From Fluviicola sp. (GTDB taxonomy: Bacteria > Bacteroidota > Bacteroidia > Flavobacteriales_D > Crocinitomicaceae): DNA of 48,929 bases. The notes below the pieces were generated by a model that saw nothing but the letters and a program-made list of their open reading frames with translations, was not told the DNA's origin and searched no databases. Within the stretch, counting starts at the first letter, position 1, and the number at the start of each line of letters is the position of its first letter. Shown piece by piece: positions 1 to 48,929 of this stretch. The translations under genes were made by a program, and so were the position numbers. The DNA is taken from the NCBI GenBank assembly GCA_002733985.1, contig NVXP01000004.1:1-48929 (forward strand), written 5' to 3'.

Positions 1-1912
1 AATTGATAATTCTATCGATACCATCTTCAATATCACATTGCGCCGTTAATCGTGCTCTTGTTGGATCATCCAAATCAGAAATAGATACATCTGGTCCTTC
101 CAACTGGAAAATTTGATATCCTTGGAAACGGTAACTTAGATCTGCAGTTGAATCCTCGCTCACAATAAATGGATCAAATTCAATGTATTCTTCTTGGTAA
201 TTGTTTGAGTTTTGTGCGTTGCTCAAGGTCAAGATGATTTCATTTTCCAACTCTTGTGCTTCCATATCTGGAGCATGTGGAGCATCTAACACTCGGAAAC
301 AGTTCTCAAATAATTTCTGTGCTTTATCATCTGCTCTACGAAGCACTTCAACAGATGCGAAAGGATCACCAGCAGGAGATCTCGCCCAAACAACACCAAC
401 TGTAATGTTATTTACCGCTCCAGGTTTCAAAATAAATGGACCTGCTGATTGGACAAATCGTCTATCATACGGCGCATTTCCTGCGCTCTCCTCTGTCCAA
501 GGAAGCTGTGGTTGACCACTTGTACCCCAACCAAGAGGATCAGTATCTCCTGGAAACATAAATTCACATGGTACATTTTGATCTGCATCAGCATCAGAAA
601 TATGTCCAGTACCACCATAATAGAATGGTGTTCCGTCCTTCCAAAATCCACGTAGGTAATTGTAATAATCAGCTGCGTTAATTGGATCAGTTTGACTGAT
701 ATTTCCCTGACCTAAGTTACTGTAATAGAGGAATCTTCTCATCCCAAAACGCTCGTTGTCAACAATTGAATCGCCATATCCGATTCCATTCAGCGCTTCT
801 CCAGGTCCAATTCCATAGTCATTAGCAATACCATCGTTATCTTGATAAGGTCCTTCAAAGAAATCTACACCTACCGCTGGAGGGTTATCACCATAACCTA
901 GATAACCAGCGTTATCTCCATCGTAATTATCTCCGTTGTAATAATATGCCAACCCGCGATCCACATCACATCCAACGTAATCGTCATTAGGATCACCCAA
1001 TGCACCATCTGTGAAATATCCAAAATAAGTATCATATAAGGTTTGAGTCCCTCGATTAATGAGTTCGTAGTTATAGAAAGTCATGTTATTAATCTCATCA
1101 TTTGAGGCAAAGGAAAATGCTTGACCACGAATTTCCATTCCAATAGGATCAGCACCCGTTTCCGTGTGAATGTTTCCTTTATCATTCATCACCCACCAGT
1201 AATTCAAATCTCCATATAAGGAAACACGACGATCAACGCCACATTCTTTCGTTTTGTGAATATCATGCCATGGATAATCACCATCCTCCCAGCTATAAGT
1301 TCCATCTTCGTCTCTGTCAAAAAACGGTGCCAAGTAGTAATCTTGTCCAATTGATTCATCCCCATGTGCAGGCCAATCTTTAATGATCTCTGGAATCACA
1401 TAACCTGGGTAATTTTCCGATTGAGTTGATGTTCCATTCTCTTGATCAAAAATCCCTGCTGTAAACCAAGCATCGAATTCACGAATCTCATCTTGAGAAG
1501 TAATATAATGACGATCGTATTTTGCACAATTATCATAATCAGTTTCAGCAGCACCTTCAGTGAGTGGACCTGTCCAATAATCCTGTCCGCTTCTATAGCG
1601 CAAAGCAGCCAATTTCAATTGATTGTTGACATCCGTACCTCCCAACCAAAGTGCAGAGGTAAATAATGCCATTATGCCTGAATTTTTCGGCACTTCGTAT
1701 TGAGATAAATTCTGTCCAGGTACTTGCCAAAGATTTCCAGCTGTATGCATCAGCGCTCGAACATTGTTCAGCTCCATAAAAGTGGAGGTTGTTGGAGGCG
1801 TGCAACCCGCTGATTTCTCAAAACCAATGTCAGGTATTGCTTTTCCTGCATACGGTTGAGCGTAAGTAAGTGAACATGAAACTAGTAGAAGTAACGTGAA
1901 TATTGTTTTCAT
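1..1912 (-). CDS. Secreted T9SS-associated large protein, C-terminus beyond window edge
   Basis: The frame starts at ATG 1912 and stays open to base 1, giving 637 visible codons; the 3' end is off the window. A signal peptide is clear (MKTIFTLLLLVSCSLTYAQ). Soon after comes a stretch with SALWLGGTDVNNQLKLAALR and QDYWTGPL, typical of large exported proteins of Bacteroidota that usually end in a T9SS type A sorting domain; that end is not visible here. The middle is rich in Asp, Gly, Tyr and Asn, including FFDRDEDGTYSWEDGD, which could bind Ca2+. No catalytic motif was recognised. The likely site is the cell surface or outside. The secreted nature is well supported; the exact function is unknown. 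Confidence 0.8.
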   Translation of the reverse strand, partial: MKTIFTLLLLVSCSLTYAQPYAGKAIPDIGFEKSAGCTPPTTSTFMELNNVRALMHTAGNLWQVPGQNLSQYEVPKNSGIMALFTSALWLGGTDVNNQLKLAALRYRSGQDYWTGPLTEGAAETDYDNCAKYDRHYITSQDEIREFDAWFTAGIFDQENGTSTQSENYPGYVIPEIIKDWPAHGDESIGQDYYLAPFFDRDEDGTYSWEDGDYPWHDIHKTKECGVDRRVSLYGDLNYWWVMNDKGNIHTETGADPIGMEIRGQAFSFASNDEINNMTFYNYELINRGTQTLYDTYFGYFTDGALGDPNDDYVGCDVDRGLAYYYNGDNYDGDNAGYLGYGDNPPAVGVDFFEGPYQDNDGIANDYGIGPGEALNGIGYGDSIVDNERFGMRRFLYYSNLGQGNISQTDPINAADYYNYLRGFWKDGTPFYYGGTGHISDADADQNVPCEFMFPGDTDPLGWGTSGQPQLPWTEESAGNAPYDRRFVQSAGPFILKPGAVNNITVGVVWARSPAGDPFASVEVLRRADDKAQKLFENCFRVLDAPHAPDMEAQELENEIILTLSNAQNSNNYQEEYIEFDPFIVSEDSTADLSYRFQGYQIFQLEGPDVSISDLDDPTRARLTAQCDIEDGIDRIIN

Positions 1913-2006
1913 AATGCAGCTTTGAAGTACCAAATTAATGATTTCTTGAGCGTTAAGTAGCAGGAAGACACTGAAATATCAGCAGATTATACCAATCCAA
2001 AAAATC

Positions 2007-3281
2007 CTATTTACCCAATCGCTCAACGAAAGTAACCAGTAAATTAGTGATGTCATCATATTCTACAAAACTTAGGGCTTCGTAAGTATCAAAAACATCG
2101 TGATAATTTTTATTTGGCCCCATTGTGTAGATAAAAAAGGCTGGTACACCTTTCTCAGTGAACCAATAATGATCTGAATTTGCTGCAGGCCCTCGCTTTT
2201 TGATTCTTGTTAAGAGCTGCTTTTCATCATTGATTTCATTCAATAGTTTGAATTCATCTTCGAACAAAGTTGCATTTACAGCGGTTACTCCTTCTTCTCC
2301 CGACCCCATAATATCGAGGTTGATCAGAAAACGAATCTTCTTTAATTTGAGGATTGGATTCTCCGTGAAGTACTTCGACCCTACCAATCCTGCTTCTTCA
2401 CCTGCGAAGGCGATAAATAGTATATTAAAATCAGATGGATTCTTCTTGAAGTAATTTGCCATTGAAATAAGCATGGCTGTTCCGGATGCATTGTCATTTC
2501 CTCCAGGGAAATACGTCGAAGCCCCCATTCGCCCAAGGTGATCGTAGTGCGCAGTAAATACAATTGTCTTGGCACATTTTTTCTTAGATGGAATGTGCGC
2601 GATGACATTTTGCGTTTTATATGTATCAAGGAGTTCAGCGTCTATGTGTACATCGAAGTTTGCATGTTTATTTGCAATTGAATCTTGGATGTAAATCAAC
2701 GGATGTATTAATTTTTCTCGACCAACCGACCAAGTGAATTTGCTGTTCATTACTTCAATTACGGGATAATGTACCGCAAGTGCCTTTCCCAATCCTCGAA
2801 GTTGTTTCAAGGTGTCGCCTTTTGCAGCTCCAAAATCCAAAAACAGTGCATTTCCTCGTCTATCTTGAACAAAACGAGCGATTTCTGATCCAAGTAACTC
2901 CTGATCCAGCGCCGTTTCTATTGAAACAATAAAAGGAATCAGTGTCTTTTTTGTCCCTCCAGATGATGGATCTACCATGAAATGAACACCTGGTTCAAGA
3001 TCACGACCATTTTGACTCACCGACATTTCACCTGGGAAACGATTAACTCCTTCAATCTCAAAAAACTGAAGCATCGGTGATTTTTTATACGCTCCAACAC
3101 CGATCTTTCCAAACTCAGCCACTAGGAAATCTGCTGCAATGGAATCTCCATTGTTGACATATCCACGACCATGAAATTCAGGTGAACAAAGTGTTTTTGT
3201 TATTCGCCTCACCTCATCGATTTGTGCGTTGCTTGAATATCCAATTAACAGGAGTCCGAGAAGTGAAAGAATTCTAGGCAT
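2007..3281 (-). CDS. M28-family metallopeptidase, exported
   Basis: This 424-residue protein has an N-terminal signal peptide (about residues 1-19, ending SSNAQ). The C-terminal half is a zinc aminopeptidase domain of family M28. Metal ligands by motif are H245 (TAHYDHLG), D263 (GGNDNASG), the acid pair E295/E296 (FAGEEAGLVGS), D323 (NLDIMG) and H394 (NYHDVFDTYEAL), so the site looks complete and the enzyme active. The N-terminal ~200 residues hold a PA-like insert region. It probably trims peptides in the periplasm or at the cell surface. Its ATG overlaps the stop of the upstream gene by 8 bases, so the two are probably co-transcribed. Substrate specificity cannot be read from the sequence. 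Confidence 0.9.
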   Translation of the reverse strand: MPRILSLLGLLLIGYSSNAQIDEVRRITKTLCSPEFHGRGYVNNGDSIAADFLVAEFGKIGVGAYKKSPMLQFFEIEGVNRFPGEMSVSQNGRDLEPGVHFMVDPSSGGTKKTLIPFIVSIETALDQELLGSEIARFVQDRRGNALFLDFGAAKGDTLKQLRGLGKALAVHYPVIEVMNSKFTWSVGREKLIHPLIYIQDSIANKHANFDVHIDAELLDTYKTQNVIAHIPSKKKCAKTIVFTAHYDHLGRMGASTYFPGGNDNASGTAMLISMANYFKKNPSDFNILFIAFAGEEAGLVGSKYFTENPILKLKKIRFLINLDIMGSGEEGVTAVNATLFEDEFKLLNEINDEKQLLTRIKKRGPAANSDHYWFTEKGVPAFFIYTMGPNKNYHDVFDTYEALSFVEYDDITNLLVTFVERLGK

Positions 3282-4065
3282 AACGACGTTTGATAATTGC
3301 TAAAAACTCCAATACAACTTCTTCCTCTGGATTCCATGAATTTTTGAATGCCATCTCTTCCACCTTAGCACTTGCTTCGTCTAAATTTTGTTGACTATCC
3401 AATGATTTAATGGCATCAGAAAATGCTTCTCCCGATCCATCGAACAAATCATTGATATAGTGCAATCGCTCATTGATTCCAAATGCTCCAGAAAGTGTCT
3501 CAATTTTTCGTCCAGCCAATTGTGAACTGATTGAATTATCCAAAATACTCAATCGATCAAGGAAAGATGATCCTTTCTCCTTGACAACAACCATTGGTTC
3601 TTCAGCAACAGGTTTAGCAATAGGTTCTGTTTTAACTTCAACTCGAGTCTCTGGTTCTCTCACTAAAACAGGTTCTGGCTTCATCTCAACAATAGGTTTC
3701 GGCTCCTCCTTTTCTTCAATTATTTCTTCGATTGGATCACTTTCAATTGTAGGCTCATCAAACATAGAAAAATCCAGTACAGGAGTTTGATCTTGTTCCC
3801 GCTCTTGAGGCGCGACTTCGATTTCCTCGACTACGTCTTCTTCAATAACTTCTATGACAGGGATACTTTCTGCTACAGTCACTTGTCGCTGTGCACCAGC
3901 TTCCTCGAAAGCTTTATACTTTAATATGATGCTTCGTTCGTGTAAATCTCGGGTCAATGTTTCCAATTCCACTAATTCATGGATAGAGAGTTCTCCGTTT
4001 TCCATTTTATCCACCAATCTCTCGATGTTCTTTATTTTCTCACGATAATTCTTCAATCCGTCCAT
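3274..4065 (-). CDS. Acidic, proline/glutamate-rich conserved protein
   Basis: This 263-residue protein has no signal peptide, so it is probably cytoplasmic. Residues 1-60 look helical or coiled-coil (KNIERLVDKMENGELSIHEL). Residues ~65-165 are a low-complexity Glu/Pro/Val linker with repeats of the EPKPIVEMKPEPVLV type. The C-terminal ~95 residues form a compact helical domain (LSGAFGINERLHYINDLFDG, then SWNPEEEVVLEFLAIIKRRYA). The arrangement of a helical N-part, a disordered acidic linker and a conserved C-domain recurs in uncharacterised Bacteroidota proteins, but I cannot name a function. The stop overlaps the start of the M28 peptidase gene. Confidence 0.75.
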   Translation of the reverse strand: MDGLKNYREKIKNIERLVDKMENGELSIHELVELETLTRDLHERSIILKYKAFEEAGAQRQVTVAESIPVIEVIEEDVVEEIEVAPQEREQDQTPVLDFSMFDEPTIESDPIEEIIEEKEEPKPIVEMKPEPVLVREPETRVEVKTEPIAKPVAEEPMVVVKEKGSSFLDRLSILDNSISSQLAGRKIETLSGAFGINERLHYINDLFDGSGEAFSDAIKSLDSQQNLDEASAKVEEMAFKNSWNPEEEVVLEFLAIIKRRYA

Positions 4066-4139
4066 GATTTTTCAACATTTTAAACAAGTTGCTAACGAAC
4101 AATTTATTCTGTCCCGCAATTTAGCCAATTTGCACTACC

Positions 4140-4175
4140 CAAAGTTAACTCAAAGGAACGCATAATTCTCACAAA
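4140..4175 (-). promoter_or_regulatory. Candidate Bacteroidota promoter for the 4065-2007 gene pair
   Basis: Read on the minus strand, TAACTTTG (4147-4140) matches the -7 consensus TAnnTTTG exactly. A TTTG (4175-4172) lies 24 bases upstream, slightly longer than the usual spacing. It would give a leader of roughly 65-70 bases before ATG 4065. Confidence 0.35.
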
Positions 4176-4229
4176 TCATGCCGAGTTGTCTTTGGTGACT
4201 TGTTGAAAACCCAAATAGCGCAAAAAGGT

Positions 4230-4805
4230 ATGTTTTTAGAGCATTTTCCAGAAGAAGGTAGACCCCATGGATGGATTGAAGTTGTATGTGGATCGATGTT
4301 TTCTGGAAAGACAGAAGAATTAATCCGTCGTTTACGTCGGGCAGAGTTTGCAAATCAGAAATTACTATTGGTTAAACCTGTGGTTGATGACCGTTATCAC
4401 AAGAAAAATGTGGTGAGTCATCAGGGAACTAGTTTTGAAGCTATTTGTGTAAGCAATTCGCAGGAGATCCTAACTATCTGGAAAAAAGAACGTGTTGTAG
4501 CGATTGATGAAGCTCAATTTTTCGACGAAGGAATTGTTGACGTGTGTAATCACCTCGCCGAAAATGGTGTCCGAGTAATTATTGCTGGTTTAGATATGGA
4601 TTTCAAGGGCGTTCCATTTGGTCCAATGCCAAAATTACTATCGATTGCTGAATACGTTACAAAGGTTCATGCCATTTGCGTATCTTGCGGTAACTTGGCA
4701 CAATTCTCTCATCGAACTGTTGAGGACGAAGAACAAGTACTCGTTGGAGCAGTTGACGAATACAAACCACTTTGTCGCTCGTGCTACAATAAAATAGCGC
4801 ATTGA
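4230..4805 (+). CDS. tdk: Thymidine kinase (type II)
   Basis: Phosphorylates thymidine to dTMP with ATP in the salvage pathway. From ATG 4230 the protein has 191 residues, the usual type II length. The P-loop is GSMFSGKT (21-28), the catalytic acid is E94 in IDEAQFFDE, and the structural zinc is held by C150/C153 and C182/C185 (two CxxC pairs). The frame is open back to a TTG at 4200, but the ATG places MFLEHFPEEGRPHGWIEV at the N-terminus, which fits family members. The TGA stop overlaps the TTG start of murF-alr by four bases, so translation is probably coupled. Confidence 0.95.
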   Translation: MFLEHFPEEGRPHGWIEVVCGSMFSGKTEELIRRLRRAEFANQKLLLVKPVVDDRYHKKNVVSHQGTSFEAICVSNSQEILTIWKKERVVAIDEAQFFDEGIVDVCNHLAENGVRVIIAGLDMDFKGVPFGPMPKLLSIAEYVTKVHAICVSCGNLAQFSHRTVEDEEQVLVGAVDEYKPLCRSCYNKIAH

Positions 4806-7081
4806 AACTGAATTACGCATACAGTAGAATTTCTTCGCTTTTCTCTCAAACATCTTCTTCAGATGTTGTCATCACCAACGTATCTTATGATACCCGAAAG
4901 ATCAATTCAGGTGAATCGTCTTTGTTTTTTGCATTGAATGGTGCTTTTCGTGATGGTCATTCGTTTGTGAAAGATGCTTATTCGAAAGGCATTCGTCATT
5001 TTGTCGTTTCGGAAAAAGGGATTACCCAGAAATTGGACGGAGCCAATGAAATTCTTGTTTCAGATACGTTTGAAGCCTTACAGAAACTCGCTACGTTTCA
5101 TCGAAGTCAATTTGACTATCCTGTGGTTGCGATTACTGGAAGTTATGGAAAAACGACCGTCAAAGAATGGCTCTCTGAGCTGATTTCTCCAGAATTTAAA
5201 GTCGTACGAAGTCCGAAAAGCTATAATTCTCGATTGGGAGTTGCATTATCATTACTTGAGATGAATCCACAGGCCGACATTGCACTAATTGAGGCAGGAA
5301 TTTCGGAACCTGGCGATATGGATGTTCTCGTTGGGATGATTCAACCGACTTACGGGATTTTCACAGGACTTGGTAACGCTCATCGAGAGAATTTCAGTTC
5401 GATTGAAGAACATTTGGAAGAAAAGCTTATCCTTTTTAAGGAAACGAAACACTTTATCTTTCCAAGTGAAATGAATTTATCCAAGAAAAATGGAAGTGGA
5501 GTTGATCCTGATTCCCTCGGAGAATTCTTGAACACCTTTTCTTCTAGTGATCATGTGAAACGATTAAACGCAGCATTGGTAATCGAGACCGCGAAAAAGA
5601 TTGGTATCTCAGATGAGAAGATTCAAGAAAGAGTTAAACAATTGACATCACTTTCGATGCGATTGGAAACATTTGAAGGAACTCGAAATACGACAATCAT
5701 CAACGATGCCTACAATTTAGATGAAGACTCATTGCGCTACGCACTTGAGTATCAACTATCCAATGCAGTAGGACAAAAACGGATTCTCGTTGTTGGCTTT
5801 GGAACTAAAGAAACTGAACTTCCGGTGTGGATTTCAAATCTCGCAGATGAATTTTCTGTTGATGAAGTCATCATTTACAAACCCAATTCACAGATTGAAT
5901 CAAGATTATCCAATGCTTCGATACTGATTAAAGGAAATCGCGCAGCTAAACTCGAAAAACTAGCTGCTCGACTCAAACTGCACCAACATCAGACATATTT
6001 ACAAATTGACTTAGCTGCGATTCGGGAAAACATTTCGCATTTCAAATCGAAGATGAACGCATCAACGAAGTTGCTCTGCATGGTGAAAGCTTCATCCTAT
6101 GGATCAAGCGCGACAAAAATCGGTCATTTCTTGGAACATCTTGGCGTGAATCACCTCGGTGTTGCGTATCCAAATGAAGGCATTGAATTGCGCGAAAGTG
6201 GTGTCACACTGCCAATTTTAGTCATGAATTGCGAAGAAGAATCCTTTGCTAGTTGTATTGAGCACGATTTAGAGCCAGCAATTTTTTCACTTCGCCAACT
6301 TGAATCTTTTATCCAGCAACTGATTCTTCTCGGGGAAACAAACTATCCGATTCACATTAAGCTTGAAACGGGGATGAATCGACTTGGGTTTTCCGAAAAT
6401 GACATCAATGAGCTTGTTCAGAAAGTTCAATCTCAGCCTGAAATAATTGTCAAAAGTATCTACTCTCATCTTGCAGAAGCTGATGTGCCAAATTCAGCAT
6501 TCACACAAGAACAAATTACTCGATTCGAAGAATTGTCTGATCGATTGACCTTAGAATTACAGAATTCGCCCATTCGTCATGTATTGAATTCAGAAGGAAT
6601 CGCAAACTACCCCGAATCTCAATTTGACATGGTTCGATTAGGGATTGGTATGTATGGACATTCCTCAAATGAGGAAACTGCCCGTCAATTGAAGCCCGCA
6701 ATCAACTGGTTCAGTGCTATATCTCAAGTAAAAGAGGTCAAAAAAGGTGATTCAGTTGGGTACGGGAGAACTTTCAAAGCGGAAAACGACCTCAAAATTG
6801 CCGTGATTCCTGTTGGCTATGCAGATGGTTTCAGAAGAAATTTAAGTCAAGGAAATGGCGGTGTTTACATTGGAGGAAACTATTGTCCAACGGTTGGGAA
6901 TGTATGTATGGACATGATAATGATCAATGTAACCGGAATTGATGTTCAAGAAAAGGACACTGTTGAAATCATCGGTAAAAATCAATCGATTCAGGAGCTC
7001 GCTCGAAAAATGGACACTATTCCTTACGAAGTAATGACGCATTTTTCACCACGAATTCATAGAATCTACCTTGAGGGGTAG
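4802..7081 (+). CDS. murF-alr: Bifunctional MurF ligase / alanine racemase fusion
   Basis: The 759-residue fusion joins UDP-MurNAc-tripeptide:D-Ala-D-Ala ligase (about 1-395) to a PLP alanine racemase (about 398-759), which supplies and uses D-alanine in peptidoglycan synthesis. The MurF part has SPKSYNSRLG and the P-loop GSYGKT (113-118), where most family members read GSNGKT. Its C-terminal region (INDAYNLDEDSL onward) is short compared with typical MurF. The racemase keeps the PLP lysine K429 (MVKASSYG), the catalytic tyrosine Y654 (VGYGRTF) and VCMDMIM around 701-707. The start is a TTG inside the tdk stop. Such fusions are a known feature of Bacteroidota. Racemase activity is very likely; the ligase is likely despite its compactness. 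Confidence 0.9.
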   Translation: MKLNYAYSRISSLFSQTSSSDVVITNVSYDTRKINSGESSLFFALNGAFRDGHSFVKDAYSKGIRHFVVSEKGITQKLDGANEILVSDTFEALQKLATFHRSQFDYPVVAITGSYGKTTVKEWLSELISPEFKVVRSPKSYNSRLGVALSLLEMNPQADIALIEAGISEPGDMDVLVGMIQPTYGIFTGLGNAHRENFSSIEEHLEEKLILFKETKHFIFPSEMNLSKKNGSGVDPDSLGEFLNTFSSSDHVKRLNAALVIETAKKIGISDEKIQERVKQLTSLSMRLETFEGTRNTTIINDAYNLDEDSLRYALEYQLSNAVGQKRILVVGFGTKETELPVWISNLADEFSVDEVIIYKPNSQIESRLSNASILIKGNRAAKLEKLAARLKLHQHQTYLQIDLAAIRENISHFKSKMNASTKLLCMVKASSYGSSATKIGHFLEHLGVNHLGVAYPNEGIELRESGVTLPILVMNCEEESFASCIEHDLEPAIFSLRQLESFIQQLILLGETNYPIHIKLETGMNRLGFSENDINELVQKVQSQPEIIVKSIYSHLAEADVPNSAFTQEQITRFEELSDRLTLELQNSPIRHVLNSEGIANYPESQFDMVRLGIGMYGHSSNEETARQLKPAINWFSAISQVKEVKKGDSVGYGRTFKAENDLKIAVIPVGYADGFRRNLSQGNGGVYIGGNYCPTVGNVCMDMIMINVTGIDVQEKDTVEIIGKNQSIQELARKMDTIPYEVMTHFSPRIHRIYLEG

Positions 7082-7256
7082 GTAGACTCGCTGTGCTCTT
7101 TGATCATCAGAAACGGCTAAGGCCTTTAGATTGTCAGATTCGTTTTTCGGTTCTTGATTTAGTAAAGTCTTAGAATTACCAAAGTTACACTCAAAAAAAA
7201 GGTGAGTTAGATTCGCTGTGCTCTTGAATTATCAAACACGGCTTCTCCTTTAGATT
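7082..7256 (+). repeat. Imperfect direct repeat of ~50 bp, two copies
   Basis: Copy A spans about 7082-7132 and copy B about 7207-7256, offset by 124-125 bases. Both contain TAGAyTCGCTGTGCTCTT (7083-7100 and 7208-7225), then an ATCA/ACGGCT block, then CCTTTAGATT (7123-7132 and 7247-7256). Nothing coding is evident. It follows murF-alr directly and may be an intergenic repeat family or the remains of a duplication. Confidence 0.7.
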
Positions 7257-7293
7257 AGTTCTAGAATTCAATCAGATGTCAGAAAGTCTGATC

Positions 7294-7330
7294 ATCGGAC
7301 TATCGGACTATCGGACTATCGGACTATCGG
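7294..7330 (+). repeat. Tandem 8-bp repeat array (TATCGGAC), ~4.6 copies
   Basis: The octamer TATCGGAC repeats head-to-tail without change from 7294 to 7330. It lies between the 3' ends of murF-alr (plus) and the lipoprotein gene ending at 7336 (minus). A related array (TCGGACAA on the minus strand) occupies 24119-24164, again between convergent genes. Confidence 0.9.
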
Positions 7331-7335
7331 AAAAA

Positions 7336-7791
7336 TCACTTCCCCCTCAAACTTCTTCCATTCATCGTTCGACTTTCGTCGAAGTCAAGTTTCTTAGAAA
7401 AGATAAAGACTCCCCCTTTGATTTTACCCGTCATTCGTACAACAACATCGCCTTTGAGGGCTAACCCCATTGCTTTCATGAGTGCATTCCCTTCTAGTTC
7501 GGCTAAAAAATCAGCTTGAAGATCCGTTTCTTTCTTCGCCCTCATTTTCACTTTCTTCAGCAAATGGACTTTACCCATGTATTCACCATCGACGTAGAGA
7601 TCAAGAATGGATGGTTTTATTTTGATCGCAAACCAATTCCCATTGTACACTTTTGCTCCAGCGGTGAATCGCACTTGTTTGCCCTCCATCTTTTCGAGCT
7701 TGAACGTTTCCTCTCCCCTCATTTCAGGTTCATGAAACGTACAAGACGCTAATAAACTAACTACTAACCCAATCGCTACGATGTACTTCAT
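7336..7791 (-). CDS. LEA type 2-like lipoprotein
   Basis: The 151-residue product has a lipoprotein signal (MKYIVAIGLVVSLLASC) with lipidation at C17. The mature part looks like an LEA type 2 / water-stress fold: beta strands with VYNGNWFAIKIKPSILDLYVDGEYMG and a later MTGKIKGGVFIFSKKLDF strand pair. The role would be structural or stress-related in the envelope; no enzyme motif is present. It lies three bases downstream of the dipeptidase gene and is probably co-transcribed with it. The family assignment rests on strand pattern only and is moderate. Confidence 0.75.
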   Translation of the reverse strand: MKYIVAIGLVVSLLASCTFHEPEMRGEETFKLEKMEGKQVRFTAGAKVYNGNWFAIKIKPSILDLYVDGEYMGKVHLLKKVKMRAKKETDLQADFLAELEGNALMKAMGLALKGDVVVRMTGKIKGGVFIFSKKLDFDESRTMNGRSLRGK

Positions 7792-7794
7792 ACT

Positions 7795-9186
7795 CTACTT
7801 CTTTGAAAGTTCTGTAAATGCAACGTAAAAATGTGGAATAGTTTCAATTCCGCGGTAATAATTAAATAATCCGTAATGTTCATTTGGAGAGTGAATCGCA
7901 TCGCTGTCCAATCCAAATCCCATTAAAACTGTTTTTAAGCCGAGTTCTTTTTCGAACATTGCAACAATCGGAATTGAACCACCACTTCTTACAGGAATAG
8001 GTTCTATTCCAAACGTTTTTTCGTAAGCTATACTTGCCGCTTTGTATCCAATTGAATCAATTGGAGTTACTGCAGGCTCGCCACCGTGATGAGGAGTTAC
8101 CTTCACTCTCGTTCCTTTTGGTGCGATTGATTTAAAATGATTTAAAAATAAATTTGTGATTTCCACAGGATCTTGATCCGGAACCAAACGCATTGAAATT
8201 TTCGCGTATGCTTTCGAAGCAATAACTGTTTTGGCTCCTTCTCCAGTATATCCACCCCAAATTCCATTTACATCCAATGTTGGGCGAATTGATCCGCGCT
8301 CCATTGTTGAGTATCCATCTTCTCCATACACATCTTCCATGTCGAGAGCTTTGCAGTACGCTTCTTTACTGAATGGAGCTTTTGCCATTTCCGCTCTTTC
8401 CGCATCTGTTAACTCAATCACGCGATCGTAGAATCCAGGAATTGTAATGTGATTATTTTCATCATGTAAAGACGCGATCATCTTTGCAAGGATATTGATT
8501 GGATTTGCTACGCAACCACCATATAATCCTGAATGTAAATCTCTATTTGGACCCGTTACTTCAACCTCAACGTAACTCAACCCACGTAATCCAGTTGTTA
8601 CTGAAGGAACATCATTTGCTAACATTCCAGTATCTGAAACCAAAATGATATCCGCAGCTAAACGTTCTTTGTTTTCTTTCACAAAAACCGCCAAGTTTTC
8701 GCTTCCTACTTCCTCTTCACCTTCAATCATCAACTTCACATTGCATGGAAGTTCACCTGAATTCACCATTGCTTCAAATGCTTTCACGTGCATGAACATT
8801 TGTCCTTTATCGTCGCAAGCACCTCTGGCAAAAATCGCTCCTTCCGGATGAATATCTGTCTTTTTAACAACAGGCTCAAATGGAGGATTCGTCCACAACT
8901 CAATTGGATCAGCTGGTTGCACATCGTAGTGACCATAAACCAAAACTGTTGGCAATGAAGGATCAATCATCTTCTCACCATATACTACTGGGTATCCAGC
9001 AGTTTCACAAATTTCCACATTCTCTGCACCAGCAGAAGTTAAGCTCGAAGCAACAAATTCTGCTGTTTTTCGAACATCACCTGCGTAAGCTGCATCAGCT
9101 GAAATTGAAGGCATTCTCAAAAGGTCAAGTAACTCATCTAAAAAGCGCTCTTTATTCTCTGAAATGTAATTCTGTGTATTATCCAT
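7795..9186 (-). CDS. M20-family dipeptidase
   Basis: A zinc dipeptidase of the CNDP/PepV-like M20 group, 463 residues from ATG 9186. Metal and catalytic residues by motif are H86 and D88 (YGHYDVQPA), D125/D126 (GACDDKGQ), E158/E159 (MIEGEEEVGS), the Asp in LVSDTGML, and the C-terminal His in AIHSPNEHYG. The lid-domain motif RDLHSGLYGG is present. There is no signal peptide, so it is probably cytosolic and recycles dipeptides. ATG 9201 (MKKQHMDNTQ) and TTG 9213 are alternative starts; 9186 best matches where relatives begin. It is transcribed with the LEA-like lipoprotein. Confidence 0.92.
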   Translation of the reverse strand: MDNTQNYISENKERFLDELLDLLRMPSISADAAYAGDVRKTAEFVASSLTSAGAENVEICETAGYPVVYGEKMIDPSLPTVLVYGHYDVQPADPIELWTNPPFEPVVKKTDIHPEGAIFARGACDDKGQMFMHVKAFEAMVNSGELPCNVKLMIEGEEEVGSENLAVFVKENKERLAADIILVSDTGMLANDVPSVTTGLRGLSYVEVEVTGPNRDLHSGLYGGCVANPINILAKMIASLHDENNHITIPGFYDRVIELTDAERAEMAKAPFSKEAYCKALDMEDVYGEDGYSTMERGSIRPTLDVNGIWGGYTGEGAKTVIASKAYAKISMRLVPDQDPVEITNLFLNHFKSIAPKGTRVKVTPHHGGEPAVTPIDSIGYKAASIAYEKTFGIEPIPVRSGGSIPIVAMFEKELGLKTVLMGFGLDSDAIHSPNEHYGLFNYYRGIETIPHFYVAFTELSKK

Positions 9187-9317
9187 GTGTTGTTTTTTCA
9201 TTGAGGAATTCAAAAGTCGTTATTTTATTAAAATAATTAGGGTTTTTGGATTGATTATTCGATTTTCGTGCAACCAACAATAGGCTTTCAGAGTCTAAGT
9301 AGTAAATTACTCAACAT

Positions 9318-11540
9318 ATGTCATTAAGATTATTTTTAGTTTCGACAGTAACTCTCTTCTTCGGAACTTCTGCATTTTCACAAATCACCGTTGACAACAC
9401 GGCAACGCCAACCCAAGCAGTGAACAATTTAATTGGTGCTGGAGTAACAGTAAGTAACATTAGTTTCACAGGAAATACGAATCAAATTGGAACCTTTGAT
9501 GGAACCGCATCCAACATTGGCTTACCAAGTGGTGTTATTCTCTCATCAGGAACAATTTTGGATATCGTTCCACCAAATCAGCCATCTGGTGCAGGTTTTG
9601 GAAACCCTGGAGATCCAGATTTATTAACTGTTGCACAATCGGTTACATCGAATCCTCAGTCAGGAATGATTAACTCTACTTTTGATGCTGCCATTCTCGA
9701 ATTCGACTTTATTCCAACTGGGGATTCAGTTAAGTTCAACTTTGTTTTCGCTTCTGAAGAATACACTACTTATATTAACACCCAATTTAATGATGCCTTC
9801 GGGTTCTTCATTAGTGGACCTGGTTTTGGAGGGCCATTTGCTGCTCCTGCTGGTTTCCCAATGGGAGCTGAAAATCTTGCTTTTGTTCCAGGAACAACAG
9901 ATCCAATTACAATCTCTACGATTCACCCAGGATTAAATGCTGCTTACTATGTTAGTAATACTGCGGCAACACAATCCTTCAATGGATTCACAATTCCGAT
10001 GACGATTGAGTTCGAAGTTGTTTGTGGTCAGACGTATCACTTTAAATTTGCAGTAGCTGATTGTCAAGATGATTTCTTGGACACCGGAGTATTCCTTGAA
10101 GCTAATAGTTTCTCTTCAGCTGCGGTAGATGTTGCTGTAGCGACAGTTTCTGGAGATACAGCAGTATACGAAGGGTGTACATTTGCAGACTTCATCTTCT
10201 CACGGACAGACTCTACAGATACATTGACTATAACGTATGATATTACTGGTACGGCAATTGATGGAACTGATTATAACGCTCTTGGAACTTCTATTACTTT
10301 CCTTCCTGGTGTGGATACCGTTATTATTACTCTTAACCCAATTGCAGACGGTATAATTGAGCCGGGAGAATCAGTAATTATTACAGCCTATACTGTTAAC
10401 TCATGTGGGGATACCATCGCCTCAACTGGAACCGTTTGGATTTTTGATGAACCCTTTATGAGCATACTGGAAGACGATCCTGTCCTACTGTGTGGAGATG
10501 ACTCTCTGCTGGTCCACGCGTTTGCATCCGGTGGTTTTGCTCCTTATACTTATTCTTGGACAAATAATACTTCAACTACAGATTCAGCGTATGTCAATGC
10601 ATCGACTCTGGGACCAGTAGAATACTATGTCACAGCAACAGATGGTTGTGGTTACACAGTCACGGATACCGTCACTGTAACTTTGAATCAAACACTAGCT
10701 ATTGATACCCTAATCTCATTCCCATCCGCTCCATGTAATCCAACAGGTGCAGTTAGCGCAATTACTTCGGGTATGACAGGAGTTCCTTTATATGAATGGA
10801 CTGGACCTGGTGCCAATAGTCCAAACTCTATTGATGCAACTGTTTGGGAAGATCTTTCTCCAGGATGGTACTACTTTACAGTTACAGATAACGTATGTGA
10901 AGAAATGGACAGTGTATTTGTTGATGTTGAACCACCACCCGTTGCAAGTTTCACTGCAGCCCCACAGTTTGGATGTTCACCATTGAGCGTAACATTTACG
11001 AACACAAGTTCGAACGCTGTAAACTACGAATGGAATTTTGGAGGTACAATTGTTAACACGACAAGTACTGCCAATCAAATTCAAACATTCACGAATTCAG
11101 CATCTATTCAATTGATTGCATTTGATGCTGGAGGATGTTCAGATACTACGTATTCTTCAATCACTGTTTCTTCTTGTGGATGTACAGACCCTTCTGCTGA
11201 AAACTATGATCCAAATGCGGTTATTGATGATGGAAGTTGTTTCTATCCTCAACCGATTATTTATGTTCCGAATGTCTTTACTCCAAATGGTGATAATCAA
11301 AATGATATTTTCTTTATCGATGTAGAAAATGCATCTGATCTCGAGTTCATTATTTTGAACAGATGGGGAGGCCTTGTTTACGAAGCACACGGATTGACGT
11401 CAGCATGGAACGGATACCTTGAAGGTGGAAATTTTGCTCAAGACGGAACGTACTTCGTCAAGTATATCGTTACTGGAATTGACGGTAAATTGCATGAAGG
11501 ACATGGATTCGTTCAGTTAGTAGCTGGAAATAAACCTTAA
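9318..11540 (+). CDS. T9SS type B secreted protein with choice-of-anchor L and PKD domains
   Basis: The 740-residue exported protein has a signal peptide (1-22, ending GTSAFSQ). A choice-of-anchor L-type domain follows (about 24-265; VFASEEYTTYINTQFNDAFG, FKFAVADCQDDFLDTGVFLE). Next are a Calx-beta-like stretch (about 270-375), further beta domains including a PKD-like repeat (VASFTAAPQFGCSPLSVTF), a short Cys motif CTDPSAENYDPNA...DDGSC (about 620-640), and a gliding-motility-associated C-terminal domain (from 647: IYVPNVFTPNGDNQND to the end). That C-terminal domain marks export by the type IX system. It is probably a surface adhesin or structural protein. A terminator follows at 11559-11590. 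Confidence 0.92.
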   Translation: MSLRLFLVSTVTLFFGTSAFSQITVDNTATPTQAVNNLIGAGVTVSNISFTGNTNQIGTFDGTASNIGLPSGVILSSGTILDIVPPNQPSGAGFGNPGDPDLLTVAQSVTSNPQSGMINSTFDAAILEFDFIPTGDSVKFNFVFASEEYTTYINTQFNDAFGFFISGPGFGGPFAAPAGFPMGAENLAFVPGTTDPITISTIHPGLNAAYYVSNTAATQSFNGFTIPMTIEFEVVCGQTYHFKFAVADCQDDFLDTGVFLEANSFSSAAVDVAVATVSGDTAVYEGCTFADFIFSRTDSTDTLTITYDITGTAIDGTDYNALGTSITFLPGVDTVIITLNPIADGIIEPGESVIITAYTVNSCGDTIASTGTVWIFDEPFMSILEDDPVLLCGDDSLLVHAFASGGFAPYTYSWTNNTSTTDSAYVNASTLGPVEYYVTATDGCGYTVTDTVTVTLNQTLAIDTLISFPSAPCNPTGAVSAITSGMTGVPLYEWTGPGANSPNSIDATVWEDLSPGWYYFTVTDNVCEEMDSVFVDVEPPPVASFTAAPQFGCSPLSVTFTNTSSNAVNYEWNFGGTIVNTTSTANQIQTFTNSASIQLIAFDAGGCSDTTYSSITVSSCGCTDPSAENYDPNAVIDDGSCFYPQPIIYVPNVFTPNGDNQNDIFFIDVENASDLEFIILNRWGGLVYEAHGLTSAWNGYLEGGNFAQDGTYFVKYIVTGIDGKLHEGHGFVQLVAGNKP

Positions 11541-11558
11541 GAAATTATTGAAATTGAA

Positions 11559-11590
11559 AAGCGTCTGCCTTAACTGGTAGGCGCTTTTTT
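11559..11590 (+). terminator. Rho-independent terminator after the T9SS type B gene
   Basis: AAGCGTCTGCC (11559-11569) pairs with GGTAGGCGCTT (11576-11586), 11 pairs including two G-U, around a 6-base loop. It is followed by a run of T. Confidence 0.85.
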
Positions 11591-11629
11591 ATGCCCTCGA
11601 ATACTTACCTTTAAGAAAAAAGTAATCCA

Positions 11630-12442
11630 TTGAAAATAATTAAATCAATATTCTTTATCCTGTTCATCAATTCAGCAGTTGCACAGATCAGCTGTGATTC
11701 TATATTGAATACATTTACTGGTGTTTGCACTACCAGCTACTCCGATGGCGTTATTAAGTCCACAACTCAGTATGAAAACGGCGTAAAACAAGGAGAATAC
11801 CGAGAGTATTATCATCATGGTGAACTTGGGGCAAAAGGAAATTTTGAAAACGGTCATCTCGTAGAAAAGTTTGAACGATTTTCACCTACAGGCTCTCTGA
11901 TTTTGGCCGCTGAAATAAATGACAAAGGAACTGGAGAAGTATCTGAATATAATTTCAACGGAGCGATCCTTGTCCACGGAAAATTTAAAAATTGGCGGAA
12001 ATCAGGAGTTTGGAAAAACTTGAACTACAAAGGCGACGTGCTCAAGAAAACGAAATTCAATCCATCCAATTCATCTGATGCAGCAACTGTGTTAATTGAA
12101 GAACTTGGTTTTGGAAATGAACCAGAAGGGATAATTGATTTTCCATCTTTTGAAACGGACTACATCGGTGGTCAAGCTGCTATGCAGCGGTTTATCTCAA
12201 CGAATGTTCACTATCCAGTAAAGGCAATTGAAAAGAATATTTCGGGTAAAGTCTACATTTCTTTCGTTGTAGAAATAGATGGAAGTATCTCCAATGCGAG
12301 AGTTATGCGAGATGTTGATCCACTTCTTGATGCAGAAGCACTCAGACTAATAAATTTAATGCCAGCATGGAATCCTGCTGTTCAGGGTGGAATGCGTGTC
12401 AGAACTAGAGCTAGAGTGCCAATTAACTTTACTTTATCGTAA
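11630..12442 (+). CDS. Exported TonB C-terminal-like protein with MORN-type repeats
   Basis: The 270-residue protein begins at TTG 11630; no ATG is available before the signal peptide (KIIKSIFFILFINSAVAQ). Residues ~35-135 carry MORN-like repeats of the toxin-antitoxin YwqK type (YENGVKQGEYREYYHHGELG, FNGAILVHGKFKNWRKSGVW). The last ~100 residues are a TonB C-terminal-like energy transducer fold (YPVKAIEKNISGKVYISFVV, then LDAEALRLINLMPAWNPAVQ). There is no membrane anchor after signal cleavage, so it is not a classical TonB; it is probably a periplasmic protein that uses the fold for binding. It ends 8 bases from the convergent hflX stop. Confidence 0.85.
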   Translation: MKIIKSIFFILFINSAVAQISCDSILNTFTGVCTTSYSDGVIKSTTQYENGVKQGEYREYYHHGELGAKGNFENGHLVEKFERFSPTGSLILAAEINDKGTGEVSEYNFNGAILVHGKFKNWRKSGVWKNLNYKGDVLKKTKFNPSNSSDAATVLIEELGFGNEPEGIIDFPSFETDYIGGQAAMQRFISTNVHYPVKAIEKNISGKVYISFVVEIDGSISNARVMRDVDPLLDAEALRLINLMPAWNPAVQGGMRVRTRARVPINFTLS

Positions 12443-12449
12443 GTAATCG

Positions 12450-13646
12450 TTAATACAAAAAGTTGTGATACGGGTATCGAACTTGAAAAATGCGTTTCAC
12501 TTCGTCGTAAACAACTTGTTTGAACTCCTCAATGTTGCCCTTGTTTTGTGCTGAAATGAACACACATTTGGTATCATTCAATTTCGCCATCCAGGTCTTT
12601 TTCAATTCTTCAAGAGAAGGATTTGCGTCAGTATCAGGAATCTCTCCTTCTTCGAGCGCTACGTATTGATACGCATCCATTTTATTGAAAATAACAATGG
12701 TAGGTTTATCGCCTACTCCAATTTCATTCAAGGTTTCATTCACCACTTGGTATTGTTCTTCAAAGTTCGGGTGAGCAATATCTATAATGTGGATCAAGAC
12801 ATCTGCCTCGCGTACCTCATCCAAGGTTGATTTAAATGATTCTACCAATTGATGAGGCAACTTTCGGATGAACCCAACCGTATCGGCCATCAAGAAAGGC
12901 AAATTTTCAATTACGACTTTTCGAACAGTCGTATCGAGCGTAGCAAACAATTTATTCTCTGCAAACACTTCTGACTTGCTGATCATGTTCATGATCGTGC
13001 TTTTCCCAACATTGGTATATCCAACAAGAGCCGCACGAACCAATTGACCTCTATTCCCTCGTTGCACAGACATTTGCTTGTCGATGCGTTTCAGTTTTTT
13101 CTGGAGCAGGGCAATTTTATCCATAATGATTCGTCGATCGGTTTCAATCTCCGTTTCCCCCGGCCCACGCATTCCAATACCTCCTTTTTGACGATCAAGG
13201 TGCGTCCACAAACGAGTTAATCGAGGCAGTGCATATTGCAACTGCGCCAATTCAACTTGTGTTTTGGCATGCGATGAACGTGCTCTACTTGCAAAAATAT
13301 CCAAGATCAAACTATTTCGATCCAATACTTTTAACTCTAAGTAAGCTTCAATGTTTCGTAACTGAGACGGGCTTAATTCATCATCAAAGATGACCAATTC
13401 AATTTGATTTGATTTCACGTAATCACGAACCTCTTCCAACTTCCCTTTACCCACGTAGGTTTTCGGGTTAGCCATCTGCATTTTCTGCATAAACGTATGA
13501 ACAGTAATCGCTCCAGCCGTTTCAGCTAAGAATGCCAATTCATCAATGTAATCCTTTGCTTGAGCTTCAGTAGTTTGTTGCGCGATCACACCGACCAGCA
13601 CACACTTTTCATCTACCGCATCTACAAGAACGTGTCCTTCATTCAT
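12450..13646 (-). CDS. hflX: GTPase HflX
   Basis: A ribosome-associated GTPase that splits or rescues stalled 70S ribosomes, 398 residues from ATG 13646. The N-terminal HflX domain has TYVGKGKLEEV, then a glycine-rich linker GGIGMRGPGETEIETDRR (155-172), then the G domain: G1 GYTNVGKS (209-216), G3 DTVG (255-258) and G4 NKMD (321-324). The frame is open to 13685, but the N-terminus there would be an odd CxC-rich extension, and ATG 13646 overlaps the cytochrome gene stop by 8 bases, as tightly packed operon genes do. It is the last gene of the 14447-12450 operon. Confidence 0.95.
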   Translation of the reverse strand: MNEGHVLVDAVDEKCVLVGVIAQQTTEAQAKDYIDELAFLAETAGAITVHTFMQKMQMANPKTYVGKGKLEEVRDYVKSNQIELVIFDDELSPSQLRNIEAYLELKVLDRNSLILDIFASRARSSHAKTQVELAQLQYALPRLTRLWTHLDRQKGGIGMRGPGETEIETDRRIIMDKIALLQKKLKRIDKQMSVQRGNRGQLVRAALVGYTNVGKSTIMNMISKSEVFAENKLFATLDTTVRKVVIENLPFLMADTVGFIRKLPHQLVESFKSTLDEVREADVLIHIIDIAHPNFEEQYQVVNETLNEIGVGDKPTIVIFNKMDAYQYVALEEGEIPDTDANPSLEELKKTWMAKLNDTKCVFISAQNKGNIEEFKQVVYDEVKRIFQVRYPYHNFLY

Positions 13647-14004
13647 TATTTTCTTCTTTTCGCATTGACATGACATACTGAACAACTGCTTCGCGTTCTT
13701 TTTCTGTCGTCAATAAATATTCGAATGGAGGCATTGTGCCCTTCCCTTCTTTTATAATTTTGAGTATTGCAGGCTCATCTAATTTCGATTTTGTCAAATC
13801 CTTTGATCCTGAATTACCCAAGTTGCCCTCTGGTCCATGACACGAAATACATTGATTCGTATATAGCAATCGACCATCAACCTCAACATTTATCTGATCG
13901 TCTTTAACTGTCTTGATTTCACCCTGCGTACAGGACGAAAGAATTACCATCGCCAAAGGCAGCAGCGTCACTAATCCAACAAAAGATACTGTTTTTAAAA
14001 CCAT
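13639..14004 (-). CDS. Monoheme cytochrome c lipoprotein
   Basis: The 121-residue protein has a lipoprotein signal with lipidation at C25 (AMVILSSC), so it is anchored facing the periplasm. One class I cytochrome c domain follows: heme attachment CISCH (C52, C55, H56) and axial Met M91 in GKGTMPPFEY. It probably shuttles electrons in a respiratory chain. It overlaps the membrane protein gene upstream by 10 bases and hflX downstream, so all three are co-expressed. The partner oxidase or reductase is not in the window. Confidence 0.92.
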   Translation of the reverse strand: MVLKTVSFVGLVTLLPLAMVILSSCTQGEIKTVKDDQINVEVDGRLLYTNQCISCHGPEGNLGNSGSKDLTKSKLDEPAILKIIKEGKGTMPPFEYLLTTEKEREAVVQYVMSMRKEENNE

Positions 14005-14447
14005 GCTGCTCTCAATGCTTCACGGAACGGCCAAGGAATCATTGCCAAAATGATTAACAAACCGATTGAATATGAAATTAGAATTTTACGATGCTTATCG
14101 CGTGTTCCTTTCAATTTCTTTTCAGTCTTGCTTCGTCCTATTGTTACCACTGCAATTGCTGCAACCATTCCCAATAAATGTTCTAGTCCATAAAAACGGT
14201 ACATTCCTCCCGCTACATCACTGGACATCCACCCTTCAACAAAATTCACTTTAACTGAAGTGAAATAAAGAGCAAGTCCAATTAGCAACTGAATGTGCAA
14301 CATAATCATTGCGAACAAATTGATCATTTTGTCCTTTTTTTCGTATTTCCCAGATGTTTGAGATTTCGCTGCATTAAAGATTGCGAAGACCAATAAAAAA
14401 AGTGCTACCCATCGTAGTCCTGAATGTGCGTGAATCAATGCGCTCAT
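13995..14447 (-). CDS. Small multi-pass membrane protein, cytochrome b-like
   Basis: From ATG 14447 the protein has 150 residues and about four transmembrane helices (LRWVALFLLVFAIFNAA; FAMIMLHIQLLIGLALYF; LLGMVAAIAVVTIG; ILISYSIGLLIILAMIPW). Histidines lie at the helix ends (SALIHAHSGLRW, MLHIQLLIG, YGLEHLLGM), which would suit heme ligation; such proteins are often labelled cytochrome b-like in Bacteroidota. Pairing with a lipoprotein cytochrome c by 10-base overlap supports a redox role, but heme binding is inference. An upstream TTG/ATG extension to 14498 would disrupt the N-terminus and is unlikely. Confidence 0.8.
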   Translation of the reverse strand: MSALIHAHSGLRWVALFLLVFAIFNAAKSQTSGKYEKKDKMINLFAMIMLHIQLLIGLALYFTSVKVNFVEGWMSSDVAGGMYRFYGLEHLLGMVAAIAVVTIGRSKTEKKLKGTRDKHRKILISYSIGLLIILAMIPWPFREALRAAWF

Positions 14448-14465
14448 AATTGTAAGATTTTGCCG

Positions 14466-14495
14466 TAAAAATACGAAAATGGCAGACTGATTCAA
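14466..14495 (-). promoter_or_regulatory. Candidate promoter of the membrane protein-cytochrome-hflX operon
   Basis: On the minus strand, TTG (14495-14493), 19 bases, then TATTTTTA (14473-14466), seven of eight matches to TAnnTTTG. It sits about 20 bases upstream of ATG 14447. Confidence 0.4.
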
Positions 14496-14538
14496 CAAAG
14501 AACTTCACCATCTCACACCAAATTCTTAATTTCACAGG

Positions 14539-17500
14539 ATGATGCGATCCTTGAACCTGCTTAAAGTAGCTTTACTCTTTTTTATTTCGACAATTACCGC
14601 GAGTGCTTTTGCTCAGATTCCGCAAAACGGAGTTTCGCAATCACACGCACCATATTATGCACTTACGAACGCACGAATAGTTGTTTCACCCACAGAAACA
14701 CTGGAGAATGCGACAATCCTGATCAAAGGAACGACCATAGAAAAAGTAGGGAAACGCGTATCGATTCCAAAAAATGCTGTAGAGATCGATTGTGAAGGAC
14801 TCACCATTCTTCCATCCTTCATTGAACTTTCAAGTGATATTGGAGTTAAGAAGGCAGTTTCAGGAAAAAGTAATGGACGACCTCAACTAGAATCATCAAA
14901 ATCTGGTTCTTACTATTGGAACGAATCAATTCATCCAGAGATTGACGCTTCAGAAGGCTACACGAATGATCAGAAAGCAAACAAAACATATTTAGATGCA
15001 GGATTCGGTTTTGTCTTTACACATCAAAAGGATGGTGTTGCTCAAGGACAAGGCTCACTTGTCTCACTTGCGAAGTCGGGTGTGTACAAACCAACCATGA
15101 ACATGGGAACAGGAAGTTACTTTTCGTTCTCAAAAGGAGTTTCGCACCAAACGTACCCATCTTCACAAATGGGAGCAATTGCACTTCTTCGCCAAGCTCT
15201 TTACGACACTAAGTGGTATAGTACAAACGAACAGACAGAGCGAAACCTCTCACTTGAAGCATTGAATTCACAATGGGACCAAACGAGTTTTTTCTATACC
15301 AAAGACAAATGGGAAATTCTTCGAGCGGCGAAAATTGCAAACGAATTTGATCGCTCCTTTACCTACATAGGTTCGGGTGATGAATATGAAATTACCGAAG
15401 AGCTCAAAGAATTATCAAGTACAATCATTCTTCCAATCAACTTCCCAAAGGCTTACGATGTAACTGACCCATACACGGCACGACAAATTCCATTGAGTGA
15501 TTTGAAGCAATGGGAAATGGCACCATACAATCCTTCGATACTCGTTGAAAATGGCATTCCAATCTGTATCACAATGGATGGGCACAAAACTTCCAAGGAA
15601 TTTTGGGCTCACTTAAGACAGGCTGTTGAACATGGATTATCAAGTTCAGAAGCGCTAAAAGCGCTTACCATGAATCCTGCAAAATTATTGGGTGTCGATT
15701 CAAAATTAGGATCATTGGATGCTGGGAAAATCGCCAGTTTCACCATTTACTCTTCGAATCCTTTGGAAGATGCAACGACGAAACTACTTGAAACATGGTC
15801 CTTGGGTGAACGTACAATCATCAAAAAGCACGAAAATTATAAATTAGCAGGGACGTATAGTTTACTTATTGGTGATAGAAGATTTCCATTAAAAATTGAA
15901 GCCAAGCCAGAAGGGAAATTCTCAGCAACAATCCCAGTAAAACCAAATGCTACTACTGAAAAATCAGATAAGAAGGGCTCGAAAGTGACAATGGACATCG
16001 ACCAAAATGATATCACCTTGCAATTCGCAGTCGATGATTCTATTTGGAAGGGAAGCGTGAACCTTCGTGGTAAGATCAATCACAGACTAAAAATATTTGA
16101 AGGAGATGGAATGACTCCAACTGGAGAATGGGTTAGATGGCACGCTGTTCAAAAAGAAAAAGGTAAGCCAGCTAAATCTCCCGAGAAAAAAGTATTCAAA
16201 ACTGATTCACTCGCCGTTGCATGGTTTCCAAACATGGCATATGGATTTGATTCTCTACCTGAATCACTACCGATCTTATTTAGCAATGTCACCATTTGGA
16301 CAAACAGCATCGAAGGAATCGTGAAAAAAGGCTACGTTCTTGTTGAAAACGGAAAGATCCAATACGCAGGAACTAGAGAACCCAACTCTCCAAGAGGAAC
16401 AATCAAGATAGACGGTACGGATAAACATTTAACTTCAGGAATTATCGACGAGCACTCGCACATCGCGATTTCGAAAGGTGTAAACGAAAGCGGACAAGCA
16501 ATTTCAGCTGAAGTATCCATTGGTGATGTTGTTCACCCTGATGATATCAATATCTATCGTCAAATTTCTGGCGGTGTTACAGCAGCTCAACTCTTACATG
16601 GTTCAGCGAATCCGGTTGGAGGTCAATCGGCTTTGATTAAACTTAAATGGGGATCAACTCCTGAGGAAATGTTAATCGACAATGCTCCGAAATTCATCAA
16701 GTTTGCGCTTGGGGAAAATGTGAAGCAATCGAACTGGGGAAGATCAAACAGTATCCGTTTTCCACAAACGCGAATGGGCGTTGAACAAGTTTACTACGAT
16801 GGCTTCGATCGCGCTCGTGCTTATCAAGCGGAAAAATTAAATTCTGGCGGGAAGCACCGAGTTGATCTAGAATTGGAAGTACTGAGTGAGATATTAAACA
16901 GAGAACGATTTATCTCTTGTCACTCTTACATTCAATCAGAAATCAATATGCTGATGCATGTTGCAGATTCACTTGGATTTAAAATCAACACATTTACGCA
17001 CATCCTAGAAGGATATAAAGTTGCAGATAAAATGGCCGCTCATGGCGCTGGAGGTTCTACCTTCTCTGACTGGTGGGCATACAAATACGAAGTAAATGAT
17101 GCAATTCCTTACAATGCGAAGATGATGCACGATCAGGGTGTCGTTGTTGCAATCAACTCAGATGATGCTGAAATGGGACGTCGATTAAATCAAGAAGCTG
17201 CGAAAGCAGTGAAATATGGAGGAATGGACGAAGAAGACGCTTGGAAAATGGTGACCCTGAATCCAGCGAAATTATTGCATTTGGACGATCGAATGGGTTC
17301 TGTTGAAGTTGGGAAAGATGCAGATTTAGTCTTATGGACAGCACATCCTTTGTCAATCATGGCGAAAGTTGATTACACCGTAATTGATGGTGTTATTCTT
17401 TTTGATGCTGAGAGAGACCTTGAACTGTACGACAGAAACCAAGCTGAGAAAGCACGGATTATTGCAAAAATGCTCAAAGCGAATGCTTCGGGAGACAAAG

Positions 17501-17583
17501 AAGATTTCGTAAAGAAGAAAAAACGCCACTATCACTGTAATACACTTGGTGAAGAAGGTTCAACAGAAGAAAATCAACATTAA
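14539..17583 (+). CDS. Exported tandem amidohydrolase-family protein (N-terminal copy degenerate)
   Basis: The 1014-residue protein has a signal peptide (1-25, ITASAFAQ) and two amidohydrolase-like modules joined by a beta-rich segment (~435-560). The C-terminal module (~575-970) keeps the metal site: H639 and H641 (IIDEHSH), H795 (SCHSY), H821 (THILEG) and an Asp at 875/876 (AINSDDAEMG). It ends with the usual VTLNPAKLLHLDDRMGSVEV and VGKDADLVLW. The N-terminal module keeps the composite-domain ends (LTMNPAKLLGVDSKLGSLDA) but reads LPSFIELSSD at 91-100 where HxH belongs, so it is probably non-catalytic. Substrate unknown; a cyclic amide or peptide derivative in the periplasm is possible. The next gene starts right after its stop. 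Confidence 0.9.
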   Translation: MMRSLNLLKVALLFFISTITASAFAQIPQNGVSQSHAPYYALTNARIVVSPTETLENATILIKGTTIEKVGKRVSIPKNAVEIDCEGLTILPSFIELSSDIGVKKAVSGKSNGRPQLESSKSGSYYWNESIHPEIDASEGYTNDQKANKTYLDAGFGFVFTHQKDGVAQGQGSLVSLAKSGVYKPTMNMGTGSYFSFSKGVSHQTYPSSQMGAIALLRQALYDTKWYSTNEQTERNLSLEALNSQWDQTSFFYTKDKWEILRAAKIANEFDRSFTYIGSGDEYEITEELKELSSTIILPINFPKAYDVTDPYTARQIPLSDLKQWEMAPYNPSILVENGIPICITMDGHKTSKEFWAHLRQAVEHGLSSSEALKALTMNPAKLLGVDSKLGSLDAGKIASFTIYSSNPLEDATTKLLETWSLGERTIIKKHENYKLAGTYSLLIGDRRFPLKIEAKPEGKFSATIPVKPNATTEKSDKKGSKVTMDIDQNDITLQFAVDDSIWKGSVNLRGKINHRLKIFEGDGMTPTGEWVRWHAVQKEKGKPAKSPEKKVFKTDSLAVAWFPNMAYGFDSLPESLPILFSNVTIWTNSIEGIVKKGYVLVENGKIQYAGTREPNSPRGTIKIDGTDKHLTSGIIDEHSHIAISKGVNESGQAISAEVSIGDVVHPDDINIYRQISGGVTAAQLLHGSANPVGGQSALIKLKWGSTPEEMLIDNAPKFIKFALGENVKQSNWGRSNSIRFPQTRMGVEQVYYDGFDRARAYQAEKLNSGGKHRVDLELEVLSEILNRERFISCHSYIQSEINMLMHVADSLGFKINTFTHILEGYKVADKMAAHGAGGSTFSDWWAYKYEVNDAIPYNAKMMHDQGVVVAINSDDAEMGRRLNQEAAKAVKYGGMDEEDAWKMVTLNPAKLLHLDDRMGSVEVGKDADLVLWTAHPLSIMAKVDYTVIDGVILFDAERDLELYDRNQAEKARIIAKMLKANASGDKEDFVKKKKRHYHCNTLGEEGSTEENQH

Positions 17584-17584
17584 G

Positions 17585-18865
17585 ATGAAGCAAATACTAT
17601 TTCTAATCACATTCGTATCCAGTATTGCATTTGCGCAAGAATCTTCGCGAATTTTGGTCAGTGGGGGAAATCTTCATATCGGAAACGGAAAAGTACTTGA
17701 GAGTGCCGTAATCGGTATTGAAGATGGGAAGATTGCCTTCATAAAGAATGCATTCGCATATACCGTTGATAAAACTGAATGGGATACAATTATAGATGTC
17801 ACTGGACAAGAAATCTATCCTGGGTTCGTCGCACCAAACTCAACTCTAGGATTAACCGAGATTGATGCCGTCCGAGCAACACGCGATTTTGATGAAGTTG
17901 GAACATACAACCCTCACATTCGTTCTCAAATTGCCTTTAATGTTGAATCGAAGGTAATGAGCACAGTTCGATCGAATGGTGTTCTATTAACCCAAGCCAC
18001 TCCACGAGGAGGAATCATTTCTGGAAGCTCTGCTATCATGACGACAAGTGGATGGAACTGGGAAGACGCAACGGTAAGAAAGGACGATGGAATTCACCTC
18101 AATTGGCCATCAAGTATGCAAGGTGGAGGCTGGTGGGCTGAACCTGCCCCAAAGTCGAAGAACAAGAAATACGCTGAGAACAAACGTGCAATTGCCAATT
18201 TCTTTGAAATGGCGAAAGCATATACTCAGGAAAAGAATCCTGAGAAGAAAGATCTACGCCTTGAAGCGATGCGCGGATGTTTTGATGGAACTAAACGCGT
18301 TTACATTCATGCGAATGAATTACAAGAATTGGTCGATGTCCTTGAATTTGCAAAAAACCTTGGATTGGCATTTCCTGTGATTGTTGGAGGATATGACTCT
18401 CATTTAATAACAGAACAACTCAAGGATTCTGAGATTCCAGTAATGGTCGTTCGACCACACAGTTTACCAGAAAATGAAGGAGATGCGGTAAATCATCCGT
18501 ATCGTTTGCCTGCACTACTTCGTGAAGGTGGAGTAAAGTTTTGCATTCAAAATGAAGGAGACATGGAAGCGATGAACGCTCGAAACTTGCCGTTTTTAGC
18601 TGGTACTGCGATGGCGTATGGATTGAGTGAAGAGGATGCTGTGAGTTCGATCTCTTTGTGGAGTTGTGAGATCATGGGAATCGATAAGAACTACGGTAGC
18701 GTGGAAAAAGGTAAGTCGGCAACGTTCTTTGTTTCCGAAGGAAATGCACTCGATATGATGACCAACCAAATGACTATTGGTGTCGTGAATGGCGAATTGA
18801 TCGAACCAGCGAATTTCCAATTCGAACTGAAAGAAAAATACACGAAGAAATATTCAGAGAACTAA
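17585..18865 (+). CDS. Exported amidohydrolase-like protein without HxH motif
   Basis: From ATG 17585, one base after the upstream stop, the protein has 426 residues and a signal peptide (MKQILFLITFVSSIAFAQ). The N-terminal composite beta domain (ILVSGGNLHIGNGKVLESA) and the C-terminal close (EIMGIDKNYGSVEKGKSATF) are amidohydrolase-like. At the place of the metal-binding HxH it reads YPGFVAPNSTLGL (78-90), so a canonical binuclear centre cannot form. Some positions remain, such as VYIHANELQEL. It resembles the degenerate N-terminal module of its neighbour and is probably its partner or a regulatory subunit. A bidirectional terminator follows. Confidence 0.88.
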   Translation: MKQILFLITFVSSIAFAQESSRILVSGGNLHIGNGKVLESAVIGIEDGKIAFIKNAFAYTVDKTEWDTIIDVTGQEIYPGFVAPNSTLGLTEIDAVRATRDFDEVGTYNPHIRSQIAFNVESKVMSTVRSNGVLLTQATPRGGIISGSSAIMTTSGWNWEDATVRKDDGIHLNWPSSMQGGGWWAEPAPKSKNKKYAENKRAIANFFEMAKAYTQEKNPEKKDLRLEAMRGCFDGTKRVYIHANELQELVDVLEFAKNLGLAFPVIVGGYDSHLITEQLKDSEIPVMVVRPHSLPENEGDAVNHPYRLPALLREGGVKFCIQNEGDMEAMNARNLPFLAGTAMAYGLSEEDAVSSISLWSCEIMGIDKNYGSVEKGKSATFFVSEGNALDMMTNQMTIGVVNGELIEPANFQFELKEKYTKKYSEN

Positions 18866-18925
18866 AAAAGGGAACTCTTACCGATACCGATAATAATCGG
18901 CACTAGTATAAATTCCCTTTTCGTA
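18864..18925. terminator. Bidirectional terminator between convergent genes
   Basis: AAAAGGGAA (18866-18874) pairs with TTCCCTTTT (18913-18921). Inside is a small hairpin CCGAT-AATA-ATCGG (18887-18900). A-runs and T-runs flank the stem on both strands, which suits termination of the amidohydrolase gene (plus) and the lipoprotein gene (minus). Confidence 0.75.
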
Positions 18926-18945
18926 TTTTCTTTATTAGGATAAAA

Positions 18946-19269
18946 CTACATTCCTACAGCTTTCTTTCCTTCTTCAACTACAATCTTCTTTCCTTCTTCA
19001 ATCAATTCAGGAGCTTTTTCTTTAACTGCGTCAGTTACTGCATCCGTAATCGCGTCTTTTCCGTCTTCCATTCCTTCAGCAGTAGCGTCTTTGACTTGAT
19101 CCAAAAGATCATCCATCATTCCCGTCTTTTCTGCAGCAGTACTATCTACTTGCTCTTGTGCATCATCAGCAACTTCGTCTAAGTTATCCTCTACTACAAC
19201 TTCGCCTCCACATGCTGTCATTGCCATTCCTGCAGCAATCGCTGCAACAAACATAAAATTTCTTTTCAT
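18946..19269 (-). CDS. Small acidic helical lipoprotein
   Basis: The 107-residue product has a lipobox (AAGMAMTAC) with lipidation at C20. The mature part is Asp/Glu/Ala/Lys-rich and helical, with heptad-like pieces (DDLLDQVKDATAEGMEDGKD, ITDAVTDAVKEKAPELIEEG). It resembles small stress-type or Lpp-like envelope proteins, but no family was recognised. It is a single gene with its own short intergenic spaces. Confidence 0.8.
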   Translation of the reverse strand: MKRNFMFVAAIAAGMAMTACGGEVVVEDNLDEVADDAQEQVDSTAAEKTGMMDDLLDQVKDATAEGMEDGKDAITDAVTDAVKEKAPELIEEGKKIVVEEGKKAVGM

Positions 19270-19329
19270 CTTAATTGTTTTTGGTTATACCCGAAATTAC
19301 GAAGAATTCAAAGTAAATAAAAGTGCCTT

Positions 19330-21060
19330 TTACTTTTTGTGGATAAGTAATGATTTTGTGTAAACCTGATCAGCAGAAATTAGACGAACGATATAAGAAC
19401 CATTGTTAAGGTCGTTCAATTCAAGTAGTTGCTCACCAATAAACCCATCACTTCGAAGTACTGTTCTTCCAAGCATATCCAGCACTTCAACTTCTTCCAC
19501 TTGTGTTGTTTCTCCTACTCGAATTCGAACAAAATCACCAGCAGGATTTGGGAACATTTCCCATTTAAGCTTTGTGAGATCTTCCAATCCAATTGTTACC
19601 GCCTGACCTACAGACATGGATGAACAACCATAGATATCTGTCAACATTACGGTATAATTTCCTGAAATAGCCGGTACGCAAACGTCCAAAGTATCATCCT
19701 GAAGAACAACACCATCAACAAACCATTGAATTTGAGAAGTACTTGAGTTCAGGACGATCAAATTACCCGCAGCATTCATTGTTGTAAGCGGAACAAATGC
19801 TGTATCGCAATATATCGCCAAAGTTGTATCTGAAAAACTCACACAACCATTTGCATTGATCGCTACTAAATGATATAAGCCTGAATTCTGGACAATGTGC
19901 GATGTATCTGTCGCACCAGAAATTGGACTCCCATTGAAATACCATTGATAACTCTCTCCCAAATCATTTGCTGATAGCGTATGAGGAATCGAGTCCCAAG
20001 CAACAGTTGGTATTGCAGGAAAACCACTGATATGAACTGTGTCTACTGAAAGAATCGAAGGAGAAGGAAGAATTTGTTGATATGTTATGGTGTAATCAAC
20101 AACTGCTGTTCCAACGGCACAACCGGTGCAACCATTAATATTAAGTGCTGCCGTTCCCATGAAGTCATCTGCGCCAAAAAGAGGTTCACCTGCATCCGAT
20201 TCCCAAATTTCAATTGTATAGGAATTTGCGGGATCAAGTAAAACAGACGCTGGCCAACTAACTGGTGGATCAGTATCCGCAATAACTCCAGACTGACTGA
20301 AAATTATTCCGTTCTCATAGATAATATAGTACGCATCAGCGTCGTCGAATGAAGGAAAACCACCTCCATAACCAGACATACTTTGAATGGCAACATTTGT
20401 AAGGGTATAAACCTCCAAGGTGTCCACTGACGACCATGCTTGATAATGTACTTCGTAATCTCCAGGTGTTGTATAAATTTGTGGTGCAGGGTTCTCTGCT
20501 GTAGAAATGTTTCCATTTCCAAAATCCCATGAATATGCCAATAATCCAGGGTTGTTATTTGTGAAATCGACGGTTTGTGGTGTACATCCTGTTGCGCCAA
20601 TCATTCCGAAACCATTGTTGGTTGTAACGACATTGGCTGGAAGAATTTCCATAAAGACCGAAAATGAAGTTGGGATTCCACTGGCAATCGTAAGATCTGC
20701 AATTACTGTTACATCAATATTGTATAGTCCTGCGAGAAGTGGTGTTCCATAAACATTGATACAACCGTAAGGATTCACTTGAGGATCATAATCACAATTG
20801 CTTGCAGAATTGTTGCATTCCCACGAAAGACCTACGGGCAAGGCAATTGATAGAATATGAAAATTCGTAAAATCAAATCCTTGGGTATCCAAAGGCATTA
20901 CAAATGTGATATCTTCATCGTAAAACTGATTCACGTTCCCTATAGGCATCGTATCTGGGTAGATACCTGGAACTGTTTCATTAAAATCAATCGTACAAAT
21001 CTGCGCAGTACTTGATAAAGGTATTAAGCACAGAATAAGGAGTAGACGGTTTATCATCAT
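19330..21060 (-). CDS. T9SS type A secreted protein with PKD domain
   Basis: The 576-residue exported protein has a signal peptide (MINRLLLILCLIPLSSTAQ), beta-sandwich domains, a PKD domain near residue 165 (VDFTNNNPGLLAYSWDFGNG) and Ig-like repeats (YQWYFNGSPISGATDTSHIV; IQWFVDGVVLQDDTLDVCVP). The C-terminal ~80 residues form a type A T9SS sorting domain (WEMFPNPAGDFVRIRV, VEEVEVLDMLGRTVLRS, GSYIVRLISADQVYTKSLLI). It is exported to the surface, probably with a binding role; no catalytic module was seen. The double ATG at 21060/21057 leaves the exact start uncertain by one codon. Confidence 0.92.
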   Translation of the reverse strand: MMINRLLLILCLIPLSSTAQICTIDFNETVPGIYPDTMPIGNVNQFYDEDITFVMPLDTQGFDFTNFHILSIALPVGLSWECNNSASNCDYDPQVNPYGCINVYGTPLLAGLYNIDVTVIADLTIASGIPTSFSVFMEILPANVVTTNNGFGMIGATGCTPQTVDFTNNNPGLLAYSWDFGNGNISTAENPAPQIYTTPGDYEVHYQAWSSVDTLEVYTLTNVAIQSMSGYGGGFPSFDDADAYYIIYENGIIFSQSGVIADTDPPVSWPASVLLDPANSYTIEIWESDAGEPLFGADDFMGTAALNINGCTGCAVGTAVVDYTITYQQILPSPSILSVDTVHISGFPAIPTVAWDSIPHTLSANDLGESYQWYFNGSPISGATDTSHIVQNSGLYHLVAINANGCVSFSDTTLAIYCDTAFVPLTTMNAAGNLIVLNSSTSQIQWFVDGVVLQDDTLDVCVPAISGNYTVMLTDIYGCSSMSVGQAVTIGLEDLTKLKWEMFPNPAGDFVRIRVGETTQVEEVEVLDMLGRTVLRSDGFIGEQLLELNDLNNGSYIVRLISADQVYTKSLLIHKK

Positions 21061-21119
21061 TTTAGTTTTAGTCGTACTAAGATATAGATTTTTCCTATTG
21101 CCTCATTTAGATTTTCAAC

Positions 21120-21151
21120 TTGACATTGTCTTTGATGAATTCGTATCTTTG
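21120..21151 (+). promoter_or_regulatory. Bacteroidota-type promoter of the superoxide dismutase gene
   Basis: TTG (21120-21122), 21 bases, then TATCTTTG (21144-21151), an exact match to TAnnTTTG. Transcription would begin near 21158, leaving a leader of about 90 bases before ATG 21247. Confidence 0.65.
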
Positions 21152-21246
21152 GAAAAACACAAATTCAACAATTGCTTTAGCTGTAGTTGTTTGTCTTCAA
21201 TAATTCGAAGTTCAAGCCTCAGTAAAGGTGTAAAAACAAAAATATT

Positions 21247-21846
21247 ATGGCATTCGAATTACCTAAATTAGATTACGCATACGATGCATTGGCACCACAT
21301 ATTGATGCACGTACAATGGAGATTCACCATTCAAAGCATCACCAAGGATACACGACTAAATTAAACGCTGCTATTGCAGGGACTGACTTCGAAGGGAAAA
21401 GCATCGAAGATATTTTGAAGTCTTGCGCAGATACTCCAGCTGTTCGTAACAATGGTGGTGGATTTTATAATCACGGTTTGTTCTGGTCTGTAATGAGCCC
21501 AGATGGTGGTGGTTTACCAACAGGAGATTTAGCAGCATCAATTGACAGTGCATTTGGATCATTTGATGCATTCAAAGAAGCATTTTCGACAGCAGCAGCT
21601 ACGCAATTTGGTTCAGGTTGGGCTTGGTTGTGTGTAACAGATGGAAAATTGAAAGTTTGTTCAACAGCAAACCAAGATAACCCAATTATGGGACTTGGAT
21701 GTGGAGGAACACCAATTTTAGGATTGGATGTTTGGGAACATGCTTACTACTTAAACTACCAAAACCGTCGTCCTGATTACATCAACGCATTTTTCAACGT
21801 GATCAACTGGACTAAGGTTTCAGAAATGTTCGCTGCAGCGAAATAA
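21247..21846 (+). CDS. sodA: Superoxide dismutase, Mn/Fe family (Mn-type signatures)
   Basis: Dismutes superoxide to oxygen and peroxide. The 199 residues are full length. Metal ligands are H27, H76 (YNHGLFW), D161 and H165 (DVWEHAYY), with the gateway motif [10 protein letters not shown]. The second-sphere residues are of the Mn type: NNGGGFYNH, and ANQDNPIMG with Gln in the position used by SodA rather than the Gln of Fe-SodB. Metal preference can shift in Bacteroidota, so Mn is likely but a cambialistic enzyme is possible. There is no signal peptide. It has a strong promoter (21120-21151) and its own terminator (21866-21904), so it is monocistronic. Confidence 0.96.
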
Positions 21847-21865
21847 GGAAAGACCCTTTATATTG

Positions 21866-21904
21866 AACCCCTTTTTTCCGATAGCTATCGGAAGGAAGGG
21901 GTTT
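21866..21904 (+). terminator. Strong terminator after sodA built on a palindrome
   Basis: The core TTCCGATAGCTATCGGAA (21876-21893) is a perfect palindrome. Flanking AACCCC and GGGGTT extend the stem to about 19 pairs, with two possible G-U pairs, followed by TTTTT. The core carries the TATCGGA word found in the tandem arrays. Confidence 0.85.
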
Positions 21905-21961
21905 TTCAGTAAAAAAAAACGCAGCAGAGTAAATAATAAAATCAATGTTGAATTCAAAAAC

Positions 21962-22381
21962 ATGATTTTCGCCAAGTACATATTGGGGCAATATTTGATT
22001 TTTTCGATAGTTGCTTTACTATTCTCGTGCGCAATATTTGCTACAGACAACCCTGACTTCCCGAACAAACTTGTGCATCTTTTCTATTATTATTTTGGTT
22101 CTCACTTGGCATATTGGGCTTTGTATGTCCTTTTCTCTTTGCAATTAATGTTCCTCTCGAAACTCAAAGGCTCAATCAGCAACTACAATGCCATGCTCTT
22201 CTTCGTGTTGATCCTCGCGGGGATATTAAAATGTTCGATGTGCACCATTTCGGCAATCAAGGATCAAACTTTTTCTCCACTCATAGGTTGTTCAATCGGT
22301 TTTGCCTTCGGACTTGCCGGTTATCATCTGTATATCCATGGAAAGGAAATACAATCCTTTAAATCAAAAAAAATGTATTAA
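21962..22381 (+). CDS. Small multi-pass membrane protein of unknown function
   Basis: From ATG 21962 the product has 139 residues and about four hydrophobic helices (LIFSIVALLFSCAIFA; LAYWALYVLFSLQLMFL; AMLFFVLILAGILKCSM; LIGCSIGFAFGLAGYHLYIH). The frame is open back to 21863, but that stretch is the sodA terminator, so the later ATG is chosen. There are no recognisable motifs, and the C-terminus is basic and probably cytoplasmic. Confidence 0.6.
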   Translation: MIFAKYILGQYLIFSIVALLFSCAIFATDNPDFPNKLVHLFYYYFGSHLAYWALYVLFSLQLMFLSKLKGSISNYNAMLFFVLILAGILKCSMCTISAIKDQTFSPLIGCSIGFAFGLAGYHLYIHGKEIQSFKSKKMY

Positions 22382-22454
22382 TTATAACCAGATTGAGATC
22401 CCCGAAATTTTCGTAACTTTTCTACACCAATCAGTTGTGCACTAAACTAGCGTT

Positions 22455-23138
22455 ATGATCAAAATAAGCTTTTCACTTCTTCTATTATCAACGATATTTT
22501 CTTGCACGGCACAAACGACTGACTCAAATCAATTGGTAGATCCTTCTAACTCAATCGATGAAAATTCAATTAAATTAGACAGCTCGGACATCCATTTTCA
22601 GTTTCGCGGACGATGTACAGCGTTCAACAGCAAAAAAAATGATGTCCCATCAAATGGAGAAGCACATTCACAGAATCTTGCGTCAAAAACAGATAGTAAA
22701 TTCGAAGAAAATAGAAATTACCTTTTCTTAAATACTGATGAATATTTGAATAATGGAAATGGTCTTGCAGCGCATAAATTGTACCTCGTCAATACGACTA
22801 AAAAGAAAGTTGAATACGCTGCACAAGATAGTCGTCTGTATATTGTTGCTCAGGCTTTAGATTCGAATGGAGTTTGGAACGCAATCAGTTATCTACCTTC
22901 TAGCTGGTGTGGAAATAGTTATCATACCTTAACTCTTGGCAAAAACGAATATTGGAGTTTTAACGTTCCCGTGTTCAAAGGGACTTTTGAAACGAAGCTT
23001 CGTTATGTTTTGACGCGAAAAGATGAACATCAACTTGTTTCAAATGAGATTGATGTCCGAATAAATCCTGATCAATTTAATACAGAACTGAAACAAGGCC
23101 ATACTCCAACAGGACTTATGGATTCCTACGATGATTAA
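22455..23138 (+). CDS. Lipoprotein of unknown function
   Basis: The 227-residue protein has a lipobox (LLLSTIFSC, lipidation at C17). The mature region begins Ser/Asn/Asp-rich, then has a beta-rich domain with paired cysteines (GRCTAF and SSWCGNSYHTLTLG) and strands such as NEYWSFNVPVFKGTFETKLR. No family was recognised. The domain looks like an immunoglobulin-type sandwich. It lies alone between two other envelope genes on the same strand. Confidence 0.75.
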   Translation: MIKISFSLLLLSTIFSCTAQTTDSNQLVDPSNSIDENSIKLDSSDIHFQFRGRCTAFNSKKNDVPSNGEAHSQNLASKTDSKFEENRNYLFLNTDEYLNNGNGLAAHKLYLVNTTKKKVEYAAQDSRLYIVAQALDSNGVWNAISYLPSSWCGNSYHTLTLGKNEYWSFNVPVFKGTFETKLRYVLTRKDEHQLVSNEIDVRINPDQFNTELKQGHTPTGLMDSYDD

Positions 23139-23209
23139 TCTTGAGCTCATTCGGAAGGGTTTTTTCGTAACTTTTCGATCGCTTGACCACTATACAATAA
23201 ATCAGACCT

Positions 23210-24100
23210 ATGAAACCAGTCTCCTCCCTACGAAAAATTATCTTTTTGCCTTTGGCATTACTTGCTTGCATATTGATCATCTCCGCTCAAAATCCACCGC
23301 CTACTGAAAACGAATTGACACTTACTGAAGCAATCACTGATGGTTCAATTGAGGCAGATGTAAGCTCCGTAGGTAAACACAGTGGCAAATCCGTGAAACT
23401 GATTGTGACCAACACAACCAGTCGTTCGCTCAAAATCATTATCCCGGCTGGAACAACATATATCCCTGGAGAAGATGAAGAACAAACACTCATTCAGTTG
23501 GAAGAGGATTTCTTCGTCTTGGAACCAAAAGGATCGAAAACGCACATGATCGCGGCATTTTGTACAGAAGCATCAGATAGAAGTCCTACCTCTGGCGGGA
23601 AATTTAAACTTTCCAAAAGCTCAAATAAAAAGTTGAATGAAGCCATCGTCTATATGAAAGGCAAAAGGATTGATAGGCGATCATTTCAAGATGTTGTTTG
23701 GGCCATCACGGATGGTCATTCAGTTTCGCACATCCAGACACCAAACTCGCAAACGAAAGTATTCAGATCTTATCTTGCAGAACTCACCGGCCAAGAAGAT
23801 ACATGGTACACATCGCCAAGGCAACACGCTATCGATGATCAAGGGTATATCGTTTCTCAAACCGTTGTTATTCGTGGGAAAATTGCATTTTCCTCAGATG
23901 GAACTTCTGTTATTCGCCAAGAAGTAATTGATAAAGATGGCGTAGTTCGATTTGCACGCCCGCCCGTAACTCCATTGAGATCTAGGAAAGTAACGATGGA
24001 TTTTATTATTCGCGTTCGTGGATGGGAAGCAGGTGACTACACGCTTCGTATTATGAAAGATGATGAAGTATTGAAAACGTATCCGTTTGAATTGAGTTAA
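23210..24100 (+). CDS. Exported beta-sandwich protein of unknown function
   Basis: The 296-residue protein has a hydrophobic N-terminal signal (FLPLALLACILIISAQ). An N-terminal domain with VKLIVTNTTSRSLKIIIPAG and TTYIPGEDEEQTLIQLEEDF resembles secreted domains that bind or anchor through beta strands, followed by AFCTEASDRSPTSGG and AIVYMKGKRIDRRSFQDVVW. The C-terminal domain (KVTMDFIIRVRGWEAGDYTL) looks like a second sandwich. No catalytic motif was seen. The 8-bp tandem array lies 18 bases after its stop. Confidence 0.75.
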   Translation: MKPVSSLRKIIFLPLALLACILIISAQNPPPTENELTLTEAITDGSIEADVSSVGKHSGKSVKLIVTNTTSRSLKIIIPAGTTYIPGEDEEQTLIQLEEDFFVLEPKGSKTHMIAAFCTEASDRSPTSGGKFKLSKSSNKKLNEAIVYMKGKRIDRRSFQDVVWAITDGHSVSHIQTPNSQTKVFRSYLAELTGQEDTWYTSPRQHAIDDQGYIVSQTVVIRGKIAFSSDGTSVIRQEVIDKDGVVRFARPPVTPLRSRKVTMDFIIRVRGWEAGDYTLRIMKDDEVLKTYPFELS

Positions 24101-24118
24101 ATCGTAGCAGCCGGTGGC

Positions 24119-24164
24119 GATTGTCCGATTGTCCGATTGTCCGATTGTCCGATTGTCCGATTGT
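24119..24164 (-). repeat. Tandem 8-bp repeat array (TCGGACAA on the minus strand), ~5.75 copies
   Basis: Five perfect copies of TTGTCCGA (plus strand) at 24121-24160, with partial copies on both sides. It lies between the 3' ends of the gene ending at 24100 and the nifU-like gene ending at 24242. Read on the minus strand the core is ATCGGAC, the same core as the 7294-7330 array. Confidence 0.92.
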
Positions 24165-24241
24165 TTAAGAACGATCATTTTCAGTTAGAATGTACATCAT
24201 ACTGTCGGAAAACCTTAGCGTAGCGTTTCGTGAAATCGAAT

Positions 24242-24499
24242 CTAAACAGACTCTGGAGTAAGTGCAACAACTGATGTTACTTCAGGTGCAGCTCTCTTCA
24301 CTGCTTCTTCTAGACCAGCTTTTAAGGTCATCATTGACATTGAACAATCGCTGCACGCTCCAAGAAGACGAACAACGACAACAGCATCATCTGTGATTTC
24401 AACAAGTTCCATGTCACCACCATCAGCATGTAAGAAAGGACGTAATTGCTCCATTGAGTCCAATACTTTCTTTTCGATGTCTTTTTTATTAATGGACAT
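24242..24499 (-). CDS. NifU C-terminal-domain Fe-S scaffold protein
   Basis: The 85-residue protein is a stand-alone NifU C-terminal (Nfu) domain. It carries LRPFLHADGGDMELVEI and the cluster-binding pair C49/C52 in LLGACSDCSMSMMTLK, which would hold a [4Fe-4S] or [2Fe-2S] cluster between two monomers for delivery to target proteins. Its start overlaps the mrp stop by 11 bases, so the two are coupled and probably act in one Fe-S delivery step. Confidence 0.95.
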   Translation of the reverse strand: MSINKKDIEKKVLDSMEQLRPFLHADGGDMELVEITDDAVVVVRLLGACSDCSMSMMTLKAGLEEAVKRAAPEVTSVVALTPESV

Positions 24500-25574
24500 G
24501 GGCTTGTTTTTTGTCTTTTAGCGCTGCGACGCGTTCCACGAAAGTACGAACTAAATCGTCAAATGATTTGGCAATAGGGCTATTTTCTTGAAATACAGCA
24601 GGTCTCCCGATATCTCCAGCTTCACGAACACCCTGAACAAGTGGGATATGCCCCAAGAAAGGAACATTCATTCCGTGCGCCAAATTCTTCGCTCCATCAC
24701 GACCAAAAATGTAATATTTACTATCTGGAAGCTCTTCAGGAGTGAACCAAGCCATATTTTCAATGATTCCAACAATGGGCACATTGATTGAATCCAGTTG
24801 AAACATGTTTACACCTTTACGCGCATCAGCCAAGGCAACCTCTTGAGGTGTACTAACAATCACCGCTCCATCTAATGGAACAGTTTGCACCAATGATAAA
24901 TGAATATCACCAGTTCCAGGTGGCAAATCAATTAACAGATAATCCAATTCACCCCAATGAGCATCAGTGAACATCTGAGTGAGTGCTTTAGAAGCCATTG
25001 GACCACGCCAAACGACTGCATTATTTTGTTCCGTGAAAAATCCGATCGATAAAATTTTGATTCCGTAACTCAATACAGGATTAATTTTCGCAACACCATC
25101 TATATCCAACATCGTTGGGCGATCATGAACCACGTCAAACATCGTTGGCATCGAAGGTCCGTAAATATCTGCATCCACGATTCCTACGCGATAACCAGCT
25201 TTTGCCAATCCACCGGCCAAGTTTGCTGTTATTGTAGATTTACCAACCCCACCTTTTCCAGATGCGATGGCAATAATATTCTTCACTTCAGGAAGGATCT
25301 TGCGTTGAGCTGCTTTTGCTTCTGCAGGCAATCCAACAACAGAGGCAGCTACCTCAATTTCTTCACCAAAAGCACGTTTTAAATTAAATTCCAATGCTTC
25401 TTGCATGCGTTTTCGTGCATGCAATGCTGGGTTTGAAACGTATACTTTCAATGTTATTTTTGATCCTTCGATCTGCAAATCCTCTACTAGATTGGCTGAA
25501 ACTAAGTCTTTTTTAAGATCTGGCTCCAGAATTGAACCTAGTATCTCGAGGACATTTTCACGTGATATTTCCAT
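24489..25574 (-). CDS. mrp: Mrp/ApbC-family P-loop ATPase, Fe-S cluster carrier type
   Basis: The 361-residue protein has an N-terminal MIP18/DUF59 domain (~1-85) and a deviant Walker A motif SGKGGVGKS (105-113) typical of MinD/Mrp ATPases, with VDADIYGPSMP and LLIDLPPGTGD. In the family it carries Fe-S clusters to apoproteins. Here the usual CxxC is replaced (ENMAWFTPEELPDSKYYIFG), and the translation contains no cysteine at all, so it cannot ligate a cluster itself. It is translationally coupled to a NifU-domain gene that has the CxxC. Confidence 0.95.
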   Translation of the reverse strand: MEISRENVLEILGSILEPDLKKDLVSANLVEDLQIEGSKITLKVYVSNPALHARKRMQEALEFNLKRAFGEEIEVAASVVGLPAEAKAAQRKILPEVKNIIAIASGKGGVGKSTITANLAGGLAKAGYRVGIVDADIYGPSMPTMFDVVHDRPTMLDIDGVAKINPVLSYGIKILSIGFFTEQNNAVVWRGPMASKALTQMFTDAHWGELDYLLIDLPPGTGDIHLSLVQTVPLDGAVIVSTPQEVALADARKGVNMFQLDSINVPIVGIIENMAWFTPEELPDSKYYIFGRDGAKNLAHGMNVPFLGHIPLVQGVREAGDIGRPAVFQENSPIAKSFDDLVRTFVERVAALKDKKQAHVH

Positions 25575-25606
25575 GGATGTGTGCTTTCGATTGAAAGCGA
25601 TTTTTT

Positions 25607-26212
25607 TTAGCTCTTTCGGTTAAACCGTTTGAATGATTTAATCGATTTTGCCATTAGCTCAACAATGTGTTTATCGCAGCCCTCTTCTGCAGAAGACAAA
25701 CCATAAATGATGTTTTCGATTGTTTTTTGACCATAAACGTGATACGATTTATGCTCGATTCCAACTTCTGGAGCAGCGTATTTAGAACCTGCAACCATTA
25801 ATGTTCTTTCATAAACGATCAAGTCCGATTCGTCAATTAAGTATTTAATCTTAAAAAACTTCTGATCCTTTAAATCCTTTTTCTTTTCCCCAACTAAATC
25901 ATCCAAAATCCCGAAATCTTCAATGAGTAATTGGAATTTTTGTCCAACACTGATTTCCCATTTAAACGACTCTTCATGTTTGACCTCAGGTCGAGTTGAT
26001 GCACCAATATTTGCGGTTTCATCCGGAAGAGAAATGACACCCGGAATTTCGTGGTCCGTCATTATGAAATCTTGGAATTCATAGTAGTCGTCGTTAACAG
26101 CAAGGTCCTGAGAAACAAGACTTGGATTCTCTTCGCCACAGCTCGTCAAGGCAAACATCCCGAAGATGATTGCGGCAAATCCCGTGCTTTTGATCAAAAA
26201 TGATTTTGTCAT
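25607..26212 (-). CDS. Lipoprotein of unknown function
   Basis: From ATG 26212 the protein has 201 residues and a lipobox (FGMFALTSC, lipidation at C25). The mature part alternates charged helices and strands (VGQKFQLLIEDFGILDDLVG, FFKIKYLIDESDLIVYERTL) and ends in a basic helix (HIVELMAKSIKSFKRFNRK). No family was recognised. An upstream start at 26242 would place ten extra residues before the signal and is less likely. Confidence 0.75.
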   Translation of the reverse strand: MTKSFLIKSTGFAAIIFGMFALTSCGEENPSLVSQDLAVNDDYYEFQDFIMTDHEIPGVISLPDETANIGASTRPEVKHEESFKWEISVGQKFQLLIEDFGILDDLVGEKKKDLKDQKFFKIKYLIDESDLIVYERTLMVAGSKYAAPEVGIEHKSYHVYGQKTIENIIYGLSSAEEGCDKHIVELMAKSIKSFKRFNRKS

Positions 26213-26251
26213 TTTCCTATGAATTAATTCAAATTCTTCCAAATACTACGA

Positions 26252-26288
26252 CAAATATACGAAACCTAGTTGTTAGTTCTTAAATCAA
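26252..26288 (-). promoter_or_regulatory. Candidate promoter for the 26212 lipoprotein gene
   Basis: On the minus strand TATATTTG (26259-26252) matches TAnnTTTG exactly. The nearest TTG (26288-26286) is 26 bases away, longer than ideal. It would give a leader of about 30 bases. Confidence 0.4.
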
Positions 26289-26316
26289 GGTGCTTGGCAA
26301 CAGAAAAAATTAGCAA

Positions 26317-26727
26317 TTATTTGATCATCACACCTTTTTCGCCGATAATTGGTAAGATTTTCATGTTCTCCTCTGATATTGACTCAGCTACGAAAACGAA
26401 TTTTTTGTCGTAAAGAACATCGTTTACCCAGAAACTAATCCAATATTCATTTGACAATCCAAATACTTCTTCGATGATGGGTTCAATTTTCGCTGCCTCA
26501 TTCGGTAGTAAAAGCTCCAAACTATGACGCAGTTTTGATGTACGAGTAGTCTCACCAGTAGTCACATTCTTGCCATATCCTTGACTCGTGACAATAATTC
26601 CTTCCATGATGTCTTCTCGGAGGTTTATTAAATATACATTGTATACTTTTTCATTCTCCTCATTGAACTGCTGCACTACTGCGAATGCTACCCCTTCTAC
26701 TGTGGGGCCAAGTAATTCTTCACGCAT
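26317..26727 (-). CDS. Conserved Bacteroidota protein of unknown function
   Basis: The 136-residue protein has no signal peptide, so it is cytoplasmic. It begins LGPTVEGVAFAVVQQFNEEN and continues NVYLINLREDIMEGIIVTSQ, LLLPNEAAKIEPIIEEVFGL and DKKFVFVAESISEENMKILP. From memory, relatives in this phylum are sometimes mislabelled as a phenylalanyl-tRNA synthetase alpha subunit, which this sequence does not support. It starts three bases after the serine hydrolase stop and is the last gene of the pgi/pmi-lipB cluster. Confidence 0.8.
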   Translation of the reverse strand: MREELLGPTVEGVAFAVVQQFNEENEKVYNVYLINLREDIMEGIIVTSQGYGKNVTTGETTRTSKLRHSLELLLPNEAAKIEPIIEEVFGLSNEYWISFWVNDVLYDKKFVFVAESISEENMKILPIIGEKGVMIK

Positions 26728-26730
26728 AAT

Positions 26731-27972
26731 CTAAAACTCTGTTTGCGATTTGATCATTTTTCCGAGCGCAATATATTGAAAAAAATCAGGCGCATGTCCA
26801 ATTTCATCTTGATTCTGGCGGATATAATCTTCATCATTCTTGAACTGATCGGGAATTTCGAAAGAGGGTATTCGATCGGACCCCAATCGCACAATTGTTA
26901 AATTTTCTTTAGGAATCGTAATAATGTACTGCCCTTTGATTCCTCTGCAATAATAAACAGGATTCGTTTTACCAAAATACGTCCAAATATGTAAGCCATA
27001 ACGTGTGTTTGGAACACCTTCTTTTGTTGCCATTTCTGCAGGAACAATCATTTCATCGTAAAACCATTTTGGAATGATTTGCTCATTACCAATTTTCCCT
27101 TTATGCAAAAGAAGTGAGCCAATTCGAGCGTAATCTCTGGCAGTCGCATAAATACAACAGAATGCCTTTTCATCGCCCCCTTCTTTATCCAAACTCCAGA
27201 AAGCATTATCATTTGCTCCAATTTTCGACCAAATTTTGTCCTCCGCATATTTCGTGAGGTCTTTACCCGTTGCTTTCTCAACGACATAACCAAGAAGCTC
27301 GGTGTTCCCACTTTGGTACTTGAATGTTTTACCCGGTTCGTCAATTAACTTTTGATTAGTGACTAACTCTCGCAAACCCCAACCGTAATATGACTCAGCA
27401 TTATCAGACAATGGATTTTTACCACTTTCAGACCAATCCAGACCAGAAGACATCGTCAATAAATGTCGGATCGTTATCTTTTTTCGTTCGTCATTTCGAA
27501 ACTCAGGAAGATACAAGGATGCGCTCACGTCCAAACCTTCGATTTTTCCTTCCTCAATTGCAATTCCGACAAGAATAGCAACGAGCGTTTTTGACATTGA
27601 GAAGGAATTACTTACAGTTTCATCCGTGTGATCACCCCAATACTCTTCGTAAAGTAAGGTGTCACCTTTGAATACTAGAAATGCCTTTGTACCCAGTGAT
27701 TCGATATACTCACGCATATTGGCTGGCACAAACTGTGAGTTAAATTTTTTGTCCTTCGTCCATTCCTCTTTATTGGTTCCTTTGATCGTAGCATTGTAAA
27801 ACGCCTCATTATCGTAGATCGTCGGACCTGATTTCCCAACCAAGTAGGTGTTCGCAAGTGCTTTGTACATGTACAATCTTCCCGAAAGGAGAATAAACGC
27901 ATTTATGGATAGAAAGAATGCAATAAAGGTGTAGAGCAAGATTTTTCCTGTCTTTTTTAGGATGCGCTTCAT
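26731..27972 (-). CDS. Membrane-anchored serine hydrolase, beta-lactamase/NylB-like family
   Basis: The 413-residue protein has an N-terminal transmembrane anchor (ILLYTFIAFFLSINAFILL). The catalytic SxxK motif is S125-M-S-K128 (NSFSMSKTLVAI), followed by ITIRHLLTMSSGLDW, the second motif around Y219 (FKYQSGNTELLGYV), and a C-terminal CRGIKGQYIITIPKENLTIV in place of the KTG box. The pattern is closest to 6-aminohexanoate-dimer hydrolase and esterase-type class C relatives rather than true beta-lactamases. Substrate unknown; it faces the periplasm. It sits between lipB and a conserved small gene with gaps of only three bases. Confidence 0.9.
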   Translation of the reverse strand: MKRILKKTGKILLYTFIAFFLSINAFILLSGRLYMYKALANTYLVGKSGPTIYDNEAFYNATIKGTNKEEWTKDKKFNSQFVPANMREYIESLGTKAFLVFKGDTLLYEEYWGDHTDETVSNSFSMSKTLVAILVGIAIEEGKIEGLDVSASLYLPEFRNDERKKITIRHLLTMSSGLDWSESGKNPLSDNAESYYGWGLRELVTNQKLIDEPGKTFKYQSGNTELLGYVVEKATGKDLTKYAEDKIWSKIGANDNAFWSLDKEGGDEKAFCCIYATARDYARIGSLLLHKGKIGNEQIIPKWFYDEMIVPAEMATKEGVPNTRYGLHIWTYFGKTNPVYYCRGIKGQYIITIPKENLTIVRLGSDRIPSFEIPDQFKNDEDYIRQNQDEIGHAPDFFQYIALGKMIKSQTEF

Positions 27973-27975
27973 AGC

Positions 27976-28686
27976 TTAGGAATAAACGTAGCCGAATAAC
28001 TCGGCCAATTTCACTTTGAGAACCTCTGCCACTGCACTTATATCGAGTGGTTTACCGAGCTCCTGTTGCATTGAAGTTACTTCTTTGTCGTCAATTCCAC
28101 AAGGAATAATATGTGAAAAATAAGAAAGATCTGAATTGATATTGAACCCTATTCCGTGCATGGTTACCCACCGAGAACTTTTCACACCCAAGGCGCAAAT
28201 TTTACGAGGATTCTGACCGTCAAAATCAATCCAAACACCTGTTAAGCCATCTACTCTTCCTGACTCAATCCCGAATTTTTTTAGCGTTAGAATGACAGCT
28301 TCCTCAAGGAAACGAAGGTATTTATGAATATCTGAAAAGAAATGATCTAAATCAAATATTGGGTAAGCAACAAGTTGTCCCGGACCGTGATAAGTAATAT
28401 CACCACCTCTGTTAATTTCATAGTACGTCGCGTCGTGTTTCTTCAATCCCTCCACATCAAGAAGTAAGTTCTCTTTCGAACCACTTTTTCCCAGTGTGTA
28501 AACATGAGGGTGCTGACAGAACAACAAGTAATTCTTAGTTGATTCCGTCGTTACTTCATTCCGAATGTCAATTTTTTGTTGAACAGATCCCTTGAACAAT
28601 TTCTCCTGAAAATCCCAAGCTTCCTTATAATCAATAATGCCAAGATCTTTGAAAATGACGGTCGGTACGTTGGATTTTTGGGTCAT
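27976..28686 (-). CDS. lipB: Octanoyltransferase LipB
   Basis: Transfers octanoate from acyl carrier protein to lipoyl domains, the first step in lipoic acid synthesis. The 236 residues show RGGDITYHGPGQLVAYPIFD, the catalytic lysine K169 (CALGVKSSRWVTMHG) and the catalytic cysteine C196 (HIIPCGI). There is no signal peptide. It lies 12 bases downstream of the pgi/pmi gene and three bases upstream of the serine hydrolase, so it is part of an operon. The lipoyl synthase partner is not in the window. Confidence 0.96.
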   Translation of the reverse strand: MTQKSNVPTVIFKDLGIIDYKEAWDFQEKLFKGSVQQKIDIRNEVTTESTKNYLLFCQHPHVYTLGKSGSKENLLLDVEGLKKHDATYYEINRGGDITYHGPGQLVAYPIFDLDHFFSDIHKYLRFLEEAVILTLKKFGIESGRVDGLTGVWIDFDGQNPRKICALGVKSSRWVTMHGIGFNINSDLSYFSHIIPCGIDDKEVTSMQQELGKPLDISAVAEVLKVKLAELFGYVYS

Positions 28687-28698
28687 TAGAAAGTTCGT

Positions 28699-29691
28699 CT
28701 AAAATTTAGATAATTCGTTTTTCAGATAATCGATGATTTTGATATCAATCGGATCTACTCCATTAAGATCAGTAATATATAGTGAAGCCCAATCAACAAT
28801 ATTGATGAAATAAATTGAACGCTCAATTCGGGATTTCCCTTTAGATTGAACGGTCATCAAGTTTTTCGTTTTATTCGCAATTGTCGCCTTTGTAATCTCA
28901 AGTCGCTTCGCGTTTCTTGGATGAACGTCCTCTGTTTCCAAAACAACCAATGCAAATCGGTCATCTCCACCGCCCCATCCAACGAGTTCATTGTGATTCA
29001 TTTCAGGAATAACATGGCTCCAACCTAAATTCTTACCGTTTTCGTTGAATTGTTGACGTGCACGAACCAAAACTGGCTCATAATCCGTTGTTCCGTAAAA
29101 CACAGCTACATTTCCATGAATGAACTTTGCCATGTCTCGCGCGATCGAGCGAATTGAATCTTGTTCAGCAACGATTAGATCACGGGCTTTCGACATTTCT
29201 GTCAAACGAATTTGCGAACTCATTCCGAGCTGCGCGAAAATATGCAACAACTGTACAAGTGAATACGCCAATGCCGAACGAGGTGGATTTCCACCAGGAA
29301 CAACAATTACATCATAGCTATTCTCTTCGCATAACTCTAGCAATTTACCGCCAGAAGTAATTCCAATAAGTTGAGCCCCTTTTTCCAATGCTTGGTGAAT
29401 ACTACTCAATGTTTCTTCTGTATTTCCTGAATAAGAAGATCCAATCAACAAGGTATGTTTCGAAACATATCCTGGAATTCCATAGTCTTGAGCGAATGTA
29501 ACAGGTACAGAAAGTTCATCTTCTACCCATTTTGCTACTAAGCGACCACCAATACCAGAACCTCCCATTCCACAGATCAAAACATTTCGAATTTCATGCT
29601 TTGGAGTAGAGATTTTCGCGTTAGATGCTATTTCTAATGCTTCCGTGATATTGTCAGGGAATTCAGCTATTAATGTATTCATGTCTGCCAT
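28699..29691 (-). CDS. Bifunctional phosphoglucose/phosphomannose isomerase
   Basis: A SIS-domain isomerase interconverting glucose-6-P or mannose-6-P with fructose-6-P. From ATG 29691 it has 330 residues, the usual length for this family. Motifs are CGMGGSGIGGRLVAKW (40-55), SSYSGNTEETL (85-95) and PGGNPPRSALAYSLVQLLHI. The C-terminal domain has NHNELVGWGGGDDRFALVVL. The frame extends to 29772, but the extra 27 residues are not family-like. It heads the cluster with lipB and the serine hydrolase. Confidence 0.92.
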   Translation of the reverse strand: MADMNTLIAEFPDNITEALEIASNAKISTPKHEIRNVLICGMGGSGIGGRLVAKWVEDELSVPVTFAQDYGIPGYVSKHTLLIGSSYSGNTEETLSSIHQALEKGAQLIGITSGGKLLELCEENSYDVIVVPGGNPPRSALAYSLVQLLHIFAQLGMSSQIRLTEMSKARDLIVAEQDSIRSIARDMAKFIHGNVAVFYGTTDYEPVLVRARQQFNENGKNLGWSHVIPEMNHNELVGWGGGDDRFALVVLETEDVHPRNAKRLEITKATIANKTKNLMTVQSKGKSRIERSIYFINIVDWASLYITDLNGVDPIDIKIIDYLKNELSKF

Positions 29692-29833
29692 AAGTGACGC
29701 AAAGTTAAGTAATCGATTGCAAAATAATATTCTTCCTCCCCATTCTTCGAAAAAATGGTTAATTAGTTTCAAAAAAACGAATAAGATTTCAATTCGGTTG
29801 GCTTGAAATCGTAATTTTGTTCAAAATTGCGGT

Positions 29834-30349
29834 ATGAAATCGAAAACAGCGAAGGAAACACTTTCAATAACGACAAAAGTTGTGCTTCCAAATGACACGA
29901 ATACACTCGGAAATCTATTTGGTGGCCAATTATTGGCTTGGATGGATGTAATTTCAAGTGTTGCGGCTCATCGTCATTGCAAACGTGTAGTTGTAACAGC
30001 TTCTGTAAATAATGTTTCGTTCAAGAGTCCAATCAAGGAAGCATCGATTGTAACATTAGAAGCCAAAGTTTCTCGTGCATTTAATTCATCGATGGAGGTT
30101 TTCGTGGATGTTTATGTTGAAGATCATGTAACAGGAGAACGCTCCAAGTCCAATGAAGCGATTTATACATTCGTGGCTGTTGATCAAAATGGCGGTCCTA
30201 TTGAAGTTCCAAAATTAGTGGCTGAAACGAAAGTTGAAAAAATTCGTTTCGAAGGAGCGCTTAGAAGAAAACAATTGAGTTTGATTTTAGCTGGAAAAAT
30301 GGAACCGACTGAAGCGACTGAATTGAAGAAGTTGTTCCTAGGTGAATAA
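29834..30349 (+). CDS. Acyl-CoA thioesterase, hotdog fold (YciA/BACH type)
   Basis: Hydrolyses acyl-CoA to the free acid and CoA. The 171 residues show the family signature VLPNDTNTLGNLFGGQLLAW with the catalytic-site Asp at about 38 (WMDVISSVAA), then NNVSFKSPIKEASIVTLEAK and the closing strand EAIYTFVAVDQNG. There is no signal peptide. It is divergent from the isomerase gene; a TAATTTTG at 29812-29819 fits the -7 element, but no TTG is properly placed. It ends in a hairpin shared with the convergent lipoprotein gene. Confidence 0.94.
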   Translation: MKSKTAKETLSITTKVVLPNDTNTLGNLFGGQLLAWMDVISSVAAHRHCKRVVVTASVNNVSFKSPIKEASIVTLEAKVSRAFNSSMEVFVDVYVEDHVTGERSKSNEAIYTFVAVDQNGGPIEVPKLVAETKVEKIRFEGALRRKQLSLILAGKMEPTEATELKKLFLGE

Positions 30350-30378
30350 AAGAGATTTGAATCTCATTTAACTTACAA

Positions 30379-30410
30379 AAGAAAGGTTTCACTCACGTAA
30401 AACCTTTCTT
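30379..30410. terminator. Hairpin between convergent genes
   Basis: AAGAAAGGTTT (30379-30389) pairs perfectly with AAACCTTTCTT (30400-30410) around a 10-base loop. A short T-run follows only on the minus strand, so it may mainly serve the lipoprotein gene at 31001-30438. A smaller hairpin (GAGAT-TTGA-ATCTC) lies just before it. Confidence 0.6.
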
Positions 30411-30437
30411 GGTTTAGCATGATTAATACACAGTAAG

Positions 30438-31001
30438 TTATTTCTCCTTGAACTTGAAACGAGTCGAAACATTAAATTCGACATCTATCAATGCGCCTTT
30501 AATATCATTTGGTAATTGATCAAAAACAGCCGTGTAGTATATGATGTAATCAGGATACATGCCCGTTAACTCCAATAAATCAGATTGTAAAATGTCCATG
30601 CTAACGTTTACCGTCGCCGCTGTTGCAATCTTAATGGGATCCGAACCATCGTTCTTGTCAAAGAAGACATTTACACTACTCAAATAATTACTCAACGGAT
30701 CATTCGAGTTGATAGTTTCATTGGCAGTGGTGTAAGCGCGGTTACACGTAACACTTTCCACCTGGAAATCATAAATATCCCTTCCTAACGCCTCTTGTTC
30801 ATTTTCAATTTCCCCTCGAATACTTGCTACAAAATCCGTCTCTGCTAATAGAATCTTTGTTACCATGCTTCCATTTGATGGATTCAAAGTATAAACAACA
30901 TTTTCTCCTAGCCTAAATGTCTCTGAGTAACCATTTATTGATTCCTTTTTACAACTAGCAAACAGTAATGTGAGTATAGAAATAACAGCAATATTTTTCA
31001 T
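30438..31001 (-). CDS. Lipoprotein of unknown function
   Basis: From ATG 31001 the protein has 187 residues with a lipobox (ISILTLLFASC, lipidation at C17) followed by KKES. The mature part is a beta-rich domain (YSETFRLGENVVYTLNPSNG, NYLSSVNVFFDKNDGSDPIK, IDVEFNVSTRFKFKEK). No family was recognised. Thirteen extra residues upstream to 31040 are open but lack signal character. Confidence 0.78.
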   Translation of the reverse strand: MKNIAVISILTLLFASCKKESINGYSETFRLGENVVYTLNPSNGSMVTKILLAETDFVASIRGEIENEQEALGRDIYDFQVESVTCNRAYTTANETINSNDPLSNYLSSVNVFFDKNDGSDPIKIATAATVNVSMDILQSDLLELTGMYPDYIIYYTAVFDQLPNDIKGALIDVEFNVSTRFKFKEK

Positions 31002-31124
31002 TATGTTTAGGGTTATGTGGGTTTGATTAGCAGTAACCAATATTCATGCCAAAGAGAAACCTGTATAACAACGCTATTCCTGAATCATTTTAAGAGGGTG
31101 CGTTTGATAAAAGGATAAGGTGAT

Positions 31125-32141
31125 TCAATCAGAAAGTTCACTGACTGAATCAAGAAGAATATCCACATCCTGTTTCATCATGCAATCAAAATGACCTTTT
31201 GGACAGGACTCGAAACCAATTTTAGAACAAGGACGGCAATTTAACCCTTTCACTTCGTGGATTGAAAAACTCGCTTCATTGTTCGGTCGATATGGATACA
31301 TTCCTAATTCTGGCACTGTATTTCCCCAGATCGAAACAATTGGAACATCGAAACACCCTGCAATGTGCATCATGCCAGTATCATTTGTGATTACCACTCG
31401 ACTTTGTTTCAAAATACTCGCTGAGCCGAGAATCGAAAAATCGCCACACGTATTGACTATGTTTTCTTTTGAAGACAATTCGACCAAACGATTTCCTAAT
31501 TCACGATCATCAGGACCACCGATTAGAATGATTGGCAACTGAATTTTACTGATTAATTCAAGTAATTTCTCTTCTGGTAATTGTTTCGTTTTAAATTTCG
31601 CACCGATCACCAAAGAATAATATTCCCTCGATTGAAGGTTGAATTTTTCTTCCATATCGACTTCATACGATGAAGGAATTAAAAAATCACCCTTCTTTCC
31701 GTCCGATTTCACGCCTAAAGATTTCACAGCTTCAAAATAGCGATCCACGACATGAATATCTGGCATTGAACTCTTCTTGAACTTCACTAATTTCCATTTC
31801 TCTAAATTCAATTTTGGAAAGCGTGTTGTTGGTTTACGCAAGCGAAAAGCAAGTGATCTTGTTCGAAGGTTGTTGTGAAGATCAACAATGTGGTCGTATT
31901 TCTCCTCTTTCAATTCAGACGTCACTTCTTTTATCGAAGAGTCAATTGTGATGACTTTATCGATGTTTGGATTGTGCTCAACAATAGATCGAAAACTAGA
32001 TTTTGTAAGGAAATGAATCTCAGAACTGGGCAATTGCTCTTTCAAACAACGCACAACAGAAGCTGTTAGCACGACATCACCAATTGAACTGAAACGAACG
32101 ACAAGAATTTTCACGGGGTAAAGATAGGATTCTGATTTCAT
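31125..32141 (-). CDS. Glycosyltransferase family 9 (heptosyltransferase-like)
   Basis: The 338-residue protein has two Rossmann-like halves of a GT-B enzyme: ILVVRFSSIGDVVLTASVV at the N-terminus and VVITNDTGMMHIAGCFDVPI (249-268) with SIWGNTVPELGMYPY in the donor site. In Gram-negatives the family adds sugars to lipopolysaccharide core from nucleotide sugars. A C-terminal cysteine cluster (C302, C305, C313, C320) could hold a metal. It is cytoplasmic, acting at the inner membrane. It stands alone, divergent from thioredoxin. Confidence 0.93.
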   Translation of the reverse strand: MKSESYLYPVKILVVRFSSIGDVVLTASVVRCLKEQLPSSEIHFLTKSSFRSIVEHNPNIDKVITIDSSIKEVTSELKEEKYDHIVDLHNNLRTRSLAFRLRKPTTRFPKLNLEKWKLVKFKKSSMPDIHVVDRYFEAVKSLGVKSDGKKGDFLIPSSYEVDMEEKFNLQSREYYSLVIGAKFKTKQLPEEKLLELISKIQLPIILIGGPDDRELGNRLVELSSKENIVNTCGDFSILGSASILKQSRVVITNDTGMMHIAGCFDVPIVSIWGNTVPELGMYPYRPNNEASFSIHEVKGLNCRPCSKIGFESCPKGHFDCMMKQDVDILLDSVSELSD

Positions 32142-32205
32142 TTCTTTAAAAGAGAATGTAACTTCTAGTACACTTCCATTCTACCCAAAGCACTAACTTT
32201 GCTAC

Positions 32206-32502
32206 ATGGCAACATTCAAAGAAATTCTTCAGTCGGATAAACCAACTCTCCTTGACTTTCATGCAACATGGTGCGGACCGTGCAAAACGCTTGCGCCAAT
32301 TCTTGAAGAAGTAAAAACTGAACTAAAAGGTTCCGTTCGAATTTTAAAAATTGATGTCGACAAGAACCCTCAGATTGCAGACAAATACAAAATTCGCGGT
32401 GTCCCTACCATGATATTATTCAAAAAAGGGGAAATTGTTTGGAGAGAAAGTGGAGTTATGGATCGAAAGACGCTTGTTTCTAAAATCACCCCCTCCATCT
32501 AG
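32206..32502 (+). CDS. trxA: Thioredoxin
   Basis: The 98-residue thioredoxin has active site WCGPC (C23, C26) in [19 protein letters not shown], and cis-proline region [12 protein letters not shown]. It is a cytoplasmic disulfide reductant. TAACTTTG at 32194-32201 fits the Bacteroidota -7 element but lies only four bases before the ATG, which would give an almost leaderless message, and no TTG is properly placed. It is followed by its own terminator. Confidence 0.95.
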
Positions 32503-32556
32503 TTAAGAGCTATTCTCACTCATATTTACCGTTTTAGATTAACCAAATTTCTGTTA

Positions 32557-32583
32557 CCCTGTATTCTATAATACGGGGCTTTT
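32557..32583 (+). terminator. Terminator after thioredoxin
   Basis: CCCTGTATT (32557-32565) pairs with AATACGGGG (32570-32578), one G-U, around CTAT, followed by CTTTT and more T-rich sequence. Confidence 0.7.
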
Positions 32584-32602
32584 CAGTTTTTTTTGCCCAA
32601 AC

Positions 32603-32633
32603 TTGCACTACTCGCTATAAAAATCTACTTTTG
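32603..32633 (+). promoter_or_regulatory. Bacteroidota-type promoter of the pyrophosphatase gene
   Basis: TTG (32603-32605), 20 bases, then TACTTTTG (32626-32633), an exact TAnnTTTG match. Because it lies inside the longest open frame (from TTG 32593), it argues for translation from ATG 32662, with a leader of about 20 bases. Confidence 0.7.
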
Positions 32634-32661
32634 CCCCCTCAAAATACTATTATACTATATT

Positions 32662-35106
32662 ATGGAATCAATGATCATTTATATGCCAATTGCAGCAGCC
32701 TTAATAGGACTGTTGTACATGTTGGTGAAAAAGTCTTGGGTAATGAAGCAAGACGCAGGTGATGGAAAAATGAAAGAAATTTCTGACCACATCTACCAAG
32801 GAGCTTTGGCCTTCTTAAAAGCAGAGTACCGCCTATTGGCAATATTTGTTGTTGCAGTTAGTGTTGTTTTAGCAATTGTATCATACATTGTTCCTTCTAC
32901 ACACTGGATGATAGTGGTAGCGTTTATATTTGGTGCTCTATTTTCGGCATTTGCAGGAAATATGGGTATGCGAATCGCAACTAAGACAAACGTAAGAACG
33001 ACACAAGCTGCCAAAACTAGTTTACCAAATGCATTGAAAGTTTCTTTCGGTGGTGGTACAGTAATGGGATTAGGTGTTGCCGGTCTTGCAGTTTTAGGAC
33101 TAACAGCTTTTTTCATCATTTTCTACAACATGTTCATGGGAGGCGGAGAAGCTTACTCTACGGATAAAATGACTATCGTATTAGAAACATTAGCTGGTTT
33201 CTCTTTAGGAGCTGAATCAATTGCATTGTTTGCAAGAGTTGGTGGAGGAATCTACACGAAGGCTGCTGATGTTGGAGCTGACCTTGTAGGTAAAGTTGAA
33301 GCTGGTATTCCTGAAGATGATCCACGTAACCCTGCAACAATTGCAGATAATGTTGGTGATAACGTTGGTGACGTTGCAGGTATGGGAGCTGATTTATTCG
33401 GTTCATACGTTGCGACTGTTCTAGCTGCAATGGTTTTAGGAAACTATGTGATTAGAGATAATGGTGTCGCTCTTGACACTTTCGATGGAATGGGACCAAT
33501 TTTATTGCCAATGGCAATTGCAGGAATTGGAATCATCATCTCATTGATCGGAACACTCTTAGTGAAGATCAAATCAAATGATGCGAAAGAAAAGCAAGTA
33601 ATGAGAGCCTTAAATATTGGTAACTGGGTTTCGATCGCAATGGTCGCTATCGCTTGTTACGTATTGGTTATGTGGATGCTTCCAAAAGAAATGACAATGA
33701 GCTTCTTTGGTGAAGCTGATAAAGTGATTTCTTCATTGCGTGTATTCGGTGCTACAATCATTGGATTAGTAGTTGGTGCCGTTATTTCATCTGTTACTGA
33801 ATACTACACAGGATTGGGTAAGAAACCAATTTTGAAAATTGTACAACAATCAAGTACGGGAGCAGGAACAAATATCATCGCTGGTTTAGCTACTGGAATG
33901 ATCTCTACTTTCCCAACAGTTATTTTATTTGCTGGTGCAATCTGGGGATCGTATGCATTCGCAGGATTCTACGGAGTTGCAATGGCTGCCTCAGCAATGA
34001 TGGCTACTACAGCTATGCAGTTAGCAATTGACGCATTCGGACCGATTGCAGATAACGCTGGAGGTATTGCTGAAATGAGTAAGCAAGATCCAATCGTTCG
34101 TGAAAGAACAGATATTTTAGATGCCGTTGGTAATACAACTGCTGCAACAGGAAAAGGATTCGCAATTGCATCTGCTGCATTGACTTCTTTAGCATTGTTT
34201 GCTGCTTATGTAACATTTACTGGAATTGATGGAATTAACATCTTTAAAGCACCGGTATTAGCTATGTTATTCATTGGTGCAATGGTACCAGTTGTATTCT
34301 CTGCATTAGCAATGAACGCAGTAGGTAAAGCTGCCATGGAAATGGTACAAGAAGTGAGACGTCAGTTTAGAGAGATTCCTGGAATTATGGAAGGAACGGG
34401 TAAACCAGAATACGACAAATGTGTTGCTATTTCGACAGAAGCTTCATTGAAACAAATGATGTTACCTGGACTTTTAACAATTGGATTTCCTATAGTTATT
34501 GCCTTCCTTCCTCTTGCATTGGGAATGGATAACTTGATGGTCGCTGAAATGCTTGGTGGTTATATGGTTGGTGTTACGGTATCTGGTGTTCTTTGGGCAA
34601 TCTTCCAAAACAATGCTGGTGGTGCATGGGATAACGCTAAGAAATCATTCGAAGCTGGAGTTATGGTAGATGGTGAAATGACATTCAAAGGTTCTGAAGC
34701 TCACAAAGCAGCAGTAACTGGAGATACAGTTGGAGATCCTTTCAAAGATACTTCTGGTCCTTCAATGAACATCTTAATTAAATTGACGTGTCTTATTGGT
34801 CTAGTAATCGCTCCAATCATTAGTAATGGGCATAGCGAAGGTCCAAATGGTACTGCTACTGCTGATTGCTGTCAAGCAAAAACAGAATGTTCTGCTCATG
34901 CTCATGCTTGTAAAAAAGAGAAATCATGTGATAAGAAATCTGAATGTACAAAAGGAGCTTGCGACATGTCTAAATGTTCAGAGATGAGCAAAGAAGAGTG
35001 TGCAGCAATGTGTGACGAAAAAGGATGTTCTGCAGAGCAAAAAGCTAAATGTTTAGCTTTGTACGATGAAGACGGAAAATTCATTGGAGATTCTGCTACA
35101 AAGTAA
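32662..35106 (+). CDS. hppA: K+-dependent membrane pyrophosphatase (Na+/H+ pump) with cysteine-rich tail
   Basis: Couples hydrolysis of pyrophosphate to ion export across the inner membrane. From ATG 32662 the protein has 814 residues and about 16 helices. Catalytic motifs are [18 protein letters not shown] (from 203) and [28 protein letters not shown] (490-499) has Ala where K+-independent enzymes have Lys, marking the K+-dependent class; in Bacteroidota these pump Na+ or both Na+ and H+. Residues 721-814 form a hydrophilic tail with 12 cysteines (736-797), not part of the conserved fold. Own promoter and terminator. Confidence 0.95.
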
Positions 35107-35170
35107 AAATGAATCAGGGAAAATGTGACGACACGTGCGAGCGTTAAGTTTCATTTCAACTAAATAATTT

Positions 35171-35202
35171 AAAAGGCTTTCTTTCGAGGAAGCCTTTTTT
35201 TA
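35171..35202 (+). terminator. Terminator after hppA with a TTCG tetraloop
   Basis: AAAAGGCTT (35171-35179) pairs with AAGCCTTTT (35190-35198), extended by inner pairs that close a TTCG tetraloop (35183-35186) and followed by a T-run. Confidence 0.88.
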
Positions 35203-35214
35203 TACCTTCAACTT

Positions 35215-35472
35215 ATGAAAGCAACAATCGAAATCAGTAACTATCCACTAAGCGACGATTACGAACCTAAAATTGTTGACTTCATTGATCGCTGCATCGC
35301 TTCAGGCATCACTGTGAAGGTCAATGCAACAAGTACTCACCTCCAAGGTGACTACGACGAAATAATGGACGTTCTTCAACGAGAAATCAAAACATCATAC
35401 GAGCGCTACGGACAAATGATTTTCGTGGTGAAAGTGCTAAAAGGTGAATTGGACTTGAATTACCAACACTAA
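35215..35472 (+). CDS. Thiamine-binding-like protein (YkoF/MTH1187 fold)
   Basis: The 85-residue protein shows a ferredoxin-like fold related to YkoF-type thiamine or hydroxymethylpyrimidine binders: ATIEISNYPLSDDYEPKIVD, then VKVNATSTHLQGDYDEIMDV and YGQMIFVVKVLKGELDL. It is cytoplasmic. Its exact ligand is not readable. It follows the hppA terminator by a dozen bases; no promoter was clear. Confidence 0.8.
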   Translation: MKATIEISNYPLSDDYEPKIVDFIDRCIASGITVKVNATSTHLQGDYDEIMDVLQREIKTSYERYGQMIFVVKVLKGELDLNYQH

Positions 35473-35765
35473 ACATTGAAATTCGCCTATTTCTAGTTCA
35501 ATCACACCCATAGATTGAACCAAAACACAGCCTTAACTCATGCCAAGTCAGAAAATAATCAAAAAAAATTGCCCCTAAAATAAAGAACGTTCGTTCACGG
35601 GCAAACATTTGGACAAAACCACTTACATTCAAGCAATTGCCGAACATTAACTCAGTAAAGAAAGAGCATTTAGCACGTTCAATTTGCCCCTTGAGAATAG
35701 TGAAAATTTCCTAGCGCTGTAACAAAAACACATAGCCGACTGTTTTAGCTTCCAAACCGCAAGAC
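35473..35765. other. Non-coding stretch with a minus-strand terminator-like hairpin
   Basis: No gene was found in these 293 bases. TTGCCC (35569-35574) can pair with GGGCAA (35599-35604) around a loop holding GAACGTTC, and on the minus strand this is followed by eight T. The word AATTGCCCCT recurs as AATTTGCCCCTT near 35681. No clear promoter for the PorP/SprF gene is visible. Confidence 0.4.
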
Positions 35766-36644
35766 ATGAAATATTTAGTAACAATTACCTTCATCTCCAC
35801 CTTCTTTTTTTCCTTTGGACAAACAAATATGTTCTGGAATACCTACTCCAATTTTAACCCCGCAATGAGTGGATTGAAATACCAACAGCATGGAGCTATT
35901 TCTTATCAAACGATTGCTCCATCACTGTCAGGTTCGCATCAAGAACTTCAAGCCAATTACAACATGCGACTATCCGGAAAACATGGAGTTGGAATTAATT
36001 ATAGCGGTGATTACAACGCATTCACGAATAACAAAATCGCACTAAACTACAATTACCAATTCGATCTAAAAAAGGCTGGTAAACTCTCAACTGGAGTAGC
36101 TACCGGAGTAGGTAGATCTGAGGTCAGAGAAGAATATTTTGATTCATTTGGAGCACCTTATGGTTCAGATCCATATAATTATTTCCATTTATCTCTTGGT
36201 ACGGCATACACTTGGAAAAACTTAATTCTTGGTATATCTACAAGTAATCTATTCCCTCAAGAGGATCCTGCATTCAGTTTCAATAGCGGCAATCGAGTTG
36301 GAATGAATGCTCACGTCAGCTATGGTTTCGAACTTGGTAAAAATCTTGAATTAACACCGCGCGCAATATTTACAACGTACAATGGCTTTCATCAGCTCGG
36401 TTTAAACGTAAGCACAACTTTCAAAAAGAAATTCTCTCTCGGATTAACAGCCTTTAATAGGGATCATTATGCAGTTAACCTAGGTTGGGACATCAAGGAA
36501 AAATACCGTGTGGCCTACTCATTTGGAAGAACCTTTTCAAAACTTAGTAATTCATCTTCGTACGGAACACACGAATTTTCAATCGGTTACATCATAAAAA
36601 ACCAAGCAAAAAAATTCGTCAATCTCGGGACTCCAAATTTTTAA
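35766..36644 (+). CDS. PorP/SprF-family type IX secretion membrane protein
   Basis: The 292-residue outer membrane protein has a signal peptide (ending FFSFGQ), then the family opening TNMFWNTYSNFNPAMSGLKY and a series of amphipathic beta strands (HGVGINYSGDYNAF, NKIALNYNYQFDL, KLSTGVATGVGR) ending in SIGYII, as in PorP/SprF proteins linked to T9SS cargo anchoring or gliding adhesin export. No large cargo gene sits beside it, which is unusual since many sprF-like genes adjoin one. It may serve the T9SS substrates elsewhere in the window. Confidence 0.88.
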   Translation: MKYLVTITFISTFFFSFGQTNMFWNTYSNFNPAMSGLKYQQHGAISYQTIAPSLSGSHQELQANYNMRLSGKHGVGINYSGDYNAFTNNKIALNYNYQFDLKKAGKLSTGVATGVGRSEVREEYFDSFGAPYGSDPYNYFHLSLGTAYTWKNLILGISTSNLFPQEDPAFSFNSGNRVGMNAHVSYGFELGKNLELTPRAIFTTYNGFHQLGLNVSTTFKKKFSLGLTAFNRDHYAVNLGWDIKEKYRVAYSFGRTFSKLSNSSSYGTHEFSIGYIIKNQAKKFVNLGTPNF

Positions 36645-36654
36645 TTTCAAAAGA

Positions 36655-36687
36655 TTTGGATCAATCAAAATAAAAAACCTAGTTTTG
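36655..36687 (+). promoter_or_regulatory. Promoter of the his operon
   Basis: TTTG (36655-36658), 21 bases, then TAGTTTTG (36680-36687), an exact TAnnTTTG match. Transcription would start near 36693, about 12 bases before the leader peptide ATG. Confidence 0.75.
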
Positions 36688-36704
36688 TACCCAACAAAGA
36701 AACA

Positions 36705-36767
36705 ATGATATTTACACAATTGCATCATCATCATTTTCATACTTGCATTCAGGCGAGCGGAAAATGA
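36705..36767 (+). CDS. hisL: Histidine leader peptide (attenuation)
   Basis: A 20-codon frame reading MIFTQL, then HHHHFH, then TCIQASGK, with TGA at 36765-36767. Five of 20 codons are His (all CAT, 36723-36734 and 36738-36740). It is preceded by a matching promoter and followed by a terminator 28 bases after its stop, directly upstream of hisG. Ribosome stalling at the His codons when charged tRNA-His is low would let downstream RNA form an antiterminator. The peptide itself is not expected to have another role. It is too short for standard gene finders. Confidence 0.85.
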   Translation: MIFTQLHHHHFHTCIQASGK

Positions 36768-36807
36768 TATGTGGTAATTGAACCAAATAAATTTAAACCG
36801 TCTGAGT
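36747..36807 (+). promoter_or_regulatory. Candidate antiterminator pairing in the his leader
   Basis: ATTCAGGCG (36747-36755), inside the leader peptide gene, can pair with CGTCTGAGT (36799-36807), which includes the 5' arm of the terminator: nine pairs, two of them G-U. A second pairing, ATCATTTT (36730-36737, over the His codons) with AAAATGAT (36761-36768), could act as the protector stem. Confidence 0.65.
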
Positions 36808-36825
36808 AAATCAGACGGTTTTTTT
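36795..36825 (+). terminator. Attenuator terminator of the his operon
   Basis: AAACCGTCTGA (36795-36805) pairs perfectly with TCAGACGGTTT (36811-36821) around a 5-base loop, followed by T through 36825. It lies 58 bases before hisG, so it must be bypassed to express the operon. Confidence 0.9.
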
Positions 36826-36883
36826 GTTTCCCATTCTCAAGCAATTTCTTCCATCACGTTTACTCAGGCACAACGAAAGACCA

Positions 36884-37741
36884 ATGAGTAAATTGAAAAT
36901 AGCTGTCCAAAAAAATGGACGATTGAGTGAAAAATCACTTGAACTGCTAAAAAACTGCGGGATTAAACTCCCAAATGGCGGACGTGTTCTGAAAGCTTCA
37001 GCATCGAACTTCCCTATTGAAGTGCTCTTCCTCCGTGATGATGACATTCCCCAATATGTCGAACAAGGAATTGCTGATCTCGGGATTCTCGGACAAAACG
37101 AAGTCTGGGAAAAACAAAAAGATGTGACTGAATTGAAAACGCTCGGCTTCGCAGCATGTCGTCTCTCTCTGGCTATTCCCAAAGAAGAAACTTACGAAGG
37201 AATCAAATCATTTGGAGCAAAACGAATCGCGACAAGCTATCCGAACATTCTCGCAAACTACTTCGAAGAACAAAAAGTAAACGTCATCATCGAGGAAATT
37301 GGTGGAAGTGTTGAAATTGCTCCCGGAATTGGCCTTGCAGATGGAATCATGGACATCGTTTCTACAGGAAGCACCCTGGTGATGAACGGCTTAAAAGAAG
37401 TTGAAACCGTTGCTAAAAGTGAAGCTGTCCTGATCTCAAACACGCGTCTTTCAGCAGAAAAGAAGGGAATTCTGGATCAACTCCTCTTCAGAATTAATGC
37501 CGTACAACAATCTTGTGAGAACAAATACATTCTTCTGAATGCTCCAAACACTCAACTCGAGAAAATTACGCAAATCCTACCTGGAATGAAAAGCCCAACT
37601 GTTCTTCCGCTAGCAAAGGAAGGTTGGTCGAGTCTGCACTCAGTGATCCAAGAAGATGATTTCTGGAATGTAATCGATCAACTGAAAAGTGCCGGAGCCG
37701 AAGGAATTCTTGTTGTACCAATTGAAAAAATGATCCTATGA
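36884..37741 (+). CDS. hisG: ATP phosphoribosyltransferase (long form)
   Basis: First step of histidine synthesis: condenses ATP with PRPP. From ATG 36884 the protein has 285 residues, the HisG-L length with a C-terminal ACT-like regulatory domain for histidine feedback, so no HisZ is needed. Motifs are LKIAVQKNGRLSEKSLELL, DLGILGQNEVW and GLADGIMDIVSTGSTLVMNG (PRPP loop). Upstream in-frame codons run into the attenuator terminator and are rejected. The stop overlaps hisD (ATGA). Confidence 0.96.
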   Translation: MSKLKIAVQKNGRLSEKSLELLKNCGIKLPNGGRVLKASASNFPIEVLFLRDDDIPQYVEQGIADLGILGQNEVWEKQKDVTELKTLGFAACRLSLAIPKEETYEGIKSFGAKRIATSYPNILANYFEEQKVNVIIEEIGGSVEIAPGIGLADGIMDIVSTGSTLVMNGLKEVETVAKSEAVLISNTRLSAEKKGILDQLLFRINAVQQSCENKYILLNAPNTQLEKITQILPGMKSPTVLPLAKEGWSSLHSVIQEDDFWNVIDQLKSAGAEGILVVPIEKMIL

Positions 37742-39027
37742 AAACGTATTTGAATCCAGAGAAAAAAGAATGGTCAACACTGATCAAACGCCCAGAATTG
37801 AAAGCTCAAGAACTAGACGAACTGGTTTCTTCGATTTTTCAAACAGTTGAGAAAATGGGTGATGCCGCCGTTCGAGGATATACCAAACAATTCGATCGCG
37901 TAGAAATATTCACGCCCAAAGTGAGCGCTTCTGAAATTGCCGATGCGTGTAAGCTTGTTCCCAACGAATTAAAAGAAGCCATTGAACTCGCCGCTGCAAA
38001 CATTCGAACATTTCACGCCGCTCAAGCTGAAGAAAAATCTATCATTGAAACTCAAGTTGGTGTAAGATGTTGGAGAGAAAGTCGAGCAATTGAGAAAGTC
38101 GGACTCTACATCCCTGGAGGAACGGCTCCATTATTTTCCACGGTTTTAATGTTGGGGATTCCCGCTCAAATCGCTGGGTGCAAAGAAGTTGTTTTGTGCT
38201 CCCCTCCTGCCCAGGATGGAACCATAAACCCTGCAATTCTGTTCGCCGCTCAACTTGTTGGAATCACCACAATTTACAAGATTGGTGGCATACAAGCCAT
38301 TGCGGCTCTTGCTCAAGGAACCGAGATTATTCCAAAGGTCGATAAGATTTTCGGTCCTGGGAACCAATACGTAACGGCAGCAAAATCATTTGCTCTAACG
38401 AAAGGTGTCGCAATTGACATGCCAGCTGGACCGAGTGAAGTTCTTGTAATCGCCGATGAAACTTCCAACCCTGCATTCGTTGCTGCAGATCTTCTTTCTC
38501 AAGCCGAACATGGTGCGGATAGTCAAGTCATTCTGCTCTCAACAAATCAAACAATACTTCAACAGGTTCAAACGGAATTGGAAGTGCAACTGGCGCTACT
38601 TCCTCGAGTAGAAATTGTCATTGATGCGCTAAACAACAGTTGTTTTATCCTGTTAAATTCATTGAAGGAATGTTTTCAACTCAGCAATTTTTACGCTCCC
38701 GAACACTTGATTCTAGCATTTGATTCTGCCAAGGAATTCATCGATGAGATTACCAATGCTGGATCTGTCTTTATCGGAAAGTTCAGTTGCGAAAGTGCAG
38801 GTGATTATGCCAGCGGAACGAATCACACGCTTCCAACAAACGGCTACGCACGAAACTACAGTGGCGTGTCCCTGGATAGCTTCGTGAAGAAAATCACCTT
38901 CCAAGAACTGAGCGCGAAGGGAATTCAAAACCTCGGTCCTGCAATTGAAATAATGGCGGAAGCAGAGCAATTGATTGCACACAAAAATGCGGTATCCATC
39001 CGATTAAAATCATTGAATAATGTTTGA
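37738..39027 (+). CDS. hisD: Histidinol dehydrogenase
   Basis: Oxidises L-histidinol to L-histidine in two NAD-dependent steps. The 429 residues show [56 protein letters not shown], the catalytic-region [10 protein letters not shown], the His of FYAPEHLIL and [20 protein letters not shown], which supply zinc and base residues. Overlaps hisG by four bases and hisC by eight, so translation is coupled. Confidence 0.97.
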
Positions 39028-40045
39028 CTTAGAAAAACTGGTTCGCCCAAACATCCTGAAACTCTCCCCGTATTCCTCTGCACGAGATGAATTTATGGGG
39101 CAGGCATCAATTTACTTGGATGCAAATGAAAATCCGTACGGGAATCTCAATCGTTATCCAGACCCATATCAAAGAGAGTTGAAGCAATTACTTTCGGAGA
39201 GAAATAAGATCGCAACTGATCGAATATTTATTGGAAACGGAAGTGATGAAATCATCGATTTGCTATTTCGTCTATTCGCACAGCCGGGAATAAACAAAGC
39301 GCTTACTTTCTCGCCAACGTATGGAATGTACCGTGTTTCTGCGGAAATAAATGATGTAGAATTGATTGAAATACCGCTGGATGAAAATTTTCAAATTGAT
39401 CTGAATGCAACGCTTCCTTTTCTCGATGACTCAAACGTGAAATTGATCTTCATTTGTTCACCGAACAATCCAACCGGAAATTTATTGCGCAACTCTGAAA
39501 TTGAAGGAATCATCAATCGATTTAATGGTATTGTCCTCATTGACGAAGCCTACATTGATTTTGCAGATGCTCAATCTTGGAACAAGCGCCTCAGTGAATT
39601 CCCAAACCTCATCGTTACACAAACCTTTAGTAAAGCGCGTGGATTAGCAGCTGCTCGATTGGGAATTGCCTATTCCAATTCTGAGATTATCTCATTGTTG
39701 AACAAGTTAAAGCCACCCTACAATGTGAGTTCCTTGAATCAGCAAGCAGGAATTGAATCCTTGAAAAATGAGTCTGAAGTCAATGAGCAAATTCAACGCA
39801 TTACATCAGAACGAACCCGATTACTCAAAGAATTGAGCGCGCTTGCACTCGTTCAGCGAATCTATCCAACAGATGCAAATTTCATTCTGCTAGAAATGGA
39901 AAACGCCAATGACGTTTATCTCAAACTCACCCAAAAGGGAATTGTCGTTCGCAATCGCTCAAAAATAATTCCAAATACTTTGCGGATTAGCATTGGGACA
40001 GAAAATGAAAACAACCTGCTTCTCACCGAATTAAACCAATTATAA
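39020..40045 (+). CDS. hisC: Histidinol-phosphate aminotransferase
   Basis: A PLP enzyme converting imidazole-acetol phosphate to histidinol phosphate. The 341 residues show [46 protein letters not shown] and the PLP lysine K205 ([15 protein letters not shown]). It is of normal length for the family. Two bases separate it from hisB. Confidence 0.97.
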
Positions 40046-40047
40046 TC

Positions 40048-41136
40048 ATGAAAAAAGCACTTTTTATTGACCGAGATGGAACACTTGTTATTGAACCACC
40101 TGTCGATTATCAGCTTGATTCTCTCGAAAAGCTAGAATTCTATCCAGAAGTTTTTCAATACCTTTCAAAAATTGTGATTGAATTGGAATACGAACTGGTT
40201 ATGGTCACAAATCAAGATGGCCTTGGCACCGATTCTTTTCCAGAAGACACATTTTGGCCTGCTCAAAATAAAATCGTTCAAGCATTCGAAAATGAGGGAA
40301 TTACATTCGCCGAAGTGTTCATTGATCGATCTTTTCCAGAAGACAATGCACCGACGCGCAAGCCCCGAACAGGCATGTTGGTTCAATACCTCAAAGGAGA
40401 TTACGATTTAGAAAATTCATTCGTTATTGGTGACCGAGAATCTGATATCGAATTAGCTCAAAATTTGGGAGCGAAAGGAATATATATCGGAGATTCGAAT
40501 GAAAATGCGGACCTGTCCACTTCATCTTGGAAAGAAATTTATCGTTTTCTGAAAGGACAAGATCGCACCGCTAAAATCATCAGAAACACTTCAGAAACCA
40601 ACATTTCAGTTGAAATAAACCTAGATGGTGAGGGAAAATCATCCATTTCTACAGGAATTGGCTTCTTCGATCACATGTTGGATCAAATTTCAAAGCACGG
40701 AGGAATTGATCTGATGATTAATGTTCAGGGAGATTTGTATGTCGATGAACACCACACAATAGAGGATGTTGCCATCGCTCTTGGTGAAGCGTTTCGTTCG
40801 GCTTTGGGCAAGAAAAAGGGAATTGCACGTTATGGATTCCTTCTTCCAATGGATGATTGTTTAGCACAAGTTGCCCTCGATTTTGGCGGACGTTCTTGGC
40901 TTGTCTGGGAAGCCGATTTTAACCGTGAAATGATTGGAGAACTACCAACGGAGATGTTCATGCACTTCTTTAAATCGTTTTCAGATGGAGCCCAATGCAA
41001 TGTAAACATCAAAGCCGAAGGAACAAACGAGCACCACAAGATTGAAGCAATTTTCAAAGGATTCGCGCGAGCAATTCGAATGGCCGTTGCGCAAACCAAT
41101 GATTTTTCAATCCCAAGTACAAAAGGAACACTATGA
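40048..41136 (+). CDS. hisB: Bifunctional histidinol-phosphatase / imidazoleglycerol-phosphate dehydratase
   Basis: The 362-residue fusion performs two steps. Residues 1-165 are a HAD phosphatase: nucleophile D8 and D10 (FIDRDGTLV), [10 protein letters not shown], and D129 in VIGDRESD. The zinc-loop cysteines known from E. coli HisB-N are absent; the loop reads [16 protein letters not shown]. Residues ~172-362 are the IGP dehydratase with [17 protein letters not shown] and the Mn-binding [16 protein letters not shown] (233-248). It ends by a four-base overlap with hisH. Confidence 0.97.
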
Positions 41137-41711
41137 TTGCACTTATCGACTACGGAGCGGGGAATATTCGATCTGTTCAAAACGCACTGACACGATTGGG
41201 CATTGAGTCCAAATTGACGAATCAAGCTGATGAACTTCGAGCGGCGGATAAAATTATCTTTCCTGGTGTTGGAGACGCATCCTTTGCCATGAATCAAATT
41301 CGAGAATACCAACTCGACACCTTGATTCCAACATTGACACAGCCTGTCCTTGGAATTTGTCTCGGGATGCAATTACTCTGTAACTCTTCGGAAGAAGGTA
41401 CAACAGATGCTCTCGGAATTTTTAATACGTCAGTAAAGGAATTTCAGCCCATTTTGAATGTTCCGCATACTGGGTGGAATTCGTGCGAGATTAAATCCTC
41501 ACCATTATTTAATGGGATTTCTTCTGATGATGACTTCTATTTCGTTCACAGCTTCTACGCAGAAGTTTGCACTGACACCATCGCGACTTGTGATTATATC
41601 GAACCGTTTTCCGCAGCTCTGCAAAAAAGCAATTTCTTCGGCGTTCAATTTCACCCAGAAAAATCGGCTGAAATTGGATCAAAACTCATTCAAAATTTTT
41701 TAGAATTATGA
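41133..41711 (+). CDS. hisH: Imidazole glycerol phosphate synthase, glutaminase subunit
   Basis: Supplies ammonia from glutamine to HisF. The 192 residues form a class I amidotransferase with nucleophile C76 ([11 protein letters not shown]), H174 and E176 ([13 protein letters not shown]). The opening [18 protein letters not shown] and [10 protein letters not shown] are typical. The stop overlaps hisA (ATGA). Confidence 0.97.
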
Positions 41712-42418
41712 AAATCATTCCTGCAATTGATCTGATCGATGGAAAATGCGTTCGTCTCACAAAAGGCGATTATTCAAGCAAAAAGATCTACAATAAAAAT
41801 CCTGTTGACGTAGCAAAATCATTTGAGGATGCCGGCATTCAGTACTTGCATTTAGTTGACCTCGACGGAGCAAAAGCTTCACAAATCATCAATTACCCCG
41901 TGTTGGAACGAATTACACGCGAAACCAATCTCACTGTTGATTTTGGCGGTGGATTAAAAAGTGACGAAGATCTGAAAATTGCATTCGAATCTGGAGCAAC
42001 AAAAGTAACGGGAGGAAGTATCGCTATCCAGAAACCCACTGTTTTCAGTAATTGGATTGAAAAATACGGCGATAAAATCATCCTTGGTGCAGATTGTTTG
42101 AACAGGAAAATCGCAACACAAGGTTGGACTGAAATATCCGACTTGAATGTGATCGATTTTATTCGAAACTATGAAGAAGAAGGTATCACCGAAGTGATTT
42201 GTACTGACATCTCGAAAGACGGAATGCTAAATGGGCCATCTGATGAGCTCTACACTGAAATACTACGTAAAACATCGGTTGAATTGATCGCTAGTGGTGG
42301 CGTGTCATCCGTACAGGACCTTATAATTTTACAGGAACTCGGTTGCTCAGGAGTGATCATCGGCAAAGCAATTTACGAAGGTCGAATTTCACTCAAACAA
42401 CTCAGTTTACTATGTTAA
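41708..42418 (+). CDS. hisA: ProFAR isomerase
   Basis: The 236-residue (beta/alpha)8 barrel catalyses the Amadori rearrangement of ProFAR to PRFAR. It has [15 protein letters not shown] with catalytic D8, [12 protein letters not shown], the second-half [12 protein letters not shown] and the phosphate-binding [11 protein letters not shown]. Ends by a 7-base overlap with hisF. Confidence 0.97.
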
Positions 42419-43164
42419 AGAAACGCATTATTCCCTGTCTCGACATTCAAAATGGACGAACAGTAAAAGGAATCAACTTTGAAGGAATTCGCGACGCTGG
42501 TGATCCAATTGAATTGGCAAAACGCTACGTCAAGGAAGGCGCTGATGAAATCGTTTTTCTCGATATCTCCGCGACTAATGATAAACGCAAAACGATCTGC
42601 TCGCTTGTCGAGAAAATTGCTTCGGAAATTACAATTCCATTTACTGTTGGTGGAGGGATATCAAGTTTGGAAGATGCACAAGCAGTCATTCAAGCTGGCG
42701 CAGATAAAATCAGTATCAACTCCGCAGCAATTCGTCGACCAGAACTCATTCAAGAAATTTCAAATCGATTTGGAAAACAGTGCGTCGTCGTTGCTGTAGA
42801 TATTAAAAAAATCAACGAGGATTGGATCGTTTTCTCGAACGGAGGTCGACTGAACACTGAACTTCGAGCAATCGATTGGTGCAAGAAAATCTCCAGATTA
42901 GGTGGAGGAGAAATTCTACTCACATCAATGAATAACGACGGGACAAAAGCCGGATTTGCACTTGAAATAACAGATCAGATAGCGCGGATCGTCTCCATTC
43001 CAGTTATTGCTTCGGGCGGAGCAGGATCAATCGAAGATTTTAAACTTTTATTTACGCAAACAAAAGCCAGTGCAGGACTTGCTGCTAGCATTTTTCACTA
43101 CCAAGAAGTCGAGCTTCAAGCACTCAAAAACGAATTAAAAACATTTCAAATTCCAATACGATGA
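42412..43164 (+). CDS. hisF: Imidazole glycerol phosphate synthase, cyclase subunit
   Basis: The 250-residue barrel makes IGP and AICAR from PRFAR using ammonia from HisH. From ATG 42412 it reads [20 protein letters not shown] with the first catalytic Asp at 11, then [27 protein letters not shown] (second Asp) and [11 protein letters not shown]. An earlier in-frame start at 42343 lies inside hisA and is rejected. It overlaps hisIE by four bases. Confidence 0.97.
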
Positions 43165-43745
43165 AACCAATTTTCAATCAAAATGATGGGTTGATTCCCG
43201 TCATCATACAAGACAATACAACCAACAATGTACTCATGCTTGGCTACATGAATTCTGAAGCTTTTGAACAAACGAAGCGCGAAAACCGAGTCACCTTTTT
43301 CAGTCGATCAAAACAACGTTTGTGGACAAAAGGTGAAACATCAGGCAATTTCCTCGACGTAATTTCCATTCAACTCGATTGTGATTCAGATACGCTATTG
43401 ATCAAGGTAAATCCGATCGGTCCAACGTGTCACACTGGAACAAAAACATGTTTTGGTGAAACGGATTCAAAAGGATTCCTCTATGAACTTGAACGAACGA
43501 TTGATCAACGAATTTCTTCGGATGATCCAAATTCGTATACGAACCAATTGTTTAAAAGAGGAATCAACAAAGTAGCGCAGAAAGTTGGTGAAGAAGCCAT
43601 AGAAGTTGTCATCGAAGCGAAAGACGATAATCGTGATTTGTTCTTGAATGAATCGGCAGACTTATTGTATCACTTTTTGATTTTACTCAGAGCAAAAAAC
43701 ACTACGCTTTCTGACGTTGAAACCATGTTGTCGGGGAGGAAGTGA
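43161..43745 (+). CDS. hisIE: Bifunctional phosphoribosyl-AMP cyclohydrolase / phosphoribosyl-ATP pyrophosphatase
   Basis: The 194-residue fusion performs steps two and three. The HisI half (~1-108) has LMLGYMNSEAF, VTFFSRSKQRLWTKGETSGN and the zinc/Mg site DCDSDTLLIK with TCHTGTKTCF. The HisE half (~108-194) has KVGEEAIEVVIEAKDDN and ESADLLYHFLILL. It is the last gene of the operon. Its last 44 bases overlap the 3' end of the convergent membrane protein gene. Confidence 0.97.
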   Translation: MKPIFNQNDGLIPVIIQDNTTNNVLMLGYMNSEAFEQTKRENRVTFFSRSKQRLWTKGETSGNFLDVISIQLDCDSDTLLIKVNPIGPTCHTGTKTCFGETDSKGFLYELERTIDQRISSDDPNSYTNQLFKRGINKVAQKVGEEAIEVVIEAKDDNRDLFLNESADLLYHFLILLRAKNTTLSDVETMLSGRK

Positions 43746-44553
43746 TACGATCTGGCGGAAGGAAAACAAGGAATAAAATCCACAATTGAAGGAATGAAAC
43801 GTCAACCAAAACAGCCGTTATGAGATGAAAAACTACACCAATAATAATCAAATGTCGATCGAACTTGCGCGTAAAAAATGCAATTAAAAATGACGCTTCC
43901 ATTGCAACACCAATGATCAAAGCAATAGAGGACAAGGTCGAATAATTGGACAATTGAAACATCATGTTCTCCAAAAAATTGAGTTCATACCCTTCAACCG
44001 CCAAGCGATCAACATAGTTGTGTTGGATGAGCCATTTCATTTGACCTTCATTGAAAACAGAACCGCGCACTAACTTCCAAATTGCGGCAGATGCATAAAT
44101 GTAAGCGACCGCATATCTCAATCCAGCGAAAAGGATTGAGAAGGTTTTTAGTGAACGGAAACAAAATGGAACGATGAGTAAAATGAGTGTGATCAAATTA
44201 TGGTAGTGCCAACATTGATATGAATTCAGTAGGACACAATAGATAAGGAAAAATAATCCAGTAAGAATTGGAACGATGGTCCGCTTTGGGAAAAGAACTG
44301 CGACTAGACATAAAACCGTCAAGAAAAAATCAAACGAGAAAGCCGCGAAATAACTCGATCGGAAGAATTCGCCAATGCCCGTTAAATGAACAAGCCAATA
44401 CGTTAAGTCCAAATCAACACGAAGTAAAACTGGTGATTCCAACTGGCTGATCATCAAATTTGCCGACCATTGATAGAGCAAGACAAGAAACAACCATCCA
44501 AAGACCCACCGTGTGAGTCGCGTTCGAGCTATGTCATTGAAAAAATGAATCAT
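43702..44553 (-). CDS. Multi-pass membrane protein, HTTM-like
   Basis: The 283-residue integral membrane protein has about seven helices (RWVFGWLFLVLLYQW; FFLTVLCLVAVLF; IVPILTGLFFLIYCVLL; LITLILLIVPFCF; IALIIGVAMEASFLIAFF; HLIIIGVVFHLITAVLVD). It resembles HTTM/vitamin K-dependent carboxylase-like membrane domains by pattern (YVASAAIWKL-type helix, MKWLIQHNY, FHLITAVLVDVSF), without clear catalytic residues. It forms a two-gene unit with the gene upstream (4-base overlap). Its 3' end overlaps hisIE by 44 bases on the opposite strand. Confidence 0.75.
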   Translation of the reverse strand: MIHFFNDIARTRLTRWVFGWLFLVLLYQWSANLMISQLESPVLLRVDLDLTYWLVHLTGIGEFFRSSYFAAFSFDFFLTVLCLVAVLFPKRTIVPILTGLFFLIYCVLLNSYQCWHYHNLITLILLIVPFCFRSLKTFSILFAGLRYAVAYIYASAAIWKLVRGSVFNEGQMKWLIQHNYVDRLAVEGYELNFLENMMFQLSNYSTLSSIALIIGVAMEASFLIAFFTRKFDRHLIIIGVVFHLITAVLVDVSFLQLWILFLVFLPPDRITSSPTTWFQRQKA

Positions 44554-45095
44554 GCACGAGAAAATTTAGCCACGAAAATGAAATTCTCTCTTGCAACGGT
44601 ACCATCTGGTTTAAACAGCAATTCGCAGGTTCCGACTTCCAAGGTCAGCACGCGTTTACCAGTAACTCGCTCAATGTATTTTGCCATCCAATACAAATAC
44701 GCGTTTTTATCCTCCTTCGAATTGCACAAATGACCCTCCATTTTTTGAAGCGATTTTTGAGACATCATCGAAGCAAATTTCTTTTGAATTAGCTGTCGCG
44801 TATTCGTATTGTAATCCGTTCGCTCCAATTGAACAAAATACTCCGTCGGCAATTGAATCATTTCGCGGGTCGCACGACTGAACTTTGGTAAATCAAGGAT
44901 TTCACCATTCACTTTAATGTAGATTCGCTCAAATTTCCCTGTTGGAGTTTGCTTGTCAGAATAATGCGCCCACAAAAAGAATGGGGTAATCTCAATTTTC
45001 GAAAACGTGCACCAGATCGTACCAAGAATGAACGCAACGAAGAACGCAAAAACGATTTTCGATTGTTTCCAGACATCACGAAGGAAGAAATTCAT
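44550..45095 (-). CDS. Membrane-anchored protein, partner of the HTTM-like protein
   Basis: The 181-residue protein has one N-terminal transmembrane segment (IVFAFFVAFILGTIWCTF), then a soluble domain facing the periplasm (PFFLWAHYSDKQTPTGKFER, LCNSKEDKNAYLYWMAKYIE, LTLEVGTCELLFKPDGTV). In Bacteroidota such proteins often pair with multi-pass HTTM-like proteins. No enzyme motif was seen. Its stop overlaps the next gene's start by four bases. Confidence 0.75.
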   Translation of the reverse strand: MNFFLRDVWKQSKIVFAFFVAFILGTIWCTFSKIEITPFFLWAHYSDKQTPTGKFERIYIKVNGEILDLPKFSRATREMIQLPTEYFVQLERTDYNTNTRQLIQKKFASMMSQKSLQKMEGHLCNSKEDKNAYLYWMAKYIERVTGKRVLTLEVGTCELLFKPDGTVARENFIFVAKFSRA

Positions 45096-45207
45096 GTGTT
45101 CGATTGAAGATTGAATTGGAAAGATGCGAAAAATCCAGCGATAAAGTAAATCATCATTTCTCTTAGATCAGCTCGAAAACAGTATCTTTCTCACGCTAAA
45201 TAACATC

Positions 45208-46602
45208 ATGCGGATATTTCTGTACATCGTTTGTATTATCTCTCTTTCGAGTTGCTCTTCCCTTCCAGAAGGGAAAAAGTTTGATTTCTTCTTGAGTGAA
45301 CCTTGTATGATCACCAATTTGGAGCAAAACAACCTCATCGAAGGAACACAGCTAAGAGTTCTTTCATTCAATGAATCTGATTCATCGATAACGCTTAAGT
45401 TTCCTAAGGATTTCGCCATCCATGAATCGAATTCCAATAAATGGACTGTTGGTTGGGGAACAGGAAAACCCTATTTCGATGCTGGAGTTGAGAATCAACG
45501 ACGAATCAAGAAAATTGATGTGAAAACTGGGAAAATCTACTTTGGAGATTGTTGGCGTGGTGATGGATTCCCTAGAGTTGGACAACGAATTGTGTTTTGG
45601 AATTTGAGTCCTTCGAACTATTCTAAACGAAATAACAAACCCATTATCAAACCTGAATTTTGGCCTGAATTCAATGGAGAAAGCATTGGTTTTAGTTCCA
45701 TTGTTTATGACGAGAAACGAAAATTATGGATTACACTCGTTAACGAAGTAGATTCGGATACAATTCAAATTTACGCTGCAATTTCTTCTGATCTCATTCA
45801 CTGGAGAGCTGGAAATGATGGCAAGCCAATTCTTAAAGCAAGTGATTTCGCGAGTTGCTCTTGGACATCAAAGCATCAAACCCCAATGGTTTCCGAAATT
45901 ATTCAGCATGAAGGGAAATATTTCATATTCATGGACGGAGAAGATCAAGCTGGTAAGCGACACATTGGTTTGGCGACCACATCCAATTTACTTGGGGAAT
46001 ACGACATTTCACCAAACCCCATTCTTTCACCTCAACAATCAGGAACCTGGAATGATCAACGTATTTTTTGTGCTAAAATAGCGAAACGAGCAAACGATTT
46101 TATTCTATTTTTTGACGGTCGTAATAAAAACGGCTACGAACAAATCGGACGGGCAATTTCCACTGATTTGAAAAATTGGAAAATGGATTCAGATCCTGTT
46201 TTAGATCAACATGTCGGTTGGCGAAGTGCTGGATTCACAGCAGAGCCCAATTACATTGAAGTAAATGGAGATACGGTTTTACTCATGGCCGCTGGAGCAA
46301 AAAAGTTTCAAGAAAGTTTTTGGCATCATCACTTTACGCATCGGAATTATTTGGATCGATCTGGGAACGTAAATGATGCTCAGTTAGGTGCATTTATATC
46401 TACGGATGGGGGGAAATCGTTTAATCCACATCCAAACAATCCAATCTTTGTAAATTCGTATGCTCGACCAAATGAAAACGAACACATGGGTGGAAATTTT
46501 GAGCGAATTGAAACCGATTCAGTCAGTTATATTTTCTATCAAGCGAAGTCGAGTTTTGAGGGGATGAAATATTCGATCTTTTTGCGTTTGAAATCCAAGT
46601 AA
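45208..46602 (+). CDS. Beta-propeller lipoprotein, glycoside hydrolase family 43-like
   Basis: The 464-residue protein has a lipobox (IVCIISLSSC, lipidation at C16). Repeats such as RKLWITLVNEVDSDTIQIYA, GKYFIFMDGEDQAGKRHIGL, NDFILFFDGRNKNGYEQIGR and DTVLLMAAGAKKF are blades of a five-bladed propeller of the GH43/GH32/GH130 type, with 'sample, treat, compare' strands (LIHWRAGNDGKPIL, LKNWKMDSDPVL). Possible acids lie in the blade cores (FMDGED, FFDGRN). Activity on surface glycans is inferred. It stands upstream of the SSKS and desaturase genes. Confidence 0.78.
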   Translation: MRIFLYIVCIISLSSCSSLPEGKKFDFFLSEPCMITNLEQNNLIEGTQLRVLSFNESDSSITLKFPKDFAIHESNSNKWTVGWGTGKPYFDAGVENQRRIKKIDVKTGKIYFGDCWRGDGFPRVGQRIVFWNLSPSNYSKRNNKPIIKPEFWPEFNGESIGFSSIVYDEKRKLWITLVNEVDSDTIQIYAAISSDLIHWRAGNDGKPILKASDFASCSWTSKHQTPMVSEIIQHEGKYFIFMDGEDQAGKRHIGLATTSNLLGEYDISPNPILSPQQSGTWNDQRIFCAKIAKRANDFILFFDGRNKNGYEQIGRAISTDLKNWKMDSDPVLDQHVGWRSAGFTAEPNYIEVNGDTVLLMAAGAKKFQESFWHHHFTHRNYLDRSGNVNDAQLGAFISTDGGKSFNPHPNNPIFVNSYARPNENEHMGGNFERIETDSVSYIFYQAKSSFEGMKYSIFLRLKSK

Positions 46603-46642
46603 TTTTTTCGTATCTTATTAATCACAATTAAATCCTATTACA

Positions 46643-47296
46643 ATGATTCAAAACGCGATCAAAGTACTGACTCTTGGGTTCTTCATTTCAATGATTACTG
46701 GATTTGTGATGTACCGCACAGGTGCTTTTGATTCAACAACTGCAAGTAGCGCTCTTCACACGAGCCCGAATGGCGGCGAGTTGAACAATGCAAATCAAGC
46801 TCCCAATTCAACTGGAAACCTTGAAATAAATCAACAAAACACGAATGAAATCATGCCGTCATCAAAATCTTTGGCTCCGGCAATTGATTTAAAGAAATAC
46901 GAGCAAGAGCAGAAGAAAGAACTGAGAATGTCTTCTTCAAAATCGATGATGCTTCCTAATGAGTTCAAAATTGATGTAGAAGATATAAAAAAGGAGTATG
47001 TATCTTCCTCCAAATCGATGCTCCACCCAATTAAAGTTGAGCCGACAGCGAGTAAATTATTCAAAGAGGACCCTGAACAAATCGCCAAACTTCAACCTAA
47101 GTTTAGCCCAACAGCTTCCGATACTAAGCAAGACATAACTAGTGACCCTACAAAAGATCATTCTATCAAGTCTGGTGAAAAAGAGGAAATCAGAAAAACA
47201 TCCGGGGTTTATTGGGGATTGGTTGGTTTAGGTGTTCTGGGAATTGTCTTCGTCGGCATCGGAATATTTGTTTATTTCAGGTACAAATTGAGGTAA
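46643..47296 (+). CDS. Double-anchored membrane protein with SSKS(L/M) repeats
   Basis: The 217-residue protein has an N-terminal hydrophobic segment (VLTLGFFISMITGFVM) and a C-terminal helix (VYWGLVGLGVLGIVFVGIGI) ending in RYKLR. Between them is a hydrophilic Ser/Lys/Glu region with three copies of SSKS(L/M): 73-77, 98-102 and 122-126, spaced 24-25 residues. Other pieces are LKKYEQEQKKEL and DVEDIKKEYV, alternating with the repeats. No family was recognised. It ends one base before the desaturase gene. Confidence 0.75.
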   Translation: MIQNAIKVLTLGFFISMITGFVMYRTGAFDSTTASSALHTSPNGGELNNANQAPNSTGNLEINQQNTNEIMPSSKSLAPAIDLKKYEQEQKKELRMSSSKSMMLPNEFKIDVEDIKKEYVSSSKSMLHPIKVEPTASKLFKEDPEQIAKLQPKFSPTASDTKQDITSDPTKDHSIKSGEKEEIRKTSGVYWGLVGLGVLGIVFVGIGIFVYFRYKLR

Positions 47297-47297
47297 A

Positions 47298-48101
47298 ATG
47301 GCATTCCTGTATTTGCTTCTTGGAACATTTCTGAGCTTCGTTTTTCTAATCATTCTGTTCGTACCAATGGAACGTGTGTTTCCTGCTCAAAAAGGGCAAG
47401 CCATCTTTCGCAAAGCGTGGGTGTTGGATCTCTGTTATTTTCTTGGACAATATTTGCTTTGGGGCAGCGTCGTCTACTTTGTTCTATCCTATTTTGCGGA
47501 TTGGTTAACAGGAATTGTTCCTAGTGATTTTCGAACAATGTTACAATCTCAAGCAATTTGGTTGCAAGCAATTGAAGCCATTATTTTAAGTGATCTCCTG
47601 ATTTACTGGGGGCATCGACTGCAACACAAAATCCCATTCTTGTGGCGATTTCATAAAGTACACCACAGTGCCGAACGTTTGGATTGGTTAGCTGCACATC
47701 GCGAACATCCTCTCGATTCAATTTATACTGTTGGCTTGATCAATTTACCGATGTTTATCCTAGGATTTCCAATGGAAGTTCTTGCAGGCGTAATTGCTTT
47801 TCGCGGTATTTGGGCGATTTATATTCATTCAAATGTTCGCTTACCCATCGGTCCATTAAAGAAAATAATTGGCTCTCCAGAATTGCACCATTGGCATCAT
47901 CATTTGGACAAAAACGCAGGGAATTATGCCAACATTTCACCTCTGATGGACCTTCTCTTCGGAACATATGTTTGTCCCGATCATGAACCAGAAGCTGTTG
48001 GGATTCGCGAGGACTTTTCAAAAAATTACATTGGCCAACTAGTAGAACCGATTGTCGGAAAGTCCCGCTGGGATAGGTTTCAGGATAAATTCAAGAGATA
48101 A
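47298..48101 (+). CDS. Sterol desaturase / fatty acid hydroxylase superfamily protein
   Basis: The 267-residue membrane enzyme has about four helices and the full histidine set of diiron hydroxylases: HRLQH (H106, H110), HKVHH (H119, H122, H123), then AAHREHPLD and, near the C-terminus, SPELHHWHHH. The family uses O2 to hydroxylate or desaturate lipids or carotenoids; the substrate is not visible. It starts two bases after the SSKS gene, so they are probably co-transcribed. Confidence 0.93.
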   Translation: MAFLYLLLGTFLSFVFLIILFVPMERVFPAQKGQAIFRKAWVLDLCYFLGQYLLWGSVVYFVLSYFADWLTGIVPSDFRTMLQSQAIWLQAIEAIILSDLLIYWGHRLQHKIPFLWRFHKVHHSAERLDWLAAHREHPLDSIYTVGLINLPMFILGFPMEVLAGVIAFRGIWAIYIHSNVRLPIGPLKKIIGSPELHHWHHHLDKNAGNYANISPLMDLLFGTYVCPDHEPEAVGIREDFSKNYIGQLVEPIVGKSRWDRFQDKFKR

Positions 48102-48131
48102 TTCATTTTCTAGCGTTACCTTTTTCATTTT

Positions 48132-48154
48132 TAGACATCTCTATGTAGACATCT
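48132..48154 (+). promoter_or_regulatory. Direct repeat TAGACATCT ahead of the last gene
   Basis: TAGACATCT occurs twice (48132-48140 and 48146-48154), 14 bases apart centre to centre, ending 13 bases before ATG 48168. It may be an operator or leader signal. Confidence 0.4.
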
Positions 48155-48167
48155 AAAAATAACGCTT

Positions 48168-48929
48168 ATGAAAGCAATCATCTTAATTTTATCTCTTTTC
48201 TTATTGGGAACGAATTTCGGAATGGCTACACCTTATCCGACGAAACAAATTGTTCAATACAAGCGTGCTCAAAAACAAACTATCGAGCTCCCTACAAATT
48301 TTGCAAAACCATTCATCATTGATCAAAAAGACATTGATCTATTGTCTGGAAAAACAATCCATCATGTGGAATTGGTGTACACCAAATATGCAGAATCCGC
48401 AAATTTCAATCAAAAGTCACTGAATCAACAACGAATCACTCAGTTAAAGAAACTCTTACCCCAAATTAATTCTGATCATCCTTCTTGGACATGGCTGGAA
48501 CAAACGGGCGCAACAACTCGCGATGCCGCAAACAGTTATTTTCATGGTTTTGTGATTCACTACGGAGATAAATTGGATCACACGGAATTGGGTCAATTCT
48601 TCTCTGAATTTTCTGGGAAACCAAATCAATTCAATGTCCATTATCCCGACGGGGGATCATTCGTTCTCGCGTCTGGAACCAAAATAAATATTGGATCAAA
48701 CGCGGTTTCCTATATGGATGGAAAACCCGTTTCAGGATATTACACATTGTACTACACGGAATATCGAAATCCTGCGGAAATTGCACTTTCTGGATTGCCG
48801 ATGGCATATGACGACGCGAATTTTAGTTCGATCGGAATGTATGAACTTCGTGCAGAGAAAGACGGGAAAGAACTGAAATTGATCAAACCCATGAAGGTCG
48901 ATTTTAACTGCACAAAAATAGTTGATGAT
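48168..48929 (+). CDS. Exported protein of unknown function, C-terminus beyond window edge
   Basis: Open from ATG 48168 to the last base, 254 visible codons with no stop. A signal peptide is clear (MKAIILILSLFLLGTNFGMA). The visible part reads KRAQKQTIELPTNFAKPFII, SGKTIHHVELVYTKYAESAN, SWTWLEQTGATTRDAANSYF and SGYYTLYYTEYRNPAEIALS. No family was recognised with certainty; it resembles large exported proteins of the phylum. The function cannot be judged from the N-terminal part. Confidence 0.75.
   Translation, partial: MKAIILILSLFLLGTNFGMATPYPTKQIVQYKRAQKQTIELPTNFAKPFIIDQKDIDLLSGKTIHHVELVYTKYAESANFNQKSLNQQRITQLKKLLPQINSDHPSWTWLEQTGATTRDAANSYFHGFVIHYGDKLDHTELGQFFSEFSGKPNQFNVHYPDGGSFVLASGTKINIGSNAVSYMDGKPVSGYYTLYYTEYRNPAEIALSGLPMAYDDANFSSIGMYELRAEKDGKELKLIKPMKVDFNCTKIVDD

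Follow-up and report, generated by a model that had tools for sequence, protein, structure and literature searches.

Pseudo-subunit heteromers, in which an active subunit is accompanied by an inactive homologue, include AibH1H2 and TlxIJ. AibH1H2, the 2-aminoisobutyrate hydroxylase, is presented in the relevant part of a review as a heterodimer with one catalytic subunit, the other more likely maintaining structure; and AibH2 as a relative of PtmU3 that was repurposed from the amidohydrolase superfamily (PMC12141560). In the case of TlxIJ from talaromyolide biosynthesis, the same part of the review describes the active partner as only weakly active by itself (PMC12141560). Dependence on a partner is also described, in the text accessible for the Aquifex aeolicus dihydroorotase-ATC dodecamer, for an amidohydrolase superfamily subunit that is inactive in isolation and active with its partner; that partner, however, is aspartate transcarbamoylase and not a degenerate amidohydrolase (PMC3880350). 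The accessible portion of a report on metal-dependent bile salt hydrolases (PF07969) uses neither 'subunit' nor 'heterodimer' (PMC13081902). The nearest solved relative of the C and T modules considered here is 3ooq, a Thermotoga maritima amidohydrolase from structural genomics with the title merely 'amidohydrolase', which differs from the trio described below in being one protein with an intact metal site. Non-enzymatic members of the superfamily are represented by the CRMP proteins, which are eukaryotic and homologous to dihydropyrimidinase; we know of no active sister encoded alongside them. Within the open-licence literature we found no paper containing '3ooq' and, among the matches listed, none on a trio of this kind.

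The locus lies in a 48,929-nucleotide stretch of Fluviicola sp. DNA (contig NVXP01000004.1), here called the window, and consists of two genes (Table 1). P0001 comprises a degenerate amidohydrolase module (N), a beta domain (M) and an intact module (C); P0002 is a further degenerate module (T). A preliminary description had proposed this same arrangement, with a degenerate and an intact module in the 1014-residue protein and a third, degenerate module encoded one base later, and the open reading frames, Pfam and the 3ooq match agree with it. The first gene ends with TAA (17581-17583), followed by a single G and the ATG at 17585. In a mechanical ORF list the second ORF begins further upstream, at TTG 17546, and would then overlap the P0001 gene; the start at ATG 17585 gives P0002 a clean signal-peptide-like N terminus, as judged by eye. 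Pfam Amidohydro_1 matches P0001 in two stretches (4e-31) and P0002 at 5e-6 (26.6 bits, cut-off 25), and AlphaFold2 models were obtained with a mean pLDDT of 87.4 and pTM of 0.84 for P0001, and 91.1 and 0.90 for P0002.

Table 1. Features of the two-gene locus, in window coordinates (ORFs include the stop codon).
Feature	Position	Strand	Basis
P0001, 1014-aa N-M-C protein	14539..17583	+	ORF
Probable signal peptide of P0001, about residues 1-25 (...ASAFA|Q)	14539..14613	+	by eye
N module, about residues 38-425, degenerate	14650..15813	+	module alignment; weak NCBIfam amidohydrolase matches
M domain, about residues 430-545, beta	15826..16173	+	secondary structure of AlphaFold2 model
C module, about residues 571-965, predicted intact metal-dependent hydrolase	16249..17433	+	3ooq match
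HxH of C, H639 and H641	16453..16461	+	invariant, 142/142 C modules
K721 of C, candidate sixth (bridging, carboxylated) metal ligand	16699..16701	+	142/142 C
H795 of C, strand 5 metal ligand position	16921..16923	+	142/142 C
H821 of C, strand 6 metal ligand position	16999..17001	+	142/142 C
D875 of C, strand 8 metal ligand and catalytic base position	17161..17163	+	142/142 C
P0002 = T, 426-aa degenerate amidohydrolase	17585..18865	+	ORF
Probable signal peptide of P0002, about residues 1-17 (...SIAFA|Q)	17585..17635	+	by eye
N85-S-T87 of T, at HxH place	17837..17845	+	alignments

Both proteins appear to be exported, judging by their signal-peptide-like starts, which is in keeping with the periplasmic location originally suggested; for the window these starts were read by eye, and the signal-peptide scan applied to the named loci took the most hydrophobic start within 90 residues, with neither a cut-off nor a control. 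The M domain, which sits between N and C and is absent from the preliminary description, has eight beta strands in the AlphaFold2 model. M of the window has no Pfam match up to E 5, M of three relatives gave a single Pfam match, to PilN, below cut-off (E 0.099), and a comparison of M with PDB sequences returned nothing better than E 1.3.

By fold and residues, C is probably a metal-dependent hydrolase of the amidohydrolase superfamily, within the 3ooq lineage. 3ooq is its closest PDB relative by sequence (E 2e-50), and a VIA-align comparison of the P0001 model, which covers the C part only, placed 3ooq at Z 45.6 with an rmsd of 2.0 over 366 residues, the next entry having Z 24.6. All five metal or catalytic positions (HxH, H, H and D) are present in each of the 142 distinct C modules, and in the window the HxH reads DEHSH. 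Aspartates 875 and 876 had both been proposed for this site; D875 is invariant, but position 876 is D in only 119 of the 142. A lysine occupies the site of K721 in every C module, in none of 140 N modules and in one of 135 T modules. It lies on strand 718-723 of the AlphaFold2 model and its role as a putative metal ligand is taken from the superfamily. The module set from which these counts derive excludes 57 of 482 entries as duplicates, and modules matched over fewer than 330 residues.

Neither N nor T retains this site. N has LPSFIELSSDIG at the place of 3ooq FPGFVDAHSHIG, and at the five ligand positions the N module of the window has S98, D100, Y253, G278 and D347, of which D347 is the sole ligand kept. 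T has APNSTLG at the place of HxH, and the corresponding positions are N85, T87, H242, G268 and E324, with only H242 kept. The five-ligand set was found in none of the N or T modules, and no module of either kind keeps more than two of the five. N may have the same fold, with a confident AlphaFold2 model and a weak NCBIfam sequence relation. 3ooq is again the closest PDB relative of T by sequence (E 4e-16), and VIA-align of the T model gave Z 44.8 with an rmsd of 2.6 over 360 residues (next entry Z 25.3). As far as its residues tell, T would be a homologue by descent and not an enzyme of the family.

Conservation around the former sites was compared between modules, a check put forward in the preliminary description for the inactive copies. 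Pocket windows of C are conserved above the module average (0.865 versus 0.712), but those of N (0.556 versus 0.534) and T (0.567 versus 0.570) are no better than average. The strand 6 histidine is mostly replaced by glycine (111/140 N and 128/135 T), and this glycine is the only one of the five ligand columns that is well conserved in both; the same replacement predominates in every inactive lineage examined (N, T, T2 and a Sphingomonadales partner). Among the most conserved parts of the two modules are, in T, the loop after strand 1 (E92, D101, E104, G106) and, in N, the stretch Y206-P207-x-S209-x-M211-G212. Across six sites, no family-wide conserved set of ligand-type residues was found in N or T: four H/D/E/C residues are present in 15/140 N and 1/135 T, three in 19 N and 22 T, and none at all in 20/140 N and 22/135 T. 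Metal binding through other residues, which would have spoken against the degenerate modules being inactive, is thus not seen family-wide. In 61 of the 135 T modules, including that of the window, histidines are kept at strands 4 and 5 (H171 and H242), so a residual metal site is possible in that subset.

The modules are inherited together. In a sample of 247 Bacteroidota genomes (strong matches at E ≤ 1e-80 for P0001 and E ≤ 3e-35 for T), T accompanied a strong P0001 match in 130 of 131 genomes, co-occurrence of the genes being a check that the preliminary description had put forward; the remaining genome, G066, is masked in this region. No genome of this sample had a T match at E ≤ 1e-20 without a P0001 match at E ≤ 1e-38. 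Eight sample genomes contain only weak T matches (E 2e-5 to 7e-4), two of these (G120 and G284) without P0001; the weak matches were taken as other amidohydrolases. In 11 genomes the match is only moderate; of these, G090, G124 and G137 were read and the others were given C2/T2 status from their scores. Among the family genomes (n = 155), P0001 was matched in 136 at E ≤ 1e-80 and T in 138 at E ≤ 1e-40, with 135 having both, 16 neither and four being discordant (one plus three, tallied by hand); G326, whose assembly is rated 99% complete, contains an entire T but lacks a P0001 match at E ≤ 1e-80. Fisher tests on such counts ignore kinship and are not counted as evidence.

Gene arrangement is more variable. 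T and P0001 are adjacent on one strand in 113 of 129 pairs; in the other 16 both genes are kept, non-adjacently, and a single transcript is therefore not required, with the qualification that 14 of these 16 lie on different contigs and some may be assembly breaks. Frequent separation of the genes had been named as a point against the original interpretation: T does stand apart from the P0001 gene in this minority, but is still present there. N accompanies C, fused or separate, in all 142 loci read that contain C. Where N, C and T are stand-alone genes they are neighbours on one strand in 19/19 loci read, these having been chosen for a linked T among roughly 57 genomes of that type. A fusion of N to C is seen in 80/80 named loci, which are the best-scoring of at least 590 matches to a fused query and so biased to fused forms; T is present in all 80 of these genomes, 74 times within the locus and in the six others elsewhere in the genome.

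Purifying selection on N and T is strong. Between the window and the relative G023, pN was 0.083 for N, 0.060 for C and 0.080 for T, with pS of 0.72-0.75; saturation of synonymous sites extends to the closest relatives compared, and pN and pS are quoted here rather than dN/dS. The rate of change is somewhat higher in N and T than in C. Together with the phylum-wide presence of the genes, this selection upholds the claim that two inactive copies have been retained beside an active one. In a tree of 80 rows (22 each of N, C and T chosen for diversity, four C2, four T2, 3ooq and five plasmid rows), each of the three modules forms one clade. Tree analysis also splits active from inactive modules at a single branch, with or without the ligand columns. 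An AU test rejected C, T and N as one clade (p 0.000165), for a group chosen after the tree had been seen and on long branches.

Outside Bacteroidota, sampling covered plasmid records. Those read showed an active gene paired with a degenerate one twice in Sphingomonadales, and an active gene on its own in a clostridium. Three other matches came from Cytobacillus, Nonomuraea and Monoglobus, and one record from Hymenobacter. Only one place matches in the Acetoanaerobium record (2.63 Mb), and single active relatives without a partner seem to exist. The active/inactive pairing seen in C/T recurs in C2/T2 and in the two Sphingomonadales records.

NCBIfam models gave no match near cut-off among the best 25 of 58 for P0001, the best 25 of 39 for C, all nine for P0002 and all 24 for N. 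Candidates rejected on this basis were imidazolonepropionase HutI (TIGR01224; C alone 47.9 bits versus a cut-off of 298.15), Xaa-Pro dipeptidase (NF051886; P0001 81.9 and C alone 41.0 bits versus 500) and N-acetylglucosamine-6-phosphate deacetylase NagA (TIGR00221; C alone 43.7 bits versus 225.65). No neighbouring gene was universal at 120 loci. Flavobacteriaceae loci have recurrent ORFs which, named by eye, we take to encode a PepD-like dipeptidase (18 loci) and a cyclophilin-like protein (13 loci); the Qipengyuania pair lies beside genes annotated as a peptide MFS transporter and an FKBP isomerase; and the single Acetoanaerobium gene is preceded by an ORF that, by eye, resembles aminopeptidase P. 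These neighbours hint weakly at peptides and may be coincidence. As to the substrate, we weakly favour an amide bond, either of a peptide or of an N-acyl amino acid, a guess that we regard as doubtful.

We consider it fairly probable that the two genes specify a single exported, metal-dependent hydrolase of several different subunits, with catalysis by C and with N and T as long-standing partners that take no part in it. The recurrence of the trio across Bacteroidota suggests that C depends on its two inactive relatives as partners. C would be the only catalytic part, with HxH, K721, H795, H821 and D875 probably holding the metal or metals and D875 activating water. N, joined to C via M, and T would be pseudoenzymes from a common 3ooq-like ancestor that lost their metal site long ago and were kept as non-catalytic subunits in ancestral oligomer positions, where they would either stabilise the active form of C or else complete its substrate site or control access to it. 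The likeliest contact points would be the conserved T loop (E92/D101/E104/G106) and the N stretch Y206-G212. We infer the physical assembly, partner role and stoichiometry of N, C and T. The preliminary description had suggested structural or regulatory roles, or a multi-domain complex in the periplasm; the retention of the inactive copies and the apparent export of both proteins agree with this, and the possible metal in a subset of T and the partial separation of the genes qualify it.

Co-occurrence and adjacency would also arise from two enzymes of one pathway, which tells against a complex. Further points against our reading are G326, with its T but no strong P0001 match, the non-adjacent T genes, the histidine pair kept in 61 of 135 T modules and the apparently partnerless active relatives. 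N-M-C and T might instead carry out related steps in the periplasm and be co-inherited without associating, and the 16 of 129 pairs in which T is non-adjacent, though it is a neighbour in most genomes, would fit. We think this improbable, as only one of the three modules has a recognisable catalytic site, N is fused to C in all the named loci (with the bias given above) and the active/inactive pairing recurs in C2/T2 and Sphingomonadales. A similarly small probability is given to T, and perhaps N, still binding metal or catalysing another reaction via other residues. The T modules that keep H171 and H242, and those N and T modules with three or four ligand-type residues, are what this would predict; at the six sites examined, however, no such set is conserved across N or T, and some modules of both kinds lack these residues altogether.

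Alternatively, T and N could be sensors whose old active sites bind a ligand without turnover and allosterically regulate C. The confident barrel-fold models of P0001 and P0002, the strong purifying selection on N and T and the exchange of the strand 6 histidine for glycine, a defined and not a random change, are all consistent with this; but conservation of the N and T pockets at no more than the module average, with that glycine the only well-conserved ligand column in both, makes it unlikely. Finally, N and T could be decaying, functionless duplicates. They do evolve somewhat faster than C, but with pN far below pS in both, conservation throughout the phylum and very few genomes having one gene without the other, this is hardly credible.

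More tentatively, an active/inactive amidohydrolase partnership may have arisen once, before Bacteroidota and Alphaproteobacteria came by the copies they now have, when one of two sister subunits lost its metal site. It may have given rise to several hydrolases that are obligate heteromers (C/T plus N, C2/T2 and the Sphingomonadales pair), with pseudo-subunits shaping the active site of the one catalytic chain. If true, a widespread class of pseudoenzyme-dependent amidohydrolases now passes as separate amidohydrolases. In two annotated records, T-like proteins are named 'amidohydrolase' (Hymenobacter) or 'amidohydrolase family protein' (Qipengyuania) although most or all catalytic residues are missing, which calls for caution in transferring function with a superfamily name. 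Two pseudoenzyme modules follow one active module through much of the phylum, both fused and split, and the function of N and T could therefore be probed by removing genes in laboratory Bacteroidota. Being well sampled, the trio is also suited to asking why dead enzyme copies persist and when the metal site was lost.

Compared with the trio, AibH1H2 is an oxygenase with an Fe/Mn cluster and two subunits rather than three modules, and its AibH1 subunit retains a metal that is thought to be structural, according to the section of the review concerned (PMC12141560). The non-haem oxygenase TlxIJ is unrelated to the trio in fold and chemistry, but its incompetent partner, as that review outlines, gives a substrate-binding loop to the active one, like the model proposed here (PMC12141560). 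The trio resembles both of these pseudo-subunit heteromers in one tested feature, an inactive homologue that is co-inherited with the active one.

The preliminary description of two genes and three amidohydrolase-like modules was correct in placement and content: the HxH is replaced in N, the first module of the 1014-residue protein P0001 (S98-x-D100), and in T, the 426-residue product of the next gene, P0002 (N85-x-T87), and is present in C, the other amidohydrolase module of P0001 (H639-x-H641, with H795, H821 and D875). It had offered Asp 875/876; D875 is the invariant aspartate and D876 is not. Signal-peptide-like N termini were recognised by eye on both proteins, and an orphan eight-strand beta domain, M, separates N from C. 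The mechanical longest ORF of T begins at a TTG within the 3' end of the P0001 gene (window 17546-17584); translation more probably starts at the ATG at 17585.

Positions of the two genes and of the modules of P0001
Feature	Window (nt)	P0001 residues	Orientation	Type
P0001 gene (N-M-C)	14539-17583		same strand as T gene	ORF
T gene (P0002)	17585-18865		same strand as P0001 gene	ORF
N module		~38-425		
M, beta domain	15826-16173	~430-545		
C module		~571-965		

By sequence and predicted fold, the nearest solved structure for both C and T is 3ooq, an amidohydrolase of Thermotoga maritima. The models are confident (mean pLDDT 87.4 and pTM 0.84 for P0001; 91.1 and 0.90 for P0002), and VIA-align comparison with 3ooq gave Z 45.6 for C (next-ranked entry 24.6), the P0001 matches spanning the C part alone, and fold comparison gave 44.8 for T (next 25.3). 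N is related to amidohydrolases by sequence and is modelled with confidence similar to the rest of P0001. For these proteins, every curated enzyme model listed scores below its cut-off.

Modules were excised from loci of many genomes and aligned to 3ooq (425 distinct modules). All five ligand positions (the two HxH histidines, the strand-5 and strand-6 histidines and the strand-8 aspartate) are intact in 142/142 C; the full set occurs in none of 140 N and none of 135 T, which keep two at most. Strand-6 His is replaced by Gly in most N (111/140) and T (128/135). A sixth site, K721, is lysine in every C (142/142), in no N (0/140) and in a single T (1/135), and is a candidate bridging carboxylated lysine. 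The picture is not wholly clean: in 61/135 T, the window's among them, the strand-4 and strand-5 sites are both still His, and leftover metal is possible in that subset. Column conservation around the five sites is above the module average in C (0.865 versus 0.712), slightly above it in N (0.556 versus 0.534) and shows no excess in T (0.567 versus 0.570). The best-conserved parts of the inactive modules lie away from the former pocket: the loop after strand 1 in T (G89, E92, D101, E104, G106), and Y206-P207-x-S209-x-M211-G212 through R218-Q219 and D223 in N.

The genes proved to co-occur, in counts that throughout take no account of kinship. Among 247 Bacteroidota genomes, 131 have a P0001 match (E<=1e-80) and 130 of these a T match (E<=3e-35); the exception has masked sequence inside its C module. 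A P0001 match may represent C alone or N-M-C, and N was sought in the loci read, where it was present with C in 142/142 (30 + 20 + 12 + 80). No T match at E<=1e-20 occurs without a P0001 match at E<=1e-38 in the 247 genomes; eight have weak T matches only (E 2e-5 to 7e-4). Moderate matches to both queries occur in 11 further genomes, and the three read all carry a two-gene system of active C2 and degenerate T2, with a fourth copy in another genome (G127). C2/T2 (loci L130-L133) is a separate Bacteroidota pair, each member forming its own clade. The 155 genomes of the window's family comprise 135 with both genes, 16 with neither, one with P0001 only, the gene extending off its contig, and three with T only, two of these at contig ends and one (G326) lacking such an explanation.

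Leaving out the window's genome, 113/129 pairs are adjacent on one strand, with <=769 bp between matched parts; of the other 16, 14 are on different contigs, some perhaps through assembly breaks, and two lie 0.97 and 1.4 Mb apart on one contig. In genus g146 of the window's family, one genome has the genes adjacent and two on separate contigs, reflecting either recent separation or assembly breaks. The 80 named loci are the best-scoring of at least 590 and hence biased to fused relatives; all 80 have the N-C fusion. T comes next in 74, one of these copies being truncated at a contig end, and the six remaining genomes carry T elsewhere. Overlaps of 4 to 26 bases between the two genes, with script-chosen starts, were found in 5/72 named loci having both and suggest translational coupling. 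A locus titled as a Kiloniella MAG (L180) shows the Bacteroidota N-C plus T layout at 47% identity to the window; Kiloniella belongs to the Alphaproteobacteria, and the contig is perhaps mis-binned or misnamed.

Stand-alone C occurs in roughly 57 genomes, and in all 19 such loci read, N, C and T are neighbouring same-strand genes in that order. A simple hydrophobicity scan, run with no cut-off or control, found signal-peptide-like starts in 56 of their 57 proteins, the remaining N being truncated by the edge of the retrieved stretch. That N and C are fused in part of the lineages, and that elsewhere the parts carry export-like starts of their own, is to be expected of parts working side by side, short of proof of contact. 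Three-gene loci with N ORFs of ~570-610 residues have space for an M-sized stretch beyond the N module; those of L097 to L099 (roughly 450-500 residues) have none.

Between the window and a close relative with both genes (G023), pN is 0.083, 0.060 and 0.080 for N, C and T, far below pS (0.72-0.75, synonymous sites being saturated); strong purifying selection therefore acts on all three. M evolves faster, with pN 0.177. In an unrooted tree of 80 modules, N, C and T each form one clade (SH-aLRT 100, 99 and 98), the active partners from two Sphingomonadales pairs cluster with C (98), and a single branch divides active from inactive modules (99), persisting without the ligand columns and their neighbours (96). 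One local origin shared by C, T and N among the modules sampled was rejected (p 0.000165). Loss of the metal site long ago in one sister lineage is the simplest reading of these sequences. Horizontal transfer and several losses are possible, given the longer branches of the inactive rows, the lack of a root and the small sample outside Bacteroidota, which comprises 3ooq and five rows from three records. On Novosphingobium and Qipengyuania plasmid records, active and degenerate amidohydrolase genes adjoin (L217 4722-7621; L218 4833-7618), the Qipengyuania pair being flanked by genes annotated as a peptide MFS transporter and an FKBP isomerase.

Neighbouring genes give faint hints of peptides as substrate. 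Upstream of the pair lie genes named by eye as an HflX-like GTPase, a small c-type-cytochrome-like protein and a membrane protein (window 12450-14498, minus strand); likewise by eye, HflX-like ORFs recur in 10/120 compared loci and ORFs resembling the membrane protein in 8/120. A 740-residue secreted-looking protein (9318-11540) ends, by eye, in a type B sorting domain-like region (type IX secretion system).

Amidohydrolase superfamily enzymes are frequently oligomers. We propose that C would perform the hydrolysis and that N and T would be kept as subunits, a sister that loses its metal site being able to persist by providing an interface or lid. Low-confidence loops in the models, at T 93-99 (pLDDT under 50) and in C near residues 721-740 (mean pLDDT by block, 71 and 57), adjoin or fall inside conserved stretches, and partner contact might order the chain there.

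Precedents are AibH1 in AibH1H2 and TlxI in TlxIJ (PMC12141560), and a dihydroorotase described as having no activity until its partner binds (PMC3880350). Pseudo-subunits as such are already known; the N/C/T trio was not found described in the open-licence literature searched and, as far as that literature shows, what is new is one live and two dead sisters, phylum-wide, fused or split by lineage.
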